Assembly: GCF_011752975.1 (NCBI RefSeq)
Contig: NZ_VWWP01000002.1
Span: 1 to 64,000, forward strand
DNA: 64,000 nt
Direction: 5' to 3'
From: Chryseobacterium sp. Tr-659
GTDB lineage: Bacteria; Bacteroidota; Bacteroidia; Flavobacteriales; Weeksellaceae
The position numbers and the translations under genes were made by a program. Below, one piece after another: positions 1 through 64,000 of this stretch (positions are counted from its first letter, which is position 1; each line of letters starts with the position of its first letter). The notes under the pieces are model-generated. The model searched no databases. It saw only the letters and a list, made by a program, of their open reading frames with translations, and was not told the origin of the DNA.

Positions 1-221
1 CCCATTATTGTCATTCCGTAGGAATCTAAATAACGTATTCAAGTTTAGGTAAGACCCGCTTCCACTAAATTTCTGCAGCAGACCAAAATATAAACGCTTC
101 ATCATAAAAGCAGGAGCTTAGATTCCTGCGGAATGATAAGGTTAGTATGTATGTGATGTGTATTGATTAATTGCCTATAATACCGTTCAATCCTTAGCTA
201 TCCTCATAGTCTGTCATTTCT
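1..221. repeat. Long repeat, copy 1, with inverted palindromic arms
   Basis: This stretch is nearly identical to 327-545. It carries a left arm at 8-27 (TTGTCATTCCGTAGGAATCT) and, about 95 bases on, its inverted partner at about 120-137 (GATTCCTGCGGAATGAT). The same inverted pair forms the core of the tandem units at 60075-61665, although the sequence around it is different. The copy may begin outside the window. Confidence 0.85.
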
Positions 222-326
222 GGGCTCCAGATAGCGGATTTAAGTTTAGGCTAAAGCCCGTTCCTGTTGAGTATCTTTTCTCGCGGATTTTTCTGATTAT
301 GCAGATTATTATTTCAAGTTTATCCA

Positions 327-545
327 CCCATTATTGTCATTCCGTAGGAATCTAAATAATGTATTCAAGTTTAGGTAAGACCCGCTTCCACTAAATTTCT
401 GCAGCAGACCAAAATATAAACGCATCATAAAAGCAGGAGCTTAGATTCCTGCGGAATGATAAGGTTATTATGTATGTGATGTGTACTGATTAATCGCCTA
501 TAATACGGTTCAATCCTTAGCTATCCCCATAGTTTGTCATTCCGT
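327..545. repeat. Long repeat, copy 2
   Basis: This is the second copy of the 1-221 repeat, offset by 326 bases and differing at only a few positions. It starts with the same CCCATTATTGTCATTCCGTA and contains the same inverted arm pair. A further arm of the same family follows directly at 536-555. The piece between the copies (222-326) contains a half-copy of the second repeat family of this window, the GGGCTTTAGCCC type, at about 249-270. Confidence 0.85.
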
Positions 546-821
546 AGGAATCTAAACTTCAAAATTTGAAGTAAACTAGTGCAGATGATTTTCTGATCAA
601 ATACTCTAATATCCCTTTATTTGCTCATAAAATAACGGTGAAAAATGGTGTGTAAAAATTAGAATTAAATTTTTTTTTCAATTTTTTTGGTTTTTAATTA
701 ACAATTAAACGGTTTTGCCAAAACTTGGTTGTAAAGAGCTTTATATTTAAACGTATTTTAAACTTACTTTAAATTCACCGTTTTGTAGAATTATCTTTAA
801 GGATTTTAACATTTTTTGCAT
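546..821. other. AT-rich intergenic region upstream of the tolC-like gene
   Basis: No coding signal was found here on either strand. The sequence becomes very AT-rich towards the efflux operon and probably holds its promoter. Open frames crossing it on the minus strand run antisense into the real gene at 845 and have no recognisable product. Confidence 0.6.
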
Positions 822-829
822 TATATTTG
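822..829 (+). promoter_or_regulatory. Candidate -7 box of the efflux operon
   Basis: TATATTTG matches the Bacteroidota -7 consensus TAnnTTTG and lies 15 bases before the ATG at 845. No TTG was found at the usual 17-23 base spacing upstream, so only half of the promoter is supported. Confidence 0.4.
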
Positions 830-844
830 TTATAAACATAAACC

Positions 845-2263
845 ATGAAAAACAATTTATTGATTTTTACGTTTAGTTTTTTTGCTTTCCCCGCTTTTGG
901 CTGGGCACAGTCTGCGCCGGATTTTAAAGAACTTCTGGATAGTGCAATGGTTCGGGATTCGAATCTTAAAATGCAGGTTACCCAAAATAAACTTACCGAT
1001 CTCGACGAGCACAAGCTTAAAGACATCTTTCTTCCTACTTTGGAATTGAGCGGTAAAGCCGGCTATCTCAACGGAACAGCAAGACTAACATCGCCGGAAA
1101 TAAATCTGGCTCCTTTTATCAATATTCCCGAGGGAGCGTTTAACAATAATTTCAATGTATCCGGATTTTCAGGTATTGCCAAGGCAGATGCTAAAATGCT
1201 TCTCTATTCCGGAGGTAAGGTTAAATACCTGAAGAAGGCTGTTGAAGAAAAGAAAAAATCTGAAGATATCCTTCTGGAAAAAACAAAAGATGAAGTGATT
1301 GCCGCGATTTCCAGAGCATATGATCAGCTGGCGTTAATCCATCAGTCTAAAAAAGTACTGGATGAAAGTAAGAAAAGACTTGATATCAACAAGAAAACAG
1401 CAGACAAAGCTTTAGGTTACGGCTTGATTACTCCTTATGATCACAAAAAAATTGAACTCGCTCAGGCTACCTTAAATGCTAAAGTAGTGGAATATGAGGG
1501 AAAGAAAGAACTATTGCTGACCCAGCTTTATATTTTAACGGGAATCAACAGAGAACGCCTCAGAATGATTGATCCGGTACTCTCTCCTGTAGAATTGCTG
1601 GAGGCAGAAAAAGGAATAGAGCAGAGAGCTGAAATTCGTGCCTTGGAACATGGAATTGCCGCTGCAGACTATAAGATCAAAGCAGAAAGAACATGGATGA
1701 TTCCTAAAGTGCAGCTTATGGCTTCTGCATACTATATAGGATTGTACGGAAACAGAATCAAATCTTCCGAAAATATAATCCCAGCCGTACCCTTGTTGGG
1801 ATATGAAGGTAAAAAGCTGGACTGGAGACCCAATAATATCAACGTATTTCCTTTGATTACAGCAGGTGTTGGCTTTAAATGGGAAATCTTTGACGGGAAA
1901 GAAGGAAAACATGCGGAAGAAACCGCTAAAGTGGGAAAAGAAGTCCTGCAGAACCAGAAAGATGATGCTTTGAAAAAACTGACGTTAAATCTGGCAAATA
2001 ATCAGACCAATTATGATATTGCTTCTGCGCAAATCACTCTCAAAGCTAAAGAAAAAGAATTGGCTAAAAGTGCACTTGTACAAGCAGAAAAAGAGTTCAG
2101 ATATGGAATGAGCAAATCTTCACAGCTTATTGATGCCGAAAACGATCTTGAAGCTGCCGAATTGGAATATCAGAATGCCATCTTCAACCAGAGAAGAGCG
2201 GGAATAGAACTGATGAGGTCTACCCAGGAGCTGGATATCACCAAATTTTATTTAATTCCTTAA
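845..2263 (+). CDS. TolC family outer membrane efflux protein
   Basis: The 472-residue protein has an N-terminal signal peptide (about residues 1-21, ending near WAQS). Its long, alanine-, lysine- and glutamate-rich helical segments, repeated in two halves, are typical of TolC/OprM-type outer membrane channels. In the family, three copies form a trans-periplasmic tunnel for export. Nine bases downstream follows an HlyD-like adaptor and then an ABC-2 permease, so this is the outer membrane part of a tripartite exporter. A Bacteroidota -7 box sits just upstream. The transported substrate cannot be read from the sequence. The family is clear, the exact role inferred. Confidence 0.9.
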   Translation: MKNNLLIFTFSFFAFPAFGWAQSAPDFKELLDSAMVRDSNLKMQVTQNKLTDLDEHKLKDIFLPTLELSGKAGYLNGTARLTSPEINLAPFINIPEGAFNNNFNVSGFSGIAKADAKMLLYSGGKVKYLKKAVEEKKKSEDILLEKTKDEVIAAISRAYDQLALIHQSKKVLDESKKRLDINKKTADKALGYGLITPYDHKKIELAQATLNAKVVEYEGKKELLLTQLYILTGINRERLRMIDPVLSPVELLEAEKGIEQRAEIRALEHGIAAADYKIKAERTWMIPKVQLMASAYYIGLYGNRIKSSENIIPAVPLLGYEGKKLDWRPNNINVFPLITAGVGFKWEIFDGKEGKHAEETAKVGKEVLQNQKDDALKKLTLNLANNQTNYDIASAQITLKAKEKELAKSALVQAEKEFRYGMSKSSQLIDAENDLEAAELEYQNAIFNQRRAGIELMRSTQELDITKFYLIP

Positions 2264-2271
2264 AAATTTAA

Positions 2272-3231
2272 ATGATGCATAAAAATATATCTATACTCTT
2301 CACTGCTCTGTTTTTGTTGGGGAGCTGCGGTAAAAAAGACGAAAAGGTGAAAGAACCTGAAGGGAAGACCAAAAAGGATGTAATCTCTTTTGCACCTAAG
2401 GTTACCGGAAGGATCTTAAAAATATACGTTTCCGAAGGTCAAACTGTGAAAAAAGGAGACACCCTTGCACAGCTTGATGTGCCGGAGGTTTCTGCAAAAA
2501 TAGCCCAGGCCCAGGGAGCTGTAAGTGCGGCAATAGCACAGGAACAGATGGCCAAGAACGGAGCAACAGCCGATCAGATGAAGCAGCTTCAGGCTAAATA
2601 TAAAGGATTGAAAGAACAGTACGAATTTGCTCAGAAATCTTATAAAAGAGCAAACAATATGTTCCGCGATAGTCTGATGTCTCCACAGGCTCATGATGAG
2701 GTATATGCAAAACTTCAAGGAGCGAAAGCACAGTATGATGCTGTAGTGGCAGAATTGGATGATGTAAAAAGAGGAACTCGTTTCGAAAAAGTGGAAATGG
2801 CTGCTGGGCAGGCATCTCAGGCTAAAGGAGCTTTGCAGGAAGCGAATGTTGCCTACTCCGAAAGATATGTGATTGCTACCAATGATATGGAAATAGAAAC
2901 CATCAGCCTGAATCCGGGAGAACTGGCAACGGCCGGCTTTGCACTGTTCAACGGATATATCCCGGAAAGTACTTATTTCAGATTTACCGTTCCTGAAAGT
3001 GCCATTTCAAAATATAAAAAAGGACAGAACGTCAATATGCAGGTAGTTTATAACAAAGAAAACCTGGAAGGAAATATCGTTTACATCAAACAGCTGACCA
3101 GATATGCAGATATTACGACAGCCTATCCTGATTATCAGCTGCAGGACGCGATCTACGAGATCAAGGTAAAGCCAAACGATATGAATAAGGCGAAAAGTCT
3201 TTTAGTCAATGCCAATGTAATCCTGAAATAA
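2272..3231 (+). CDS. HlyD family periplasmic adaptor lipoprotein
   Basis: This 319-residue protein starts with a lipoprotein signal whose lipobox (LLGSC, Cys19) predicts anchoring by lipid rather than by a membrane helix. A biotinyl-lipoyl-like half follows at about residues 35-75, with GRILKIYVSEGQTVKKGDTL, then a long alpha-helical hairpin at about 75-180 rich in Ala, Gln and Lys, then a beta-barrel domain. This is the layout of membrane fusion proteins that join an inner membrane pump to TolC. It sits between the tolC-like gene and the ABC permease and is surely co-transcribed with them. ATG ATG at the start leaves a one-codon ambiguity. Confidence 0.88.
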   Translation: MMHKNISILFTALFLLGSCGKKDEKVKEPEGKTKKDVISFAPKVTGRILKIYVSEGQTVKKGDTLAQLDVPEVSAKIAQAQGAVSAAIAQEQMAKNGATADQMKQLQAKYKGLKEQYEFAQKSYKRANNMFRDSLMSPQAHDEVYAKLQGAKAQYDAVVAELDDVKRGTRFEKVEMAAGQASQAKGALQEANVAYSERYVIATNDMEIETISLNPGELATAGFALFNGYIPESTYFRFTVPESAISKYKKGQNVNMQVVYNKENLEGNIVYIKQLTRYADITTAYPDYQLQDAIYEIKVKPNDMNKAKSLLVNANVILK

Positions 3232-3291
3232 TATTAACAGGTCATAATGGATGAATTTCCGTTGTGTTCTTAAAAATATAAAAATAAACAG

Positions 3292-4500
3292 ATGAAAGAA
3301 TTTTTCCGTCTTTTAAAACGTGAGTTCAAACTTTTTATCGGCAATTCTACCTTAAGGACGGTGTTCTTTTTGGCACCGGTGTTCTATGCAACCTTGCTGG
3401 GGTTTGTTTACAAAAGCGGAAAAGTGGAAAATACACCTGTGCTGGTTATTGACAGGGATAATACGCCTCTTTCTAATCAATTAACGGAAATGCTTGATGA
3501 CAATAAAAGCATCCGAATTATTAAATATTTGCAGGAGCCTTTGAGCATTAAAGATGAGGTAATTAGACATGAAGCCGCGGCCGTCGTAATCATTCCGTCC
3601 AGATTTGAAGGAGATATGCTTCAGAAGAAATATCCCGAACTGAATGTCTACATCAATACAGGAAACGTTCTGACGGCAAATTTTGCTTCGAAAGCCCTTC
3701 AGTTAACCATAGGAACTTTCTCTGCCGGAGCTTCAATAAAAGCTTTGCAAAAAGCAGGAATGCCAGCAGCAAAGGCTGCTACACAATACGAGCCTTTCAA
3801 AGCCAATTATATAACGCTGTTCAATACCACCGGAAACTACCTTATTTTTATGTGGCCAGCAATGCTCGCAGTAGTATTGCAGCAGGTAATTCTTTTAGCG
3901 ATGGCAGTGAGCTTTGCAGCAGAATTTGAGAGAGGTTCTTTCGTAAAAGAATATCTTAAAATGAAAAGATGGGCTTTTCCAACGATGCTTATTAAAGTAA
4001 TTCCAATCTGGGTGTTTTCAATCCTTATCGTGAGTATTTACTACTTCATGCACATGATTTTCAGGGTTCCGATGCCGGAAGGAATACTCAATTTTATTCT
4101 CCTTACAGCTGTTTTTGTAGGCTCTGCTTCATTTTTAGGAGTGTTCATCAGCATATTGATTCCGGATGCTTTGAAAGCAACACAGATCCTTATGGTTATA
4201 GCATCACCGGCATTCATTATCAGTGGTTTTACATGGCCTTTGAATGCAATGCCTGCCTTTGTTCAGTTTATTGCGAATATTATCCCGTTAACCCCGTTTC
4301 TGCAAGCCTTTAAGATTTTATTGATTCAGAAAGGTTCAGTAGAACTTACTTTTCCATACCTTCAGCATTTAAGTATCCTTTTAGTGGTATATGCCGTTTT
4401 AGGCTGGATTGCTTTGAAAATCAAACTCTGGTTTATTTTCAAAAAAGCAACTCCGCAGGAGATTAAAGTTGAGAGTACTTCTCAGGAGGATGTGGAATAG
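3292..4500 (+). CDS. ABC-2 type transporter permease
   Basis: The 402-residue protein has one N-terminal membrane helix (about residues 20-38), a large extracytoplasmic domain (about 45-175), and then about five closely spaced helices (about 180-375). This is the ABC-2 permease plan of YhhJ/YbhR-type exporters. It is the third gene of the TolC-HlyD operon. Related Bacteroidota operons often hold a second permease, and ABC exporters need an ATPase; neither follows here. The ATPase must be encoded elsewhere, or the operon has lost a part. The charged C-terminal tail is hydrophilic. Confidence 0.88.
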   Translation: MKEFFRLLKREFKLFIGNSTLRTVFFLAPVFYATLLGFVYKSGKVENTPVLVIDRDNTPLSNQLTEMLDDNKSIRIIKYLQEPLSIKDEVIRHEAAAVVIIPSRFEGDMLQKKYPELNVYINTGNVLTANFASKALQLTIGTFSAGASIKALQKAGMPAAKAATQYEPFKANYITLFNTTGNYLIFMWPAMLAVVLQQVILLAMAVSFAAEFERGSFVKEYLKMKRWAFPTMLIKVIPIWVFSILIVSIYYFMHMIFRVPMPEGILNFILLTAVFVGSASFLGVFISILIPDALKATQILMVIASPAFIISGFTWPLNAMPAFVQFIANIIPLTPFLQAFKILLIQKGSVELTFPYLQHLSILLVVYAVLGWIALKIKLWFIFKKATPQEIKVESTSQEDVE

Positions 4501-4839
4501 TTTTTTTTACTAGTTGCTAGTTATCCGGTTGCTTGTTGTCTGGTTGATGGCGGACAGTGTCAATTATTTTAATTGCTGGAATTTATTTGTGATGATTCAA
4601 AATATCAATGACCAAAAAATAAGTCAAACATAATTAACAGCTAATCTAAACATCTTGCATCCAGCAGCTCATATCCCTTCAATCTTAATCGCTGCACTTA
4701 ATCTGAAACCACCATCCGGTATCCAGCAACTATTAACCTGCGAAAAGCATCCTGTACCCAACAATTTCTCCTTTTTTCAACCGACTATAAAATCAAACAA
4801 AAAAACTGATATATTTGTTTCTGGTAAAACAGAAAAAAT
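4501..4839. other. Intergenic region with degenerate low-complexity repeats
   Basis: No gene is supported. Around 4510-4555 short words such as GTTGC, TAGTTATCCGG and TTGTCTGG recur, and 4655-4765 is unusually C-rich for this genome, with several CCAGCA or CATCC-like words. The open frame across 4655-4891 has no recognisable protein and runs into the real start at 4840. It looks like a decaying repeat. Confidence 0.5.
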
Positions 4840-5295
4840 ATGGAAAATGTATTTGACGCAAAAGATGCTCAAAACTATATTGATAGAATAAATAAACTGG
4901 TGGAAGATACTCATGGATTATGGGGAAAAATGACAGTAGACCAAATGCTGGCACATTGTTGTGTAACTTATGAAATGATTTATGAACCGGAAAAACATAA
5001 AAAACCGGGATCTATCGCAAAATTTATCCTCAAAACTTTTGTAAAGCCCAAAGTGGTGGGTGAAAAAGCGTACCCGAGAGATTCCCCTACAGCACCTCAG
5101 TTTTTAGTGACCGGCAGAAAAAATTTTGACGAAGAGAAAAAAAGGCTGATCGGTTTTATCCAGAAGACACAGCAGTTGGGTGCAGATGCGTTTGACGGTA
5201 AAGAATCTTTCTCTTTCGGAAAATTAAAAGCTCAGGAGTGGAATAACATGTTTGCAAAACACCTGAATCACCACCTTTCGCAATTTGGCGTTTAA
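4840..5295 (+). CDS. DUF1569 family protein (DinB-like fold)
   Basis: The 151-residue cytoplasmic protein matches the DUF1569 family in overall sequence. It has an early LWGKMTVDQMLAHC segment (about residues 27-40) and a late HLNHHLSQFG segment (about 141-150). The spaced histidines resemble the metal-binding positions of the DinB/YfiT four-helix fold. The biochemical role of the family is unknown. It probably heads a transcription unit with the secreted protein at 5306, only 10 bases away. No regulatory element could be assigned. Confidence 0.8.
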   Translation: MENVFDAKDAQNYIDRINKLVEDTHGLWGKMTVDQMLAHCCVTYEMIYEPEKHKKPGSIAKFILKTFVKPKVVGEKAYPRDSPTAPQFLVTGRKNFDEEKKRLIGFIQKTQQLGADAFDGKESFSFGKLKAQEWNNMFAKHLNHHLSQFGV

Positions 5296-5305
5296 AAATC
5301 ACTGC

Positions 5306-5776
5306 ATGAAAAAATTTTTATTACTCTTCATTCTGGCAGCCAATTTTGTATTGGGACAAATGCCGGATATCTCAAATGTATGGCTTAATAACAGTAAACC
5401 ATATGTCGGGACTATCGGAAATAAAGGTCAGGAACTGAAACTTAAAATTAATATTGCTGAACAGAATAAAAAGAATGATCAGGAATATTTTGTTTCGGGA
5501 TATTCTCTTGTGGATGCGAACTATGCAAAATTTGAAGGAAAAATTACCATTTCAAAATATAAAGATGCAAAAAAGCAGGGAACTGTATTCGGAGAATATG
5601 AGCTGGCAGAAGAGAATAAAGGAAAACATTCCGGACTTTTTAAAGGAAAGTTTGTTTACCATTTCAAATGGAATAAAAAAACTGAAAAGATCGAAGAACA
5701 GCATATTGAATTTGATGGAGACTGGAAAAGCTATGACGGAAGCTTAGAATTTAAAACCCACCTGAAAAATCAATAA
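5306..5776 (+). CDS. Secreted protein of unknown function
   Basis: The start is placed at the ATG at 5306 because it gives a clean signal peptide, MKKFLLLFILAANFVLG followed by Q, while an in-frame start at 5285 would add seven polar residues before it and overlap the previous gene. The mature part, about 138 residues, is rich in Lys, Tyr, Phe and Gly and appears to be all beta strand. I do not recognise the family. It lies 10 bases after the DUF1569 gene. A lipocalin-like or beta-sandwich fold is possible but not shown. Confidence 0.65.
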   Translation: MKKFLLLFILAANFVLGQMPDISNVWLNNSKPYVGTIGNKGQELKLKINIAEQNKKNDQEYFVSGYSLVDANYAKFEGKITISKYKDAKKQGTVFGEYELAEENKGKHSGLFKGKFVYHFKWNKKTEKIEEQHIEFDGDWKSYDGSLEFKTHLKNQ

Positions 5777-5838
5777 TAAAAATCATACTCAGATCTATAA
5801 ATACAGATTCCCAACCCATTAAACCCAATAACAAACAT

Positions 5839-6210
5839 ATGAAACTAGGAGCATTTTCAATCAGCTTAAGTGTAAAAGATCTTCAGAAATCTAAAGAATT
5901 CTACGAAAAACTCGGCTTTACTGTGATGGCAGGAACTACCGAACAGAATTACCTGATTATGAAGAACGGCTCTACTTTAATAGGGCTGTTTCAGGCAATG
6001 TTCGATGGTAATATGCTTACTTTCAATCCTGGATGGGATGAAAATGCACAAAATCTTGAATCTTTTGATGATGTACGTGCCATTCAAAAGCATCTGAAAG
6101 AAAATGGGGTAGAACTTGAAAAAGATGCTGATGAAACTACTTCAGGACCGGAACATATCTATCTGAAAGATCCGGATGGAAATATGATCTTAATAGACCA
6201 GCACAGATAA
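5839..6210 (+). CDS. VOC family protein (glyoxalase/bleomycin-resistance fold)
   Basis: The 123-residue protein has the hallmark beginning of the vicinal oxygen chelate fold (FSISLSVKDLQKSKEFYEKL, residues 5-24) and the matching end, YLKDPDGNMILIDQ. Such proteins bind a metal between paired beta-alpha-beta modules and serve as lyases, dioxygenases or drug-binding proteins. One monomer of this length holds two modules. It is followed 36 bases later by a second VOC-type gene. The substrate is unknown. Confidence 0.85.
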   Translation: MKLGAFSISLSVKDLQKSKEFYEKLGFTVMAGTTEQNYLIMKNGSTLIGLFQAMFDGNMLTFNPGWDENAQNLESFDDVRAIQKHLKENGVELEKDADETTSGPEHIYLKDPDGNMILIDQHR

Positions 6211-6246
6211 AAGTATACAAAAACTTAACTAATAAAAAAAACAATC

Positions 6247-6696
6247 ATGGCATCAGTAAACGTTTATTTAACATTCAATGGAAATTGCAGAGAAGCATTT
6301 GACTTCTATAAATCAGTTTTCGGGGGAGAGTATCCTTACATCGGAACATTTGGAGAAATGCCTCCAATGGAAGGAAAAGAAACTCCTGAAGAAGATAAGA
6401 ATAAGATCATGCACGTTTCCCTTCCTATTTCCAAGGAAACAATACTAATGGGAAGTGATACAGGCGGAGAATGGGCTTCCCATTTTAAAGCTGGAAATAA
6501 TTTTGCGATCTCTGTGAATGCAGAATCTAAAGAAGAAGCTGATAAATTATTTGGCGGTCTTTCTGCAGGAGGACAGGTTACCATGCCAATGGCAGATACA
6601 TTCTGGGGTGCTTATTTCGGAATGTTTACTGATAAATTCGGAATCAACTGGATGATCAACTACGATGACCCTGCTAAAATGCAGCAGCATCCATAA
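6247..6696 (+). CDS. VOC family protein, PhnB type
   Basis: This 149-residue protein begins with VNVYLTFNGNCREAFDFYKS, the typical opening of the PhnB subgroup of the VOC superfamily, and ends with a FGINWMINYD segment that matches the family's closing strand. PhnB-like proteins are widespread single-domain VOC proteins of uncertain activity. It follows another VOC gene with a 36-base gap and ends in a strong terminator at 6732. It is probably co-transcribed with that neighbour. Confidence 0.87.
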   Translation: MASVNVYLTFNGNCREAFDFYKSVFGGEYPYIGTFGEMPPMEGKETPEEDKNKIMHVSLPISKETILMGSDTGGEWASHFKAGNNFAISVNAESKEEADKLFGGLSAGGQVTMPMADTFWGAYFGMFTDKFGINWMINYDDPAKMQQHP

Positions 6697-6731
6697 TATG
6701 AATATTTTCTATTTGAAATAGAGTTAGAACT

Positions 6732-6753
6732 AACCGGCAATTTACTGCCGGTT
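6732..6753 (+). terminator. Rho-independent terminator after the PhnB-like gene
   Basis: The stem AACCGGCA / TGCCGGTT (8 bp, perfect) has a six-base loop and is followed by TTTTTATTT. Confidence 0.88.
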
Positions 6754-6789
6754 TTTTATTTGATGATATATTTACATCCCGAAATTTTA

Positions 6790-6797
6790 TAAATTTG
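6790..6797 (+). promoter_or_regulatory. Candidate -7 box for the DUF1398 gene
   Basis: TAAATTTG matches TAnnTTTG, 57 bases upstream of the ATG at 6855 and just after the preceding terminator. No correctly spaced TTG was found. Confidence 0.4.
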
Positions 6798-6854
6798 GGT
6801 AAATCATGGAAGGAAAAACTATAAATATTATTATCAAACTAAAAAAATCAAAAG

Positions 6855-7247
6855 ATGAAATTTACTATTGAAGAGATTAAAACAGAACATCAAAAAGTAA
6901 AAAGCGGTGCTGATTTTCCTCAATATATCAGAGCTATTAAAAATTTGGGTGTCTCTCACTACAAAACCTATGTTCAGGACGGTAATACCGAATATTTTGA
7001 CGCAGATAACCAGTCTGCACAAACAGGGAGTAAATATAAACTGCTTACCATTGCTGAAAATACCGATCCGGAAAATTTTAAGATCAGATTAAAACTTCAC
7101 CAACAGGGAGGAACAGATTATATGACTTTTTGTAATGACTGTGCAGAAAACGGGATTAAAGGCTGGACAATGGATCTGAATGCAATGACGTGTTCTTATT
7201 TTGACCAAAATGATCAGGAAATTCTGGTAGAAAAGGTTCCGGGCTAA
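6855..7247 (+). CDS. DUF1398 family protein
   Basis: The 130-residue protein matches the DUF1398 (YbcV-like) family along its whole length. Visible features are an N-terminal helix with SGADFPQYIRAIKNLGV (about residues 17-33), a central segment with a Tyr-rich YVQDGNTEYFD, and a C-terminal CNDCAENGIKGWTMDL (about 92-107) with a CxxC pair. The function of the family is unknown. It stands alone between a terminator and a separate promoter and so is likely monocistronic. Confidence 0.82.
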   Translation: MKFTIEEIKTEHQKVKSGADFPQYIRAIKNLGVSHYKTYVQDGNTEYFDADNQSAQTGSKYKLLTIAENTDPENFKIRLKLHQQGGTDYMTFCNDCAENGIKGWTMDLNAMTCSYFDQNDQEILVEKVPG

Positions 7248-7282
7248 TATAAATTTCTTTAAATCATGTAATTAAATATTGT

Positions 7283-7313
7283 TTGCTATTATTGATTTAA
7301 AATATTAATTTTG
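7283..7313 (+). promoter_or_regulatory. Bacteroidota-type promoter for the DUF2490 gene
   Basis: TTG at 7283-7285, a 20-base spacer, and TAATTTTG at 7306-7313 match the consensus TTG-N17-23-TAnnTTTG, 32 bases before the ATG at 7346. This is the most complete promoter match found in the window. Confidence 0.6.
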
Positions 7314-7345
7314 TTAAAAACGATAGATAATAGTAATTAATAAAC

Positions 7346-8023
7346 ATGAGAAAGGTTTTTACGAAGTTGGCATTCACAGTATTAGGGTTAGGATCCATAC
7401 TTACATTTGCGCAGAAAAGTGATCTGGGAGCATGGTATATGTATTTCGGGAATAATAAAATCAGCAAGAAATTAAACTGGCATAATGAGATTCAATACCG
7501 GAATTTTGATGCAGTTGGAGATCTGGAACAGCTTTTAATCCGTACAGGGATAGGATATGATCTCACAGAAAACAATAACAATGTGTTATTGGGATATGGT
7601 TTTATTCTGAGCCAGCCTTATGTAAACGGGGAGAAAAAAGAAAATATTGAGCACAGGATTTTCCAGCAGTATATTACCAAACAGAAGTTCGGACGTTTTA
7701 ATATTCAGCATCGTTACCGTTTGGAAGAACGCTTTTTAGAAGATGACTTCAGAATGAGATTCCGTTATATGTTAGGATTGAATATTCCGATCACAAAGAA
7801 GGAAATGCTGCCTAAAACCCTTTATGCATCTGTTTACAATGAAATTTTTCTTCATTTTGACAGTCCGGTTTTCGACAGAAACAGAGTCTATGGCGCATTG
7901 GGATATGTAATCAATAAAAATATGAGGATTGAAGCCGGATATATGAACCAGATTCAGGAAAACAGAAACCGCGGGCAGATTCAGATCGGCTTTTATAACA
8001 ATATTCCGTTTACCCGAAACTGA
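7346..8023 (+). CDS. DUF2490 domain-containing outer membrane beta-barrel protein
   Basis: The 225-residue protein has a signal peptide (about residues 1-22, ending FAQ) and alternating aromatic and polar strands, with segments such as LGAWYMYFGNNKISKKLNWH and a C-terminal IQIGFYNNIPF. This pattern fits DUF2490, a family of predicted outer membrane barrels in Bacteroidota. The function is unknown. A near-consensus promoter lies upstream. The next gene, a bestrophin, follows after 72 bases, and co-transcription is possible. Confidence 0.82.
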   Translation: MRKVFTKLAFTVLGLGSILTFAQKSDLGAWYMYFGNNKISKKLNWHNEIQYRNFDAVGDLEQLLIRTGIGYDLTENNNNVLLGYGFILSQPYVNGEKKENIEHRIFQQYITKQKFGRFNIQHRYRLEERFLEDDFRMRFRYMLGLNIPITKKEMLPKTLYASVYNEIFLHFDSPVFDRNRVYGALGYVINKNMRIEAGYMNQIQENRNRGQIQIGFYNNIPFTRN

Positions 8024-8095
8024 TTGGTAATGCTGAATGCCTGATGAAAGCCATTATCCGGAAAATAAATATAAACACAATAAAATAAACACAAT

Positions 8096-9100
8096 ATGCA
8101 TTCAGGAAAAAGATTCGGAGCACTCGAGTTCGCAACATGGACACGAAGAAGTATCTATGCTCTGATTATACTATCAGCCATTCCTACAACCCTATACTTT
8201 TTAGGGTGGACATTTCTCTCCGTTCCATGGCAGCCTATTGCGATCATGGGAACTGCAGTAGCTTTCATTGTCGGCTTTAAAAATAATGCCAGTTACAGCA
8301 GGCTTTGGGAAGCCAGACAGATTTATGGAGCTATCATCAATGACAGCCGTAGTTTCGGATATATTCTCAGAGATTCTCTGGCATCAAAAGATTCGAGTAA
8401 AGTAAAAGAAATGTTTCTTCGTCATTATGCATGGCTGACGGCGTTAAGATTTCAGCTTCGCGAGCCAAGAGCATGGGAAAATATGGGAACGGCTCAGTTT
8501 GATGAATATGCCAGAAAATATGATATTCCGGAAAGACTTTCCAAGTTGGATGAAGAATTGAAGAAATATCTTTCCGAAACTGAGCTCCAATATATTTTAA
8601 GTAAAAAGAACAGAGCAACTCAGCTAATGGCAAGCCAGAGTAAAGAATTGTCCGAAGCTTATAAAAAAGGAGAGATTAATGACTTTCAATGGACACAGAT
8701 CAACCAGCAGCTGGTGAAATTTACTGATAACCAGGGAAAAGCGGAAAGAATCAAGAACTTTCCTTACCCGAGAAACTTCTCTTCGATAACCACTTATCTT
8801 TTGCTCTTATTCATTGTTTTTGTGCCTTTCGGGATGCTAAAAGAATTTGATAAACTGGGAGATGGTACCATGGTAGAAGGATGGACGTTATGGTTTAATA
8901 TTCCATTCTCCTTATTAGTGACCTGGTGTTTCCATACGTTAGACAGTGTGGGAGAAGCATCTGTCAATCCGTTTGAAGGAAGTGCAAATGACGTTCCGAT
9001 TACTCAGATCAGCCGCACTATTGAAATTGATATGAGAGATATGCTGGATGAATCTGATCTTCCACCGGCAATTACTCCTAAGAATAATATTGTTCTTTAG
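8096..9100 (+). CDS. Bestrophin family ion channel
   Basis: This 334-residue protein matches the bacterial bestrophin (UPF0187) family. It has an early pair of membrane helices (about residues 20-65) followed by FKNNASYSRLWEARQIYG (about 61-78), the family signature, then a helical cytoplasmic part and another membrane pair (about 225-290). Characterised bacterial members form pentameric ion channels. Here it sits between a barrel protein and a Na+/H+ antiporter, so an envelope ion-balance role is plausible but inferred. Confidence 0.9.
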   Translation: MHSGKRFGALEFATWTRRSIYALIILSAIPTTLYFLGWTFLSVPWQPIAIMGTAVAFIVGFKNNASYSRLWEARQIYGAIINDSRSFGYILRDSLASKDSSKVKEMFLRHYAWLTALRFQLREPRAWENMGTAQFDEYARKYDIPERLSKLDEELKKYLSETELQYILSKKNRATQLMASQSKELSEAYKKGEINDFQWTQINQQLVKFTDNQGKAERIKNFPYPRNFSSITTYLLLLFIVFVPFGMLKEFDKLGDGTMVEGWTLWFNIPFSLLVTWCFHTLDSVGEASVNPFEGSANDVPITQISRTIEIDMRDMLDESDLPPAITPKNNIVL

Positions 9101-9202
9101 AATAAAAATTTAAGACATTGAGCTTCAGTAATCAAACCTTATAGGGTGAAAAAATGAAACGCTAAGAAGCTTAAAGAAAATAACACTTAAAAAAAAATCA
9201 AA

Positions 9203-10816
9203 ATGATTCACAGCTATGTTATAATATCCATTGCAGTACTGCTTTCTGTGATGATATTAGTAATGATAGGACAGAAATTAAAAGTTGCTTATCCCATTTT
9301 TCTTGTAATTGCAGGATTGTTGATAAGCTTTGTACCGGGAATGCCGCGTATCGAAATAGAACCGGATCTGGTTTTCCTTATCTTTCTTCCACCGATTTTA
9401 TTTGAAGCGGCCTGGTTCACTTCATGGCAGGATTTTCATAAATGGAGAAAGCAGATTTTCTCTATGGCATTCGGGTTGGTATTTTTAACATCAATTGTGG
9501 TTGCTTATCTTTCATCTTCTATTATTCCCGGGCTTACGGTGGCGATGGGCTTTTTGTTAGGCGGGGTAAATTCTCCGCCGGATGCAGTGGCAGCAACTTC
9601 GGTATTGAAGCACATGAAAATTCCTAAAAAGATCACGAGTATTCTGGAAGGAGAAAGCCTCATCAATGATGCATCCAGTTTAATAGTCTTTAAATTTGCA
9701 CTGGCAGCAGTTATTTCCGGCCAATTTATCTGGAGAGATGCTGTTCAGGACTTCTTTACCATGGCAATTGGAGGAATAGCAGTAGGAGTTGCAGTTGGTT
9801 TTCTGTTTGGAGCCTTATTGAGAGTGATCCCTACAAATTCCAATATTGATACCATTATTACACTCATTGTACCTTATATTATGTATGTAGGTGCAGAGCA
9901 TTTTCACTTTTCAGGAGTACTCTCAGTGGTAGCCGGAGGATTGTTGATGTCATATAATTCACATTGCTATTTAAGCCATACCTCAAGAATTCAGTCCGGA
10001 AACGTATGGAGTGTGCTGATATTTTTAATGAATACCATTATTTTTATTCTGATTGGTCTTGAACTTCCTATTGTCGTTGAAGGAATGCAGGAATACACCA
10101 TCTCCGAAGGAATTTTCTATAGTGTGGTAATTGGAGGTGCAATTATCGGAACAAGAATTTTGTACAGTTATGCATTAATGTATTTCCCGAGACTTTGCTC
10201 AAAAGAGCTGAGGTTAAAAGTTCCCAAGCCGGATTGGAGAGAGCCGTTTATCATCAGTTTTGCAGCAATGAGGGGAGTGGTTTCATTAGCAGCGGCATTG
10301 TCGATTCCTGCTTTTTTACCAAATGGAGAAGCATTTCCACATCGTAATATTATATTATTTGTAACTTTCGTTATTATATTAATCACTCTGGTAGGGCAGG
10401 GACTATTACTTTCCCCAATCTTAAAATTATTGAATATACAAGATGCAGGAAGCGAGTTGCCGGAAGAAAAACAAGAAGTGATTCTAATGCGTAAACTAAA
10501 AGAAACTGCACTTCATAAGCTGGATAATGATTTTTCCGAACTGGCAGTAAGCAATAGTCTTGTACGTCACCAAAAGCATAAGCTGGAGAATGAGATGATG
10601 CTGATGGCAGACAAAGCACAATGTATGGCTTCTACAGGAGATTATGTGACGGCAATCAATCAGAATAAAGATGTATTACGTCAAATCATTCAGGCGCAAA
10701 GAAATGAGCTGCATAGAATGAAAAGAGAGAAGATTTTTGATGATCATGTGATGAGAACAATAGAAATGCAGCTGGATTTTGATGAAGCAAAAATTACAGG
10801 ATTTTCACATGGGTAA
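9203..10816 (+). CDS. CPA1 family Na+/H+ antiporter
   Basis: The 537-residue protein has about 12 membrane helices over residues 1-420 and motifs of NhaP/NHE-type exchangers: FLPPILFEAAW (about 61-71), the SPPDAVAATSVL loop (about 124-135) and the EGESLINDASSLIVF segment (about 149-163), which carries the acidic ion-binding residues, and later SFAAMRGVVSLAAALSIP. A hydrophilic, partly coiled tail of about 110 residues follows. It exchanges protons for sodium or potassium across the inner membrane. It stands 102 bases downstream of the bestrophin gene. Confidence 0.93.
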   Translation: MIHSYVIISIAVLLSVMILVMIGQKLKVAYPIFLVIAGLLISFVPGMPRIEIEPDLVFLIFLPPILFEAAWFTSWQDFHKWRKQIFSMAFGLVFLTSIVVAYLSSSIIPGLTVAMGFLLGGVNSPPDAVAATSVLKHMKIPKKITSILEGESLINDASSLIVFKFALAAVISGQFIWRDAVQDFFTMAIGGIAVGVAVGFLFGALLRVIPTNSNIDTIITLIVPYIMYVGAEHFHFSGVLSVVAGGLLMSYNSHCYLSHTSRIQSGNVWSVLIFLMNTIIFILIGLELPIVVEGMQEYTISEGIFYSVVIGGAIIGTRILYSYALMYFPRLCSKELRLKVPKPDWREPFIISFAAMRGVVSLAAALSIPAFLPNGEAFPHRNIILFVTFVIILITLVGQGLLLSPILKLLNIQDAGSELPEEKQEVILMRKLKETALHKLDNDFSELAVSNSLVRHQKHKLENEMMLMADKAQCMASTGDYVTAINQNKDVLRQIIQAQRNELHRMKREKIFDDHVMRTIEMQLDFDEAKITGFSHG

Positions 10817-10908
10817 TAAAGCTTTGAAGTTAAATAGTGTAGATGTTTAAAACTTTTGCGACTTTGTGGTTAAGAATAGTTTGATATTCTATTAAAAAAA
10901 TAATAATT

Positions 10909-11334
10909 ATGAACACACCAATCATTGTTCAGTACACAATAAATGCCCCGGCTGAAAAAGTCTGGAAGGCATTGACAGATAAAAATGAAATGAAATCCTG
11001 GTATTTTGATATCCAGGATTTTGTATTGGAAACAGGAAAAATATTTAACTTCTTCGAACCGGGAGGAGAAAATAAATACCATCATCAGGCTGAAATTCTG
11101 GAGATAATTCCCAATCAGAAGCTGAAGCATACCTGGTCTTATCCTGATTTTTCATCCTTGAAAACTACAGTAACCTGGGAACTGCTGCCCGAAGGAGATC
11201 GTACGGTGGTAAAATTAAACCATGAAGGAATCGAAAACTTTGAAGATCTGGGAGAAGCCTTCTCCAGGGAAAGTTTTACAGGAGGCTGGAATAGTATTCT
11301 GGGACAAAGTTTAAAAGAATATTTGGAAAAATGA
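10909..11334 (+). CDS. SRPBCC/AHSA1 domain protein
   Basis: The 141-residue protein begins with IIVQYTINAPAEKVWKALTD, the opening strand and helix of AHSA1-like START-fold proteins, and ends in a helix with FTGGWNSILGQSLKEYLEK. Members bind hydrophobic ligands or act as stress-related accessory proteins; no substrate can be assigned. Its stop overlaps the start of the next gene, so it leads a three-gene operon (AHSA1, GNAT, VOC) with translational coupling. Confidence 0.87.
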   Translation: MNTPIIVQYTINAPAEKVWKALTDKNEMKSWYFDIQDFVLETGKIFNFFEPGGENKYHHQAEILEIIPNQKLKHTWSYPDFSSLKTTVTWELLPEGDRTVVKLNHEGIENFEDLGEAFSRESFTGGWNSILGQSLKEYLEK

Positions 11335-11840
11335 TGATTCAATTATTGCCTTTTACAATTACAGATGCTCCATTGCTGATCTCAAAAATAAAAGATGAAA
11401 GAATGCTTTTGCAGTTTGCCGGTCCTGTATACCGTTTTCCACTTACCGAAGAACAGTTGGCTAAAGATGTATGTGATGAAAACAGAACATTGTTCAAAAT
11501 TTCAGATGACATGGGAAGTACAATCGGGCATGCTCAGATCTTTTTAAAAGAAAATACATTTTTGCTGGGAAGAATACTGATCTGGGATGAAAATAACAGA
11601 GGAAAAGGGTATGGAAAGAAGGTGATGCTGCAACTTCTGGAATATGGATTCAGCCATTTTGATAAAGAAATTGCGGAATTGAATGTGTACGACTGGAATA
11701 CCGGAGCTATCGAATGCTATAAAAAAGTAGGATTTACTTTCGATCCCGCTATAAAAAGCGAAGTTAAAATTGATACGGAAACCTGGGTTTCCCTTAACAT
11801 GAAAATCCATAAAAATATTTTTAAATCAGAGGTATTATGA
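11331..11840 (+). CDS. GNAT family N-acetyltransferase
   Basis: The 169-residue protein has the GNAT acetyl-CoA binding motif: ENNRGKGYGKKVMLQLLEYG (about residues 85-104) with the R/Q-x-x-G-x-G/A pattern as RGKGYG, then a strand-helix with ELNVYDWNTGAIECYKKVGF (about 121-140). This is the RimJ/RimL-like arrangement for N-acylation of small molecules or protein N-termini. Its ATG overlaps the stop of the AHSA1 gene by four bases, and its own stop overlaps the VOC gene. The acceptor is unknown. Confidence 0.88.
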   Translation: MMIQLLPFTITDAPLLISKIKDERMLLQFAGPVYRFPLTEEQLAKDVCDENRTLFKISDDMGSTIGHAQIFLKENTFLLGRILIWDENNRGKGYGKKVMLQLLEYGFSHFDKEIAELNVYDWNTGAIECYKKVGFTFDPAIKSEVKIDTETWVSLNMKIHKNIFKSEVL

Positions 11841-12220
11841 CAAAATTCAGCATACTCCGTCCCATTCTATGGACCGAAAAACTTGATGAGACGATAGGAT
11901 TTTATATGCATGTTCTGGGCTTTACGCTGATGGCTAGAAATGACGACTGGCAATGGGCTTCCCTTCGTAAAGATGATGTGTTTATTATGCTTTCACAGCC
12001 TAATGAACATGAAGAGGTTTCTAAAATTGGTTTTTCAGGATCATTTTATTTTACAGTCAATAATGTGGATGAGCTTTGGGAAGATCTGAAGACAAAAGCT
12101 AAAATCTGCTATGAAATTGAGACTTTTGAATGGGAAATGAGAGAATTTGCTATCTATGATAACAACGGCTATATCTTACAATTTGGAGAACCCGTAGATA
12201 ATATTGGCAATACGGAATAA
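11837..12220 (+). CDS. VOC family protein
   Basis: This 127-residue protein carries the VOC fold pattern: ILRPILWTEKLDETIGFYMH (residues 6-25) and a closing FAIYDNNGYILQFGEP. It lies in an ATGA overlap with the GNAT gene and closes the three-gene operon that begins at 10909. It resembles bleomycin-resistance-type proteins, but no activity is evident. It is the third VOC protein in the first 13 kb, though not a close copy of the other two. Confidence 0.85.
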   Translation: MTKFSILRPILWTEKLDETIGFYMHVLGFTLMARNDDWQWASLRKDDVFIMLSQPNEHEEVSKIGFSGSFYFTVNNVDELWEDLKTKAKICYEIETFEWEMREFAIYDNNGYILQFGEPVDNIGNTE

Positions 12221-12255
12221 AATTTGCTATTTTTGGGGAAATATTTAGAAATTCA

Positions 12256-13278
12256 ATGAAAAAAAATATAATAGCGGGTTTCGCAGCAATTTTATTACTG
12301 GCATCTTGTAATAAGGATAAAGAGATTCTGGATTCATTAAGTACTTATAATACTTCTATGGAGACGAAGGGATATCATTTCGGGGATAAACTTCAACTTC
12401 CGAAAGAAGTAACAGAAAATGCAGAAAGCGTAACCATCAGCTTCGGAGATAAAGAGACAACAGATTTAACTGTTGATCCGAAATTTTTCACATTAGGAGA
12501 CAATGCTGTTACATTCAATATCAAAACAAAAGGTGGAGAAGTACTGAATCAGGATGCAACCATTAATGTATTTGCAAAAAATCCTGAAAAGAATATCACT
12601 TACCAGATTGTTGCCGAATATCCTCACGACCCTAAGAACTTTGTACAAGGGTTCCAGATTGAAGGAAATACCATTTATGAAAGTGACGGGCAGAATGGTT
12701 CTTCTCAGATTTTAAAATATACATTGGGAACAACAACACCTCTGGCTTCTACAAAACAGGCTCAGGAAGACTTCTCAGAAGGAAGCACAATTGTTGGAGA
12801 TAAAGTTTATCAGCTAACATGGCAAAGCAAAAAAGGATATATCTATGATAAAAGCTCTTTAAAACTGCTTTCAGAATTTGCTTATCCAAATGTTTTGGGT
12901 GAAGGCTGGGGATTAACTTATGATGGGAAAAGCCTGATTGCATCGGACGGAAGTAAACTTTTATATTTCCTGGATGTTAATGATCCTTCAAAACTGATCA
13001 AGTATATTGCTGTTGCAGGAAGCTCCCAGGCATATGACCAGCTGAATGAGCTGGAATATCATAACGGATTCATCTATGCCAATGTTTGGCAGAAACCCAT
13101 CATTTTAAAGATAAATCCTGCTAACGGAGAGGTTGTAGGAACATTTGATTTCACGGAAATTGCAAAACAGAATACCAAAGGAAGTGACGATGTATTAAAC
13201 GGAATTGCTTTCAAAGGAGATAATATGCTGGTGACAGGTAAGAACTGGCCAAAGATTTATGAAGTTCAGATCAAATAA
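12256..13278 (+). CDS. Glutaminyl-peptide cyclotransferase lipoprotein
   Basis: The 340-residue protein has a lipobox at LLASC (Cys18). After an immunoglobulin-like N-terminal part (about residues 40-115) comes a five-bladed beta-propeller of the plant-type glutaminyl cyclase family: YPHDPKNFVQGFQIEGN (about 124-140), FSEGSTIVGDKVYQLTWQ (about 173-190), LGEGWGLTYDG, LNELEYHNGFIYANVWQ (about 268-284) and LNGIAFKGD. The family converts N-terminal Gln to pyroglutamate. The protein is predicted to be exported and lipid-anchored. A terminator follows at 13300. Confidence 0.88.
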   Translation: MKKNIIAGFAAILLLASCNKDKEILDSLSTYNTSMETKGYHFGDKLQLPKEVTENAESVTISFGDKETTDLTVDPKFFTLGDNAVTFNIKTKGGEVLNQDATINVFAKNPEKNITYQIVAEYPHDPKNFVQGFQIEGNTIYESDGQNGSSQILKYTLGTTTPLASTKQAQEDFSEGSTIVGDKVYQLTWQSKKGYIYDKSSLKLLSEFAYPNVLGEGWGLTYDGKSLIASDGSKLLYFLDVNDPSKLIKYIAVAGSSQAYDQLNELEYHNGFIYANVWQKPIILKINPANGEVVGTFDFTEIAKQNTKGSDDVLNGIAFKGDNMLVTGKNWPKIYEVQIK

Positions 13279-13299
13279 TAATGCGATCTGTAAAAATAT

Positions 13300-13323
13300 A
13301 TAGCGTTCCTTAAGGGGCGCTAT
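13300..13323 (+). terminator. Terminator after the glutaminyl cyclase gene
   Basis: A ten-pair stem starts ATAGCG and closes with CGCTAT, with two G-T pairs and a four-base loop. It is followed by TTTT. Confidence 0.78.
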
Positions 13324-13501
13324 TTTTCAATACATAATACATGAAAAATAGAAGAAATTGATGGTTTCAATTTTTGTAAATATGTCTGAATAACAGCTGA
13401 CTCTTTTAGAATTTTGTTAATTTCAAAGAAAATTCTATCAGATTAGATCGTCTTTTGGATGAAATTATTTTTCAGTATATTGACCATATTAAAAAAGCAG
13501 G

Positions 13502-14476
13502 GTGAAGTTTTTAAACTTAATATTTTTTTTCCTTTTTTGTGCCATTTCGGGACAGAATGTTCTTCCTTTGGATACGTTAAAGCTTAAGGAAGCGAGGGAT
13601 ATGCTTGCCGATGATTACGGAAATCTGTATATCTATAAAAACAAGGATTTCAGTTTTACCAAATATGATTCTTTAGGAAAACAGATCGGGAAAATGATGC
13701 TTACTGTTCCTTATAAAGTACAGACTGTACAAAATCCATTGAATGTTCCCTTGTTCTCTGAAAATGCCCAGGAAATGAAGTTTGTAGATCAAAATATGAA
13801 TGAAATCCAAAGGCTTGATTTTAAACAAAAGTTTGGCTTTATCAGGATGGCTTATGCAGAAGACTTACAACAGTTATGGCTGCTGGACGACAGTACAAAA
13901 CGATTAATACAATACAATTTTAGAAATGATACAACGATCAATTCATATCCTTTTGACATTAGTTTTGAGGATCTGATGGATCTGCTGGTATACGAAAGTA
14001 AGGTCTATATTTTAACAAGAAAGCATATCAGGGTCTATAATCTGAAATTCGAAAAGCTTTTTGAAGCCCCTTTGGAAAACGGAAAACGATTCAGAAGAGA
14101 GAATGATATGATTCTGGTAGTAGCAAATAATTTCATCTCAAAATATGATCCCGGAAAAGGTATGGTAACTGTTTTTGAAGATCCTGATGCGCAAATTGTG
14201 GATAAAAACATCCTTTCTTATTTTGAAATCAAGGGGAACAAACTCTATCTTTACAGCCTTGAAAAAGTAAAGAAAGCCAGGCAGCAGAAACAGCTGGAAA
14301 ATCAGACGGAACCTCCACCGCCATCTACAGAAAAGCAGGTAGAAAAAACGGAAGGAAAACCGGATCAGGATACAGTCGAGAAGTCTTCGGATAATACGTT
14401 GGAGAAACTGATTGAAGACATTTCCGAAATTCAGTCTGCAGGAGTAGAAAAGGGAGTAGAAAAGCCTATCAATTAA
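13502..14476 (+). CDS. Secreted protein of unknown function, probable propeller
   Basis: Translation appears to start at a GTG, which gives a good signal peptide (KFLNLIFFFLFCAISGQ). No in-frame ATG gives one. The 324-residue protein has a repetitive beta-rich body (about residues 20-250) with LYIYKNKDFSF, LWLLDDSTKRL and VYILTRKHIRVY segments, suggesting a beta-propeller. The last ~75 residues are low-complexity, rich in Lys, Glu, Pro and Thr. I do not recognise a named family. The deoxynucleoside kinase gene follows after 24 bases, so the two are probably co-transcribed. Confidence 0.7.
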   Translation: MKFLNLIFFFLFCAISGQNVLPLDTLKLKEARDMLADDYGNLYIYKNKDFSFTKYDSLGKQIGKMMLTVPYKVQTVQNPLNVPLFSENAQEMKFVDQNMNEIQRLDFKQKFGFIRMAYAEDLQQLWLLDDSTKRLIQYNFRNDTTINSYPFDISFEDLMDLLVYESKVYILTRKHIRVYNLKFEKLFEAPLENGKRFRRENDMILVVANNFISKYDPGKGMVTVFEDPDAQIVDKNILSYFEIKGNKLYLYSLEKVKKARQQKQLENQTEPPPPSTEKQVEKTEGKPDQDTVEKSSDNTLEKLIEDISEIQSAGVEKGVEKPIN

Positions 14477-14500
14477 TTAGTAAATACAAGGAAAAAGAAT

Positions 14501-15115
14501 ATGCATATTGCGGTTACAGGAAACATTGGAGCAGGAAAAACAACTTTGACTACAATGCTTTCCAAGCATTACGGATGGGATGCACAATTTGAAGACGTAG
14601 ATCATAACCCTTATCTTGAGGATTTTTATTCAGATATGAGCAAATGGAGTTTTGCACTTCAGGTATATTTCCTGGGAAGCAGATTCCGTCAGGTAAAAGA
14701 GATCAGAGAAAGTGGTAAAAATATTATCCAGGACCGTACTATTTATGAAGATGCACATATTTTTGCAGAAAACTTAAATGATATGAACCTTCTTTCCAAC
14801 AGAGATTTTAATAACTATTCTTCACTTTTTGATCTGATGAAGACTTTTGTGTCTGCACCGGATTTATTAATCTATCTGAAATCTGATGTTCCTAATCTGG
14901 TAAAGAAAATTTATAAGAGAGGACGTGAATATGAAGCATCCATCAGTATTGAATACCTTTCAAAACTGAACCAGAAATATGAGAAATGGATCTCCAATTA
15001 TACGGAAGGAAAACTTTTGATTATTGAAGTGGATGATCTTGATTTTGTAGAAAAACCTGAAGATTTTGGGATTATTCTGGAAAAAATTGAGACAGAGCTT
15101 CATGGATTGTTCTAA
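14501..15115 (+). CDS. Deoxynucleoside kinase
   Basis: The 204-residue protein has a perfect P-loop (GNIGAGKTT, residues 7-15) and the DRTIYED segment (78-84) characteristic of the deoxynucleoside kinase family (dGK/dAK/dCK/TK2 type), plus a lid-like KRGREYEASISIEYLSKL region. The family phosphorylates deoxynucleosides with ATP in the salvage pathway. Base specificity cannot be read safely. It lies 24 bases after the propeller-like gene. Confidence 0.9.
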   Translation: MHIAVTGNIGAGKTTLTTMLSKHYGWDAQFEDVDHNPYLEDFYSDMSKWSFALQVYFLGSRFRQVKEIRESGKNIIQDRTIYEDAHIFAENLNDMNLLSNRDFNNYSSLFDLMKTFVSAPDLLIYLKSDVPNLVKKIYKRGREYEASISIEYLSKLNQKYEKWISNYTEGKLLIIEVDDLDFVEKPEDFGIILEKIETELHGLF

Positions 15116-15249
15116 TCATTTAAAAGAATAATTCTCAGGAATAGACAGGGAACGGTTATTTAACAGTTTTTATCAGAAATTAATACGGATATCCATTCAT
15201 TTCTTCCTAAATTTGTTGTAGAGAAGTTTAATTTTTTGAATCATATAGA

Positions 15250-15600
15250 ATGGTAGTTAAAGTCTTACATAACGGGAACTGTTCCAAGTCGAATGCTGTG
15301 TTAGAGTATCTGGATGAAAATGGAGTGCCTTTTGAGATCATTAATATTATTGAAGATCCTTTATGCGTTATGGAGATCAAAACGGTTTTGAAAAAACTTA
15401 ATCAGAGCGTTTTCCATATCATCCGTAAAACAGACAAACTCTACATTGAAGATTATGCAGACAAGAATTTTTCTGAAGAAGAATGGATCAGAATTCTTTC
15501 TGAAAATCCTTCTCTGATACAAAGGCCAATTTTGGTGAAAGGCTCAGTCGCCATGCTGGGAAGGCCTATTGAAAATGTGAAATTCTTTATTGAAAAGTAA
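15250..15600 (+). CDS. ArsC/Spx family thioredoxin-fold protein
   Basis: The 116-residue protein has the arsenate reductase-like start, with Cys11 in HNGNCSKS, and the family's C-terminal RPILVKGSVAMLGRP (about residues 92-106), which includes the conserved Arg-Pro. ArsC enzymes reduce arsenate with glutathione or glutaredoxin; many Bacteroidota homologues are annotated only by fold. No ars genes lie nearby, so a general thiol-redox role is as likely as arsenate reduction. A bidirectional terminator lies between it and the convergent DUF493 gene. Confidence 0.82.
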   Translation: MVVKVLHNGNCSKSNAVLEYLDENGVPFEIINIIEDPLCVMEIKTVLKKLNQSVFHIIRKTDKLYIEDYADKNFSEEEWIRILSENPSLIQRPILVKGSVAMLGRPIENVKFFIEK

Positions 15601-15612
15601 ATAAATAAAAAA

Positions 15613-15635
15613 AACCGTTTCGAAGAGAAACGGTT
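15613..15635. terminator. Bidirectional terminator between convergent genes
   Basis: A perfect 9-bp stem AACCGTTTC / GAAACGGTT with a five-base loop is flanked by A-runs on the left and T-runs on the right, so it can serve both the ArsC-like gene and the DUF493 gene. Confidence 0.92.
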
Positions 15636-15639
15636 TTTT

Positions 15640-15951
15640 TTACAATAGAATAACGCCTTCTATTTTTGCTACTTCTTTATAAATATTCACCACCTGATTA
15701 GCATCCAATACAAATGCATTAATATTGCAGGCCGTGTATTTTCCATTTTTGCTTTCGCGGTTTCCTAGTGTAAATTTAATACCATCAAAAACTCTGTAAA
15801 TTTCAGTAAGTTTTGCCTGGTCTGTAGGAATAATAAATTTAAATAAATAATCCTCCGGAAAATCATGATGATCATCCAGTTTTTCCTTCAAAGATTTGTA
15901 GAAATCTTCAGGACTTGCGTGTTGATTTCCTTGTAATATATCCATCTGCAA
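15640..15951 (-). CDS. DUF493 family protein
   Basis: The 103-residue protein matches DUF493 (YbeD-like): DFPEDYLFKFIIPTDQ (about residues 35-50), a basic strand SKNGKYTACNINAFV, and a C-terminal helix with VVNIYKEVAKIEGVILL. The fold is ferredoxin-like and resembles small ACT-type regulatory domains; the role is unknown. It is read towards the ArsC-like gene and ends in their shared terminator. The DUF4197 gene lies 36 bases upstream on the same strand, so the two probably share a transcript. Confidence 0.87.
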   Translation of the reverse strand: MQMDILQGNQHASPEDFYKSLKEKLDDHHDFPEDYLFKFIIPTDQAKLTEIYRVFDGIKFTLGNRESKNGKYTACNINAFVLDANQVVNIYKEVAKIEGVILL

Positions 15952-15987
15952 TTGTTAATATAATATATAAATATAACAAAATTTTTC

Positions 15988-16659
15988 TTATTTTCCAAAT
16001 GGCCCGAGCAGAGACTTGGAGTTCTGATGCTCATAATCTTCAATGATATTGAATAAGCCGTTCACAAGCTGTTCAGAAGCAAGCTGGCTTAGTCCTCCGG
16101 AATTTACCGTATTGCTGTTTCCACCTAAAAGACTGCCCAGAAAATTACTTCCGGATAATGCAGTATTGATGGTTTTTACGATTCCGTATTCATTTAGTTT
16201 TTCATCTACTTTAGGCGCAATAGCCGCGATAAGCTGTTGAGAAGTTTTTTCCTTCAGAATTTGTGTCGCAGTCGTTCCCTGGATAATTCTTGTTACATCC
16301 TGAGCATTCAGGCTGTTTACAGCGCCTTCCAAAATAGGTTTCGAAGTAGTTACCGTATAAGCAGCTGCCTGTGCAATATAGTCTCTTTCTTTAGCTACGA
16401 TGGATGGTGCCACTTTTTCCAACATAGAATTGATATCTCTGAGTTCTTTTGGGAGAGCTTTATCTACCATATTGTTCTGCAGAAAAGCTTCTTTATTTCC
16501 ATAAACTCCCATCCCTTTATCAATACCGTTCAGCAGCATCCTTTTAATAATGGAAAGCCCCATATCGGATGTAGCCAGTGTGGTACATGAATGTATTGTG
16601 GTGGTAATGACTGCCCCGGTCCCGATGATAAGAGCGGCTGCAATGATATATTTCTTCAT
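15988..16659 (-). CDS. DUF4197 domain-containing protein
   Basis: This 223-residue exported protein matches DUF4197 along about residues 25-220: IIKRMLLNGIDKGMGVYG, then ALPKELRDINSMLEKVAP, and the long ILKEKTSQQLIAAIAPKVDE segment. The N-terminus is a hydrophobic signal. Cys25 follows TTIHS, so a lipoprotein signal is possible but weak. The function is unknown. It precedes the DUF493 gene and starts at the edge of the AT-rich region that also holds the SusC promoter. Confidence 0.83.
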   Translation of the reverse strand: MKKYIIAAALIIGTGAVITTTIHSCTTLATSDMGLSIIKRMLLNGIDKGMGVYGNKEAFLQNNMVDKALPKELRDINSMLEKVAPSIVAKERDYIAQAAAYTVTTSKPILEGAVNSLNAQDVTRIIQGTTATQILKEKTSQQLIAAIAPKVDEKLNEYGIVKTINTALSGSNFLGSLLGGNSNTVNSGGLSQLASEQLVNGLFNIIEDYEHQNSKSLLGPFGK

Positions 16660-17018
16660 TGATTTTTTATTATTTATTTCTAAATGCTTTTGTCAAAAAC
16701 TGCACCAAAGGTAAATACTATTCTCTATTTAACAAAATATTAAATTCACACCAGTATTTGGTGATTTTTTGTGATAAAATTATTAAATTGCTATTAGTGA
16801 TATGATGGAAAATTGATAATTATTTTGCTTTAAAATTGGTAAAGTTTGATTATATAATACTTTTAATTTAAAAAAAAATAATAATTATTAAATGTTTAAG
16901 ATAATTTAACATTGTTGGATATTTTTTATATTTTTGGCTAATGTCTTTTTTTGAGATTTTAAAATAACTCCACAAACGGCATAACAAAAATTGATTGTAC
17001 GAATAAAATTGAAACTAT
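16660..17018. promoter_or_regulatory. Divergent promoter region between DUF4197 and susC-like genes
   Basis: This is an extremely AT-rich stretch with no coding signal. On the plus strand TATTTTTG (16929-16936) fits the -7 consensus TAnnTTTG, with TTG at 14 bases rather than the usual 17-23 upstream. About 80 bases of leader then lie before the SusC ATG at 17019, long enough for control at the RNA level, though no conserved structure was recognised. Confidence 0.45.
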
Positions 17019-19844
17019 ATGAAACAAAGTAATTTAAAGTATTCATGTCTCATTGCTGCTTTATACTTCGGTATGAATGCCAATGCTCAGACTACCAAGA
17101 AAGATACTGCTGCAAAAGAGCAGAAGATCGAGGAGGTAGTTTTGATTGGATATGGATCTCAGAAAAAGGAAAACGTTACGGGAAGTATCGGATTAGTTTC
17201 TGCTAAAGATCTAGCGGATAAGCCAAACGCAAACCCTATTAGCTCAATTCAAGGAAAGCTGGCGGGAGTAAATATAACAAATACAGGTACTCCGGGAGGT
17301 TCTCCAAGAGTAGATATCAGAGGAGTTGGTTCTTTAACGGGAAATACTGTCTTTATTGTAGATGGTATGATAACCACCGATATCTCTTATTTGAATCCGC
17401 AGGACATAGAGTCAATGAGTGTTTTGAAAGATCCGTCGAGTTTAGCAATTTTTGGAGCTCAGGCGGCCAATGGTGCTGTTATTATAAAAACCAAAACAGG
17501 AAGGGGAAAACCTGTTTTTAATGTAAACTCATATTTAGGATTTAAAAAGGTAACTAACATTCCTAAAATGGTTAATTCTGATCAATACGTTGAGCTCTAT
17601 AATGAGAAGCTAATGAATGATAACGGAAATCTTAATGGTTCAATCTCCAGAGCCAATTTCCCGGCAGATACAAACTGGTTTAATGAGATCTTCCGTACCA
17701 GTATCATTAATGCTAATGATTTTTCGGCAACAGGAAGTATAGGCAAACTTAACTATTATGGGAGTATAGGATACCTTCAGGATGAAGGAAACCTTGCAGC
17801 TGGCCGTGGAATTAATTCTGGAAGTGGTTTTAACAGATTTAATACAAAATTAAATCTTAGCTATAAAATTACGGATAACATCACCATTGGAGATAATTTC
17901 AGTTTCTCCAAAATGCGGACTGATGTAGCACAAAACCCTTTGTTAGACGCATATAATGCTCCTCCTATATTTTCCGTAATCAACCCTTCAACAGGTGATT
18001 ATCAGTTTTTTAACGGATATTCTATACCTAACCCAAGAGCTAAGCTAGATTTATACCGTTCTCAGGTAAGACAGGAGAGGTTGCTTAATAATATATGGGG
18101 AGAACTAAAATTCTTAAAAGATTTTACGTTCAGAATCAGTTATTCTACTGATAATTATAATCCTAGCCAATATGAATTCACACCGACATTAGGCTATGTT
18201 CCTGTTGCCAGTCAGGTAAAATCTACTTTGATTACAAGGAACTTTAGAAACAGCAATTATGTTTGGGATAACACAATCAATTGGAAAAAGAAATTTGGTA
18301 ATCATAATTTTGATATACTAGCAGGTTTTTCAAGAACCAGAACTACCTTATCACAAGATTATTGGTCTGCAAGAAGTGTACATTATGACGGAACCAATGG
18401 TTCTTTAAATATTGCAAACGGGACAGATCTTGTTCATGTAGAAGGTATAGATAGAGATGATAACGTTGTTAGTGGTGTTTTCCAGGATCAGCAAAGAGTT
18501 GAATCCTTTTTTGGAAGATTAAACTATGACTATAAAGGGAAATACCTATTGAATGCCTCTATTCGTAGAGATGCAAGTTCTCAGATTAGTGTTGACAGAT
18601 CCAGAACCTTCCCTGCAGTGAGTGCTGGTTGGGTAATATCTAAGGAAGACTTTATGAGTGAGCAAAACGTCTTCAATTTATTAAAGCTAAGAGCAAGTTA
18701 TGGAGAGTTAGGAAATCCGAACATACAAAGAAAATTTAATGCAAATACAACGATTATAGGAGGAGGTGCTTATTTTGGGAATACGGGTTATCCAGCCCAG
18801 ACTATTACCGAGTTTATCGATCCAAATATTGGTTGGGAAACAACAACTGGTAAAGATGTAGGTCTGGAAATGGCTCTATTCAACAATAAGCTTAAAATTG
18901 ATGCCGCTTATTATGATAAAGACTCTAAAAATGTAGTTTATGGTATCGTTCAAGGAACGGTGTCCGGAGCAAGTAACTGGAATAGTTTTTATACTAATGC
19001 TTACTCCTTTAACAATAAAGGTTTTGAAGTTTCAGTGAATTATAACACCAAAATTAACGAGAATATAACTTTTGGTGTTTATGGAAACTTTACTTCCCTT
19101 AAAAATGAAATTACATCCGTCTATGGTGGGTCTTATTTAGAAACAGGAGCCAGCTTATTCGGAAATTCTATAGTTAGATTACAAACTGGCCAGCCGGTAG
19201 GTTCTTACTATGGTTATCAGGTGGCAGGTGTTTTCCAGACAGATGCAGAGGCCGCAGCTTCAGGACAGCCTGGAGCAAAAGCAGGATGGTTCAAATTTGC
19301 AGATCAAGACGGCAATGGTATCATTGACTCCAGAGATAAAACATTCTTGGGAAGTCCAATTCCTAAAGGAACATATGGTTTCGGAGTTAATTTTAGTATC
19401 TATGATTTTGACATAGCCGTCGATTTCCAAGGAGTATTTGGCAATAAAATATACAACTATAACCGTGAACAGCGTTTTGGAAACGAAACATGGGATTTGG
19501 ATATGTATAATAACAGATGGCGTGGGGCAGGCACTTCTAATACGAATGCAATGATTACATCCAACCAATCTATCATTTTGCCAAATAGTTTTTATGTAGA
19601 AGATGGAAGCTATATCAGATTAAGAAATGTTCAGATTGGATATAACTTGCCAAAAACATTTGCAAAAGCTCTTTCAATTACAAAATTAAGATTATATGTA
19701 AGTGCACAGAATCCATGGACAAGCTTCAAGTATCATGGTTTTTCTCCAGAGATTACGAATACAGATAGAGTACAGATGGGAATTGATAATAATATTTACC
19801 CAATCTCCGCAATTTATACGTTCGGTATGAACTTAACATTTTAA
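17019..19844 (+). CDS. SusC/RagA family TonB-linked outer membrane protein
   Basis: The 941-residue protein has a signal peptide (residues 1-24, ending NANAQ), then almost directly the TonB box-like EEVVLIGYGSQKKENVTGSI (about 38-57) and the plug domain ending in VLKDPSSLAIFGAQAANGAV (about 135-154). A 22-stranded barrel follows, ending in a C-terminal aromatic residue (GMNLTF). It lacks the carboxypeptidase-D-like N-terminal extension present in many SusC proteins. It imports glycans across the outer membrane together with the SusD lipoprotein encoded 10 bases downstream. Genes for GH144, an esterase and GH3 follow. Confidence 0.96.
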   Translation: MKQSNLKYSCLIAALYFGMNANAQTTKKDTAAKEQKIEEVVLIGYGSQKKENVTGSIGLVSAKDLADKPNANPISSIQGKLAGVNITNTGTPGGSPRVDIRGVGSLTGNTVFIVDGMITTDISYLNPQDIESMSVLKDPSSLAIFGAQAANGAVIIKTKTGRGKPVFNVNSYLGFKKVTNIPKMVNSDQYVELYNEKLMNDNGNLNGSISRANFPADTNWFNEIFRTSIINANDFSATGSIGKLNYYGSIGYLQDEGNLAAGRGINSGSGFNRFNTKLNLSYKITDNITIGDNFSFSKMRTDVAQNPLLDAYNAPPIFSVINPSTGDYQFFNGYSIPNPRAKLDLYRSQVRQERLLNNIWGELKFLKDFTFRISYSTDNYNPSQYEFTPTLGYVPVASQVKSTLITRNFRNSNYVWDNTINWKKKFGNHNFDILAGFSRTRTTLSQDYWSARSVHYDGTNGSLNIANGTDLVHVEGIDRDDNVVSGVFQDQQRVESFFGRLNYDYKGKYLLNASIRRDASSQISVDRSRTFPAVSAGWVISKEDFMSEQNVFNLLKLRASYGELGNPNIQRKFNANTTIIGGGAYFGNTGYPAQTITEFIDPNIGWETTTGKDVGLEMALFNNKLKIDAAYYDKDSKNVVYGIVQGTVSGASNWNSFYTNAYSFNNKGFEVSVNYNTKINENITFGVYGNFTSLKNEITSVYGGSYLETGASLFGNSIVRLQTGQPVGSYYGYQVAGVFQTDAEAAASGQPGAKAGWFKFADQDGNGIIDSRDKTFLGSPIPKGTYGFGVNFSIYDFDIAVDFQGVFGNKIYNYNREQRFGNETWDLDMYNNRWRGAGTSNTNAMITSNQSIILPNSFYVEDGSYIRLRNVQIGYNLPKTFAKALSITKLRLYVSAQNPWTSFKYHGFSPEITNTDRVQMGIDNNIYPISAIYTFGMNLTF

Positions 19845-19854
19845 TTAAAAAATC

Positions 19855-21279
19855 ATGAAAAAAATATTTTTAACAATCTCTTTGATTTCACTAATGGTAA
19901 GTTGCAATAACGATTTTGTGGATATTAAAGACGAAGGGCGAACCGATGCAACTGCTTTCTTCACCACGCAGGATGATGCAATGCAGGCAACAAGCGCCAT
20001 TTACAGCTTTTTAAGAAGTTGGGAAAATTCAGGTTTTCCTGCACAATATGTGTTTGGAGTAACTGGTGATGATGTGGAAAAAGGATCAAACCCTGGAGAT
20101 GCATCATTCATTAATGCTTATGATAATTTCACGTTTACAGTAAGTGATGATGGAGTAAGAGGATATTGGATCGGACAATGGCAGGCTGTTAACAGAGCAA
20201 ACCAGGTGATTACAAACGTTCCGAAAATTAATATGGATGCCACGCTTAAAAATAGACTGATAGCTGAAGCCAGAATGTTGAGAGCTTACTTTTATTTTAA
20301 CCTGGTAAGGATTTATGGAGGTGTTCCTATATTTGACGGATTGCCGGCAGACGGAAATTATGTGAAACCAAGAAATTCAGCGGCAGAGGTTTATAATTTT
20401 ATTGTCTCAGATCTTACAGCTGCTGCGGCAGTTTTACCTCAGAGTTATCCTGCCTCAGATCTTGGAAGGGTTACAAAAGGCGGAGCTTTAGGATTACTTT
20501 CAAAAGTATATCTATATATGAAAGACTACCAAAAAGCCTATGAAACATCTAATCAGGTTATGGGAATGGGATATTCATTAGATCCTGATTTCAATCATTT
20601 ATTCAGACCGGCTGGGGAATTTGGTTCAGAATCTGTTTTTGAAGTAAATTGTGATTGTTCAGCAACATATGGCGGCAGCCAGTATGCCGAAGTTCAAGGG
20701 GTAAGAAATCAATTCGGATGGGGCTTTTTTACTCCAACCCAGGAATTGGAAAATGCATTTGAGCCGGGTGATATCAGAAAAGAATTGAGCATCCTGAGAG
20801 AAGGTGAAACCACTCTTGAAGGAGACTTGATTAAGAAAGGAGATCCTCAGGCAGGTAATATGTGGAATCAGAAAGTTTATGTACCTACATCTTTAAATAA
20901 TAATGCATGCGGTTACGGTTCTATTCAGAATATAAGAATATTAAGATTTGCTGATATTCTTTTAATTAACGCAGAAGCAGCCAATGAATTAGGTAATACA
21001 GCTGCAGCCGTTACCAATATCAATAAAGTAAGAACAAGAGCTCACCTTGGTAATACTACAGCAGCTACTCAATCTGCTCTTAGAACTGCTATCTGGCAGG
21101 AAAGAAGGGTAGAGCTGGCTATGGAAATGGATAGATTCCCGGATTTGGTAAGAACAGGTCAAGCGGCTACTTATCTGGGGCCAAAAGGATTTAAGACAGG
21201 GAAGAACGAATTATTCCCGATTCCATTGGATGCTATGAACCAAAGTAATGGTGCTTTTGTTCAAAATCCAGGTTATTAA
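19855..21279 (+). CDS. RagB/SusD family nutrient-uptake lipoprotein
   Basis: This 474-residue protein has a lipobox at LMVSC (Cys17) and the SusD hallmarks: an early WQAVNRANQVITNVP (about residues 107-121), LIAEARMLRAYFYFNLVRIYG (about 132-152), and the C-terminal RTRAHLGN with IWQERRVELAMEMDRFPDLVR (about 420-440). SusD proteins cap the SusC barrel and bind the glycan at the cell surface. It is translated right after SusC. A hairpin at 21300 separates it from the enzyme genes and may lower their expression. Confidence 0.96.
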   Translation: MKKIFLTISLISLMVSCNNDFVDIKDEGRTDATAFFTTQDDAMQATSAIYSFLRSWENSGFPAQYVFGVTGDDVEKGSNPGDASFINAYDNFTFTVSDDGVRGYWIGQWQAVNRANQVITNVPKINMDATLKNRLIAEARMLRAYFYFNLVRIYGGVPIFDGLPADGNYVKPRNSAAEVYNFIVSDLTAAAAVLPQSYPASDLGRVTKGGALGLLSKVYLYMKDYQKAYETSNQVMGMGYSLDPDFNHLFRPAGEFGSESVFEVNCDCSATYGGSQYAEVQGVRNQFGWGFFTPTQELENAFEPGDIRKELSILREGETTLEGDLIKKGDPQAGNMWNQKVYVPTSLNNNACGYGSIQNIRILRFADILLINAEAANELGNTAAAVTNINKVRTRAHLGNTTAATQSALRTAIWQERRVELAMEMDRFPDLVRTGQAATYLGPKGFKTGKNELFPIPLDAMNQSNGAFVQNPGY

Positions 21280-21299
21280 AATTTAATCATAAAAACTTT

Positions 21300-21323
21300 A
21301 GAGGAGAATGAAAGTTCTCCTCT
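21300..21323 (+). terminator. Hairpin between susD and the GH144 gene
   Basis: A perfect 9-bp stem AGAGGAGAA / TTCTCCTCT has a six-base loop, then TCTTTTA. The T-run is weak, so partial termination (attenuation inside the locus) is more likely than a full stop. Confidence 0.65.
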
Positions 21324-21352
21324 TCTTTTAGAACCCTATAAAAAGAGATCTC

Positions 21353-22744
21353 ATGAAAAGGAACATATTATCAATTGCTGTCACTTCTTTATTCTTTGTC
21401 TATTCCTGTAAAAATGCTCCTGCAGCAAAACAGGAAGCCGGAAAAATTGAAGCCGTAAAAAGCGATATCACTGATGAACAGCTGATGGATAGAGTACAGA
21501 AAGATGCCCTGAAGTATTTCTGGGACTATGCTGAGCCTAATTCAATGCTGGGAAGAGAGCGTTATCATGAAGATAATATCTATCCGGATAATGATAAACA
21601 TGTGATCACTACAGGAGGTTCGGGATTTGGACTGGCAACCATTCTGGTAGGTGCGGAAAGAGGATTTGTTCCGAGGAAAGAAGCTGTAAAAAGACTTACT
21701 CATATCATGGATTTCCTGGCAAAGGCAGACCGTCACAAAGGAGCCTGGTCACATTGGATCAACGGGGAAACCGGAAAAACAGTTCCTTTCGGGAAAAAAG
21801 ATAACGGTGGAGATCTTGTAGAGACGGCATTTCTTACCTCAGGAATTCTAATGGTTCGTGAATATTTTAAAAATGGAAATGCAGAAGAAAAAGCACTGGC
21901 AGCAAAATGTGATGAATTATGGAAAGGAATCCAATGGAACTGGTACACAAAAGGAGGCGAAAAAGTACTCTATTGGCACTGGTCTCCGGAATACCAATGG
22001 GAAATGAATTTTCCGCTTGAAGGATACAATGAATGTCTGATTACTTATATTTTAGCAGCATCTTCACCCACATACTCCATTGATGCCGAAACTTATTATA
22101 AAGGCTGGACGAGAAACGGAACCTACCTTACAGACAAAACAAAATACGGTTTACCTCTGTATGTAAAACACAACTATGCTGAAGAATATGGCGGTCCATT
22201 ATTCTGGGCACAGTACTCTTATATTGGTCTTGATCCTACAGGACTATCCGATAAACTGGTGAAAAATTATTTTGATATCAATAAAAACCAGACGCTTATT
22301 GACTATAAATACTGCGTTGAAAATCCAAAACAATGGAAAGGTTACGGACCTAACTACTGGGGATTAACAGCCGGCTATACCAGAAATGAAGATGGAAGTA
22401 CAGGATATACCGCACATATGCCAAGCAATGACAACGGAGTGATAACCCCTACTGCAGCATTAAGCAGCTTTCCATATACTCCCAAAGAATCTATGAATTT
22501 CCTGAGATTCATCTATACTCAAAAGCCTGAATTTATAGGATCTGCAGGCCCTTATGATGCCACTTCCATCAATTATAACAACTGGTTTACTCCACGATAC
22601 CTTGCCATTGATCAGGGTACAATTGCCCCGATGATTGAAAATTACAGAACAGGATTCCTTTGGAAACTATTTATGAATGCTCCTGAAATTCAGCAGGGAT
22701 TGAAAAAGTTAAGCTTTCAGTCACCCAAATACGGAATAAAGTAA
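21353..22744 (+). CDS. GH144-like endo-beta-1,2-glucanase lipoprotein
   Basis: The 463-residue lipoprotein (lipobox FVYSC, Cys19) has the (alpha/alpha)6 glucoamylase-like domain that Bacteroidota genomes often label 'glucoamylase' or 'beta-glucosidase': DALKYFWDYAEPNSMLGRER (about residues 50-70), GSGFGLATILVGAERGF (about 87-103), GDLVETAFLTSGILMVR, WHWSPEYQWEMNFPLEGYNE, and a late PSNDNGVITPTAALSSFPY. The GH144 family was established with an endo-beta-1,2-glucanase of Chitinophaga pinensis. With the adjacent GH3 enzyme this suggests surface cleavage of beta-1,2-glucan. Activity is inferred from family, not shown. Confidence 0.82.
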   Translation: MKRNILSIAVTSLFFVYSCKNAPAAKQEAGKIEAVKSDITDEQLMDRVQKDALKYFWDYAEPNSMLGRERYHEDNIYPDNDKHVITTGGSGFGLATILVGAERGFVPRKEAVKRLTHIMDFLAKADRHKGAWSHWINGETGKTVPFGKKDNGGDLVETAFLTSGILMVREYFKNGNAEEKALAAKCDELWKGIQWNWYTKGGEKVLYWHWSPEYQWEMNFPLEGYNECLITYILAASSPTYSIDAETYYKGWTRNGTYLTDKTKYGLPLYVKHNYAEEYGGPLFWAQYSYIGLDPTGLSDKLVKNYFDINKNQTLIDYKYCVENPKQWKGYGPNYWGLTAGYTRNEDGSTGYTAHMPSNDNGVITPTAALSSFPYTPKESMNFLRFIYTQKPEFIGSAGPYDATSINYNNWFTPRYLAIDQGTIAPMIENYRTGFLWKLFMNAPEIQQGLKKLSFQSPKYGIK

Positions 22745-22815
22745 ATTCAATAGGAACGGGCTTTAGCCCGTTTAAAAATAAAAAGATTCAAATCCATGGC
22801 TTTAGCCAAAACCTA
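22745..22815. repeat. Interspersed GGGCTTTAGCCC-type repeat element
   Basis: TCAATAGGAACGGGCTTTAG with its palindromic continuation AGCCCG, then about 25 bases, then TGGCTTTAGCCAAAACCT. The same two-part element occurs at 59909-59974, 39690-39730 and, inverted, at 47200-47264 and in part at 249-270. It fills the gap between the GH144 and esterase genes. Confidence 0.8.
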
Positions 22816-22820
22816 ATAAT

Positions 22821-23528
22821 ATGAAATTAAAACTGAAGCATATTCCTCTTTTACTGCTGCCGTTTTCATTACAGCTGAATGCACAGGAGATAAAGGCGGA
22901 ACTTAATAAAGAGATAAAAAGACAGGAAAAAATGTCCTACATTCTGGATTATCCTAAGAATGCAAAGGGAAATGTACCATTGATGGTTTTCCTTCATGGT
23001 TCAGGAGAACGTGGAGCAAACCTTGAAGCGGTAAAAACTCACAGCCCGTTCACCTATAAAAATCTGATCAAAGAACCGGTAGCCATTCTCGCACCCCAAT
23101 GTCCGGAAGGTACTTGGTGGGATACGGTTACTGTCTATAATCTGATCAAGGAAATTCAGAAAAAATATAAAATTGATGCTTCCCGTATCTACCTTACAGG
23201 ACTTTCCATGGGAGGATGGGGAACTTTGAAACTGGCAATGGAACACCCTGAAATGTTTGCCGCAGTGGCCTCAGTCTGTGCTCCTACAGATCAGGTGATG
23301 ACTGCTAATATCCATAAGTTTAAAGATTTGAATATGAAAATATTTCATGGCGGAATGGATGATATTGTATTGCCAGCCAATGCATTTAATTTTTATCAAA
23401 AGCTTCATCCTGTAAACCCGACGGCAGAATTGGTTATCTTCCCGAATGACAATCATAACTCGTGGGATTCAGCTTATTCAAATCCTGCGCTGTATGAATG
23501 GATGCTGTCCAAGAAAAAGGATCAATAA
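22821..23528 (+). CDS. Secreted alpha/beta-hydrolase (carboxylesterase/PHB depolymerase-like)
   Basis: The 235-residue protein has a signal peptide (to about residue 21) and an alpha/beta-hydrolase core: oxyanion region FLHGSGERG (57-65), nucleophile Ser129 in GLSMGGWGT, an Asp in HGGMDDIV and a His in PNDNHNSWD. Such esterases in glycan loci usually remove acyl groups. Here it lies between an endo-glucanase and a GH3 gene, so it may deacylate a substituted glucan; that is inference. A repeat element sits in the gap before it, and 108 bases separate it from the GH3 gene. Confidence 0.85.
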   Translation: MKLKLKHIPLLLLPFSLQLNAQEIKAELNKEIKRQEKMSYILDYPKNAKGNVPLMVFLHGSGERGANLEAVKTHSPFTYKNLIKEPVAILAPQCPEGTWWDTVTVYNLIKEIQKKYKIDASRIYLTGLSMGGWGTLKLAMEHPEMFAAVASVCAPTDQVMTANIHKFKDLNMKIFHGGMDDIVLPANAFNFYQKLHPVNPTAELVIFPNDNHNSWDSAYSNPALYEWMLSKKKDQ

Positions 23529-23636
23529 ACCTCAGATTTCAGCTTTTTGAGATCTTCCTAAAACATAAAGTTGATGAATCAAAATGGATCAACAAAGGAA
23601 AAATAAAATAGAACTATAATTTAAGAAGATAGATTT

Positions 23637-25964
23637 ATGAAAAAGTTAATTGTAATCGCCACTTTAGCATTGGCTCCTGTATTTTCCGCACAGGAAATGG
23701 TAACGAAGCCCGTTCAGTCTTATCAGACGGCTCAGTATCAGGCTAAAAAGAAAGCTTTTGTAGATAATCTTTTATCTAAAATGACGTTGGATGAAAAGAT
23801 CGGCCAGCTTAACTTACCCAGCTCAGGTGATTTTACCACAGGTTTGGCTAAAAGCTCAGACATCGGTAAAAAAGTGGAACAAGGTTTAGTAGGTGGACTA
23901 TTCAATATAAAAGGAGCTGAAAAAATCAGAGCCGTTCAGAAAGTTGCTGTAGAAAACAGCCGTCTGAAAATCCCTTTAATCTTCGGAATGGATGTAATTC
24001 ACGGTTACGAAACTACATTTCCTATACCTTTGGGATTGGCTGCTTCATGGGATATGAATCTTATCCAGCAGTCTGCCAGAGTAGCGGCAAGAGAAGCCGC
24101 TTCCGACGGAATCAACTGGACGTTCTCGCCCATGGTGGATATTTCCCGCGAGCCAAGATGGGGAAGAGTATCCGAAGGTTCAGGAGAAGACCCTTATTTA
24201 GGAAGTGAAATTTCCAAAAATATGGTGTATGGTTATCAGGGGAAAGACCTGGCCAATGGAACTAATATCTTAGCGTGTGTAAAACATTTTGCACTATATG
24301 GAGCAGGAGAATCAGGAAGAGATTATAACACCGTTGATATGAGCCATGTAAGAATGTTCAACGAGTATTTTCCTCCTTATAAAGCTGCGGTGGATGCTGG
24401 TGTAGCTTCTGTAATGGCTTCTTTCAATGAAGTGGATGGAGTGCCTGCAACAGGAAACAGATGGCTTCAGACCGAAGTATTGAGAAACCAATGGAAGTTT
24501 AAAGGTTTCGTGGTAACAGATTACACCGGTATCAATGAAATGGTAGACCATGGAATGGGAGATCTTCAGCAGGTTTCTGCTTTAGCCTTAAAAGCTGGAG
24601 TTGATATGGATATGGTAGGAGAAGGTTTTTTAACAACATTAAAAAAATCTCTGGCGGAAGGAAAAGTTACACAAGCTGAAATCGATATAGCAGCGAAAAG
24701 AATTCTTGAAGCAAAATATGACCTTGGCTTGTTTGATAACCCATACAAACATGGCGATGCAAAACTGGCGGCAAAAGAAGTCTATAATATGGAAAACCGT
24801 AATATAGCGAGAAATACGGCTGCTCAATCAATGGTTTTGTTGAAAAACGAAAATCAGGTACTGCCCTTAAAGAAATCCGGAACAGTTGCAGTAATAGGGC
24901 CATTGGTGAACAATTCACTTAATATGGCCGGAACATGGAGTGTAGCGGCAAAACATGATAAAGCGGTAAACCTGATGCAGGGGCTTCAGGCCAACTATGG
25001 TAAAGAGGTGAAATTCATTTCTGCTAAAGGTGCCAATATTGATTATGATGCTAAACTGGAAGATATTTATGCAGCTCATGGTAAAAAAACAGACAGAGAC
25101 AACCGTTCAAAAGAAGAATTATTAAAAGAAGCTGTAGATGTTGCCAACAAAGCAGATGTTATTGTTCTGGCAATCGGAGAATCTGCAGAAATGAGCGGAG
25201 AATCCTCTTCAAGAACAGAAATTACCATTCCTCAGTCTCAGGTTGATTTATTGAATGAATTAAAGAAAACAGGAAAGCCTATTGCCATGGTTCTGTTCAC
25301 AGGCCGCCCATTAGCATTAACAAATGTAAAAGATACCCCGGATTCTATTTTGAATGCCTGGTTTGCCGGATCTGAAGCAGGAAATGCCATTGCAGATGTG
25401 CTGTTTGGTAAAGTAAACCCATCAGGAAAACTTCCGATGACTTTCCCAAGAAGTCTTGGGCAGGTTCCAATTTATTATAATGCTAAAAATACAGGCCGCC
25501 CGTTAAGTCAGGAATTGACCGATAAATGTGAATATCAGAGATTCCGTTCAAACTATATGGATGAATGTAATACACCATTGTATGCCTTCGGATACGGATT
25601 GAGTTATACAAAATTCAATTATTCCGATATGACAGTTTCCAATGCGAATCCAAAAGGAAATCAGACTATTCAGGCATCTATTACCGTAACCAATACCGGA
25701 AACTACGACGGAGCTGAGGTAGTTCAGTTGTATATCAGAGATATGGTGGGAAGTATTACAAGACCTGTAAAAGAGCTGAAAGGATTCCAGAAAATATTTT
25801 TGAAAAAAGGAGAATCTAAAAAAGTTACTTTCGATATCACTCCTGAAAATCTGAAGTTTTACAACGGAGATTTGAAATATGACTGGGAGTCCGGAGAGTT
25901 TGATATCATGATCGGAACGAGTTCTGATCATGTTCAGCATTCAAAGATTAACTGGATAAAATAA
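23637..25964 (+). CDS. bglX: GH3 family beta-glucosidase (BglX-type)
   Basis: The 775-residue enzyme has a signal peptide (to about residue 18). Its N-terminal (beta/alpha)8 domain carries the nucleophile Asp295 in GFVVTDYTG and the substrate-binding GMDVIHGYETTFPIPLG (117-133) and KHFALYGAGESGRDYN (216-231). The second alpha/beta domain contains AEMSGESSSRTE, the likely acid/base loop, and a C-terminal fibronectin-like domain (about 670-775) ends the protein. GH3 enzymes of this form release glucose from oligosaccharides in the periplasm; some Bacteroidota members prefer beta-1,2-linkages. It is the last gene of the locus and is followed by a strong terminator. Confidence 0.93.
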   Translation: MKKLIVIATLALAPVFSAQEMVTKPVQSYQTAQYQAKKKAFVDNLLSKMTLDEKIGQLNLPSSGDFTTGLAKSSDIGKKVEQGLVGGLFNIKGAEKIRAVQKVAVENSRLKIPLIFGMDVIHGYETTFPIPLGLAASWDMNLIQQSARVAAREAASDGINWTFSPMVDISREPRWGRVSEGSGEDPYLGSEISKNMVYGYQGKDLANGTNILACVKHFALYGAGESGRDYNTVDMSHVRMFNEYFPPYKAAVDAGVASVMASFNEVDGVPATGNRWLQTEVLRNQWKFKGFVVTDYTGINEMVDHGMGDLQQVSALALKAGVDMDMVGEGFLTTLKKSLAEGKVTQAEIDIAAKRILEAKYDLGLFDNPYKHGDAKLAAKEVYNMENRNIARNTAAQSMVLLKNENQVLPLKKSGTVAVIGPLVNNSLNMAGTWSVAAKHDKAVNLMQGLQANYGKEVKFISAKGANIDYDAKLEDIYAAHGKKTDRDNRSKEELLKEAVDVANKADVIVLAIGESAEMSGESSSRTEITIPQSQVDLLNELKKTGKPIAMVLFTGRPLALTNVKDTPDSILNAWFAGSEAGNAIADVLFGKVNPSGKLPMTFPRSLGQVPIYYNAKNTGRPLSQELTDKCEYQRFRSNYMDECNTPLYAFGYGLSYTKFNYSDMTVSNANPKGNQTIQASITVTNTGNYDGAEVVQLYIRDMVGSITRPVKELKGFQKIFLKKGESKKVTFDITPENLKFYNGDLKYDWESGEFDIMIGTSSDHVQHSKINWIK

Positions 25965-25973
25965 TTTTTTCAT

Positions 25974-25996
25974 AAGCCACTCGTTTTGAGTGGCTT
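25974..25996 (+). terminator. Terminator closing the glucan utilisation locus
   Basis: A perfect stem AAGCCACTC / GAGTGGCTT with loop GTTTT, followed by seven T. Confidence 0.93.
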
Positions 25997-26077
25997 TTTT
26001 TGTAACTTAGAATAAATTTAATCAATATCACACTTTTGGCACATTTTTTACCAATTAGAAAAACAAAAATTTTACAT

Positions 26078-26488
26078 ATGAAAAAAACAATTTTATTCAG
26101 CGCAATGTTCCTTGGTTCGCTAGCTTTTGCACAAAAAAGCACTCCTGTTGTAGGAGGCGACAGAGATGTTCACGGGTGTATCGGTTCTGCAGGATATACC
26201 TATTCACAAATCAAAAATAAATGTGTAAGAACATTCGAGCAGAAGATAAAACTAAAAGAGGTAGGCTCAGATAAAAGTTATACTTCAATGACAGCGGTAA
26301 TTTTTAATAAAAGCATGACAAAAGCTGAGGTATTCATTCCGGACGGAATGGCTAAAAGTATTATCCTGGATAAAGAAGGAAAAGGAAAAGTCTGGAAAAG
26401 CGGCTCTCACATCAAAGACAGCTATGTTCTGACTCCTTACAAAAAAAGTTACCAGATCAAGAAAAATGATGAAGTAATTTATCAATAA
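26078..26488 (+). CDS. Secreted protein with a Cys-containing GGDRDxHGC motif
   Basis: The chosen ATG gives a signal peptide (MKKTILFSAMFLGSLAFA, then Q); an earlier in-frame start adds a charged 14-residue extension and is unlikely. The 136-residue precursor has, right after the signal, GGDRDVHGCIGSAGYTYSQI followed by KNKCV, a short two-cysteine motif found in many periplasmic stress-type proteins of unknown role. The rest is beta-rich and Lys-rich. It stands alone between two terminators. Confidence 0.7.
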   Translation: MKKTILFSAMFLGSLAFAQKSTPVVGGDRDVHGCIGSAGYTYSQIKNKCVRTFEQKIKLKEVGSDKSYTSMTAVIFNKSMTKAEVFIPDGMAKSIILDKEGKGKVWKSGSHIKDSYVLTPYKKSYQIKKNDEVIYQ

Positions 26489-26507
26489 GATGATATCAAA
26501 AAATGGA

Positions 26508-26529
26508 AAGCCACTCGGAAGAGTGGTTT
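26508..26529 (+). terminator. Terminator after the secreted protein gene
   Basis: CCACTC / GAGTGG with loop GGAA, extended by A-T and G-T pairs and followed by a T-run. The core resembles the terminator at 25974. Confidence 0.85.
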
Positions 26530-26587
26530 TTTTATTTTTCTGTTTTTTTGTGGTTTTTAGTACTTTAGCCCATAAAATAAAAACAAA

Positions 26588-28333
26588 ATGACCAGACATC
26601 TCTTCATCTTTTTTCTGTTTGCTTGTAGTATTATTCAGGGGCAGCAGATGAGGCAGACCTTAGCTGATGCTCATGAAAGTTCTTATAATATCCAGGACAG
26701 TGTGATGGTTAAAACCAGAGATGGAGCTATGCTCTCTGTGATGGTTGTCAGTAAGAAAGGTGTTATAAAACCTCTTCCGGTGGTATTTCAGTTTACCATT
26801 TATGTCCGGGATACAGGACGTGATCTTCAAAGTCTGAAAGATGCGGCAGATAGAGGGTATGTGGGAGTGATGGCTTATGCTCGGGGAAAGAGATTCAGTC
26901 CGGATGAAATTAATCCCTACGAATTTGAAGCTGGTGATACCTATGATGTGATCGATTGGATCAGCAAACAGAAATGGTGTAACGGAAATGTAGGAATGTA
27001 CGGCGGAAGCTATAACGGCTTTACACAATGGGCGGCCTGCAAGACTTTGCATCCCGCATTGAAAACAATTGTTCCTTATGTGGCCAACAGACCCGGAATG
27101 GGACTGCCAATGGAAAACAATATATTCATCAATCCCAATTATGAGTGGTCATTCTATGTTGGGAACAATAAATACCTGGATAATGAAACAGGAAACGACA
27201 GGCAGCGATTCAGATCAATGATGTTTAAATGGTGGGATGCAGGTGCAGCTTACAGTAAAATGGATAGTATAGACGGAACACCCAACAGATTGTTTCAACA
27301 GTGGATTTCTCATCCCGATTTTGATGAATACTGGCAGAAGATGGCCCCTTATAAAGAAGACTTTAAACATATTAATATTCCGGTTCTGGCCTTTGATGGC
27401 TATTATAATGATTCGCAGAACTCAAGCCTTTATTATCTTAAAGAATTACAGAAATATAGCCCGAATACACCATTTTATTTAATTATCGGTCCATACGGGC
27501 ATTTCGGAACACAAAGAGGAGGAGAAAAAGAAATAAACGGATACAAAGTAGATGATACCGCTCTCTTCGATATCAATGCAATCACTTATGAATGGTTGGA
27601 CTATATCCTGAAAAACGGACCGAAGCCATCTGTACTTAAAGATAGGATCAACTATGAAGTGATGGGAGCTAATGAATGGCGCAGTGCTCCGTCTTTTGAA
27701 AAAATGCATAATAAAATGCTGAAGTTTTACCTTTCAGATCAAAAAAGAAAAACTGCCTACTTTCTTGATCCCCAATCCCCCCGTAAAAGCACATTCCTAT
27801 CCCAGACAGTAGATTTTAAAGATCGTAAAATCAGTAATAACAATGATTATTACCCTTCTCCCATAGAAAAGGACGAACTTGACACAAGTACCGGTTTTAT
27901 TTTCACCAGCGATCCTCTGTCAAAAACAATGATGGTCAATGGCTCTTTCGTTGGGGGGCTTCATATAGCTGTAAATAAGAAAGATGCAGACTTGGGTGTT
28001 ACTTTATATGAATTAACCCCGGAAGGGAAATATTTCCATTTATCCTACTACATTGGGAGAGCAGGTTATGCTAAAGATATCACGAAGAGAGCCCTTCTTA
28101 AACCCGGTGAAAAAACATGGATAGAGTTCACAAATACTCATTTTGTCAGTAAAAAGCTTAGAAGAGGAAGCAGGCTGGTTGTAAAGATTGATGTCAATAA
28201 AAATCCCTTTTCGGAGCTTAACTATGGAACAGGAAAGAAAGTAAGTACGGAAACTATAAAAGATGCTTCAGTGCCCCTTCAGATCAGATGGTATAACGAC
28301 AGCTACGTGAACATTCCTGTTTGGGAAGAATAA
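26588..28333 (+). CDS. CocE/NonD family hydrolase (X-Pro dipeptidyl-peptidase-like)
   Basis: The 581-residue exported protein (signal to about residue 18) has the S15/CocE plan: an N-terminal strand region with DSVMVKTRDGAMLSVMVV, nucleophile Ser141 in MYGGSYNGF, an Asp in LAFDGYYND, a His in IGPYGHFGTQ, and a C-terminal jelly-roll (about residues 400-575) with KPGEKTWIEF and LRRGSRLVVKID. The family comprises esterases, acylases and dipeptidyl-peptidases. The substrate is unknown. It has its own terminator upstream and seems monocistronic. Confidence 0.88.
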   Translation: MTRHLFIFFLFACSIIQGQQMRQTLADAHESSYNIQDSVMVKTRDGAMLSVMVVSKKGVIKPLPVVFQFTIYVRDTGRDLQSLKDAADRGYVGVMAYARGKRFSPDEINPYEFEAGDTYDVIDWISKQKWCNGNVGMYGGSYNGFTQWAACKTLHPALKTIVPYVANRPGMGLPMENNIFINPNYEWSFYVGNNKYLDNETGNDRQRFRSMMFKWWDAGAAYSKMDSIDGTPNRLFQQWISHPDFDEYWQKMAPYKEDFKHINIPVLAFDGYYNDSQNSSLYYLKELQKYSPNTPFYLIIGPYGHFGTQRGGEKEINGYKVDDTALFDINAITYEWLDYILKNGPKPSVLKDRINYEVMGANEWRSAPSFEKMHNKMLKFYLSDQKRKTAYFLDPQSPRKSTFLSQTVDFKDRKISNNNDYYPSPIEKDELDTSTGFIFTSDPLSKTMMVNGSFVGGLHIAVNKKDADLGVTLYELTPEGKYFHLSYYIGRAGYAKDITKRALLKPGEKTWIEFTNTHFVSKKLRRGSRLVVKIDVNKNPFSELNYGTGKKVSTETIKDASVPLQIRWYNDSYVNIPVWEE

Positions 28334-28515
28334 TGGTTAAAAGCAGATGGGTTTAAGATTGTTTTAGCAAAAGTGTTTTTTTTAATTTAAAGTTAAGTTG
28401 TTTAGAACAAATGACTTGTGTTTTTGTTTTTTGAAAAATATGTATATTAGGGTTACCAAATTAAGGCAGAATCCGAAAAGCATATAGAGTAGGAAAAGAC
28501 CAAAAAAATAGAGCT

Positions 28516-28653
28516 ATGAAAAATCTAAAAAAACTTTCGAAACAAGAATTAAAAACAGTTCAGGGAGGTATCCCTATGTGCTTACCAGGTTATTACTGGT
28601 GTACATTTGTAAAAAAATGTATTTCGGTGGGTATAGAATGCGGACTTGCATAA
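28516..28653 (+). CDS. Double-glycine leader peptide, bacteriocin-like (45 aa)
   Basis: The 45-residue peptide has an 18-residue leader, MKNLKKLSKQELKTVQGG, with the ELxxVxGG pattern that C39 peptidase/ABC exporters cut after Gly-Gly. The 27-residue core has four cysteines (Cys22, Cys29, Cys35, Cys42) and the motif PGYYWCTFVKKC, suggesting a disulfide-stabilised product. In Chryseobacterium such genes are usually called bacteriocin-like or natural product precursors. A second peptide with a similar leader lies convergently at 28788-28937, with a shared terminator between. No exporter, maturation enzyme or immunity gene is adjacent. Confidence 0.8.
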   Translation: MKNLKKLSKQELKTVQGGIPMCLPGYYWCTFVKKCISVGIECGLA

Positions 28654-28697
28654 CAAAGCATTCTCCTGCGGCCTCAGGGCTGTTCTCATTAAAAGTA

Positions 28698-28723
28698 AAT
28701 AGCCGTTCATCCGAACGGCTATT
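28698..28723. terminator. Bidirectional terminator between the two peptide genes
   Basis: A perfect 11-bp stem AATAGCCGTTC / GAACGGCTATT with a four-base loop, followed by CTTATTTTT on the plus strand; the minus side is also T-rich. It ends both small transcripts. Confidence 0.9.
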
Positions 28724-28787
28724 CTTATTTTTGGATACAGAAATCTGTCACAAAGAAAAAACCTGAATTTTACCAGGCATTATCTTT

Positions 28788-28937
28788 TTAGATACACAAT
28801 TCTTCATTATACCTTCTGCATGGTCCATTTTCAATATACTGGCATTTTCCGGCTGGACAGCTTTGTCCCGGCTGTGGAACCCATCCTCCGGAAATCATTT
28901 TTAAATCAGATTTTGATAGTTTCTTTAAATTTTTCAT
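28788..28937 (-). CDS. Double-glycine leader peptide, bacteriocin-like (49 aa)
   Basis: The 49-residue peptide starts with MKNLKKLSKSDLKMISGG, an 18-residue leader nearly the same as that of the neighbouring peptide and with the same double glycine at 17-18. The 31-residue core differs: it begins WVPQPGQ and has four cysteines (Cys27, Cys32, Cys40, Cys48) with the segment CPAGKCQYIENGPCRRYN. A leader kept while the core diverges is what is seen in families of secreted peptides. It is read towards the other peptide gene. Confidence 0.78.
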   Translation of the reverse strand: MKNLKKLSKSDLKMISGGWVPQPGQSCPAGKCQYIENGPCRRYNEELCI

Positions 28938-29279
28938 AATTAATTTGTTTTAAATGAGTTGATTGGTGCTCAAAGCTTTTCTGAGCTTTACAATATTTAC
29001 TAAATTATAAAATTTATTGAAATAAAATCACAATACAGTGATAATTTGTAAATATTTGTAAAAATTAGGAAAGAGACAAGAGAGCTTATGCTATACTTTG
29101 ATTGTCTCATTAGGATAAATTTTAATGACATTAAGGGAAAATATAATAGGAAGTAAACTTTTATGATGAAGAAAATCTGTGAATTTCCAGCATTATAATG
29201 ATAAGATAAAAGAACCTGTACAATTTTCATCTCTCATTGAAAAACCGTATTTTTGTACATCTAAAAAGTAAAAGAACGA
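28938..29279. other. AT-rich region between peptide gene and purB
   Basis: No supported gene. The minus-strand open frame at 29000-29230 is composed of Ile, Leu, Ser and Phe codons expected from AT-rich DNA and has no recognisable domain. The region should carry the promoter for the minus-strand peptide. A -7 box candidate, TATTTTTG, for purB lies at 29248-29255, 24 bases before its ATG. Confidence 0.55.
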
Positions 29280-30707
29280 ATGAATTCCTACAAAAATCCA
29301 TTGGAAGAGCGCTACTCCAGTGAAGAAATGTTATTTAACTTCTCACACAATAACAAATTCCAGAATTGGAGAAAACTTTGGATAGCTCTTGCTGAAATCG
29401 AAAAAGACCTTGGACTTGAAATTACGGACGAGCAGATCGCTGAGTTGAAAGCTAACGCTGAAAATATCGATTATGAGAAAGCAGCAGAGTACGAAAAGAA
29501 ATTCCGTCATGATGTAATGGCTCACGTTCACGCTTATGGGGATGTGGCACCTTCAGCAAAAGGAATTATTCACCTTGGAGCTACTTCAGCTTTTGTAGGA
29601 GACAATACAGACTTAATTCAGATTCGTGACGGACTTTTGATTCTAAAGAAAAAGTTGGTGAACGTAATGAAAAACTTAGCAGATTTTGCTATTCAATATA
29701 AAGACCTTCCAACGCTAGGATTTACTCACTTTCAGCCGGCTCAGTTAACAACGGTTGGAAAAAGAGCTACACTTTGGTTACAGAGTTTGGTTCTTGACAT
29801 TGAAGAATTGGATTTCTTCCTTGAAACACTTCGTTTCAGAGGAGTAAAAGGAACTACAGGCACTGCTGCAAGTTTCCTTGAGCTTTTCAATGGAGATTAT
29901 TCCAAAGTAAAACACCTGGATAAAGAACTTTCAAAAAGATTCGGGTTCGATAAAGTTTTCGGAGTTTCCGGACAGACTTACGATAGAAAAATTGATGCTA
30001 AAGTAGTTGCTTTACTAGGGAATATTGCACAATCTGCACACAAATTCACAAACGATTTACGTTTACTTCAAAACCTTAAGGAAATTGAAGAACCATTTGA
30101 GAAAAACCAGATCGGTTCATCTGCAATGGCGTACAAACGTAACCCAATGAGAAGCGAAAGAATCGGAGCATTGGCAAAATACGTAATGTCTTTAACAACC
30201 AGTTCTGCAATGGTAGCCTCTACACAATGGTTTGAAAGAACGCTGGATGATTCTGCCAACAAGAGATTAACAATTCCTCAGGCATTTTTAGCAGTTGATG
30301 CCATTCTATTGATCTGGAACAACATTATGAACGGAATTGTGGTATACCCGAACAGAATCAACAAACATATTATGGAAGAACTTCCTTTCATGGCAACAGA
30401 ATATATTATCATGGAAGAAGTGAAAGCGGGTGGTGACCGTCAGGAAATTCACGAAGTAATCCGGGTTCATTCTATGGAAGCTTCCAAGAAAGTAAAAGAA
30501 GAAGGTAAAGAAAATGATCTTATTGAAAGAATCTTAAACGATGATTCTTTAAAATTAGACAAATCCAAATTAAAAGAAGTTTTAGATCCTAAGAACTTTA
30601 TTGGTTTCGCTCCGATTCAGACGGAAGAATTCGTCAAGAATGAAGTACAGCCGATTATAGATCAGAATAAAGATTTAATAGGATTGGAAGCAGATCTTAA
30701 AGTATAA
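29280..30707 (+). CDS. purB: Adenylosuccinate lyase
   Basis: The 475-residue enzyme carries the fumarase/aspartase superfamily signature in SSAMAYKRNPMRSE (about residues 280-293), the HLGATSAFVGDNTD loop (96-109) and the TLGFTHFQPAQLTTVGKR segment (145-162) with a catalytic His. It cleaves SAICAR and adenylosuccinate in purine and AMP synthesis. purL lies 3.7 kb downstream on the same strand, but with unrelated genes between. A strong hairpin follows right after the stop. Confidence 0.96.
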   Translation: MNSYKNPLEERYSSEEMLFNFSHNNKFQNWRKLWIALAEIEKDLGLEITDEQIAELKANAENIDYEKAAEYEKKFRHDVMAHVHAYGDVAPSAKGIIHLGATSAFVGDNTDLIQIRDGLLILKKKLVNVMKNLADFAIQYKDLPTLGFTHFQPAQLTTVGKRATLWLQSLVLDIEELDFFLETLRFRGVKGTTGTAASFLELFNGDYSKVKHLDKELSKRFGFDKVFGVSGQTYDRKIDAKVVALLGNIAQSAHKFTNDLRLLQNLKEIEEPFEKNQIGSSAMAYKRNPMRSERIGALAKYVMSLTTSSAMVASTQWFERTLDDSANKRLTIPQAFLAVDAILLIWNNIMNGIVVYPNRINKHIMEELPFMATEYIIMEEVKAGGDRQEIHEVIRVHSMEASKKVKEEGKENDLIERILNDDSLKLDKSKLKEVLDPKNFIGFAPIQTEEFVKNEVQPIIDQNKDLIGLEADLKV

Positions 30708-30710
30708 AAT

Positions 30711-30737
30711 AATATGCAGTCTTTTCGGCTGCATATT
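30711..30737 (+). terminator. Terminator after purB
   Basis: The stem AATATGCAG / CTGCATATT is perfect over 9 bp, with a nine-base loop and a T-run. Confidence 0.9.
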
Positions 30738-30754
30738 TTTTTTAAACAAAATCC

Positions 30755-31738
30755 ATGATTAAAGCCAAGGCCTTTTTATTTCTGTCATTAATTCCCATAC
30801 TTGCTTTTGCTCAGAAGAAAGATGCTTTAAGCTACTTTATTTCCAAAGATAGTTTAGTTGGAGTGAAAAATCAGAAGGGTGAAATTATCATTCCCGCACA
30901 GTTTATCAATCTTACAGGATTGAAAAATGGAGAAATTATTGAAGACGGGAGTCATACAATCTTTTTTGATGGCTCTTTAGCTGATAGAGATAAAATTGAG
31001 AAAAATTCATGGGGAGTAGTTTTTGACAGAAAAGGAAATCTTCTTTACCAACCTTATTCTTATGATAACGGAGCAGATTATTTCTCCGAAGGAGTAAGAA
31101 GATTGGTCAAAAATGGTAAAGTTGGCTTTGCAGATAGAAACGGAAAGGTTGTCATTGAGGCCAAACATGATTTTGTTTCACCATTTAATTATGGTTATGC
31201 TGAGTTTTGTGACGGATGCGACTGGGAAAAGACAAATGAAGAGCACAGATCTATTGTAGGCGGACAATGGGGAATAATGAATGTTAAAGGACAAACTGTT
31301 CAGCCGGTTGCAAAACCATCAGAAAAAGATGTTGAAATAGAGGGGAAATACTATTCGAATCCGTTTCAATATAATAAAAAAGAGAAAAGTATTCTTCAAT
31401 TCTTTGAAAAGCAGAAGAAAAAATTGGCAGACCTTTATTATGTGAACTTTTACAATAAAATGTCTGAAAATGAAAAAAAACTGTTCTTTGAAATTGTAGA
31501 AAGACCTAAAGAAAACTTTCCGTATTATCAGGTAAATACCTATAATTACAGAAAAAAAGAATTGGATATGCTTTACCGTTTCAAATTTCTGGTTTCAGAA
31601 GATGGTAAAACATTCTATGCTATTGAAGATTATAATAACAAAAAAATACCTTTTGAAAACTGGCTGAAAGAAGAAATAAAAAGTGCGGAAGACTTTCAGA
31701 AAGAGCACCCCGATAATCCGAATAAATTGATTAACTAA
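30755..31738 (+). CDS. WG repeat-containing exported protein
   Basis: The 327-residue protein has a signal peptide (to about residue 19, ending FAQ) and several WG-type beta repeats: VGVKNQKGEIIIPAQF (about 36-51), WGVVFDRKGNLLYQP, VGFADRNGKVVIEAKHDFVS (about 123-142) and WGIMNVKGQTVQP. The WG family is thought to form beta-propeller-like or solenoid structures for binding; the partner is unknown. The C-terminal third is charged. The serine hydrolase gene follows 13 bases later, so the two are likely co-transcribed. Confidence 0.85.
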   Translation: MIKAKAFLFLSLIPILAFAQKKDALSYFISKDSLVGVKNQKGEIIIPAQFINLTGLKNGEIIEDGSHTIFFDGSLADRDKIEKNSWGVVFDRKGNLLYQPYSYDNGADYFSEGVRRLVKNGKVGFADRNGKVVIEAKHDFVSPFNYGYAEFCDGCDWEKTNEEHRSIVGGQWGIMNVKGQTVQPVAKPSEKDVEIEGKYYSNPFQYNKKEKSILQFFEKQKKKLADLYYVNFYNKMSENEKKLFFEIVERPKENFPYYQVNTYNYRKKELDMLYRFKFLVSEDGKTFYAIEDYNNKKIPFENWLKEEIKSAEDFQKEHPDNPNKLIN

Positions 31739-31751
31739 TACTATCAAAACC

Positions 31752-33176
31752 ATGAAAAATGTCTTATTACTCGTATTTGCTTTGGCATTTGTGAAATATT
31801 ATGCACAAAATGACCAGAAAGTGTATTCCATTATTGATGCCAATGCTCAGAAGCTTGCTCAGAAATCAGGAGCTTACTCCGTATCTGTAGGGATTTTGAA
31901 AGATGGTAAAGTATACACCAGGCATTTTGGTGAAATTGATAAAGGAAAAGGGAATAAGGCAGATGATAATACTTATTTTGAAATAGCTTCCGTTACCAAG
32001 CTTTTTACAGGCCAGCTGCTGGCGAAAGCAGTTTTGGAAGGAAAGATAAATCTGGATGATGATGTGCGAAAATATTTAAAAGGATCTTACCCGAATCTGG
32101 AATACAATGGTACCCCGATAAGAGTAAGAAATTTGATCTCTTATCAGACTGCCTTACCCAGAAATCTTCCTAATGATGATGAATTAAGGAAAAATATGTC
32201 AGATGAAACCCCTTTTCTGTATAACAAGCTGAATGAAAATTATACAAAAGAGAATTTTAAGAGAGATCTGGCTGCAGTAAAGCTTGATGCACTTCCGGGA
32301 ACAAAATACAGATACAGCAATCTCAGTCTTGAAGTAGCAGGCCTTATGCTTGAAAATATATATGGAAAAGATTATGAGGTTCTTCTGAAAGAAAATATTT
32401 TTTCAAAATTGGGTATGGATCATACAAAATTTAATCTTGATAAAAATGAAGCTCAGGCTAATGGCTATCATATCAACTACCGTCTGATGCCAGCTTCACA
32501 AAGCGAATTATGGGGATCGGGAGGAGCAAAAACCAAATCTACAATGGGAGATATGGTGAAATTTTTAAAAGAAGAATTAGATTCTCAGAATAAAATAGCA
32601 AAAGAATCACAACGAAATATTGATAACAGTAAAGAAGCATGGTATGGATACTTTTGGAATAAATATTTTATCAATGAAAAAGGAAAGACAGGTTTTAAAC
32701 ATGGCGGATCTTACGGAACAAATACATGGTTTGCAGTATATCCTGAGTTAAATATAGGGGTTTGTATGATTGTGAATATCAACGGACCTGAAACATTTGG
32801 GATACTTTATAATACAGCAGCCGATTTGGTGGGAGATTTAATTTCTACATCCGATAAGAAGGATGTATATGGGTATTCAGTTAAAGGAGATAAAGTAGTA
32901 TTTTCTTATACCCATCCGGAAAATCTTAATGCAGATCTGATCAACAATATTGCGGTAGCAGGAAGTTTCAATGATTGGAATCCTAATGATAAGGAATATC
33001 AAATGGTAAAAAAAGGGAAGAGTTATTTTGAAGTGGCAGTTCCGGTTTCAAAATTTGAAAAAGGTAAAGCTTATTCCTTTAAATTTGTATTCAATAAAGA
33101 AGGCTGGATGACCAGTCCAAAAAATGCTTCCAACACAGACAGAACAGAAAATAACAGTTTAGTATTGACGCTGTAA
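31752..33176 (+). CDS. Serine hydrolase, class C beta-lactamase-like, with C-terminal E-set domain
   Basis: The 474-residue exported protein (signal to about residue 19) has a penicillin-binding-protein-like catalytic domain with Ser80-x-x-Lys83 (SVTK) and Tyr188-x-Asn190 (YSN), and a later FKHGGSYGTNTWF segment standing in for the third motif (HGG). Residues from about 375 on form an extra module with IAVAGSFNDWNPNDKEYQMV and SFKFVFNKEGW, which resembles the AMPK/CBM48 glycogen-binding E-set fold. Such enzymes are usually esterases or peptidases, not true beta-lactamases. It is coupled to the WG-repeat gene. Confidence 0.85.
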   Translation: MKNVLLLVFALAFVKYYAQNDQKVYSIIDANAQKLAQKSGAYSVSVGILKDGKVYTRHFGEIDKGKGNKADDNTYFEIASVTKLFTGQLLAKAVLEGKINLDDDVRKYLKGSYPNLEYNGTPIRVRNLISYQTALPRNLPNDDELRKNMSDETPFLYNKLNENYTKENFKRDLAAVKLDALPGTKYRYSNLSLEVAGLMLENIYGKDYEVLLKENIFSKLGMDHTKFNLDKNEAQANGYHINYRLMPASQSELWGSGGAKTKSTMGDMVKFLKEELDSQNKIAKESQRNIDNSKEAWYGYFWNKYFINEKGKTGFKHGGSYGTNTWFAVYPELNIGVCMIVNINGPETFGILYNTAADLVGDLISTSDKKDVYGYSVKGDKVVFSYTHPENLNADLINNIAVAGSFNDWNPNDKEYQMVKKGKSYFEVAVPVSKFEKGKAYSFKFVFNKEGWMTSPKNASNTDRTENNSLVLTL

Positions 33177-33342
33177 AGTATGGCTTGCTAAATTCATAAA
33201 ATATGAGGACAGATAGGAATAAAGTAAACATATTCCTTTAAATTTGTACTCTATAAAAAAATGGTTTCCTTACAGGAGGATCAGAAATATAATAGGTTAG
33301 TTTTGGTACCCTACAAGTACTTAAACATTGAAAAGTAAAAAG
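33177..33342. other. Intergenic region upstream of the yhcG-type gene
   Basis: No gene is seen. TAGTTTTG at 33298-33305 fits the -7 consensus TAnnTTTG and could drive the yhcG-type gene or the original purL leader. Confidence 0.4.
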
Positions 33343-33374
33343 AAAAATAAATCTAATATTAAAAAATCTGACAT
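33343..33374. repeat. 32-bp direct repeat, left copy, before the yhcG-type gene
   Basis: This 32-base AT-rich sequence (AATAAATCTAATATTAAAAA, then ATCTGACAT) recurs exactly at 34413-34444. The two copies bracket the nuclease gene and lie just in front of purL, as expected if the gene was inserted there with duplication of flanking sequence. Confidence 0.85.
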
Positions 33375-33385
33375 TTAATTTTTAA

Positions 33386-34420
33386 ATGATGTTACAGAAT
33401 CAGAACTATCAACAATTAATTACCGATCTGAAAGAGCTGGTTGATGAGACTAGGTATCAGGTTGCGGCTCAGGTAAACTCAGCAATGGTGGTTTTGTACT
33501 GGAATATCGGACAAAGAATAAATGAAGATATTTTAGGAAATAAAAGAGCAGAGTATGGTAAAGAGATTATTTTTCAAATTTCTCAGCAGCTTACTCTAGA
33601 ATTTGGAAATTCATTTTCTGAAAAAAATATCCGGAAAATGATGCAATTTGCCTCTGTTTTTGATAATTTTGAAATTGTCGCATCAGCGATGCGACAATTA
33701 TCATGGACTCATTTCCTGCTTCTTATTCCCATTTCTGAAGATACTAAAAGAAACTTTTATCTTGAAGTCTGTAAGATTGAAAACTGGAGCGTAAGAGTTT
33801 TAAGAGACAAGATTAATTCTTTGCTTTTTGAACGGACTGCCATCAGCAAAAAACCTGAAGAAATAATACATAGAGAACTGAAAAACTGGTCTGATAATAA
33901 TATTCTAAATCCGGATCTGGTTTTTAAAGACCCTTATTTCCTTGACTTTTTAGAGCTGAAAGATACCTTTTCTGAAAAAGACCTGGAAGAAGCAATTGTT
34001 GTAGAACTCCAAAAATTCATTTCTGAGTTAGGAACTGATTTTGCCTTTCTTTCAAGACAAAAAAGAATCACAATAGATAATAGGGATTACTATTTGGATT
34101 TGCTTTTCTATCATAGGAAATTAAAATCTCTGGTGGTTATTGAACTCAAATTAGGAGAATTTGAAGCTTCTCATAAAGGGCAGATGGAACTTTATCTTTC
34201 ATATCTTAATAAGTATGAGAAAATAGAAGGTGAAAATCCGCCGATTGGTTTAATTCTTTGTTCCGGAAAAAATTCTGAACATATTGAACTTATGAATCTG
34301 GAAGGGGATAATATAAAAGTTGCAGAATATTTACTTATCTTACCTTCTGAAAAAGTTTTGCTTGAAAAATTGCATCGTTCAATAGAGATAGCAAGAAATA
34401 AAATTGAAAATAAAAAATAA
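33386..34420 (+). CDS. PDDEXK nuclease domain protein (YhcG/DUF1016 family)
   Basis: The 344-residue protein has the two domains of the YhcG family. An N-terminal DUF1016 helical domain (about residues 1-170) contains VVLYWNIGQRINEDILG (30-46), SEKNIRKMMQFASVF (77-91) and QLSWTHFLLLIPI. A C-terminal PD-(D/E)xK nuclease domain (about 180-335) has YYLDLLFYHRKLKSLVVIEL with the D...ExK arrangement continuing KLGEFEASHKGQMELYLSYL. Roles in DNA repair, restriction or defence have been suggested for the family. It lies between two 32-bp direct repeats. Confidence 0.9.
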   Translation: MMLQNQNYQQLITDLKELVDETRYQVAAQVNSAMVVLYWNIGQRINEDILGNKRAEYGKEIIFQISQQLTLEFGNSFSEKNIRKMMQFASVFDNFEIVASAMRQLSWTHFLLLIPISEDTKRNFYLEVCKIENWSVRVLRDKINSLLFERTAISKKPEEIIHRELKNWSDNNILNPDLVFKDPYFLDFLELKDTFSEKDLEEAIVVELQKFISELGTDFAFLSRQKRITIDNRDYYLDLLFYHRKLKSLVVIELKLGEFEASHKGQMELYLSYLNKYEKIEGENPPIGLILCSGKNSEHIELMNLEGDNIKVAEYLLILPSEKVLLEKLHRSIEIARNKIENKK

Positions 34421-34444
34421 ATCTAATATTAAAAAATCTGACAT
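34413..34444. repeat. 32-bp direct repeat, right copy, between yhcG-type gene and purL
   Basis: Exact copy of 33343-33374, 1,070 bases away. It overlaps the last bases of the nuclease coding region and ends three bases before the purL ATG region. Confidence 0.85.
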
Positions 34445-34447
34445 CTA

Positions 34448-37400
34448 ATGTCTAATAACAAAAGAATTTTCGTAGAAAAAAGAGGTATTTTCGATGTTGA
34501 AAGTCCAAAAATTTTTGATGAAGTAAAAGCGGTTGTTCCAGCCGTTCAAAGCGTGAAAGTATACAATGTATATGATATTTTCAATCTGAATGAGGGAGAA
34601 TTTGAAAAAGTGGTTAACAACACTTTCGTAGATCCGGTTACTGATATCTTACACACTGAAAACCCGGCAAAAAATATTCATTTCGGAATGGAGTTTTTAC
34701 CAGGCCAGTATGATCAGAGAGCAGACTCTGCCCAACAGTGTATCGCTTTGCTTACAGAAAATGAAAAATCAAAAGTAAGAAGTGGAAAACTGATCGAATT
34801 TGAAGGAGTTTCGGAAGGTGATTTGGCAAAAATCAAAGACCTTTTGATCAACAAAGTAGAATCTCAGGAAAAAGACCTATCAATTCTAAATATCCCTGCT
34901 GATGAAACACCCTCAAAAGTGATCATCCATGAAAATTTCATCAATTTTAATGATGCTGAACTGGAAAACTTCTATAATAACCACGGTTTTGCATTAGGAT
35001 TGGATGATCTGAAATTCATTCAGGAATACTTTAAAACCGAACAGAGAAATCCTACGGAAACCGAATTAAAAGTATTAGACACCTATTGGAGTGACCACTG
35101 CCGTCACACAACTTTCGAAACAGAGTTGTCAGACATCCAGTTTGAAGGTCAGTTTAAACATACATTGGAAACTATTTTCAATGACTATATCGAGAAAAGA
35201 AAATTCTTAGGCCGCGAGCTAAAGCCAATCTCTTTAATGGATTTAGCAACAGTATGTGGTAAATATTTCCATAAAACAGGGAATCTGGACAACCTTGTGA
35301 TTTCTGACGAAATTAATGCCTGTACCATTCAGATTGAAGCAGAATACGACGGTAAAAAGGAACCTTGGTATTTATTATTCAAAAATGAAACGCACAACCA
35401 CCCAACGGAAATTGAACCTTTCGGAGGAGCTTCAACATGTTTGGGAGGAGCCATCAGAGATCCTTTATCAGGAAGATCTTTTGTATTCCAGGCGATGAGG
35501 TTAACCGGTGCTGCAGACGTTTTAGAACCAGTAGACAAAACTTTACCTGGGAAATTACCTCAAAAAACCATCACCAAACAAGCAGCCAACGGATATTCAT
35601 CTTATGGTAACCAGATCGGTCTGGCAACAACAATGGTTTCCGAAATATATGATGAAGGCTATAAAGCAAAAAGAATGGAAGTTGGTTTCGTTACCGGAGC
35701 CGTTCCCGTGGATTGGGTGAGACGTGAAAAGCCTGCTAATGGTGATTCAATCATTATTCTAGGAGGAGCAACAGGTCGTGATGGAGTTGGAGGAGCAAGC
35801 GGAAGTTCAAAAGAACAGGATGAGACCTCTATCCACACGATGAGTTCAGAAGTTCAGAAAGGAAATGCCGTAGAAGAACGTAAAATTCAGAGATTATTCA
35901 GAAATCCTGAAGTAACGAAGCTGATCAAAAAATCAAATGACTTTGGAGCAGGAGGTGTTTCCGTAGCAATTGGTGAAATTGCAGATTCTTTAGAAGTGAA
36001 CCTTGATATCTTGCCATTAAAATATGAAGGATTAAACGGAACCGAGCTTGCTATTTCCGAATCTCAGGAAAGAATGGCGGTAGTAGTAGATCCTAAAGAT
36101 AAAGAACAGTTCATCAGATTCTGTGAAGCTGAAAACATTGTTGCCGTAGAAGTAGCCAAAGTAACAGATTCGGGAAGAATGCAGATGTTCTGGAAAGGAG
36201 ACAAAATTGTAGACCTTTCAAGAGCTTTCTTAGATACCAACGGATGTTCCAAGTCTCAGGAGGTAAAAATTACTCACCTTGAAGAAGTAAAAGAAGAAGT
36301 AAAAGCATTCACGGAAGAAAACTTCCTCACCATTTTAAAAGACAAAAACGTAGCATCCCAGAAAGGACTGCTGGAAATGTTCGATTCTTCAATTGGAGCT
36401 ACAACCGTAGCAATGCCTTTAGGAGGAAAGTATCAGCAGACACTAATGGAAGGAAGTGTTCAGACATTACCTGTACTGGGAGCAAAAGATATCAGAACCG
36501 TTTCTCTGGCAAGCTGGGGATTTGATGCAGAAATCTCAAAACAGAATTCTCTGTTGGGATCTTCTTACGCTGTAATTGAAAGTGTAGCGAAAATCGTTGC
36601 AATGGGAGGCGATTACAAAAATATCAGATTAAGCTTCCAGGAGTACTTCGAAAAACTAGGACAAAATCCTGAAAAATGGGGGAAACCATTGGCTTCACTT
36701 TTAGGAGCTTATGATGCACAGATTAAACTTGGTCTGGCCGCAATCGGAGGGAAAGATTCCATGAGTGGAACTTATCAGGATCTGAATGTTCCGCCAACCT
36801 TGATTTCTTTTGCATGTGCCAACGGAGATAAAGAAAATATTATCTCACCTGAACTAAAGACTGCAGGAAACAAACTGTATTTCTTCAATCATATTGCTCA
36901 GGAAAACGGGCTTCCAAACTATGATGCATTAAAAGAAGCTTTTGAATTCATTTTCGAAAACATCAAAGCAGGAAAAATCGTTTCTGTGAAAACAGTGAAA
37001 GAAGGAGGTCTGGCAGTAGCTTTAGCAAAAATGAGCTTCGGAAACAGATTAGGTGCCGAGATCAATGCTGATCAACATGTTTTATTATCGAAAAACATAG
37101 GAAGTTTAATCATTGAATCCAAAGACGAATTAAACGCTGCAGTTCTTCAGCTGATTGGAGAAGTAAAAGATTCAGGTATAGTAAAAATCAATGATCTTGA
37201 ATTCAATATCATAGACCTTGTTTCAGCGAATACCAATACATTCGAAAACCTTTTCCCTACAGTAGAAAAAGAAAAGATTACGGTTGAGATTGATGGAAAA
37301 CATAACTCAGTCAACCCAAGAAATATCATCATTAAAAAACACGGAATTGCACAGCCTAAGGTTTTTGCTCCGGTGTTCCCGGGAACCAACTGTGAGTATG

Positions 37401-38143
37401 ATACCTTAAACGCATTCCGCAAAGAAGGAGCTGTAGTAAGCAGTCTGCCTTTAATCAATATCAGCCACCAATTGCTGGATGAAAGTATCGATGCATGGGT
37501 AGAAGAGATCAGAACAGCTCAGATTCTGGCATTCTCAGGAGGTTTCTCCGCAGGTGATGAGCCGGATGGCTCTGCAAAATTCATTGTAAACGTTCTGAAA
37601 AACGAAAAAATGAGAAATGCAGTTCATGAGTTATTAGACAGAGATGGGATGATTATCGGTATCTGTAACGGATTCCAGGCTTTAGTTAAATCAGGATTAC
37701 TGCCGTACGGAAGAATTAAAGATCTGGATGAAAACTCTCCAACGCTTGCGCACAATGCTATCAGAAGACACATCTCTCAAATGGTTACCGTAAAAGTAGT
37801 GAACGATGAAAGTCCTTGGCTGAAAGGAATGAAAGGTCAAACATTCACCATTCCTATCTCTCACGGTGAAGGTCGTTTCATGGCTTCAGAAGAAGAGATT
37901 AAGAAACTTTACGAAAACGGACAGATTGCTACCCAATACATAGATTTTGATGGAAACATCGCTCATGGAATGCCATTCAATCCAAATAACTCATTATTCG
38001 GAATCGAAGGAATTACCAGCCCATGTGGAAAGATCTACGGAAGGATGGGACACCCTGAACGTTTTACGGATGGTCTTATGAAAAATATACCAACCGCGAA
38101 TTATCACAACATATTCAAAAACGGTGTTGAATACTTCAAATAA
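34448..38143 (+). CDS. purL: Phosphoribosylformylglycinamidine synthase (FGAM synthetase)
   Basis: The 1231-residue single-chain enzyme shows the full large-PurL layout. The FGAM synthetase AIRS core has TYWSDHCRHTTF (about residues 213-224), NETHNHPTEIEPFGGASTC (about 314-332) and the repeated AIRS-like half with GGKDSMSGTY. A C-terminal glutamine amidotransferase follows, with VFPGTNCEYDT and the catalytic Cys in GICNGFQALVKSGLLP, plus the His-Glu dyad in GHPER. It makes FGAM from FGAR, glutamine and ATP in purine synthesis. Its leader seems to have been split from its upstream region by the yhcG-type insertion. Confidence 0.97.
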   Translation: MSNNKRIFVEKRGIFDVESPKIFDEVKAVVPAVQSVKVYNVYDIFNLNEGEFEKVVNNTFVDPVTDILHTENPAKNIHFGMEFLPGQYDQRADSAQQCIALLTENEKSKVRSGKLIEFEGVSEGDLAKIKDLLINKVESQEKDLSILNIPADETPSKVIIHENFINFNDAELENFYNNHGFALGLDDLKFIQEYFKTEQRNPTETELKVLDTYWSDHCRHTTFETELSDIQFEGQFKHTLETIFNDYIEKRKFLGRELKPISLMDLATVCGKYFHKTGNLDNLVISDEINACTIQIEAEYDGKKEPWYLLFKNETHNHPTEIEPFGGASTCLGGAIRDPLSGRSFVFQAMRLTGAADVLEPVDKTLPGKLPQKTITKQAANGYSSYGNQIGLATTMVSEIYDEGYKAKRMEVGFVTGAVPVDWVRREKPANGDSIIILGGATGRDGVGGASGSSKEQDETSIHTMSSEVQKGNAVEERKIQRLFRNPEVTKLIKKSNDFGAGGVSVAIGEIADSLEVNLDILPLKYEGLNGTELAISESQERMAVVVDPKDKEQFIRFCEAENIVAVEVAKVTDSGRMQMFWKGDKIVDLSRAFLDTNGCSKSQEVKITHLEEVKEEVKAFTEENFLTILKDKNVASQKGLLEMFDSSIGATTVAMPLGGKYQQTLMEGSVQTLPVLGAKDIRTVSLASWGFDAEISKQNSLLGSSYAVIESVAKIVAMGGDYKNIRLSFQEYFEKLGQNPEKWGKPLASLLGAYDAQIKLGLAAIGGKDSMSGTYQDLNVPPTLISFACANGDKENIISPELKTAGNKLYFFNHIAQENGLPNYDALKEAFEFIFENIKAGKIVSVKTVKEGGLAVALAKMSFGNRLGAEINADQHVLLSKNIGSLIIESKDELNAAVLQLIGEVKDSGIVKINDLEFNIIDLVSANTNTFENLFPTVEKEKITVEIDGKHNSVNPRNIIIKKHGIAQPKVFAPVFPGTNCEYDTLNAFRKEGAVVSSLPLINISHQLLDESIDAWVEEIRTAQILAFSGGFSAGDEPDGSAKFIVNVLKNEKMRNAVHELLDRDGMIIGICNGFQALVKSGLLPYGRIKDLDENSPTLAHNAIRRHISQMVTVKVVNDESPWLKGMKGQTFTIPISHGEGRFMASEEEIKKLYENGQIATQYIDFDGNIAHGMPFNPNNSLFGIEGITSPCGKIYGRMGHPERFTDGLMKNIPTANYHNIFKNGVEYFK

Positions 38144-38156
38144 TAATAAAAGAAAA

Positions 38157-38537
38157 ATGATCGTCATCAATGGCGGTCATTTTTCATCTTTAGCCGGTTT
38201 TTATGAAGAAGTTTCCAATGTTTTGATGAAAGATGTGGATTGGAAAGTAGGAACCCTGGATGGGTTTGATGATATCCTCTACGGAGGATTCGGAGTATTC
38301 GAAGGCAAAGAAGAAATTGAAATCATCTGGAAAGAATCGCGCAAATCAAAAGAGGATCTGGGTTTTAAAACCACACAAGAATTCTACAAAAATAAAATCA
38401 GGCAAGGCAAACCTTTCAACATAGAATTGATTCAGCAGAAATTAGATGACTTGACAGAAGGAAAAGGACAGATCCTTTTTGAAATTCTGGTGGAAATTAT
38501 TGAGTCACATAGCAATATTAGATTGAAACTGGAGTAA
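38157..38537 (+). CDS. Barstar-like ribonuclease inhibitor family protein
   Basis: The start at 38157 gives MIVINGGHFSSLAGFYEEVS, which matches the opening strand and helix of barstar; an earlier in-frame start would overlap the end of purL. The 126-residue protein also has the family's FDDILYGGFG turn (about residues 39-48). Barstar inhibits the RNase barnase, but many homologues stand without a toxin. No RNase gene is next to it; it starts 13 bases after purL and probably shares its transcript. Confidence 0.8.
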   Translation: MIVINGGHFSSLAGFYEEVSNVLMKDVDWKVGTLDGFDDILYGGFGVFEGKEEIEIIWKESRKSKEDLGFKTTQEFYKNKIRQGKPFNIELIQQKLDDLTEGKGQILFEILVEIIESHSNIRLKLE

Positions 38538-38660
38538 TTTGGCGTTTTTTGATCAGTAGATTTGCGTTAAAAATCATACAAATTAAGTCATAATATATCC
38601 TTTAATAGTTTTTTCTTAATATTTTTACTAAACAAAACAAAAAATAACAAGAAGAATTGA

Positions 38661-39290
38661 ATGAAGAAAATTATGTATGGGCTGTTCTTCGGTGACAGCA
38701 TTACCTACGGGGAATATGACGGCGTTTTTGGAGGTTGGGTAGATATTCTGAAAAGATATGCCCTGCAGCAATTTCACGAAGGAAATGGAGATGAACTGAT
38801 CTTATTCAATCTCGGAATAGGAGGAGAAACCACAGAAGGATTGCTCAAAAGAATTCCCCACGAATTGGCTGCAAGAAATTCTGCCGATGGAAATATCGTT
38901 TTCTTAAGTTATGGAGCCAATGATCTGGCAATAAAAGACGGAATACAGATCGTAGATCCTGAAAAATTTAAAAATAATATAAAAACTGCTGTTATACATG
39001 CCAGAAATTTTTCCAATGAGATTTACCTGGTAAGCATTCTCCCTTTTTCTCAAAAAATAGATGGAGTAGTGGTGAGTTCAGGGAAAAAGAGAATCAACGA
39101 GGATGTTATTCTCTATAATCAGATTCTGAAAGACATTGCTGCCCAAGAATCACTGGTGTATATTGATTTCTATTCTGCTTTTTTAGAAGATAAAGAGATT
39201 TTACTATCTGCAGACGGTGTACATCCTAACGAAAAAGGCTATGGAATGATGGCCGAAATTGCAATACCAATTATTGAAAAATATTTATAA
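38661..39290 (+). CDS. SGNH/GDSL hydrolase
   Basis: The 209-residue protein has the four SGNH blocks: FFGDSITYGEYDG (block I, Ser about residue 12), LFNLGIGGETTEG (block II, Gly), SYGANDLAI (block III, Asn) and the C-terminal DGVHPNEKGYGMMAEI (block V, Asp and His). There is no signal peptide, so it acts in the cytoplasm as an esterase or thioesterase of the TesA-like type. Its stop overlaps the start of the gamma-glutamylcyclotransferase-like gene (TAATG), showing translational coupling. Confidence 0.9.
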   Translation: MKKIMYGLFFGDSITYGEYDGVFGGWVDILKRYALQQFHEGNGDELILFNLGIGGETTEGLLKRIPHELAARNSADGNIVFLSYGANDLAIKDGIQIVDPEKFKNNIKTAVIHARNFSNEIYLVSILPFSQKIDGVVVSSGKKRINEDVILYNQILKDIAAQESLVYIDFYSAFLEDKEILLSADGVHPNEKGYGMMAEIAIPIIEKYL

Positions 39291-39622
39291 TGACTCACTT
39301 ATTTTCTTATGGAACCCTGCAGAAAGAACAGGTTCAAATGGAAACCTTCGGAAGGCTTTTACATGGTGAAAAAGATGTTCTATCCGGATACAGACTTGAC
39401 ATGATAGAAATTACAGATGCAGAAGTGCTTAGAAAAAGCGGTCAGAAATACCATCCGGTACTGAATTTTTCAGGAAATGAAGAAGATGAGATAGAAGGGA
39501 TTCTTTTTGAAGTGACAGAAACCGAAATACTTCAGGCAGATGAATACGAAGTGGATGATTATAAAAGAATAGAAACAACTTTTAAATCCGGAAAAAAAGG
39601 ATTTATCTATATTGGAAAATAG
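39290..39622 (+). CDS. Gamma-glutamylcyclotransferase/AIG2-like protein
   Basis: The 110-residue protein begins with HLFSYGTLQKEQVQMETFG, the substrate-loop signature YGTL(R/Q) of the gamma-glutamylcyclotransferase-like fold. The conserved acidic residue is in LQADEYEVDDYKRIE (about residues 82-96). The family includes enzymes that release 5-oxoproline from gamma-glutamyl amines. It is coupled to the SGNH hydrolase by a one-base overlap. Confidence 0.88.
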   Translation: MTHLFSYGTLQKEQVQMETFGRLLHGEKDVLSGYRLDMIEITDAEVLRKSGQKYHPVLNFSGNEEDEIEGILFEVTETEILQADEYEVDDYKRIETTFKSGKKGFIYIGK

Positions 39623-39689
39623 TCATGCGGGTAAAGCGAAGCCATCTCAACAAACTTTACTATTCAAATTTACGAGACCAATTAGATTC

Positions 39690-39730
39690 GATAAGAGTGG
39701 GTTAAAACCCAATCCATTTAGCCAAAACTT
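39690..39730. repeat. Interspersed repeat, degenerate copy
   Basis: GATAAGAGTGGGTTAAAACC, then CAATCCATTTAGCCAAAAC. It matches the two-part element at 22745 and 59909, with the palindrome changed to GGGTTAAAACCC. Confidence 0.65.
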
Positions 39731-39824
39731 AAAAAAGTATATTGAATCAATTTTTTTTTATCTACTGACAGCCCCTTGTCATAACCTGCCTTTATCTTTG
39801 TTCTACAACAAAAAAATCAAAAAA

Positions 39825-40283
39825 ATGAATAACGTAAAAGTGGAACCTTTTAAGGTCATAGGAATTTCAGTAAGAACAACTAATGAAAATGAGCAGGCAG
39901 CAAAGGACATCCCTGTTTTATGGGAAAAAATGATCAAAGAAGATATTCAGAATAAAATTCCGAATAAGATTGACAATACCATTTATTCCATTTACACTGA
40001 TTATGAAAAAGACCATACAAAGCCTTATACAACTGTTTTAGGATGTAAAGTGGATAGTCTTGACCATATCCCGGACGGAATGGCCGGGTATTCATTTGAC
40101 GGGGGAAATTATATACAATTTACTACAAAAGGAGACCTCTCAAAAGGTTTGATCATTAATGAATGGCTGAAAATCTGGGAAATGGATCTGGGAAGAGTAT
40201 TCACCACCGATTTTGAAGTGTACGGAGAAAAAGCACAGAATCCTTCAGATGCAGAGGTCGATATTTTAATCGCTGTAAAATAA
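39825..40283 (+). CDS. GyrI-like/AraC effector-binding domain protein
   Basis: The ATG at 39825 gives a 152-residue protein that opens with VKVEPFKVIGISVRTTNENE, the first strand of the GyrI-like small-molecule binding fold (also found as the effector domain of Rob-type regulators). It continues with IPVLWEKMIKEDI and VYGEKAQNPSDAEVDILIAV, the closing strand. A longer frame beginning at 39612 would add about 71 residues of low-quality, repeat-derived sequence. It may bind hydrophobic compounds. It ends in a strong terminator. Confidence 0.85.
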   Translation: MNNVKVEPFKVIGISVRTTNENEQAAKDIPVLWEKMIKEDIQNKIPNKIDNTIYSIYTDYEKDHTKPYTTVLGCKVDSLDHIPDGMAGYSFDGGNYIQFTTKGDLSKGLIINEWLKIWEMDLGRVFTTDFEVYGEKAQNPSDAEVDILIAVK

Positions 40284-40300
40284 AATCCTGAAAATAACAA

Positions 40301-40335
40301 CAACCCTTATAGACTTAAAAAAGCTATAAGGGTTG
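40301..40335. terminator. Terminator between the GyrI-like gene and the convergent lipoprotein gene
   Basis: A perfect 12-bp stem CAACCCTTATAG / CTATAAGGGTTG with an 11-base loop. It lies between convergent genes and may serve both, although the T-runs are weak. Confidence 0.85.
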
Positions 40336-40348
40336 CTATTAAAACAAA

Positions 40349-40804
40349 TTACTTATATAAAAGATACTTTGTATAATCGTTAATTCCATCCCCGTTACTA
40401 TCCTCATTATTTGGAGCTAATAAAGTAAGTGTGTTGGAAGAAATTTCAAGAACTTTGACTGTATTATTTTCGATGGTAAGTTCCATACTGGCTGAAGAAT
40501 AAGTGTAGCTAAAAGTATTTTCAACTTTCTGACATCCTGAATTGACACTATTATAATCAATCAGATAATATTTACCATCATTTTTGAATTCATAAGTACT
40601 TTTTTTCTTACAATCATCAGGGGCATATTCCTTAATAACGGTTGCTTTATCTACTCCGGAAACTAAATATTCAGTTTGTATCTTCCATACTCCTACAACA
40701 TTCGTAGTGTTGTCGGGAAGATTGTTGATAGGTAAAGACTCATCATCTGTACTGCAGGATGAAAAGATGCCCGCTGCCAAAGCTGCTGCTAATAACTTCT
40801 TCAT
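40349..40804 (-). CDS. Lipocalin-like domain lipoprotein
   Basis: The 151-residue lipoprotein has a lipobox at FSSCS (Cys17) and then VVGVWKIQTEYLVSGVDKAT (about residues 36-55), the opening GxW strand of lipocalin-like DUF4923/DUF5004-type proteins of Bacteroidota. It continues with SFTYSYSSASMELTIENNTV-like strands. Surface or periplasmic binding is likely, of an unknown ligand. It stands alone on the minus strand. Confidence 0.75.
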   Translation of the reverse strand: MKKLLAAALAAGIFSSCSTDDESLPINNLPDNTTNVVGVWKIQTEYLVSGVDKATVIKEYAPDDCKKKSTYEFKNDGKYYLIDYNSVNSGCQKVENTFSYTYSSASMELTIENNTVKVLEISSNTLTLLAPNNEDSNGDGINDYTKYLLYK

Positions 40805-40891
40805 AAATTAAATTTCCGCGAACTTAATGAAAATTATTCATTGAAGTATACGAGCAAAAGGCAAAATCTGACAGATATTTTATGATGTTAA

Positions 40892-41248
40892 TCAGCTGAA
40901 AATATATTTTCGGTATACAAGAATTCCCACTGTTGCGGCTGCAATCGCCATCAATACCACAGCACCTGCTGCAATATCTTTAATAAAACCGATTCTCTTG
41001 TCAAAATCCGGTTGAATGATATCACATATCTTTTCAATGGCCGTATTGAAAATTTCGGCGCTCAGAACAGCAAATGAGACTATGAGAATAAGTGCTGTAT
41101 CCATGGCATTCAGCCTGAAATAAAAAATGAGAAATATATTGATAACAAAAGCCAAAAGCTCGATCTGGAAATTTCTTTCCGTTTTTATCATTACCCAAAC
41201 ACCTCTGAAAGCATTCAGAAAACTTTTATGGATAGGTGGCTTTTGCAT
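40892..41248 (-). CDS. dgkA: Diacylglycerol kinase family protein (DgkA type)
   Basis: The 118-residue protein has three membrane helices and the DgkA signature: FNTAIEKICDIIQPDFDKRIGFIKDIAAGAV spans about residues 66-97, with the conserved Glu and Asn on the first half and the Asp on KDIAAGAV. In Gram-negative bacteria DgkA phosphorylates diacylglycerol; related enzymes act on undecaprenol. Which lipid it uses here is not evident. It is a single gene read away from dnaN. Confidence 0.9.
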   Translation of the reverse strand: MQKPPIHKSFLNAFRGVWVMIKTERNFQIELLAFVINIFLIFYFRLNAMDTALILIVSFAVLSAEIFNTAIEKICDIIQPDFDKRIGFIKDIAAGAVVLMAIAAATVGILVYRKYIFS

Positions 41249-41480
41249 GATTTAAAAACTTTTCAGACAAAGATAGGTTTTGTATTTTGATTATAATTTT
41301 TTTCTGCTATATTTGAAATACAAGATTGAAAAACAAAAGAGGAGCGGTCTTCCTGCCATTATTTTATCAGAAATAAGAAAAGCAATGGAAATCTGAACGT
41401 AACATTCGGTGTAAAAACAAATTGATGATGTTTGTTAAAAACTCCTCCCGATTATTTTTTTCTTTGTTGTATGTATTTAT

Positions 41481-41488
41481 TATATTTG
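41481..41488 (+). promoter_or_regulatory. Candidate -7 box of dnaN
   Basis: TATATTTG fits TAnnTTTG and lies 22 bases before the dnaN ATG. Upstream TTG triplets sit 11 and 14 bases away rather than at 17-23. Confidence 0.45.
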
Positions 41489-41510
41489 TAGAAACTTATT
41501 TTATAAATCT

Positions 41511-42641
41511 ATGAAATTTATTATTTCAAGTGGTGAACTGCAGAAGGCTTTGCAAACTGTAAGTGGCGTAATATCAAGCTCTCAATCGAGACCGATTTTA
41601 GAAAACTATCTTTTTGAATTAGACGGAAATAATGTGACCATTACAGCATCTGACGGTGAGACGACTCTTGTTACTTCTCTGGAAGTAAAGTCTGATGACT
41701 CAGGTAAATTTGCTGTTCCTGCTAAAATTTTTCAGGATTTTATCAAGACCTATGGCGAACAGCCTTTAACATTTGTGGTAAAAGACAATGCGGAAGGAAC
41801 AGGAAGCCAGCTTGAGATTTTAGATGAAAAAGATAATTTCGCAGTAGCATTAGATAATGCTGATGACTATCCTGAGCTTCCGGAATTTGACGCTTCACAA
41901 AGTGTAACAATGCCGGCTGGAGTTTTGTCTGAAGCTTTAACCAATACATTATTCGCAACAAGTAATGATTCTCTTCGTCCGGTAATGACAGGGGTGCTTT
42001 TCCAGTTTGGAGAAAACGAAACCAACTTCGTTTCTACAGACTCCCACAGATTAGTGGTGTACAAAAGAGCAGACCTTATGAATGCCGAGCCAATGGAGTT
42101 TATCATGCCTAAAAAACCTTTGAATATTTTCAAAAATATCCTGGCAAGCTCCAATGAAGATGTGAAAATCGACTTCAATGAGAATATGGCTAAATTTACT
42201 TTTGATAAGCACATCTGGATCTGTAGACTGATTGATGGGAAATATCCTAACTATACAGCAGTAATTCCAAAAGAAAACCCAAATGTATTGACGATCAACA
42301 GAAACCTTTTGTTGGGAGCTATTAAGAGAGCCTCTATCATGTCAAACAAGTCTACCAACCAGGTAAGATTTAAGCTTTCCGGAAACATTCTTCATCTTCA
42401 TGCAGAAGACACAGAATATGCAAACAAAGCAGACATGCAGATTCCTTGTGATTACAACGGAGAAGATATCAATATCGGATTCAGTTCTAAATTCTTAACT
42501 GAAATGCTTACGATCTTAGGTTCTGATGATATCACAATGAAAATGTCTCAACCTAACAGACCAGGGATCATTGAACCTCTTGACGGTCTTGAAGAAAACG
42601 AAAACATCTTAATGTTATCAATGCCGGTAATCGGATTATAA
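41511..42641 (+). CDS. dnaN: DNA polymerase III subunit beta (sliding clamp)
   Basis: The 376-residue protein has the three-fold repeated clamp structure: an N-terminal domain with SGVISSSQSRPILENYLFEL (about residues 18-37), a middle domain with SVTMPAGVLSEALTNTLFAT, and a final domain that ends in MLSMPVIGL, matching the family's C-terminal LMPMRL region. The clamp ring holds the polymerase on DNA. No dnaA is next to it, which is usual in Bacteroidota. A strong terminator follows. Confidence 0.97.
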   Translation: MKFIISSGELQKALQTVSGVISSSQSRPILENYLFELDGNNVTITASDGETTLVTSLEVKSDDSGKFAVPAKIFQDFIKTYGEQPLTFVVKDNAEGTGSQLEILDEKDNFAVALDNADDYPELPEFDASQSVTMPAGVLSEALTNTLFATSNDSLRPVMTGVLFQFGENETNFVSTDSHRLVVYKRADLMNAEPMEFIMPKKPLNIFKNILASSNEDVKIDFNENMAKFTFDKHIWICRLIDGKYPNYTAVIPKENPNVLTINRNLLLGAIKRASIMSNKSTNQVRFKLSGNILHLHAEDTEYANKADMQIPCDYNGEDINIGFSSKFLTEMLTILGSDDITMKMSQPNRPGIIEPLDGLEENENILMLSMPVIGL

Positions 42642-42660
42642 GATTAACAATAAAATAAAT

Positions 42661-42684
42661 AAAAGCCGGAGTTTTCCGGCTTTT
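42661..42684 (+). terminator. Terminator after dnaN
   Basis: A perfect 10-bp stem AAAAGCCGGA / TCCGGCTTTT with loop GTTT, followed by ATTCTTT. Confidence 0.93.
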
Positions 42685-42783
42685 ATTCTTTATAGGAATT
42701 TCAAAACTGGTGAAATATTTCGAACCGTTTAAAACATTAATTTCACTAATTGTCTTCACAAACATCACAATTAGGAGTTGTAT

Positions 42784-42871
42784 AAATCGTACCATTTGTG
42801 TTTTAAAATCAGAACTTATTTCTCATCTGTATTTTAAATAAGCTTATAAAATTGTATCATTTGTCTTTAAA
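42784..42871. repeat. Two direct repeats upstream of the AraC gene, possible operator
   Basis: AAATCGTACCATTTGTGTTT (42784 onward, then TAAA) and AAATTGTATCATTTGTCTTT (42849 onward, then AAA) are near-identical, with starts 65 bases apart, about six helical turns. They lie 52-140 bases before the start of the AraC-type regulator and could be its own binding sites. Confidence 0.5.
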
Positions 42872-42922
42872 TAAGTTGATTTCAGATTTTTGCAGTAAAG
42901 CTTTTTTTAGCATCTTTAGATT

Positions 42923-43753
42923 ATGGAAATAAAAATACAGAATTATCATACTTCAGATCTTCTTTCAGATTTTTCCACTGAAAACTATAGTGTTGTATTA
43001 TGGAAAGGTTCTGGGATTTACTCTGTGGATGATATCAATTATTCCTATTACGGATACAATATTTTGTTCCTCTCTCCTTATCAGAAATTAAAGCTTGCTT
43101 CGGAGTCTGATGAAAATATCCATATCCTTTTCTTTCATGGAGATTTTTACTGCATAGAATATCATAAAGAAGAAGTAGCCTGCAACGGGCTTCTTTTCAA
43201 TAATATTTATCTGAATCCCGGGATAGAAATTACAAAAGAGAACTATGAATATATCCTTGAGCTTTTTAATCATATCAAAAAAGAAGAATCTGAAAAGCAT
43301 CAGTTCTCGGAATCGATCATCAAAACCTATATACAGCTGATTCTGGCCATTGGAAGTAAACAGAAAAGCAGTATTGAAAACAGTATGGCTTCTAACGATA
43401 AACTTCCGAATAAAAATGCTGCAGAATTTCAAAAACTACTGGAAGCACATTTTAAAAGTCAGAAGGAACTGTCATTTTACAGTGATAAGCTGAGTATAAC
43501 CAACAATGCGTTGAGTAAAGCAGTAAAAAAAGAATTTACCAAGACCCCAACGCAGCTTATTAATGAAAGAATTATTTTGGAATCTAAAAAATTATTGCAT
43601 TTGACATATCGTTCTGTGAAAGAAATTGCTTCGGAACTAGGATTTGCGGATGAATTTTATTTCAGCAGGTATTTCAAAAAATCAGTAGGCTGTTCGCCGA
43701 AAAAATACAGGGAAAAAGTAGGGATCTCTGTGGTGGCGAAAATATCCATGTAA
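42923..43753 (+). CDS. AraC family transcriptional regulator
   Basis: The 276-residue protein has a cupin-like N-terminal sensing half (about residues 1-130, with NYSYYGYNILFLSPYQKLKL) and a C-terminal AraC DNA-binding domain (about 170-270): a first helix-turn-helix around LSFYSDKLSITNNALSKAVK, then SVKEIASELGFADEFYFSRY, the second, and GCSPKKYREK. It stands 61 bases before an RclC-like membrane protein gene, a pairing also seen with the reactive-chlorine regulator RclR. Direct repeats upstream may be operators. Target control is inferred from position. Confidence 0.92.
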   Translation: MEIKIQNYHTSDLLSDFSTENYSVVLWKGSGIYSVDDINYSYYGYNILFLSPYQKLKLASESDENIHILFFHGDFYCIEYHKEEVACNGLLFNNIYLNPGIEITKENYEYILELFNHIKKEESEKHQFSESIIKTYIQLILAIGSKQKSSIENSMASNDKLPNKNAAEFQKLLEAHFKSQKELSFYSDKLSITNNALSKAVKKEFTKTPTQLINERIILESKKLLHLTYRSVKEIASELGFADEFYFSRYFKKSVGCSPKKYREKVGISVVAKISM

Positions 43754-43792
43754 TGTCCTCAAATATCTATGGTAAGGCTTCATGCATGTGAA

Positions 43793-43800
43793 TACTTTTG
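43793..43800 (+). promoter_or_regulatory. Candidate -7 box of the RclC-like gene
   Basis: TACTTTTG matches TAnnTTTG, 14 bases before the ATG at 43815. It lies downstream of an alternative ATG at 43782 and so supports the later start. Confidence 0.45.
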
Positions 43801-43814
43801 TAAAAAATAAACAT

Positions 43815-44432
43815 ATGCAGAACAGTAGATTATACAACAGCTTGTTAAGATTCGATTCTTATTTTTTCAATTTCCTTAGAATTTCAATTTTTATTGTGAT
43901 GGCCTGGATTGGCGGGCTTAAAGCATTCCAGTACGAAGCTGATGGAATTGTTCCCTTTGTTGCTAATAGTCCTTTAATGAGCTTCTTTTATAAAAATGCA
44001 GGCAATAAAGTAATGAATGAAGATCAAAAACTGGTTTCAGAATATACACTTTATAAAAATCCGGAAGGAAAAGTAGTAAAGAAAAATATTGAATGGCATG
44101 CAGAAAACAGAACCTATACCTTTTCTTATGGGTTGGGTACAATGATTGTTGTTATCGGATTTTTGGTGCTATCAGGAATTTGGTTCCCTAAAATTGGAGC
44201 TGTTGGGGGAGCTTTAACATTTTTAATGTCATTGGTTACCTTATCCTTTTTGATTACAACCCCTGAAGTATACGTTCCCAATTTAGGAGGGGATTATCCT
44301 ACACCGCAGTATGGCTTCCCCTATCTGTCCGGCGCAGGGCGACTGGTATTGAAAGATATTATCATGATGGCTGGTGGATTGGTTCTCTTCTCTGACAGCT
44401 TGAAAAAGGTAATCACATCGTCCGGCAGATAA
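43815..44432 (+). CDS. DUF417 family membrane protein (RclC/YkgB-like)
   Basis: The 205-residue protein has about four membrane helices and the family signature FLRISIFIVMAWIGGLKAFQ with YEADGIVPFVANSPLMSF (about residues 20-57), which identifies DUF417. Its best-studied member, RclC of Escherichia coli, is an inner membrane protein needed for survival of reactive chlorine. I prefer the ATG at 43815 because a -7 box covers the earlier start at 43782. The upstream AraC gene is the likely regulator. Confidence 0.87.
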   Translation: MQNSRLYNSLLRFDSYFFNFLRISIFIVMAWIGGLKAFQYEADGIVPFVANSPLMSFFYKNAGNKVMNEDQKLVSEYTLYKNPEGKVVKKNIEWHAENRTYTFSYGLGTMIVVIGFLVLSGIWFPKIGAVGGALTFLMSLVTLSFLITTPEVYVPNLGGDYPTPQYGFPYLSGAGRLVLKDIIMMAGGLVLFSDSLKKVITSSGR

Positions 44433-44702
44433 ACCGCTATCGGATTGATTCTCCTGAATTTATTTTAATAGTGAGATAATAACGGTTGTTAGGAGATTTT
44501 TTCTATCCGCGAAAGATGAGTTAACTAAAATTAATTATCTTAAAATTGTTTCTAAATTTCGCTATTTCTCAAAAAAACACGACATTTGTACCGTGAAATT
44601 TTACGTGAAAACTTACGTGAAAATCCAAATAAAAATTTCAAAATAGAGAAGAAGGAGCCATAGGTTTCATCTGACCAATTAAAAAAGTAGATAGATAAAC
44701 AA

Positions 44703-47105
44703 ATGAAAATATCAAACAACTGGCTGAAGGACTTTGTAAAAACGGAATTGAAAACTGAAAGAATCGGTGAATTCCTTACAGATATAGGTCTTGAGGTTGA
44801 AGGGATAGATAAATTTGAAAGCGTAAGAGGCAGCCTGGAAGGTATTGTAGTAGGTAAAGTATTAACCTGCGAAAAGCATCCGAATGCTGACAAACTGAAA
44901 AAGACAACAGTAGACGTAGGAAACGGAAAAGTGCTGAACATTGTTTGCGGTGCTCCTAACGTAGAAGCAGGACAAACAGTTCCTGTAGCAGTTGTTGGTA
45001 CAAAAATCTATGACAAAACCGGAAACTTTTTTGAAATTAAAGAAGCAAAGATCAGAGGAGAAGTTTCTCAGGGAATGATCTGTGCAGAAGATGAGCTTGG
45101 CCTTAGCGAAGATCACGGAGGTATTATGGTGTTGGATGAAACAAAATATGAAGTAGGAAAAGACTTTGCAGATTATTTTGAGTTAACCAATGATGAGGTT
45201 TTTGAAATTGGACTGACACCGAACAGAACCGATGCAATGTCTCACTATGGAGTTGCAAGAGATCTGCACGCTTATCTTTCTACCAATCAACAGAAATCTC
45301 AGTTTAATAAAGTAGCTTCTGAAGTTTTAAATAATGAAGGTAGCCACGATTTTACACTGGAGATTGAAGATGCTGAATTATGCCCAAGATATATCGGAGC
45401 TGTTATAGAAGATGTAAAAGTAGCAGAATCTCCATCTTGGTTAAAAGACAGACTGAAAGCAATCGGATTAAGCCCGATTAATAACGTTGTAGATATTACC
45501 AACTACATTCTTCACGGTTACGGACAACCGCTTCACGCATTTGATGCAGATAAAATTGCAGACAAAAAAGTAAAAGTAGGAGTCGTAAAACCAGGAACTA
45601 AATTTACAACTCTTGACGGGGTGGAAAGAACATTGAACGGTTCTGAAATCATGATCAAAGACGGTAAAGATAACCCAATGTGTATTGCCGGAGTTTTCGG
45701 TGGTGAGAACTCAGGAGTCGCTGAAACTACAAAGACCGTATTCCTTGAAAGCGCTTATTTTAACCCGGTTGCGGTAAGAAAAGGAGCAAAAGCACACAGT
45801 TTGAATACAGATGCTTCTTTCAGATTTGAAAGAGGAGTAGATCCGAATCTTACAAGAACGGCTATTACTCATGCTATCAAATTGATTCAGGAAATTGCAG
45901 AAGGTAAACTGGTAGGAGATTTATTGGAAGAATATCCTAAGAAAATTGAAGATCATTATGTGATTTTGAGATTCTCAAAAATTGAACAGATCTTAGGAAC
46001 AAAAATTCACAGAGAGAAAGTAAAAGAAATTTTAAAAGCGTTGGAAATTCAGGTGTTAAACGAAATTCCTAATGGTTTTGAGATCTCTGTTCCTGCATAC
46101 AGAGCAGATGTAACAAGAGAAATTGATGTTATTGAAGAAATCTTAAGAATCTACGGATACAATAAGATTGATGCTCCACAGAAAATTTCATTTACTCCGG
46201 TGAAGCTAAGTGCAAATGATCAGGATGAACTGGAAAACAGCTGGGCAAGAGCATTACAAAGTCTTGGTTTCAATGAAGTAATGAATAATTCATTAACTTC
46301 TGTAAAAGATGAAACAGATGCGGTAAAACTATTGAATCCTTTAAGCAATGATCTGGCATTCATGAGAAAGTCTTTATTGGAAGGACTTCTTCAGAATACC
46401 GTTTATAATATCAACAGAAAGAATCAGGATATCAAATTCTTTGAATTCGGAAAGATCTATCACAAGAAAGATAAATACGAAGAAAGAAAGCAGTTGGCGA
46501 TTCTTATTTCAGGAAGAGATGTTGCGGAAAACTGGCTTCAGCCTAAATCTGCGGTAAGTTTTTATAACCTTAAAGCCTATGTAAAAGTTTTATTGGAAAG
46601 GCTTGCGGTTAGTTATAAAGAAGTGGCTTTATCTGACGAGAGATTCTCTGATGCACTGGTATATGAAGCAGATGGAAAAGCCTTGGTAAGAATAGGGAAG
46701 GTAGCTCCTGCTTTATTGAAAGACTTTGATATTGATCAGGACTGTTTCTATGCGGAAATTGAACTGGAATTGGCTCAGAAATTACGCTCTGAAAACGAAC
46801 TGAAATTCAAAGACATTCCGAAATTCAATAAAATCAGAAGAGACTTGGCCTTATTGATTGATAAGAATGTAAATTATCAGGATCTTTATCAGACTGCTAA
46901 GAAAAACAAGTCTCCGTTCATTAAGAGCGTTAATCTGTTTGACGTGTATGAAGGAAAGAATCTTCCTGAAGGGAAAAAGTCTTATGCTATGAGCTTTGAG
47001 CTTTTAAATGAAGAAAAAACACTGGAGGAAAAAGAAATCACCGAAGTGATGGATTCTTTGATCAAATCTTTCCAGAAAGAATTCAACGCAGAGTTGAGAT
47101 CGTAA
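44703..47105 (+). CDS. pheT: Phenylalanine-tRNA ligase beta subunit
   Basis: The 800-residue protein has the complete PheT layout: a tRNA-binding domain with VVGKVLTCEKHPNADKLKKT (about residues 49-68), a B3/4 domain with IGLSPINNVVDITNYILHGY, the B5 and catalytic-like core with RADVTREIDVIEEILRIYGY, and a C-terminal ferredoxin-like anticodon-binding domain with FNKIRRDLALLID. With PheS it charges tRNA-Phe. pheS is not in this window. A strong terminator follows. Confidence 0.97.
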   Translation: MKISNNWLKDFVKTELKTERIGEFLTDIGLEVEGIDKFESVRGSLEGIVVGKVLTCEKHPNADKLKKTTVDVGNGKVLNIVCGAPNVEAGQTVPVAVVGTKIYDKTGNFFEIKEAKIRGEVSQGMICAEDELGLSEDHGGIMVLDETKYEVGKDFADYFELTNDEVFEIGLTPNRTDAMSHYGVARDLHAYLSTNQQKSQFNKVASEVLNNEGSHDFTLEIEDAELCPRYIGAVIEDVKVAESPSWLKDRLKAIGLSPINNVVDITNYILHGYGQPLHAFDADKIADKKVKVGVVKPGTKFTTLDGVERTLNGSEIMIKDGKDNPMCIAGVFGGENSGVAETTKTVFLESAYFNPVAVRKGAKAHSLNTDASFRFERGVDPNLTRTAITHAIKLIQEIAEGKLVGDLLEEYPKKIEDHYVILRFSKIEQILGTKIHREKVKEILKALEIQVLNEIPNGFEISVPAYRADVTREIDVIEEILRIYGYNKIDAPQKISFTPVKLSANDQDELENSWARALQSLGFNEVMNNSLTSVKDETDAVKLLNPLSNDLAFMRKSLLEGLLQNTVYNINRKNQDIKFFEFGKIYHKKDKYEERKQLAILISGRDVAENWLQPKSAVSFYNLKAYVKVLLERLAVSYKEVALSDERFSDALVYEADGKALVRIGKVAPALLKDFDIDQDCFYAEIELELAQKLRSENELKFKDIPKFNKIRRDLALLIDKNVNYQDLYQTAKKNKSPFIKSVNLFDVYEGKNLPEGKKSYAMSFELLNEEKTLEEKEITEVMDSLIKSFQKEFNAELRS

Positions 47106-47136
47106 TAAGTGAAAATATTTATTTTTATTATAATTG

Positions 47137-47160
47137 AAACGGACTTAAAAAAGTCCGTTT
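47137..47160 (+). terminator. Terminator after pheT
   Basis: A perfect 10-bp stem AAACGGACTT / AAGTCCGTTT with loop AAAA and a following T-run. Confidence 0.93.
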
Positions 47161-47414
47161 TTTATTTTTAATTAATTTTATAAAAATGTACAAATAAGTT
47201 TCGGCTAGAGCAATTTGAATATTGTTTTTAGATAAACGGGCTAAAGTCCGTTCTTATTGAATGATTCTCTAAATATTCTGCCTCGTCTCTTCATCACTCC
47301 GCGGGAGTTTCAGCAAGCTTTCACCCTTAAAAACATCTCGGGAAAATATTAAAAATACCATCTGTTAAAGAATAATAAAATTCACTGTAACCCGTTTAAA
47401 TAATATAAATTCCG
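47161..47414. repeat. Intergenic region with inverted interspersed repeat copy
   Basis: Bases 47200-47264 are an inverted copy of the two-part element seen at 22745 and 59909, read on the minus strand as TCAATAAGAACGGACTTTAG followed by CCCGTTT. At 47294-47311 follows TCACTCCGCGGGAGTTT, a variant of the palindromic arm found in the 60-kb tandem array. No gene is present. Confidence 0.7.
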
Positions 47415-47422
47415 TAAATTTG
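47415..47422 (+). promoter_or_regulatory. Candidate -7 box of the META-domain gene
   Basis: TAAATTTG matches TAnnTTTG, 21 bases before the ATG at 47444. Confidence 0.45.
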
Positions 47423-47443
47423 GGTTAATTCAAAAAGAAAAAA

Positions 47444-47854
47444 ATGAAAAATCTTTTTTTAAGTATATGTACAGCAGCAGTATTGGCTTCATGTGGATCT
47501 ATGACAAGCCCGTCTGCGTCTAAAGTAGGAAAAGCCCAGCCGGCTCTTGCCAACACAAAATGGACATTGGCTGACAATGTAAAAGGTAAAATTCCTACAT
47601 TGAATATTGAAGGGGAAAAGATCACTGGAAATGCTGGTTGCAACAATTACTTCGGAACGGCTAAAATAGACCCGGCTACCGGAGCATTTGAAGCTGGACA
47701 AATGGGAGCTACAAAAATGATGTGTAATAACATCGGGGTAGAGCAGAACTTCATGGATATGATGGGAAAAGCTAATAAATATGTGATTTCCGGAAATACC
47801 TTAGAACTTTATAAAGACAATCTTTTATTATTGAAATTCAATAAATCAGAATAA
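47444..47854 (+). CDS. META domain-containing lipoprotein (HslJ-like)
   Basis: The 136-residue lipoprotein has a lipobox at VLASC (Cys17) and one META domain: NTKWTLADNVKGKIPTLNIE (about residues 37-56), ITGNAGCNNYFGTAKID (about 60-76) with the family's GC-N-Y/F core, then MGATKMMCNN. META domains occur in the heat-inducible HslJ of Escherichia coli; their molecular action is unknown. It ends in a terminator shared with the convergent small gene. Confidence 0.92.
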   Translation: MKNLFLSICTAAVLASCGSMTSPSASKVGKAQPALANTKWTLADNVKGKIPTLNIEGEKITGNAGCNNYFGTAKIDPATGAFEAGQMGATKMMCNNIGVEQNFMDMMGKANKYVISGNTLELYKDNLLLLKFNKSE

Positions 47855-47860
47855 AAAAAC

Positions 47861-47886
47861 AAAAGGAACTCCTTGGAGTTCCTTTT
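47861..47886. terminator. Bidirectional terminator after the META gene
   Basis: The stem AAAAGGAACT / AGTTCCTTTT has a CCTTGG loop, with A-runs and T-runs on both sides. It also serves the convergent acidic-protein gene. Confidence 0.88.
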
Positions 47887-47903
47887 TTATGTTTAGAGTG
47901 TTA

Positions 47904-48143
47904 TTAATCTTCCTCTTCTTCGTCGTACTTAGCCAGCTCCTCATCGCACCATTTAAATGCTGCTTCTACTACTTTCGTAGCCTCATCTGCCATCGTTTCT
48001 TCATCATCACCCTCAAGATCATCTAACCACTCAACTTCTTCTTCCTCAACGTTTAAGATAAATCTTGGATATTCTGTATGAACCACGAATAGATCCTCTG
48101 GAAATTCCGAATTATCTGCTAATAAAAACTTTGGTAATTTCAT
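47904..48143 (-). CDS. Small acidic conserved protein
   Basis: This 79-residue protein opens with MKLPKFLLADNSEFPEDLFV and then becomes very acidic (EEEEVEWLDDLEGDDEE, about residues 34-50), ending in a run of Glu and Asp. I recognise no named domain. Small acidic proteins of this kind are common single genes in Flavobacteriia. It begins 46 bases downstream of the dehydrogenase gene end on the same strand and could be its downstream partner. Confidence 0.7.
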   Translation of the reverse strand: MKLPKFLLADNSEFPEDLFVVHTEYPRFILNVEEEEVEWLDDLEGDDEETMADEATKVVEAAFKWCDEELAKYDEEEED

Positions 48144-48188
48144 TTTTTTAATGTTTTAACTTTCTCAAAGATAAATAAAATTATTGAC

Positions 48189-49088
48189 TTAAAATGAGTT
48201 CAAAAACATTTTTGAAACTTTTTCAGCTTTTTTACTTTCAGAATAATCATAGAACCCTTCCCCTGATTTTACTCCAAGTTTTCCGGCTGTCACCATGTTT
48301 ACAAGCAATGGGTTTGGAGCGTACTTAGGATTTTTGAATCCGTCATACATTACATTGAGAATAGCAAGGCATACATCAAGGCCAATAAAGTCTGCCAGTT
48401 GAAGCGGCCCCATTGGATGAGCCATTCCTAATTTCATTACCGTATCAATTTCTTCTACACCTGCTACACCATTATAAAGAGTTTCAATAGATTCATTAAT
48501 CATAGGCATTAAGATTCTGTTGGCAACAAAACCAGGGTAGTCATTTACCTCTACAGGAACTTTTCCTAAAGTTTTGCTCATCTCATAGATGGAGTCGAAA
48601 GTTTCTTTGGAAGTAGAATATCCTTTGATGATTTCTACCAGCTTCATAATAGGAACCGGGTTCATAAAGTGCATTCCGATTACTTTGTCTGCTCTTTTCG
48701 TAGCAGCAGCAATTTTAGTAATGGAAATAGATGAAGTATTGGTTGCCAGGATACAGCCTGCAGGTGCCAATTCATCCATTTGGCCGAAAATCTTTAATTT
48801 AAGATCAAGGTTCTCCGTTGCAGCTTCTACAATTAAGTCTGCACTTCCCACTGCATCATTAAGTGCGGTAAAAGTAGTGATGTTTCCTAAAGTTTCAGCT
48901 TTTTGCTCCTCAGTAAGGTTTCCCTTTGCAATTATTCTGTCAAGATTGGTAGTAATGGTTTTCAAACCTCTGTCCAAAGCTTCCTGAGACACATCTACAA
49001 GATTTACTTTAAACCCGCTTTGTGCGAAAGTATGTGCAATACCATTCCCCATGGTTCCTGCTCCGATAACTACAATGTTTTTGATCAT
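48189..49088 (-). CDS. 3-hydroxybutyryl-CoA dehydrogenase family protein
   Basis: The 299-residue protein has an N-terminal NAD-binding Rossmann domain (VVIGAGTMGNGIAHTFAQSG, residues 5-24) and the 3HCDH core: ATNTSSISIT (about 115-124), GMHFMNPVPIMKLVEII (about 138-154) with the catalytic His, and the dimerisation half with PGFVANRILMPMINES and KLGMAHPMGPLQLADFIGLD. It oxidises (S)-3-hydroxybutyryl-CoA or longer homologues in fatty acid or butanoate metabolism. It is encoded 6 bases after the end of the small secreted protein gene upstream, on the same strand. Confidence 0.93.
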   Translation of the reverse strand: MIKNIVVIGAGTMGNGIAHTFAQSGFKVNLVDVSQEALDRGLKTITTNLDRIIAKGNLTEEQKAETLGNITTFTALNDAVGSADLIVEAATENLDLKLKIFGQMDELAPAGCILATNTSSISITKIAAATKRADKVIGMHFMNPVPIMKLVEIIKGYSTSKETFDSIYEMSKTLGKVPVEVNDYPGFVANRILMPMINESIETLYNGVAGVEEIDTVMKLGMAHPMGPLQLADFIGLDVCLAILNVMYDGFKNPKYAPNPLLVNMVTAGKLGVKSGEGFYDYSESKKAEKVSKMFLNSF

Positions 49089-49094
49089 TTTCGT

Positions 49095-49505
49095 TTATTT
49101 TTTATAGATAGTTAAATTTTTTGCATCCGTAAGATCCGATTGAGAAACAATAATTTCCGGATCGAAATTCACATTTCCTTTATTGGGCTGCTGCTTGTTG
49201 TTATTTTGGTTGGATACTGTAGCCATAAGCCCTCTTATAAGCCTGCTTTTTTGATTTTTTGAAAGGAAATCCGTCCCGATATACAATTTGTATTCACCCT
49301 CTCTTCCCAATCTGCTTTGCATCAGTATTTCAAGGCTTTTGACCCGGTTTTTCCTTTTAAATTCTTTCAGATAACTTACCACCGGTTTTTCAGATGGAGG
49401 ACCACAGCATATGCTGGCATAGCCAACTTCTAAATAATTTTGATTCTTCTGTGAATAAAAGAATGCAAAAGAAAAAAGAGCGGCTGTTATTATTATTTTT
49501 TTCAT
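49095..49505 (-). CDS. Secreted protein of unknown function
   Basis: The 136-residue protein has a signal peptide (to about residue 18, ending FFYSQ), then a Cys-Cys pair in YASICCGPPSEKPVV (about 29-43) and a basic centre with FKRKNRVKSLEILMQSRLGR. An Asn- and Gln-rich linker (about 97-110) precedes a short C-terminal strand. No family is recognised. It lies just upstream of the dehydrogenase gene and may share its transcript. Confidence 0.65.
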   Translation of the reverse strand: MKKIIITAALFSFAFFYSQKNQNYLEVGYASICCGPPSEKPVVSYLKEFKRKNRVKSLEILMQSRLGREGEYKLYIGTDFLSKNQKSRLIRGLMATVSNQNNNKQQPNKGNVNFDPEIIVSQSDLTDAKNLTIYKK

Positions 49506-49536
49506 TTTAAATCGGTTTAAAAATAAGCTTAAAATT

Positions 49537-50415
49537 TTACTTATTAAAATAATCCCACACAGTCTTTGAAATGTCTGAAATCATTTTACAGTTGTCAGCT
49601 TCCGTTTCCATTGAATTACTGACAAATACAGCTATTGCATAATGCTTGCCATTGGGTAGTGTAATGATTCCGATTTCGTTTTCAGCCCCTGTTAAACCTT
49701 CTTTATTCTTTCCGGAAGATCCCGTTTTTCTGGCGACGGGCGTGTTTTTAGGAAGCTGTTCTATTATTTTGTTTAATCCCGTAGAAGTGGATAACATCAC
49801 TTTCATCAGATAATTAGTGGATTTTTTCGACAATAATTTTCCGTCATAGAATTTTCTCATCACATCAACTGCTGACTTTGTTGTACTGAAGTTTTCATAT
49901 TGAATATTCCAGGCTTTGTGCATTTCTTCCTCATTATACTTAATCTGAAAATCTTTGACTCCTTTAGAGTCCGTAAATTTCTGAACAACTTGTGTTCCTC
50001 CCAATAGTTTCAGGAGAATATCACATCCATTATTATCACTTTTGGCAACAGTATATTCAATCACCTCGCTTAATGGGATTCCTACATTTCCGTCAGGATA
50101 TTTATCGCGGAGCGGAGACCATGTATTTTCCAGCAGATTTGATTTATTTAATGGGATTTTTTGGTCTAATGATAGTTTCCCATGGTCTACAGCATTCAAA
50201 ACTGCTGCAGCAATATGAAATTTGAATACACTCTGCATCGGAAGCTTTTTATCCGCATCTCTGTTATAAGTAAATCCATTTTCAAATCCGGAGACGGAAA
50301 TTCCTACGGTTGCTTTTTTATTTTTCAGAATTGAACTTATTTTTTGTTCCAATGCTGAGGTCTGAGCCAATGTAAATGCAGAGATCAGAATAAAAAGAAA
50401 TGCTGTTTTTCTCAT
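49537..50415 (-). CDS. Class A beta-lactamase (PER/CME/CIA type)
   Basis: The 292-residue precursor starts at 50415, where a clear signal peptide begins (MRKTAFLFILISAFTLAQ); a start at 50451 would lie inside a terminator hairpin. It has all class A motifs: Ser62-Val-Phe-Lys65 (S70xxK), Ser126-Asp-Asn128 (SDN), Glu162 in EEEMH as the deacylation Glu, and Lys230-Thr-Gly232 (KTG). A His at the fourth position after the Glu, instead of Asn, is a feature of the PER/CME/CIA branch, which includes extended-spectrum enzymes of Chryseobacterium and relatives. It cleaves beta-lactam rings in the periplasm. Confidence 0.93.
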   Translation of the reverse strand: MRKTAFLFILISAFTLAQTSALEQKISSILKNKKATVGISVSGFENGFTYNRDADKKLPMQSVFKFHIAAAVLNAVDHGKLSLDQKIPLNKSNLLENTWSPLRDKYPDGNVGIPLSEVIEYTVAKSDNNGCDILLKLLGGTQVVQKFTDSKGVKDFQIKYNEEEMHKAWNIQYENFSTTKSAVDVMRKFYDGKLLSKKSTNYLMKVMLSTSTGLNKIIEQLPKNTPVARKTGSSGKNKEGLTGAENEIGIITLPNGKHYAIAVFVSNSMETEADNCKMISDISKTVWDYFNK

Positions 50416-50433
50416 AAAGATAGAATTAAAAAA

Positions 50434-50458
50434 CTCCCGTTTGAATATCAAATGGGAG
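50434..50458 (-). terminator. Terminator after the GH5 gene
   Basis: A 10-bp stem between CTCCCGTTTG and CAAATGGGAG (one G-T pair) has a five-base loop, with a run of six T on the minus strand. It lies only 18 bases before the beta-lactamase start, so that gene must rely on a very close promoter or on read-through. Confidence 0.78.
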
Positions 50459-50480
50459 CTGCAATTTAAGATAATTATCG

Positions 50481-52211
50481 CTATTTTAGTTCAAAATAAT
50501 TCAGGTTTAAACCATCATTCTCAAAAAGAATTCTGATCTTGTTTTCTCCTTTCGTAAAATGAATATTTTTTACAAAACCCATATTCCAGATTTCATTTCC
50601 TCCTGTAGCATTTACTAAAACCGATGCTAGAACCTTTCCGGCAGATGTTACAATTTTGATCCTGGAATCTTTAATGGAAGAATATCTGATATTAAAAATA
50701 TAATTTCTCTCTTCCGGAATGTTGAGCGTATACTGAAGCCATTCGCCGGCTTCGGTTTTGCCAACATAATACTGATTGGTTATTGTGTCATTACACTGAT
50801 ATATATCTACACCATCATTTCTCATCTGCTGGCCAGAGTTCCACTCTGATCTTTTGGCAGGATCACTTACCCAAAGGTTAACGAAATCTTGATCCTGATA
50901 AGCACTTCCTATTCTCCCGAGATCATATTCCGAGGCAAAAACTCTTCCCGGAATCTGATGATCCTTAAACGGTTTGGTAGAATCATCCGTAACCTGTCTG
51001 AACATAGCATCAATAACGTCGGTTTTGATTTCCACATTATTGAATTTGTAATGATCGGCAATCTGCATCAATGCTTTTGTAGCATATTCTTTAGAAGGCT
51101 TTTCGCCTCCGTTTTTCCAGTATTGCAATAACTTTTCATACTCCGGAGTGGTTTTCACATTCGCAATTCCTGCAATATTATCAATCTTTTTCATAGGCCA
51201 GAAGGCATACCCGATATTATGCTTATCCAGAAGCTGAATCAATTCAGTAAACCATACATTGGAATTCTCGCCGGTTTCCCCGAGCCATATCGGCATATTG
51301 TGTTTCTCTCTCAGATCCAATGCTGCTTTTATGGTTTGATCATCATTGTAATTCCAATATTTATGAAAACTGAAGGCCATATTATCATCCCAGATCGGAA
51401 TCAATCCGTTATAATTATTTCCCCAGCCATTTCCTTCAATAAAAATAATATGCTTTTTGTCCACTTCCCGGATAGCTGCAGTTATATCTTTTTGCAGTTT
51501 CCAAAGCGGTGCATTAGACATTTCATCCGTTCCATTCGGATTTTTTCCTGTAAAATTAATATTGGGTTCATTGATAAGGTCATAACCTCCAATCCACGGA
51601 CTGTCTTTATACCGCTCTGCTAACTTTTTCCAAAGGGCAATTGTTTTTTTCTGGTTTTCTTCATTTTCCCAAAGTGAAGGTTTTGATTTGTCGTTATCAG
51701 AGATGTTCACATCATTTCCCTGCCCGCCGGGTGCCGCATGAAGATCAAGAATAAGATATATTTTATTGGCCGCACACCATTGAAGAAGATCATCAGTCAT
51801 TTTAAAACCTTCCTCTATCCAGGTATTTTTACCTTTTACAGGCTCTTTTTCAATAGGAAGAGTATAAAGATTATAATGCATAGGAAGCCTTATAGAATTG
51901 AATCCTGCTTTTGCCAGAAAATCGATGTCTTGTTTAGTAATTCCATTTTTAAGGTAAGCTTTATAAAAGGTATTCATTCCGTTTTCCCCAATCAGCTCCT
52001 TTATTTTTTCTTTGATTTTGTATTGAGGTCCTGCAAAATCAGCTGTTTTCAGCATATAGCCTTCCTGAAGCATCCAGCCTCCCAAACCAAGCCCTCTTAA
52101 TTGAATGTTTTCACCCTTGTCATTAATAATTTTCTTTCCTGAGGTCTTTAATAATTGTGATGTCCCAAATTGAGACAATAATAAGGCGGATAATAAAATG
52201 GCTCTTTTCAT
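50481..52211 (-). CDS. GH5 family endoglucanase-like enzyme with C-terminal CBM6-like module
   Basis: The 576-residue exported enzyme (signal to about residue 18) has the GH5 (beta/alpha)8 domain: LRGLGLGGWMLQEG (38-51), acid/base Glu215 in DLINEPN and nucleophile Glu312 in WLGETGEN, plus DLHAAPGGQGND (156-167). The C-terminal part, from about residue 430, resembles a CBM6-type sugar-binding domain, with GRIGSAYQDQDFVNLWV and ENKIRILFENDGLNLNYFEL. It likely degrades a beta-glucan outside the cell. It is not part of the SusC/D locus and has its own terminator. Confidence 0.9.
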   Translation of the reverse strand: MKRAILLSALLLSQFGTSQLLKTSGKKIINDKGENIQLRGLGLGGWMLQEGYMLKTADFAGPQYKIKEKIKELIGENGMNTFYKAYLKNGITKQDIDFLAKAGFNSIRLPMHYNLYTLPIEKEPVKGKNTWIEEGFKMTDDLLQWCAANKIYLILDLHAAPGGQGNDVNISDNDKSKPSLWENEENQKKTIALWKKLAERYKDSPWIGGYDLINEPNINFTGKNPNGTDEMSNAPLWKLQKDITAAIREVDKKHIIFIEGNGWGNNYNGLIPIWDDNMAFSFHKYWNYNDDQTIKAALDLREKHNMPIWLGETGENSNVWFTELIQLLDKHNIGYAFWPMKKIDNIAGIANVKTTPEYEKLLQYWKNGGEKPSKEYATKALMQIADHYKFNNVEIKTDVIDAMFRQVTDDSTKPFKDHQIPGRVFASEYDLGRIGSAYQDQDFVNLWVSDPAKRSEWNSGQQMRNDGVDIYQCNDTITNQYYVGKTEAGEWLQYTLNIPEERNYIFNIRYSSIKDSRIKIVTSAGKVLASVLVNATGGNEIWNMGFVKNIHFTKGENKIRILFENDGLNLNYFELK

Positions 52212-52533
52212 AATTGTTTTGATTTTAAATAGTGGGGGAGATTTAGAATGTATTCATAATTAATGGCATATCACGATAAGAGTCTGTACTCAGACTGTTC
52301 ATTCTGGTGAAAATCCATGGTGTATATAAAACAAAATATTTCAACTGCTTATTGAATTGTTGTTCAAATATATTGTTTTTTTATTTTGAAAAGAGATTTT
52401 TATTAACGAATCAATAAATTTTAATTTTTATGATGCAATTCTTAAAGCTGGAAAGTAGTAATTAATGCAAAATCATTCTTTTGAATTTAAAAATGAATGA
52501 CAGCTCTTATCAGAAGGAATATATCTTATAAAA
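52212..52533. other. Intergenic region upstream of the GH5 gene
   Basis: No gene was found on either strand. The sequence is AT-rich and lies upstream of the minus-strand GH5 gene, so it should hold the GH5 promoter; no clear TAnnTTTG box could be assigned. Confidence 0.5.
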
Positions 52534-52578
52534 AATGCTATCCTATAACCATTTTTCTTTTGATTATAAGATAGCATT
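52534..52578 (-). terminator. Terminator after the Gfo/Idh/MocA oxidoreductase gene
   Basis: The long stem AATGCTATCCTATAA / TTATAAGATAGCATT has one mismatch in 15 pairs and a 15-base loop. On the minus strand it is followed by TTTTTTATAAG. Confidence 0.8.
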
Positions 52579-52610
52579 GTAATCATTATCGCTATAAGAC
52601 AGCGTATATT

Positions 52611-53579
52611 TTATTTTGGGTTAATCAAATTCATGATTTCTAAGGCTACTTTTAATGCTTCAGTTCCGTCTTCAAGAGATACTTCAACATTTTTATCACC
52701 TGTGATTGCATCAGCAAAAGAATTTAACTCATCCAGAATCGCATTATTAGGTTGAATATTCGGATATTCAAAAAGGATCTGATTTTTCTCTCCATCTGCA
52801 TTTTCAATAATCATATCAAAAGGAGTAGGATTTTCAGGAGCGTCTTTCATTCTGATTACTTCAGCTTTTTTCTCAAGGAAATCAACAGAGATATAAGCAT
52901 CCTTCTGGAAGAATCTGCTTTTTCTCATAGCCTTCATAGAGATTCTGGAAGTGGTAAGGTTGGCTACACATCCGTTTTCAAACTCTATTCTTGCATTGGC
53001 AATATCCGGAGTTTTGCTTACCACACAAACTCCACTTGCGTGAATGTTTTTAACTTTGGATTTTGCCATGCTCAAGAGAATATCAAGGTCATGAATCATC
53101 AGGTCCAATACCACGGAAACATCCGTACCACGGGGATTAAATTCTGCCAGCCTGTGAATCTCAATGAACATCGGACTGTTGATATATTCTTTTGTAGCAA
53201 TGAAAGCAGGATTATATCTTTCAACATGTCCTACCTGCGCTTTAATTCCGTTTTCCTGGCATAAGCGAAGGATTTCTTCTGCCTGCTCAAGGGTTTGGGT
53301 AACCGGTTTTTCAATAAAGAAATGAAGACCTTTTTCTATCGCTTTTAAAGCATAATCGTAATGATAGATTGTCGGAGTGACAATATCCAGCATATCGATT
53401 TGATCCAGCAATTCATCAAAATTTTCAAAATATTTATATCCGAATTCGGCCTCTAATTTCTTTCCGTTTTCAACATCTTTATCATGGAAACCTACAAACT
53501 CGTATCTATCTGACTGATTAAGAAGTTTTAAATGTATTTTTCCCAAGTGTCCGGCACCTACCAAACCTGCTTTTAACAT
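52611..53579 (-). CDS. Gfo/Idh/MocA family oxidoreductase
   Basis: The ATG at 53579 gives a 322-residue protein starting MLKAGLVGAGHLGKIHLKLL, the expected Rossmann start with GAGHLG; longer in-frame starts run into the opposite gene. Further family marks are VTPTIYHYDYALKAIEKGLH with FFIEKPVT (about residues 83-110, the EKP motif) and the GHVERYNPA segment. The family oxidises or reduces sugars and related compounds with NAD(P). The substrate is unknown. It is divergent from pcm. Confidence 0.9.
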   Translation of the reverse strand: MLKAGLVGAGHLGKIHLKLLNQSDRYEFVGFHDKDVENGKKLEAEFGYKYFENFDELLDQIDMLDIVTPTIYHYDYALKAIEKGLHFFIEKPVTQTLEQAEEILRLCQENGIKAQVGHVERYNPAFIATKEYINSPMFIEIHRLAEFNPRGTDVSVVLDLMIHDLDILLSMAKSKVKNIHASGVCVVSKTPDIANARIEFENGCVANLTTSRISMKAMRKSRFFQKDAYISVDFLEKKAEVIRMKDAPENPTPFDMIIENADGEKNQILFEYPNIQPNNAILDELNSFADAITGDKNVEVSLEDGTEALKVALEIMNLINPK

Positions 53580-53695
53580 ACCTGTATTAAATTTTTGTAA
53601 AGATAAGAAAGAAGTTAGATTGTAGAAGTAGTTTTTGTGGATAATTCTTTTCCCTAATTCCTGAAATCTAAAATCTAATTTCTTACTTTTGTCGG

Positions 53696-54346
53696 ATGCA
53701 GGATTCGTTTGTACATAAAGGAAAAAGAAAGATTTTAGTTGAATACCTTCGACACAGAATTGGAATTTCGGATGAAAATGTACTTTCGGCAATGAGTGAA
53801 GTTCCGAGACATCTCTTCATCGAAAGTATTTTTGAAGATTTTGCCTATGAAGACAGGGCTTTCCCAATTCTGGCACATCAGACCATTTCCCATCCTTCTA
53901 CGGTAGCGGAACAATCTGAGCTGTTACAGGTAAGCGCAGGAGAGAAAGTACTGGAAATTGGAACAGGATGCGGGTATCAAACTGCTGTTTTAATGGCAAT
54001 GAAGGCTCATGTATACACCGTGGAAAGGCAAAAAGACCTGTTTGATTTTTCAAAAAAGAAGCTGAGAGAGCTTCATCTGTATCCTAAGTTTCAAAGCTTT
54101 GGAGATGGTTTTGCCGGACTTCCGACATTTGCGCCCTTTGATAAGATTATTGTAACCTGTGGAGCCTCTACTTTGCCTACAGAATTATTAAAGCAATTAA
54201 GAGTCGGCGGGAAAATGGTTATTCCATTAGGTCCTACCGATGAGCAGGTGTTGTACAGATTCACGAAAGTAGGTCCTACAGAATTTGAAAAAGAAGAATT
54301 CGGGGCATATAAATTTGTTCCTATGCTGGGAAATACCAATCAGTAA
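53696..54346 (+). CDS. pcm: Protein-L-isoaspartate O-methyltransferase
   Basis: The 216-residue protein has the PCMT pattern: VPRHLFIESIFEDFAYEDRA (about residues 36-55), the SAM-binding GEKVLEIGTGCGYQTAVLMA (about 82-101) and the late TCGASTLPTELLKQLRVGGK with MVIPLG (about 153-178). It methylates isoaspartyl residues of aged proteins to allow their repair. TACTTTTG at 53684-53691, a -7 type box, ends only five bases before the ATG, which would leave almost no leader; that box may be accidental. Confidence 0.94.
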   Translation: MQDSFVHKGKRKILVEYLRHRIGISDENVLSAMSEVPRHLFIESIFEDFAYEDRAFPILAHQTISHPSTVAEQSELLQVSAGEKVLEIGTGCGYQTAVLMAMKAHVYTVERQKDLFDFSKKKLRELHLYPKFQSFGDGFAGLPTFAPFDKIIVTCGASTLPTELLKQLRVGGKMVIPLGPTDEQVLYRFTKVGPTEFEKEEFGAYKFVPMLGNTNQ

Positions 54347-54704
54347 AACAAACCAGATATAGAAATCTAACGGAATTGGTGGACGTGCCGGTCTCAAACA
54401 CCAGTGCTATAAGCAACTTTTCGATCAAAAAAAAACTTAAAATAATTAGACTTTTGTGATTGCTTAGTGATAGAAGAGCCTACTTTTAAGAGATTCTTTT
54501 ATACTTTAAAATTATCCGAAATTTAAAATATTAAACTCTGTTTCGGAATGAAAATTGATGGAATTAAGACCCTCACTATTGAAATTTCCATTAAGGAAAG
54601 TGATATAGATTTTGAATATACCACTCAGATGAAAAGAAATAATTTTTAATATTAAAGTTCAATAACCTTACTTTTGCGAGTGAGGTTTTTCATTTAACAA
54701 AACA
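54347..54704. other. Intergenic region with tRNA remnant and tiny open frame
   Basis: Besides the tRNA-Leu remnant, this holds a 33-codon open frame at 54548-54649 beginning MKIDGIKTLTIEISIKESDI with no recognisable family, and a small hairpin, AACCTTACT / AGTGAGGTT, at about 54664-54687 followed by TTTTT. Such leftovers suggest a decayed insertion next to a tRNA gene. A TACTTTTG box at 54669-54676 could serve the dehydrogenase gene. Confidence 0.5.
54363..54435 (+). pseudogene. tRNA-Leu(CAA) remnant
   Basis: The D-arm CGGAATTGGTGGACG (54371-54385) is typical of leucine tRNA. It is followed by an anticodon arm CCGGT-CTCAAAC-ACCAG with anticodon CAA at 54395-54397 and one stem mismatch, and by the long variable arm TGCT-ATA-AGCA of a class II tRNA. 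After that only a poor T-arm is left (TTCGATC flanked by A-runs), no acceptor partner for GAAATCT is found, and no CCA end. It is therefore a degraded or cut tRNA gene, not a working one. Confidence 0.7.
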
Positions 54705-55697
54705 ATGCAGGTAATGAAAGTTTTTATCAATAAAAGAATTCCGGAAACAGGAATTGCCATGTTAGAAAAAGCAGGACTGGAAATACTATTCCCCGAAAAC
54801 GAAAACCTTTCTTACGAAGAATGGCTGAACTATTGTAAAAATACAGATACAATTCTGAATATAGGCGCAGATTTTAAATATGACAAAAACTTCTTTGAAG
54901 CTTGTCCTAATGTTAAAGCCATTGCCTTGTATTCCGTGGGATTTGATCATGTTGATATCAAAGAAGCAAGTGAAAGGAACATTCCGATTGGAAATACGCC
55001 TGATGTTTTAAGCAGAGCAACATCCGATACTGCATTTTTGTTGATGCAGTCGGTGGCAAGAAGAGCAAGTTATAACTTTCAGAAAGTAAGAGATGGAAAA
55101 TGGAGCACTTTCGATCCCTTACATGCTTTAGGGCAGGAACTTTACGGGAAAACACTAGGGATTTTCGGATTAGGGCGTATTGGGTATGAAATGGCGGAAA
55201 AATCAAAGAATGCTTTTGGAATGAACATCATTTATCATAACCGCCGTCATAATGAAGAAGCAGAAAAAGAACTTGGAGCGGCTTATGTATCTTTCGAAGA
55301 GCTGATTGAAAATTCTGACGTATTAAGTGTTCATGCTAATTTTACACCGGAACATAAAGACCTGTTCAATAGTTCCGTATTTGAAAAGATGAAGCCCAAT
55401 GCAATTTTTGTCAATACAGCAAGAGGTGGTTTTCATAACCAGAAAGATCTGTATCAGGCTTTGGTTGATCAAAAAATATGGGGTGCCGGCCTGGATGTAA
55501 CCCATCCGGAACCAATGCAGGTAGATGATCCTATTTTAGAACTTTCAACAGTCTGTATCCTTCCACATATTGGCTCAGCAACAATTGAAGCCCGCAATGG
55601 AATGGCAAGACTCGCGGCCGGAAATATTATCGCTTTTTCAAAAGGTGAAAAGATGCCCCATTGTGCTAATCCTGAAGTTTATTCTCCCATTTTATAA
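54705..55697 (+). CDS. D-2-hydroxyacid dehydrogenase (glyoxylate/hydroxypyruvate reductase-like)
   Basis: The 330-residue enzyme has the D-isomer specific 2-hydroxyacid dehydrogenase form: a split catalytic domain with YSVGFDHVDIKEASERNIPI (about residues 76-95), the NAD(P) Rossmann motif GKTLGIFGLGRIGYEMAEK (about 148-166), NTARGGF with the catalytic Arg region (about 236-242), and LPHIGSAT with the catalytic His (about 290-297). It most resembles glyoxylate/glycerate dehydrogenases. The start at 54705 or at 54714 (ATG three codons on) cannot be decided. No operon partner is evident. Confidence 0.92.
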   Translation: MQVMKVFINKRIPETGIAMLEKAGLEILFPENENLSYEEWLNYCKNTDTILNIGADFKYDKNFFEACPNVKAIALYSVGFDHVDIKEASERNIPIGNTPDVLSRATSDTAFLLMQSVARRASYNFQKVRDGKWSTFDPLHALGQELYGKTLGIFGLGRIGYEMAEKSKNAFGMNIIYHNRRHNEEAEKELGAAYVSFEELIENSDVLSVHANFTPEHKDLFNSSVFEKMKPNAIFVNTARGGFHNQKDLYQALVDQKIWGAGLDVTHPEPMQVDDPILELSTVCILPHIGSATIEARNGMARLAAGNIIAFSKGEKMPHCANPEVYSPIL

Positions 55698-55748
55698 TAA
55701 CTTGGAATTATTTTTGTTTTAACTTTATAAATCTAAAACCTTAATATC

Positions 55749-56042
55749 ATGGCACCAGAGAAAAATAGTAATGAGCAAAACAGGAGGTTAGAACAAATGA
55801 ATTATAATCCCAACGAAGATATATTCAAAAGAGAAAAGCATATCCCGCTTGATGGAGACGGAAACCCGATTATGGATGAAGATTTTGATGAAGATAAAAT
55901 TGATAAGGGCCTCGATATTCCCGGAGCTGAAGACGATGATGAAATGGAGGAAATAGGAGAAGAAGATGAAGAAAATAACTATTGGAGTCTCAGCGATAAT
56001 GAAGATGACCACGAAGAGGAAAACGATGATGTGTTAACTTAA
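55749..56042 (+). CDS. Small acidic protein of unknown function
   Basis: The 97-residue protein has a basic, Asn-rich start and a central KHIPLDGDGNPIMDEDFDED, then a nearly continuous Glu/Asp tail (about residues 60-97). No domain is recognised and most of it is probably disordered. It is 51 bases behind the dehydrogenase gene and ends before a terminator; it may be co-transcribed. Conserved in-frame coding throughout a long acidic region makes chance unlikely. Confidence 0.68.
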   Translation: MAPEKNSNEQNRRLEQMNYNPNEDIFKREKHIPLDGDGNPIMDEDFDEDKIDKGLDIPGAEDDDEMEEIGEEDEENNYWSLSDNEDDHEEENDDVLT

Positions 56043-56066
56043 ACTTTTACGATAAACAAAAACCAG

Positions 56067-56087
56067 CCTTATTGATTTTCAGTAAGG
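56067..56087 (+). terminator. Terminator after the acidic protein gene
   Basis: CCTTATTGA / TCAGTAAGG (one G-T pair) with loop TTT, followed by seven T. Confidence 0.88.
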
Positions 56088-56320
56088 TTTTTTTGTAGTA
56101 AATAACGGCTGTTTGAGGTAAAGGCAATGGGAGGGAAATGGTGGTGTTTTATTTCAAATATAGTATTTAAAATAAGAGTGTTTTTGTTTTTTACTGTGAG
56201 TAAGCAAATCGGCTATTGTGCCCTTTCACCTTTATCGATTTCCCCCTTGCCTATATTTTCTAATTTGAATATCTTTAAAACTTCAAACATTGTTTAAAAC
56301 ATAGACCTTTAAATAGCAAT

Positions 56321-58306
56321 ATGACATTTCAAGAACAGATTCAGCAGGGGATTCCTAATCAGCTGCCACAACCGAAACCATACGAAACCAATATTAACCA
56401 TGCTCCGAAGCGTAAAGAAATTTTAGGAGAAGAAGAGAAGAAACTGGCATTGAAAAATGCATTACGTTATTTCGATCCTAAGTTTCATGCAGAACTGATT
56501 CCTGAATTTAAGCAGGAATTGGAGGATTATGGAAGAATTTATATGTACCGTTTCAGACCAGATTATGAAATGAAGGCGAGACCAATTACAGATTATCCTG
56601 GGAAATCTGAGCAGGCAAAAGCAATCATGCTGATGATCCAGAATAACCTGGATTATGCTGTGGCTCAGCACCCTCATGAACTGATTACATATGGTGGAAA
56701 TGGAGCTGTATTTTCGAACTGGGCACAGTATCTGCTAACGATGAAATATCTGTCGGAAATGAGCAATGAGCAAACTCTGGTTATGTATTCGGGACATCCT
56801 ATGGGGTTGTTCCCGTCTCATAAAGATGCTCCAAGAGTAGTGGTTACTAATGGTATGATGATTCCGAATTATTCAAAACCGGATGATTGGGAGAAATTCA
56901 ATGCATTGGGCGTTACGCAATATGGACAGATGACGGCAGGAAGTTATATGTATATCGGTCCGCAGGGGATTGTTCACGGAACAACAATTACTGCTTTAAA
57001 TGCTTTCAGAAAAATTAAGAAAGAGCCGCAAGGAGGTCTTTTTGTAACTTCAGGATTAGGAGGAATGAGTGGAGCTCAGCCAAAAGCAGGAAATATTGCA
57101 GGCTGTGTAACTGTATGTGCTGAGGTGAATCCAAAAATTACGAAAATCCGCCACGATCAGAAATGGGTAAATGAGATTCATGAAAATCTTGATGAACTGG
57201 TAAAAAGAGTAAGAGAAGCGCAGATTAACAAAGAAACTGTTTCTCTGGCTTATCTTGGAAATATTGTTGATGTTTGGGAGAAGTTCGATCAGGAGGATTT
57301 GAGAATTGATATCGGTTCAGATCAGACTTCCCTTCACAATCCTTGGGCTGGTGGCTACTATCCGGTAGGACAAACATTCGAAGAATCTAATACAATGATG
57401 GCAGAAAACCCTGAATTATTTAAAGAAAAAGTTCAGGAAACATTAAGAAGACATGCTGCAGCCATCAACAAACATACTGAAAAAGGAACTTATTTCTTTG
57501 ATTACGGAAATGCCTTTTTATTGGAAGCTTCCAGAGCGGGAGCTGATGTAATGGCAGACAATCCTACATTGGGAAGAGAATTTAAATATCCGAGCTATGT
57601 TCAGGATATTATGGGACCTATGTGTTTTGATTATGGCTTCGGACCTTTCCGTTGGGTATGTACCAGTGGAACGCCGGAAGATCTGAAGAAAACGGATGAT
57701 ATTGCATGCGCTGTATTGGAAGAAATGGTTAAGAATTCTCCGGAAGAAATTCAACAGCAGATGAAAGACAATATCCAATGGATCAAAGGTGCTCAGGAAA
57801 ATAAATTGGTTGTAGGTTCTCAGGCAAGAATCCTTTATGCAGATGCCGAAGGAAGAATGAAAATTGCAGAAGCCTTCAATAAAGCCATTAAAAATGGGGA
57901 AATCGGACCTGTAGTATTGGGTAGAGATCATCATGATGTTTCAGGAACAGATTCTCCTTACAGAGAGACTTCCAATATCTATGACGGCTCAAGATTTACC
58001 GCAGATATGGCAATCCACAATGTGATTGGTGACAGTTTCCGTGGTGCAACCTGGGTATCCATCCACAACGGTGGCGGAGTAGGCTGGGGAGAAGTTATCA
58101 ACGGAGGTTTCGGAATGCTGCTGGATGGAAGTGATGATGCCGACAGAAGACTGAAATCTATGCTTTTCTGGGATGTGAACAACGGAATCTCAAGAAGAAG
58201 CTGGGCAAGAAATGAAGGCGCTGTTTTCGCCATTAAAAGAGCTATGGAAGCAGAACCGAATCTGAAAGTAACCCTTCCTAACCTCGTAGACGAAAATTTA
58301 CTATAA
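56321..58306 (+). CDS. hutU: Urocanate hydratase
   Basis: The 661-residue enzyme has the urocanase pattern: an NAD+-binding region around LITYGGNGAVFSNWAQYLLT (about residues 120-139), PQGIVHGTTITALNAFRKI, GLGGMSGAQPKAGNIAGCVT (about 244-263), and the conserved Cys in FGPFRWVCTSGTPEDL. Bacteroidota have a long form, as here, versus about 560 residues in Pseudomonas. It adds water to urocanate in histidine breakdown. hutH, hutI and hutG are not in the window. A Crp/Fnr-type gene follows directly. Confidence 0.96.
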   Translation: MTFQEQIQQGIPNQLPQPKPYETNINHAPKRKEILGEEEKKLALKNALRYFDPKFHAELIPEFKQELEDYGRIYMYRFRPDYEMKARPITDYPGKSEQAKAIMLMIQNNLDYAVAQHPHELITYGGNGAVFSNWAQYLLTMKYLSEMSNEQTLVMYSGHPMGLFPSHKDAPRVVVTNGMMIPNYSKPDDWEKFNALGVTQYGQMTAGSYMYIGPQGIVHGTTITALNAFRKIKKEPQGGLFVTSGLGGMSGAQPKAGNIAGCVTVCAEVNPKITKIRHDQKWVNEIHENLDELVKRVREAQINKETVSLAYLGNIVDVWEKFDQEDLRIDIGSDQTSLHNPWAGGYYPVGQTFEESNTMMAENPELFKEKVQETLRRHAAAINKHTEKGTYFFDYGNAFLLEASRAGADVMADNPTLGREFKYPSYVQDIMGPMCFDYGFGPFRWVCTSGTPEDLKKTDDIACAVLEEMVKNSPEEIQQQMKDNIQWIKGAQENKLVVGSQARILYADAEGRMKIAEAFNKAIKNGEIGPVVLGRDHHDVSGTDSPYRETSNIYDGSRFTADMAIHNVIGDSFRGATWVSIHNGGGVGWGEVINGGFGMLLDGSDDADRRLKSMLFWDVNNGISRRSWARNEGAVFAIKRAMEAEPNLKVTLPNLVDENLL

Positions 58307-58322
58307 TACATAATATTCAACA

Positions 58323-58865
58323 TTGGCAACTATCAACAAAAAACTTTTTTCACACCTTAATGTAGAGGATGATGACCCTGTATGGGAAAAGTTTGCTGAA
58401 GTTGGATTTTCAAAAAAAAACTTATTCCCGGACAATAGAGCCTATCTTGTAGAAGATGGGCTTGTCCGGAAATATTATATCAACAGCACATCGGATATCG
58501 ATACCGAGATCTGTGCGGAGTTTTATTTTCCCGGTGATATTTTTACCGTTGAAGAAAAAGAATCTGATGCGGTTTACGAATCCATCAACAGCGGGCTGGC
58601 ATGGGAAATTACCCTTGATGAGGTGAAAGACCTGTTTACTGTAAACCCGCGCTGCCGCTTCGTTCAGAATTATTATCTGAATAGAAAACTTAATGCAGCG
58701 ATGAAAAGAGAAATGCTGCTCTTGAAAAATACGCCTCAGGATTTGTATGAGTATCTCTTAAAAAATAAACCTCATTATATCCAGAATATTCCCTTAAAAT
58801 ATCTCGCTTCATACATCGGGATTACTCCAATCTCTTTAAGCAGAATCAGAAAGAGGATTATGTAG
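58323..58865 (+). CDS. Crp/Fnr family transcriptional regulator
   Basis: The reading frame has no ATG before a stop at 58311 and starts with TTG, giving 180 residues. It has a cyclic-nucleotide-binding-like domain (about residues 20-105) with EICAEFYFPGDIFTVEEKES, and a C-terminal helical DNA-binding region with LKYLASYIGITPISLSRIRK (about 159-178), a winged helix typical of Crp/Fnr. It begins 16 bases after hutU, so it is probably co-transcribed and may control histidine use; that is inferred. Confidence 0.85.
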   Translation: MATINKKLFSHLNVEDDDPVWEKFAEVGFSKKNLFPDNRAYLVEDGLVRKYYINSTSDIDTEICAEFYFPGDIFTVEEKESDAVYESINSGLAWEITLDEVKDLFTVNPRCRFVQNYYLNRKLNAAMKREMLLLKNTPQDLYEYLLKNKPHYIQNIPLKYLASYIGITPISLSRIRKRIM

Positions 58866-59113
58866 TCTGTTGGATGAGGAGAACAAAAAAGCCGGAAGCT
58901 GGAAGAGGGGGAACTGGAGGTTGCCGTCACTCTTCATCTTTTCTATAGGTTTAATAACTAAATTGGTGAACCATTTCAAACAAAAAAAAGGTATAGCTGT
59001 TCTATCACCTCAATAACTCTCATCTTCCAACCCCAAAACAACTTCATTAATTATCTTTTGTTTATTGTCTTGCCTTCCATAACTCCCTTCCTTTGCTGAA
59101 AAAAAGAAAGAGT

Positions 59114-59875
59114 ATGGAAATACAAAAATTAAACTGGGCAGGCATTCAATTAACTTCTAACAACAAAACTGTATTAATAGACGCAGCAGAAGACTTCTCT
59201 TACTACAAACCCGTTTTAGGAGATGCGGTGGAAGATCTTATTGTATTCTCGGATGATGTAAAAGCAGATTATATTCTGTTTACCCATTTACATCTGGATC
59301 ATTTTGATAAAGGAGTGATTGGGAAATGTTTAAAGAAAGACGGTAAGCTGATTGTGTATGCGGGGCTGGAGCATTTGGTAAGAAAATTTGTAGAAGATGT
59401 TGAAATGATTGTTTTGGATCTGAATGAAACTTTTACTGAAAACAATATTACCTTCAAACCTGTATTTGCAATGGATGGAATAGGGGAAATACAATCATCC
59501 TGGATCGTGGAAGACGGAACTACCAAAATCTTTCACGGCGGAGATACAATCTGGCATAACCAATTCTGGGCACTTGGAAAGGAAAATCCAAACATTGATT
59601 ATGCATTTTTACCTGTCAATGGTGTTGTGGTTAATTTTGAGATTATCGGGCTGGAATACAGTCCGGTTGCCGCTTCCCTTAATCTGAAAGAAGCCTTCAC
59701 GGCAGCTCATCTTCTGCATGCTAAAAAGCTTGTGCCTATTCATTACGGGTTGTTTGCCCATGAGAAATGTTATATTCCTCAAGAGTTTAGTCAGGAGGAT
59801 TTAAAGAACGTTTCAGAAGAAGTAGGGCAGGAATATCTGACTCTGAAGGACGGAGCCGTGTTGGCAAAATCTTAA
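59114..59875 (+). CDS. MBL-fold metallo-hydrolase
   Basis: The ATG at 59114 gives a 253-residue protein opening MEIQKLNWAGIQLTSNNKTV, which resembles the UlaG-like metallo-beta-lactamase-fold subgroup. The zinc motif is FTHLHLDHFDK (about residues 57-67, HxHxDH), followed by FHGGDTIWH (about 142-150) and PIHYGLFAHEKC near the end, which supply further metal ligands. Such proteins hydrolyse phosphoesters or lactones; the substrate is unknown. An upstream in-frame start at 59093 would add seven residues rich in Lys. Confidence 0.85.
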   Translation: MEIQKLNWAGIQLTSNNKTVLIDAAEDFSYYKPVLGDAVEDLIVFSDDVKADYILFTHLHLDHFDKGVIGKCLKKDGKLIVYAGLEHLVRKFVEDVEMIVLDLNETFTENNITFKPVFAMDGIGEIQSSWIVEDGTTKIFHGGDTIWHNQFWALGKENPNIDYAFLPVNGVVVNFEIIGLEYSPVAASLNLKEAFTAAHLLHAKKLVPIHYGLFAHEKCYIPQEFSQEDLKNVSEEVGQEYLTLKDGAVLAKS

Positions 59876-59908
59876 ATAATAGTACTCTGAAGAGATACGT
59901 AATTTAAA

Positions 59909-59974
59909 ATTCAATAGGAACGGGCTTTAGCCCGTTTTTTTTGAGATGGATGCTATTGGATTTAGCCAAAACCT
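59909..59974. repeat. Interspersed GGGCTTTAGCCC-type repeat element
   Basis: TCAATAGGAACGGGCTTTAG, then CCCGTTTTTTTT, then ATTTAGCCAAAACC. The first part is identical with the copy at 22745. It borders the tandem array. Confidence 0.8.
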
Positions 59975-60074
59975 ATTTAAAAGCTCCCATTATCATTCTT
60001 ATAGATGTATAACATTATAAGACGATTTTAGATTCCACGCTTCACTTCGTTCCGCTCTGAATGACAAGCATTGC

Positions 60075-61665
60075 GTAATTTAAACGTGCTTTAAATATCC
60101 GATGATCCACACACAAGAAGCAGAGAATTTTTCGTGTCCTCTTTGTCATTCCGTAGGAATCTTTACACAAAGTTATTATATGATGAGCATTTTGTTTTAT
60201 TAAGTTGGATTCCTACGGAATGACAATATGAGTGTTCCATTACTTTATTTAGGTATGTACTGCTTTGTTATTTCTATGTAATTGAAAATTTATATTTACA
60301 CGTAATTTAAACGTGCTTTAAAGATTGGATGATCCACACACAAGAAGCAGAGAATTTTTCATGTCCTCTTTGTCATTCCGTAGGAATCTCTACACAAAAT
60401 TATTATATGATGAGCATTTTGTTTTATTAAGTTGGATTCCTACGGAATGACAATATGAGTGTTCCATTACTTTATTTAGGTATGTACTGCTTTGTTATTT
60501 TTATGTAATTGAAAATTTAATTTACACGTAATTTAAACGTGCTTTAAAGATTGGATGATCCACACATAAGAAGCAGAGAATTTTTCGTGTCCTCTTTGTC
60601 ATTCCGTAGGAATCTCTACACAAAGTTATTATATGATGAGCATTTTGTTTTATTAAGTTGGATTCCTACGGAATGACAATATTAGTGTTCCATTACTTTA
60701 TTTAGGTATGTACTGCTTTGTTATTTTTATGTAATTGAAAATTTAATTTACACGTAATTTAAACGTGCTTTAAAGATTGGATGATCCACACACAAGAAGC
60801 AGAGAATTTTTCGTGTCCTCTTTGTCATTCCGTAGGAATCTTTACACAAAGTTATTATATGATGAGCATTTTGTTTTATTAAGTTGGATTCCTACGGAAT
60901 GACAATATGAGTGTTCCATTACTTTATTTGGGTATGTACTGCTTTGTTATTTCTATGTAATTGAAAATTTACATTTACACGTAATTTAAACGTGCTTTAA
61001 AGATTGGATGATCCATACACACACACACAAGAAGCAGAGAATTTTTCATGTCCTCTTTGTCATTTCGTAGGAATCTCTATACAAAGCTATTATATGATGA
61101 GCATTTTGTTTTATTAAGTTGGATTCCTACGGAATGACAATATGAGTGCTCCATTACTTTATTTAGGTATGTACTGCTTTGTTATTTCTATGTAATTGAA
61201 AATTTATATTTACACGTAATTTAAACGTGCTTTAAAGATTGGATGATCCACACACAAGAAGCAGAGAATTTTTCATGTCCTCTTTGTCATTCCGTAGGAA
61301 TCTCTACACAAAATTATTATATGATGAGTATTTTGTTTTATTAAGCTGGATTCCTACGGAATGACAATATGAGTGTTCCATTACTTTATTTAGGTATGTA
61401 CTGCTTTGTTATTTCTATGTAATTGAAAATTTAATTTACACGTAATTTAAACGTGCTTTAAAGATTGGATGATCCACACACGAGAAGCAGAGAATTTTTC
61501 GTGTCCTCTTTGTCATTCCGTATGAATCTCTACACAAAGTTATTATATGATGAGCATTTTGTTTTATTAAGCTGGATTCCTACGGAATGACAATATGAGT
61601 GTTCCATTACTTTATTTAGGTATGTACTGCTTTGTTATTTCTATGTAATTGAAAATTTATATTTA
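60075..61665. repeat. Seven tandem ~226-bp units with inverted palindromic arms
   Basis: Seven head-to-tail units start at about 60075, 60302, 60528, 60754, 60981, 61216 and 61442, each beginning GTAATTTAAACGTGCTTTAA. Unit lengths are 226-227 bases, except unit 5 (235), which has an added CA-repeat. Inside each unit are TTGTCATTCCGTAGGAATCT and its inverted partner GGATTCCTACGGAATGACAA, about 50 bases apart. Units differ by a few changes only; unit 7 has one base changed in its left arm (GTATGAAT). The array ends 7 bases before the GIY-YIG gene end. Confidence 0.93.
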
Positions 61666-61671
61666 TCCATA

Positions 61672-61992
61672 TTAAGACAGATCTTGAAACAGATAATTCA
61701 AAAACTCTAAGTTAGGATTGGTTGCTCTTATAAGATCAAGCTTTTTAATTCTTGACCAGTTTTTAATTTCTTTTTCCCGCTCAATGGCATGATGGATCCA
61801 ATCGAATTTTTCATAATAAATTAGAAATTCAATATTATATCTTGCTGTAAAACTATTGGTATTTAGCTTAGTTTTGTGCTGATGTAATCTCTTGTGCAGA
61901 TTTCCTGTCACGCCAGTATAAAGTACAGTTCTTCTTTTGTTGGTAAGAATATAGATATAATAAGTATATCTTCCTTCTGAAAATTCTATCAT
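61672..61992 (-). CDS. Small GIY-YIG nuclease family protein
   Basis: This 106-residue protein is a single GIY-YIG domain: YYIYILTNKRRTVLYTGVTG (residues 11-30) carries the YIY...YTG pair, followed by NLHKRLHQHK with the conserved Arg, a later Tyr and Glu (HHAIEREKEIKNW, about 67-79), and the C-terminal LIRATNPNLEFL. Single-domain GIY-YIG proteins are related to UvrC and homing nucleases and are DNA-cutting enzymes or of unknown use. It is directly bordered by the tandem array on one side and by a solo element on the other. Confidence 0.9.
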   Translation of the reverse strand: MIEFSEGRYTYYIYILTNKRRTVLYTGVTGNLHKRLHQHKTKLNTNSFTARYNIEFLIYYEKFDWIHHAIEREKEIKNWSRIKKLDLIRATNPNLEFLNYLFQDLS

Positions 61993-62346
61993 TTGTGTGT
62001 TTATTTTGAGATAAGGTACAAAAATGTTTTCAATAGGTTTTTAATTCACTTTTTAACGCGAATTATAAAATCCCCAACAACTAATCAAAATGCTGAGCAT
62101 GTATATTATTTCTATTCCCAGGACCTAATTAAAACTATATCGTCAATCTGATGAAGAGATGAAGTATTTATATTGTCATTCCGTAGGAATCTCTACACAA
62201 ATTAAGAGCTTGAAATCCTTTGAGCATATCAGGAACCCTGCTTCAAAATATTCTCCTAAAAGCTCCATACGGCTTCTTTATATTCCGGAAATAGCTTTCT
62301 GATACGAGCTTTTTTGCCTATTTTTACTTCACAATATAAATAATAC
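61993..62346. other. Intergenic region between GIY-YIG gene and secreted protein gene
   Basis: Apart from the solo element at 62171-62201 there is no gene. Bases 62041-62130 show no structure that I recognise. Confidence 0.5.
62171..62201. repeat. Solo arm of the tandem-array element
   Basis: TTGTCATTCCGTAGGAATCT followed by CTACACAAA reproduces the left arm plus the following bases of the array units (for example unit 2). It lies 179 bases upstream of the GIY-YIG start, so the gene is flanked on both sides by the same element. Confidence 0.85.
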
Positions 62347-62832
62347 ATGAAAAAAATCGTATTCACGGGAATAGCTGTCTTAGGAGGGTTTCTAATGGCT
62401 AATGCACAATGTAAAACTGTATCCACACTGGTAGAAAATTTTGATACCTGGAAAGATATTGACAAATGTTGGACTGCTCAACAGGGAAAAGCAATGCTTT
62501 ATGCAAATGATAAAAAGATCACTTTTTATTCAATGACCAGTCCGGGAGAAAATATGTATTTAGTGACTCCAAAAATTAAAGCAGGTACCTATACTCTTTC
62601 TCTCGATCTATCGGATAACGGGGGAGAAACAACATTAGAACTTTTCTCGATAAACAGCCCTGCTGATGCAAAATCTTATGTTTCAATCGCTAAATCTTCA
62701 AAGATAACCGGAGAGAAAAAGACATTTACTCTCTCTTTGAAAAAAGATACACATTTAGGCCTGAAAGTATTACTGAATGGCGTGCATCAGGCCGTTTATC
62801 TGGATAACTTTTCTTTGAAACCAAAAAAATAA
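62347..62832 (+). CDS. Secreted beta-sandwich protein of unknown function
   Basis: The 161-residue protein has a signal peptide (to about residue 20, ending ANAQ), a Cys pair region with VENFDTWKDIDKCWTAQQG (about 28-46), and a beta-rich body with MYLVTPKIKAGTYTLSLDLS and VYLDNFSL at the end. The last segment resembles cleaved-adhesion or carbohydrate-binding-like (DUF5017-type) folds of Bacteroidota, but I cannot assign one. It stands alone and ends in a terminator. Confidence 0.72.
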   Translation: MKKIVFTGIAVLGGFLMANAQCKTVSTLVENFDTWKDIDKCWTAQQGKAMLYANDKKITFYSMTSPGENMYLVTPKIKAGTYTLSLDLSDNGGETTLELFSINSPADAKSYVSIAKSSKITGEKKTFTLSLKKDTHLGLKVLLNGVHQAVYLDNFSLKPKK

Positions 62833-62875
62833 GGTATTAAAGATTAATTGTTGAGTGTTGATCTACATCTATATT

Positions 62876-62899
62876 GTCCTTACTTCTAATGGTGAGGAC
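62876..62899 (+). terminator. Terminator after the secreted beta-sandwich protein
   Basis: GTCCTTAC / GTGAGGAC (one G-T pair) with an eight-base loop, then TTTTTAT. Confidence 0.82.
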
Positions 62900-63037
62900 T
62901 TTTTATCTTAATACTCTTAATTCTATCAATCTGCTTAATGGTTGATGTAATGTATAGTTCAGAGAATTTTATTGAAATGTATACTTGCGTTCCAACCTTT
63001 GTCGGTAAAATTGTATCTTTAGAATAAAAGAGATATT

Positions 63038-63604
63038 ATGAAAATTACTATACCAAGCCCTTGCCATGAAAACTGGGATACCATGACATCTGATGAAAAA
63101 GGAAGATTTTGTGCTGTTTGTTCCAAAACAATAACAGATTTTACAGGCTTTTCAGATGAAGAACTTTTAATTAGATTTAAGTCTGATAATAAAAGTTGTG
63201 GGAGATTTACTGACGATCAGTTGGGAAGGAATTTGAATTTTTCATTAACAAGCAAACTGGCTCTAGGATTGTTGGCTGCAAGCGGAGTGGTAACAACAGC
63301 CAAAGCACAGGAATTAAAGGATGAAGAAGTAAAAAAAGTAGATTTTAAGAAAGGATTTGAAGGAGTAGAAGTGATCAACAAAACTTTAAATAAAACAATG
63401 TGGTTAGGTATGCCGAGTAAAGAAGATATTGAATCTACACAACCTCTAATCTTGCTGGATAATAAAAAAATATCTGAAGAGAAAATGAAAAGGATAAACG
63501 GAGATAAAGTAAAAAGTGTAAAAGTACTTTCTGGCGAAGGAGCTATTAAGCTGTATGGAGATAAAGGAAAATATGGAGTTATTGTGATTGAAAGTAAAAA
63601 ATAA
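63038..63604 (+). CDS. Zinc-ribbon-like N-terminus fused to a TonB plug-like C-terminal domain
   Basis: The 188-residue protein opens with ITIPSPCHENWDTMTSDEKG, then RFCAVCSKTITDFT, a cysteine arrangement (Cys8, Cys28, Cys31, and a later Cys54) that suggests a small metal-binding domain. A hydrophobic segment follows (about residues 70-90, LALGLLAASGVVTTAKAQ), so one membrane pass or an unusual internal signal is likely. The C-terminal VKSVKVLSGEGAIKLYGDKG resembles the end of a TonB receptor plug. I know no firm function; similar proteins occur in Flavobacteriia near surface receptors. Confidence 0.7.
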   Translation: MKITIPSPCHENWDTMTSDEKGRFCAVCSKTITDFTGFSDEELLIRFKSDNKSCGRFTDDQLGRNLNFSLTSKLALGLLAASGVVTTAKAQELKDEEVKKVDFKKGFEGVEVINKTLNKTMWLGMPSKEDIESTQPLILLDNKKISEEKMKRINGDKVKSVKVLSGEGAIKLYGDKGKYGVIVIESKK

Positions 63605-63744
63605 GGTATTTGAATAAATATACAAATTGAGAAAGGAAAATTGTTAATTGAGATCCGGGAAGAAAAATGGAAGAGACGGAGATTAAAAGCGTTTCTATAA
63701 AGACCCAATGATGATTTCATTATAATTCCAGAAACCAGTTTCCA

Positions 63745-63764
63745 TTGTCACTCCGTAGGAGTCT
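63745..63764. repeat. Variant solo arm of the palindromic element
   Basis: TTGTCACTCCGTAGGAGTCT keeps the palindrome through paired changes (T to C on the left, A to G on the right) compared with the array arm, which suggests the hairpin itself is preserved. Confidence 0.75.
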
Positions 63765-63882
63765 CAACTATGCTTTTAAATATAATACAAAAACTCAGCA
63801 TGTAGCCGAGTTTTATTTTTTTGAATCATTAAGAAAATTTTATTTGTTAGGGAAGATTCTCTTAATAGTTGAATGTAATTTG

Positions 63883-64000
63883 TTATTTCACAGCCTTAAT
63901 TGCCGCTTCATAATTTGGTTCATGCGAAATATCGGCAACCTGCTCTTCATAGATAATCTTTCCTGAAGGGTCAATCACTACAACAGCCCTGCTTAAAAGC
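63883..64000 (-). CDS. tpx: Thiol peroxidase, C-terminal part (cut by window edge)
   Basis: The last 38 codons and the TAA stop (63883-63885) are in the window; the rest lies beyond base 64000. The visible piece reads LLSRAVVVIDPSGKIIYEEQ and then VADISHEPNYEAAIKAVK. This is the typical C-terminus of 2-Cys thiol peroxidase Tpx, whose LLxRAVFVxDxxGKVxYxE and EPNYEAAL segments are highly conserved. The active-site cysteines are not visible. Tpx reduces hydroperoxides in the cytoplasm or periplasm. Reading frame and the stop were checked by hand. Confidence 0.85.
   Translation of the reverse strand, partial: LLSRAVVVIDPSGKIIYEEQVADISHEPNYEAAIKAVK

Follow-up and report, generated by a model that had tools for sequence, protein, structure and literature searches.

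Among the closest described systems are REP/BIME and REPIN elements and the REPtrons, in which inverted palindromes flank the gene of a RAYT (TnpA-REP) transposase, many gene-less pairs lie elsewhere, and the gene itself is present at near one copy per genome. The REPtron enzyme is an HUH transposase of the Y1 type and its palindromes carry a GTAG tag. MITEs likewise consist of short inverted repeats with gene-less copies that are presumably moved in trans, and the gene linked to them encodes a DDE transposase. GIY-YIG homing endonucleases, which include enzymes of group I introns and free-standing ones such as the T4 Seg proteins, are encoded at or beside their presumed targets, some of them beside tRNA genes, and they are associated with a separate DNA-binding domain and with an intron or an interrupted target gene. 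Single-domain GIY-YIG proteins of the UPF0213/YhbQ type form a further group, for which we know of no link to palindromes.

A survey by Di Nocera, De Gregorio and Rocco (2013, PMC3733652) distinguished GTAG-tagged REPs, which are linked to RAYT transposases, from CGTC-tagged REPs. In that survey, in which transposase genes were monitored, a dedicated transposase is described as apparently absent for the CGTC-tagged class and no linked enzyme is given. The survey describes a tag that is unpaired and is often TGTC or CCTC, stems of 8–9 bp that start with AT, loops of 4–5 nt, a CCA tail and an arrangement that is mostly head-to-head dimers, and it names as members Neisseria dRS3, Rickettsia RPE-4 and RPE-6 and the repeats of many alpha-proteobacteria. 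Among the matches listed in a literature search that left subscription journals and preprints outside its scope, no paper linked such palindromes to a GIY-YIG nuclease, in agreement with the initial annotation of the locus described here, which knew of no described case.

The DNA analysed here, referred to as the window, is a 64,000-nucleotide stretch of the Chryseobacterium sp. Tr-659 genome. Close to its end, Tandem Repeats Finder reported an array at 60074–61665 with a period of 226, 7.0 copies and 95% matches. All seven units hold an inverted, head-to-head pair of palindromic arms (TTGTCATTCCGTAGGAATC and its reverse complement) with their tags facing outward, together with a longer spacer. 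In unit 1 (60143–60226) the plus-strand arm at 60143–60161 and the minus-strand arm at 60208–60226 are 46 bases apart, and an arm scan placed the remaining pairs at 60370–60453, 60596–60679, 60822–60905, 61057–61140, 61284–61367 and 61510–61593, with one mismatch each in the plus-strand arms at 61057 and 61510 of units 5 and 7. Six bases separate the end of the array from the stop codon of a minus-strand open reading frame (61672–61992) that encodes a single-domain GIY-YIG nuclease of 106 amino acids. On the other, 5′ side of the gene, a solo plus-strand arm together with the nine bases that follow it in the array (CTACACAAA) is found at 62172–62200. Both the seven-unit array abutting the gene and the lone arm across from it had been pointed out in the initial annotation, and the repeat finder and the arm scan recovered them. 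A variant plus-strand arm at 63745–63763 (TTGTCACTCCGTAGGAGTC) probably belongs to the same family, with two compensating changes that preserve the hairpin. Two further repeats lie to the left of the array: a palindrome of the same general type at 60026–60070 (TGTCATTCAGAGCGGAACGAAGTGAAGCGTGGAATCT), which has short matches in other genomes of the genus at identities of up to 98–100%, and, at 59900–59982, a repeat built around a terminator-like core (CGGGCTTTAGCCCG), which is dispersed and matches very many sites in the genus.

A single arm forms a small hairpin, ATTCC-GTA-GGAAT, whose folding was not distinct from that of shuffled sequences (z −0.9). The arm pair as single-stranded DNA is predicted to fold into one long hairpin, with z scores of −8.9 for unit 1 (60142–60229, −20.9 kcal/mol) and −8.4 for unit 2, the two units folded. 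The arms resemble the CGTC REPs, as these are described in PMC3733652, in their unpaired CGTC/TGTC tag (TTGTC in most window arms and dispersed copies read), in the AT start of the stem, in a small loop and in their head-to-head dimers, of which there are seven in the window and 14 among dispersed arms, with spacers of 17–43 bp, in 20 stretches from three genomes. They differ in having a 5-bp ATTCC/GGAAT stem and a 3-nt loop where the survey gives 8–9 bp and 4–5 nt, and in place of the CCA tail they mostly end in TAAGC, TC(A/G)(A/G)C or a near form. As stem length and tail both depart from the description, we regard the window family as CGTC-like and not as a strict member. It is also REPtron-like in its inverted palindromes flanking a gene kept at near one copy, with many gene-less pairs elsewhere, but is not a REPtron, since a GIY-YIG nuclease and a TGTC/CGTC tag stand in the place of the HUH transposase and the GTAG tag. 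Unlike in MITEs, each inverted repeat is itself a hairpin and the linked gene does not encode a DDE transposase.

In the 4.88-Mb, 35-contig genome we counted 85 arm matches at up to three mismatches and one match for a reversed control pattern, which excludes chance as the source of the arms. The window array and its solo arm account for 15 of the 85; the other 70 lie outside the cluster at 60–62.2 kb, so that most arms of this genome are not beside the window's GIY-YIG gene. Arms were also seen at or near the ends of contigs C2, C5, C11, C22, C32, C33 and C34. The assembly was therefore probably interrupted by arm arrays, and the true number of arrays may be higher than the visible one.

We retrieved 39 loci from 84,980 species genomes using the protein alone. 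In the 18 closest (L058–L074 and L077), the 53.3 kb lying no more than 1.5 kb from the gene contained 153 arms with up to four mismatches and the 283.9 kb farther away contained 5, a density of 2.87 versus 0.018 per kb, or about 160-fold. Arms flanked the gene on both sides in 14 of the 18, as palindromes do in a REPtron. At L058 they were found on one side only, and at L071–L073 the nearby palindrome was TGTCATGCTGAAAGCATC or a like form, two-sided only in L073. The initial annotation had set two patterns against a link between gene and arms, of which the first, arms scattered through related genomes with no enrichment at the gene, is not what these counts describe: the arms are spread, yet concentrated around it.

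The second pattern, related genes lacking flanking arms, was addressed by a motif-free test that scored the longest identical stretch common to the two 300-bp flanks of a gene, with a threshold of at least 15 bp. The sample comprised 41 single-domain genes in 24 of 61 Bacteroidota genomes, with about 4 kb per side where the contig allowed; these were the 40 top-scoring genes taken in order, with a single gene from each cluster, plus one from genome G040 taken out of order. Contig-edge places and long open reading frames were skipped by hand, and L123 and L126 were removed for short flanks, leaving 39. The threshold was reached at 30/39 genes, 18/964 equal-length dummy intervals from the same regions and 0/17 uvrC genes, which likewise bear a GIY-YIG domain (Fisher, 5e-37 versus dummies and 3e-8 versus uvrC). 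The remaining nine sampled genes had no shared repeat of this length. The repeat is not always a palindrome, since 13 of the 30 were labelled with a palindrome of this general type, nine lay beside a tRNA gene and eight fell under neither label. Such palindromes occur widely in the genus (exact arms in 107 of 148 genomes), and a collection bias or a coincidence, namely an array grown by slippage beside an unrelated gene in a genome where palindromes are common between genes, might be suspected. We give this practically no credence, as the loci were retrieved by protein or protein family alone and the dummy intervals and uvrC genes were almost free of repeats. Small GIY-YIG genes are flanked by dispersed palindromes far beyond chance, and the window is not a one-off.

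The same arrangement was found outside the Bacteroidota. From a plasmid collection we sampled 16 of 33 records matching the window's protein, one or two per genus, and the flanks shared at least 15 bp in 12 of the 16. Two-sided CGTC hairpins accompanied the GIY-YIG gene in Azospirillum lipoferum, Neisseria gonorrhoeae, Rhizobium CIAT894, two Shinella and Neorhizobium, as well as in Aeromonas, where the reading frame of the gene is broken. Two Sinorhizobium, two Sphingobium and a Novosphingobium locus had a long shared flank repeat and no two-sided match in the motif scan; at L228 the CGTC hairpins were one-sided, and at L229 neither a shared flank repeat nor a motif match near the gene was seen. 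Stems of 8–9 bp with 4–5 nt loops occurred at several Pseudomonadota loci, and a CCA tail likewise occurred at several loci of this phylum. A. lipoferum, Neisseria, S. meliloti and N. aromaticivorans occur both among these loci and in PMC3733652. Two-sided palindromes of this general kind were found in Bacteroidota, Pseudomonadota, Cyanobacteriota (Planktothrix), Calditrichota and Acidobacteriota, and in one Chlorobiaceae genome bin, in which the gene is broken. In A. lipoferum the palindrome-flanked unit (L217 2989–3282) is placed within the suf cluster, with sufB on one side and sufC on the other. Two of the records filed as plasmids, NZ_CP119140.1 and NZ_AP026896.1, are chromosome-like, at 2.2 and 4.9 Mb.

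A tree was built from 113 proteins of 120 loci, after exclusion of those with broken frames (L074, L077, L086, L227 and L235) and those over 130 amino acids (L105 and L232). Loci were labelled using nine palindrome patterns, with a tRNA label overriding a palindrome label, which gave 65 palindrome, 17 tRNA and 31 unlabelled rows. The labels required 36 changes on the tree versus 74.8 when shuffled, a value as low being reached in 0 of 200 shuffles; this clustering is post hoc, as the nine patterns were written after reading the loci, which does not apply to the motif-free flank test. Three palindromes, ATTCCGNAGGAAT (16 genes), CATTGCGAGG (11) and CTGAGCTTGTCGAAG (4), each required a single change. 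The CATTGCGAGG and CTGAGCTTGTCGAAG groups were strongly supported and the ATTCCGNAGGAAT group was not (93/51; a single group in 90% of bootstrap trees), and two of the nine labels, CATTTCGA and CATCCCGA, clustered no better than shuffles on this tree. Paralogues with different palindromes were found within one genome in G062 (L236 and L250) and G083 (L239 and L241). Gene subfamily and palindrome family thus tend to go together, a match that we take as support and not as proof because near copies inflate the clustering.

A split with 100/99 support divided the tree into a clade of 85 genes, containing all 65 palindrome-labelled and 20 unlabelled genes, and a clade of 28, containing all 17 tRNA-labelled and 11 unlabelled genes. 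Flank repeats of at least 15 bp were found in 18/24 genes of the palindrome-type clade and 12/15 of the tRNA-type clade. The Tr-659 genome itself has two tandem GIY-YIG genes behind tRNA-Arg (C33:297264–297840; L056 7145–7930), where an exact 30-nt copy of the tRNA-Arg 3′ end recurs at 355-bp steps (L056 7190, 7545 and 7900). As the 3′ end of a tRNA contains the T-arm hairpin, a hairpin may be the target common to both clades. Longer series of tandem GIY-YIG genes at steps of about 360 bp were seen at L154 (G053 C34:6991–9748), with eight genes, and at L155 (G072 C1:3684282–3685602), with four genes beside four tRNA-Asp genes.

Within the genus, a close gene (at least 59% identical) was present in 34 of 148 genomes and occupied 35 places in all, of which six carry stops, so the gene hardly multiplies. 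Exact arms were found in all 34 of these genomes, with a median of 22, and in 73 of the 114 genomes without a close gene, with a median of 2 (Mann-Whitney 1.4e-12, a statistic that ignores relatedness). As a rule, a genome of the genus has one gene copy and many palindromes. Among the 114, however, 25 carried 10 or more arms, up to 62, so that arms either persist after loss of the gene or are moved by another enzyme.

If another enzyme did so, a RAYT or some other recombinase could be moving the palindromes while the GIY-YIG gene merely rides inside them. The Tr-659 genome does encode Y1 transposase matches, one strong and RAYT-like and one weak, both on contigs other than the window's. The flanks of the strong Y1 gene (C30:119011–119355; L057 7012–7356), however, share a different, inverted palindrome (CTCCTACGGAGCT), and no arm was found at up to five mismatches in the 14 kb around it; we therefore rejected this RAYT as the owner of the arms, and two enzymes in one genome appear to own separate palindromes. 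For the weak match (C2:50836), the nearest arm among those listed is 17 kb away. Since a passenger would also not be expected to have subfamilies that match palindrome families, we consider this explanation very doubtful.

We compared 19 loci and found several gene neighbourhoods, one of them shared by ten. Common ancestry at one place as the sole cause of adjacency is thus partly true, but further neighbourhoods exist. None of the genes neighbouring the array in the window was found near the 20 further copies checked, the exception being distant crp-like paralogues of about 30% identity.

A compact unit of about 400 bp in genome G173, consisting of a plus-strand arm, the gene and a minus-strand arm, adjoins a gene present in 147 of the 148 genus genomes. 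At the orthologous site a close nuclease gene is present in 11 of the 147 genomes, as computed from gene and neighbour coordinates, in one orientation in seven and in the opposite one in four. Gains, losses or a mixture of the two may underlie the occupancy of these 11 genomes. Of 30 loci retrieved at this site, five contained the gene, 14 lacked it but showed both flanks, and in 11 the gene was missing and the retrieved stretch showed no right flank. At the 14, the aligned flank ends were 29–108 bp apart versus 527 bp in G173, distances taken from the aligned ends, the displayed left boundaries of L255, L262 and L267 being hand-set. Empty and occupied sites are too diverged for a target-site duplication or a base-exact insertion point to be read. 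Dispersed arms and the ends of gene-bearing units have a common tail, TAAGC or a variant, and the bases outside the tag vary, so that the tag probably marks the outer boundary. These data support the suggestion in the initial annotation that the arms mark the ends of a small mobile unit, in that genomes differ in whether a single orthologous site holds an arm-bounded unit.

We looked for a clean empty site of the element in the window in the relatives G128, G096 and G153 and found none, and the compact unit of G173 was analysed in its place. The two genes flanking the array (window 59117–62832) are about 95–260 kb apart in these three genomes, and the array may therefore sit at a rearrangement junction. 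No GIY-YIG gene was present in 29 loci around the left neighbour or in 29 around the right one.

The GIY-YIG domain (Pfam PF01541, E 4.7e-14) is the only domain found in the 106-residue protein. The tyrosines of the GIY…YIG region, the arginine, the histidine and the catalytic glutamate of the superfamily are all present. In a 36-row alignment Y14, G27, R35, H39 and E73, which we take to be the residues expected for GIY-YIG catalysis, were invariant, and Y25 was nearly so. An AlphaFold2 model had a mean pLDDT of 90.2 and one compact domain, and the median dN/dS of 0.088 (45 pairs from ten genes) indicates purifying selection. Among solved chains, sequence comparison gave a single, weak match, the UPF0213/YhbQ-type protein of PDB 1ZG2 (E 0.036). 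An NCBIfam search yielded no family above the cut-off; its sole, weak match was a group I intron endonuclease model.

This last match, the existence of GIY-YIG homing endonucleases and their catalytic residues, shared with the window's family, raise the question of a homing element, whose nuclease would cut gene-less palindromes just to copy its own gene into them, so that dispersed palindromes would be targets or remnants and not products. A solo arm at the orthologous site in gene-less L254, a site occupied in relatives, is consistent with such targeting; a decayed arm lies there in gene-less L272. Efficient homing should, however, lead to the reverse of what the genomes hold, in which the gene is near one per genome and arms number up to dozens. 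The 106-residue, one-domain protein is encoded in an intergenic location, with no intron seen and with multi-copy palindromes on its flanks. We regard a homing element as quite improbable.

Our preferred reading, which we hold to be reasonably probable, is that the locus is a palindrome-bounded element whose GIY-YIG nuclease cuts cognate TGTC-tagged palindromes, thereby copying pairs into new intergenic sites and extending arrays. That the protein may cut or move these palindromes had already been suggested in the initial annotation. We infer recognition and cutting by the GIY-YIG protein, as well as the copying that follows, and propose that the system is a counterpart of RAYT-REP built on a different nuclease. 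Given how well a single strand of the inverted pair folds, the enzyme would probably recognise the palindrome in a hairpin or cruciform form and then nick or break the DNA there. To our knowledge, known GIY-YIG enzymes do not join strands, and the joining step is therefore left to repair, which, if templated by another palindrome copy, would transfer pairs without a gene in trans and, on rare occasions, the gene as well. Slippage or unequal exchange at broken palindromes could then lengthen the tandem arrays. The sister clade may act similarly on the hairpin-forming 3′ end of tRNA genes.

The main alternative is that the nuclease serves the host by trimming or resolving replication hairpins, and that gene and palindromes occur together because palindromes need policing, with no spreading involved. 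Such a role would fit the strong purifying selection, the near single copy per genome, the lack of any sign of self-multiplication and the folding of arm pairs as single strands. A policing enzyme would nonetheless be free to sit anywhere, and neither two-sided adjacency nor the presence and absence of whole units would be needed for its work, which leads us to consider this alternative unlikely.

Extending the preferred reading of a palindrome-bounded, nuclease-driven element to the family, we lean towards the view that the dedicated enzyme missing for CGTC/TGTC REPs is, in several phyla, a single-domain GIY-YIG nuclease, from the Chryseobacterium arrays to Neisseria dRS3. Such nucleases would provide a second, HUH-independent way of spreading palindromes, with a sister branch doing the same on the tRNA 3′-end hairpin. 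If this is true, two unrelated nuclease folds have reached the same arrangement of one gene and many palindromes, and a role would be available for many genes named only "GIY-YIG nuclease family protein". With a linked, conserved nuclease gene that tends to match its palindrome by subfamily, the question of an enzyme for CGTC palindromes, left by the 2013 survey, can be put directly to the test, for which a single small protein and a single oligonucleotide suffice.
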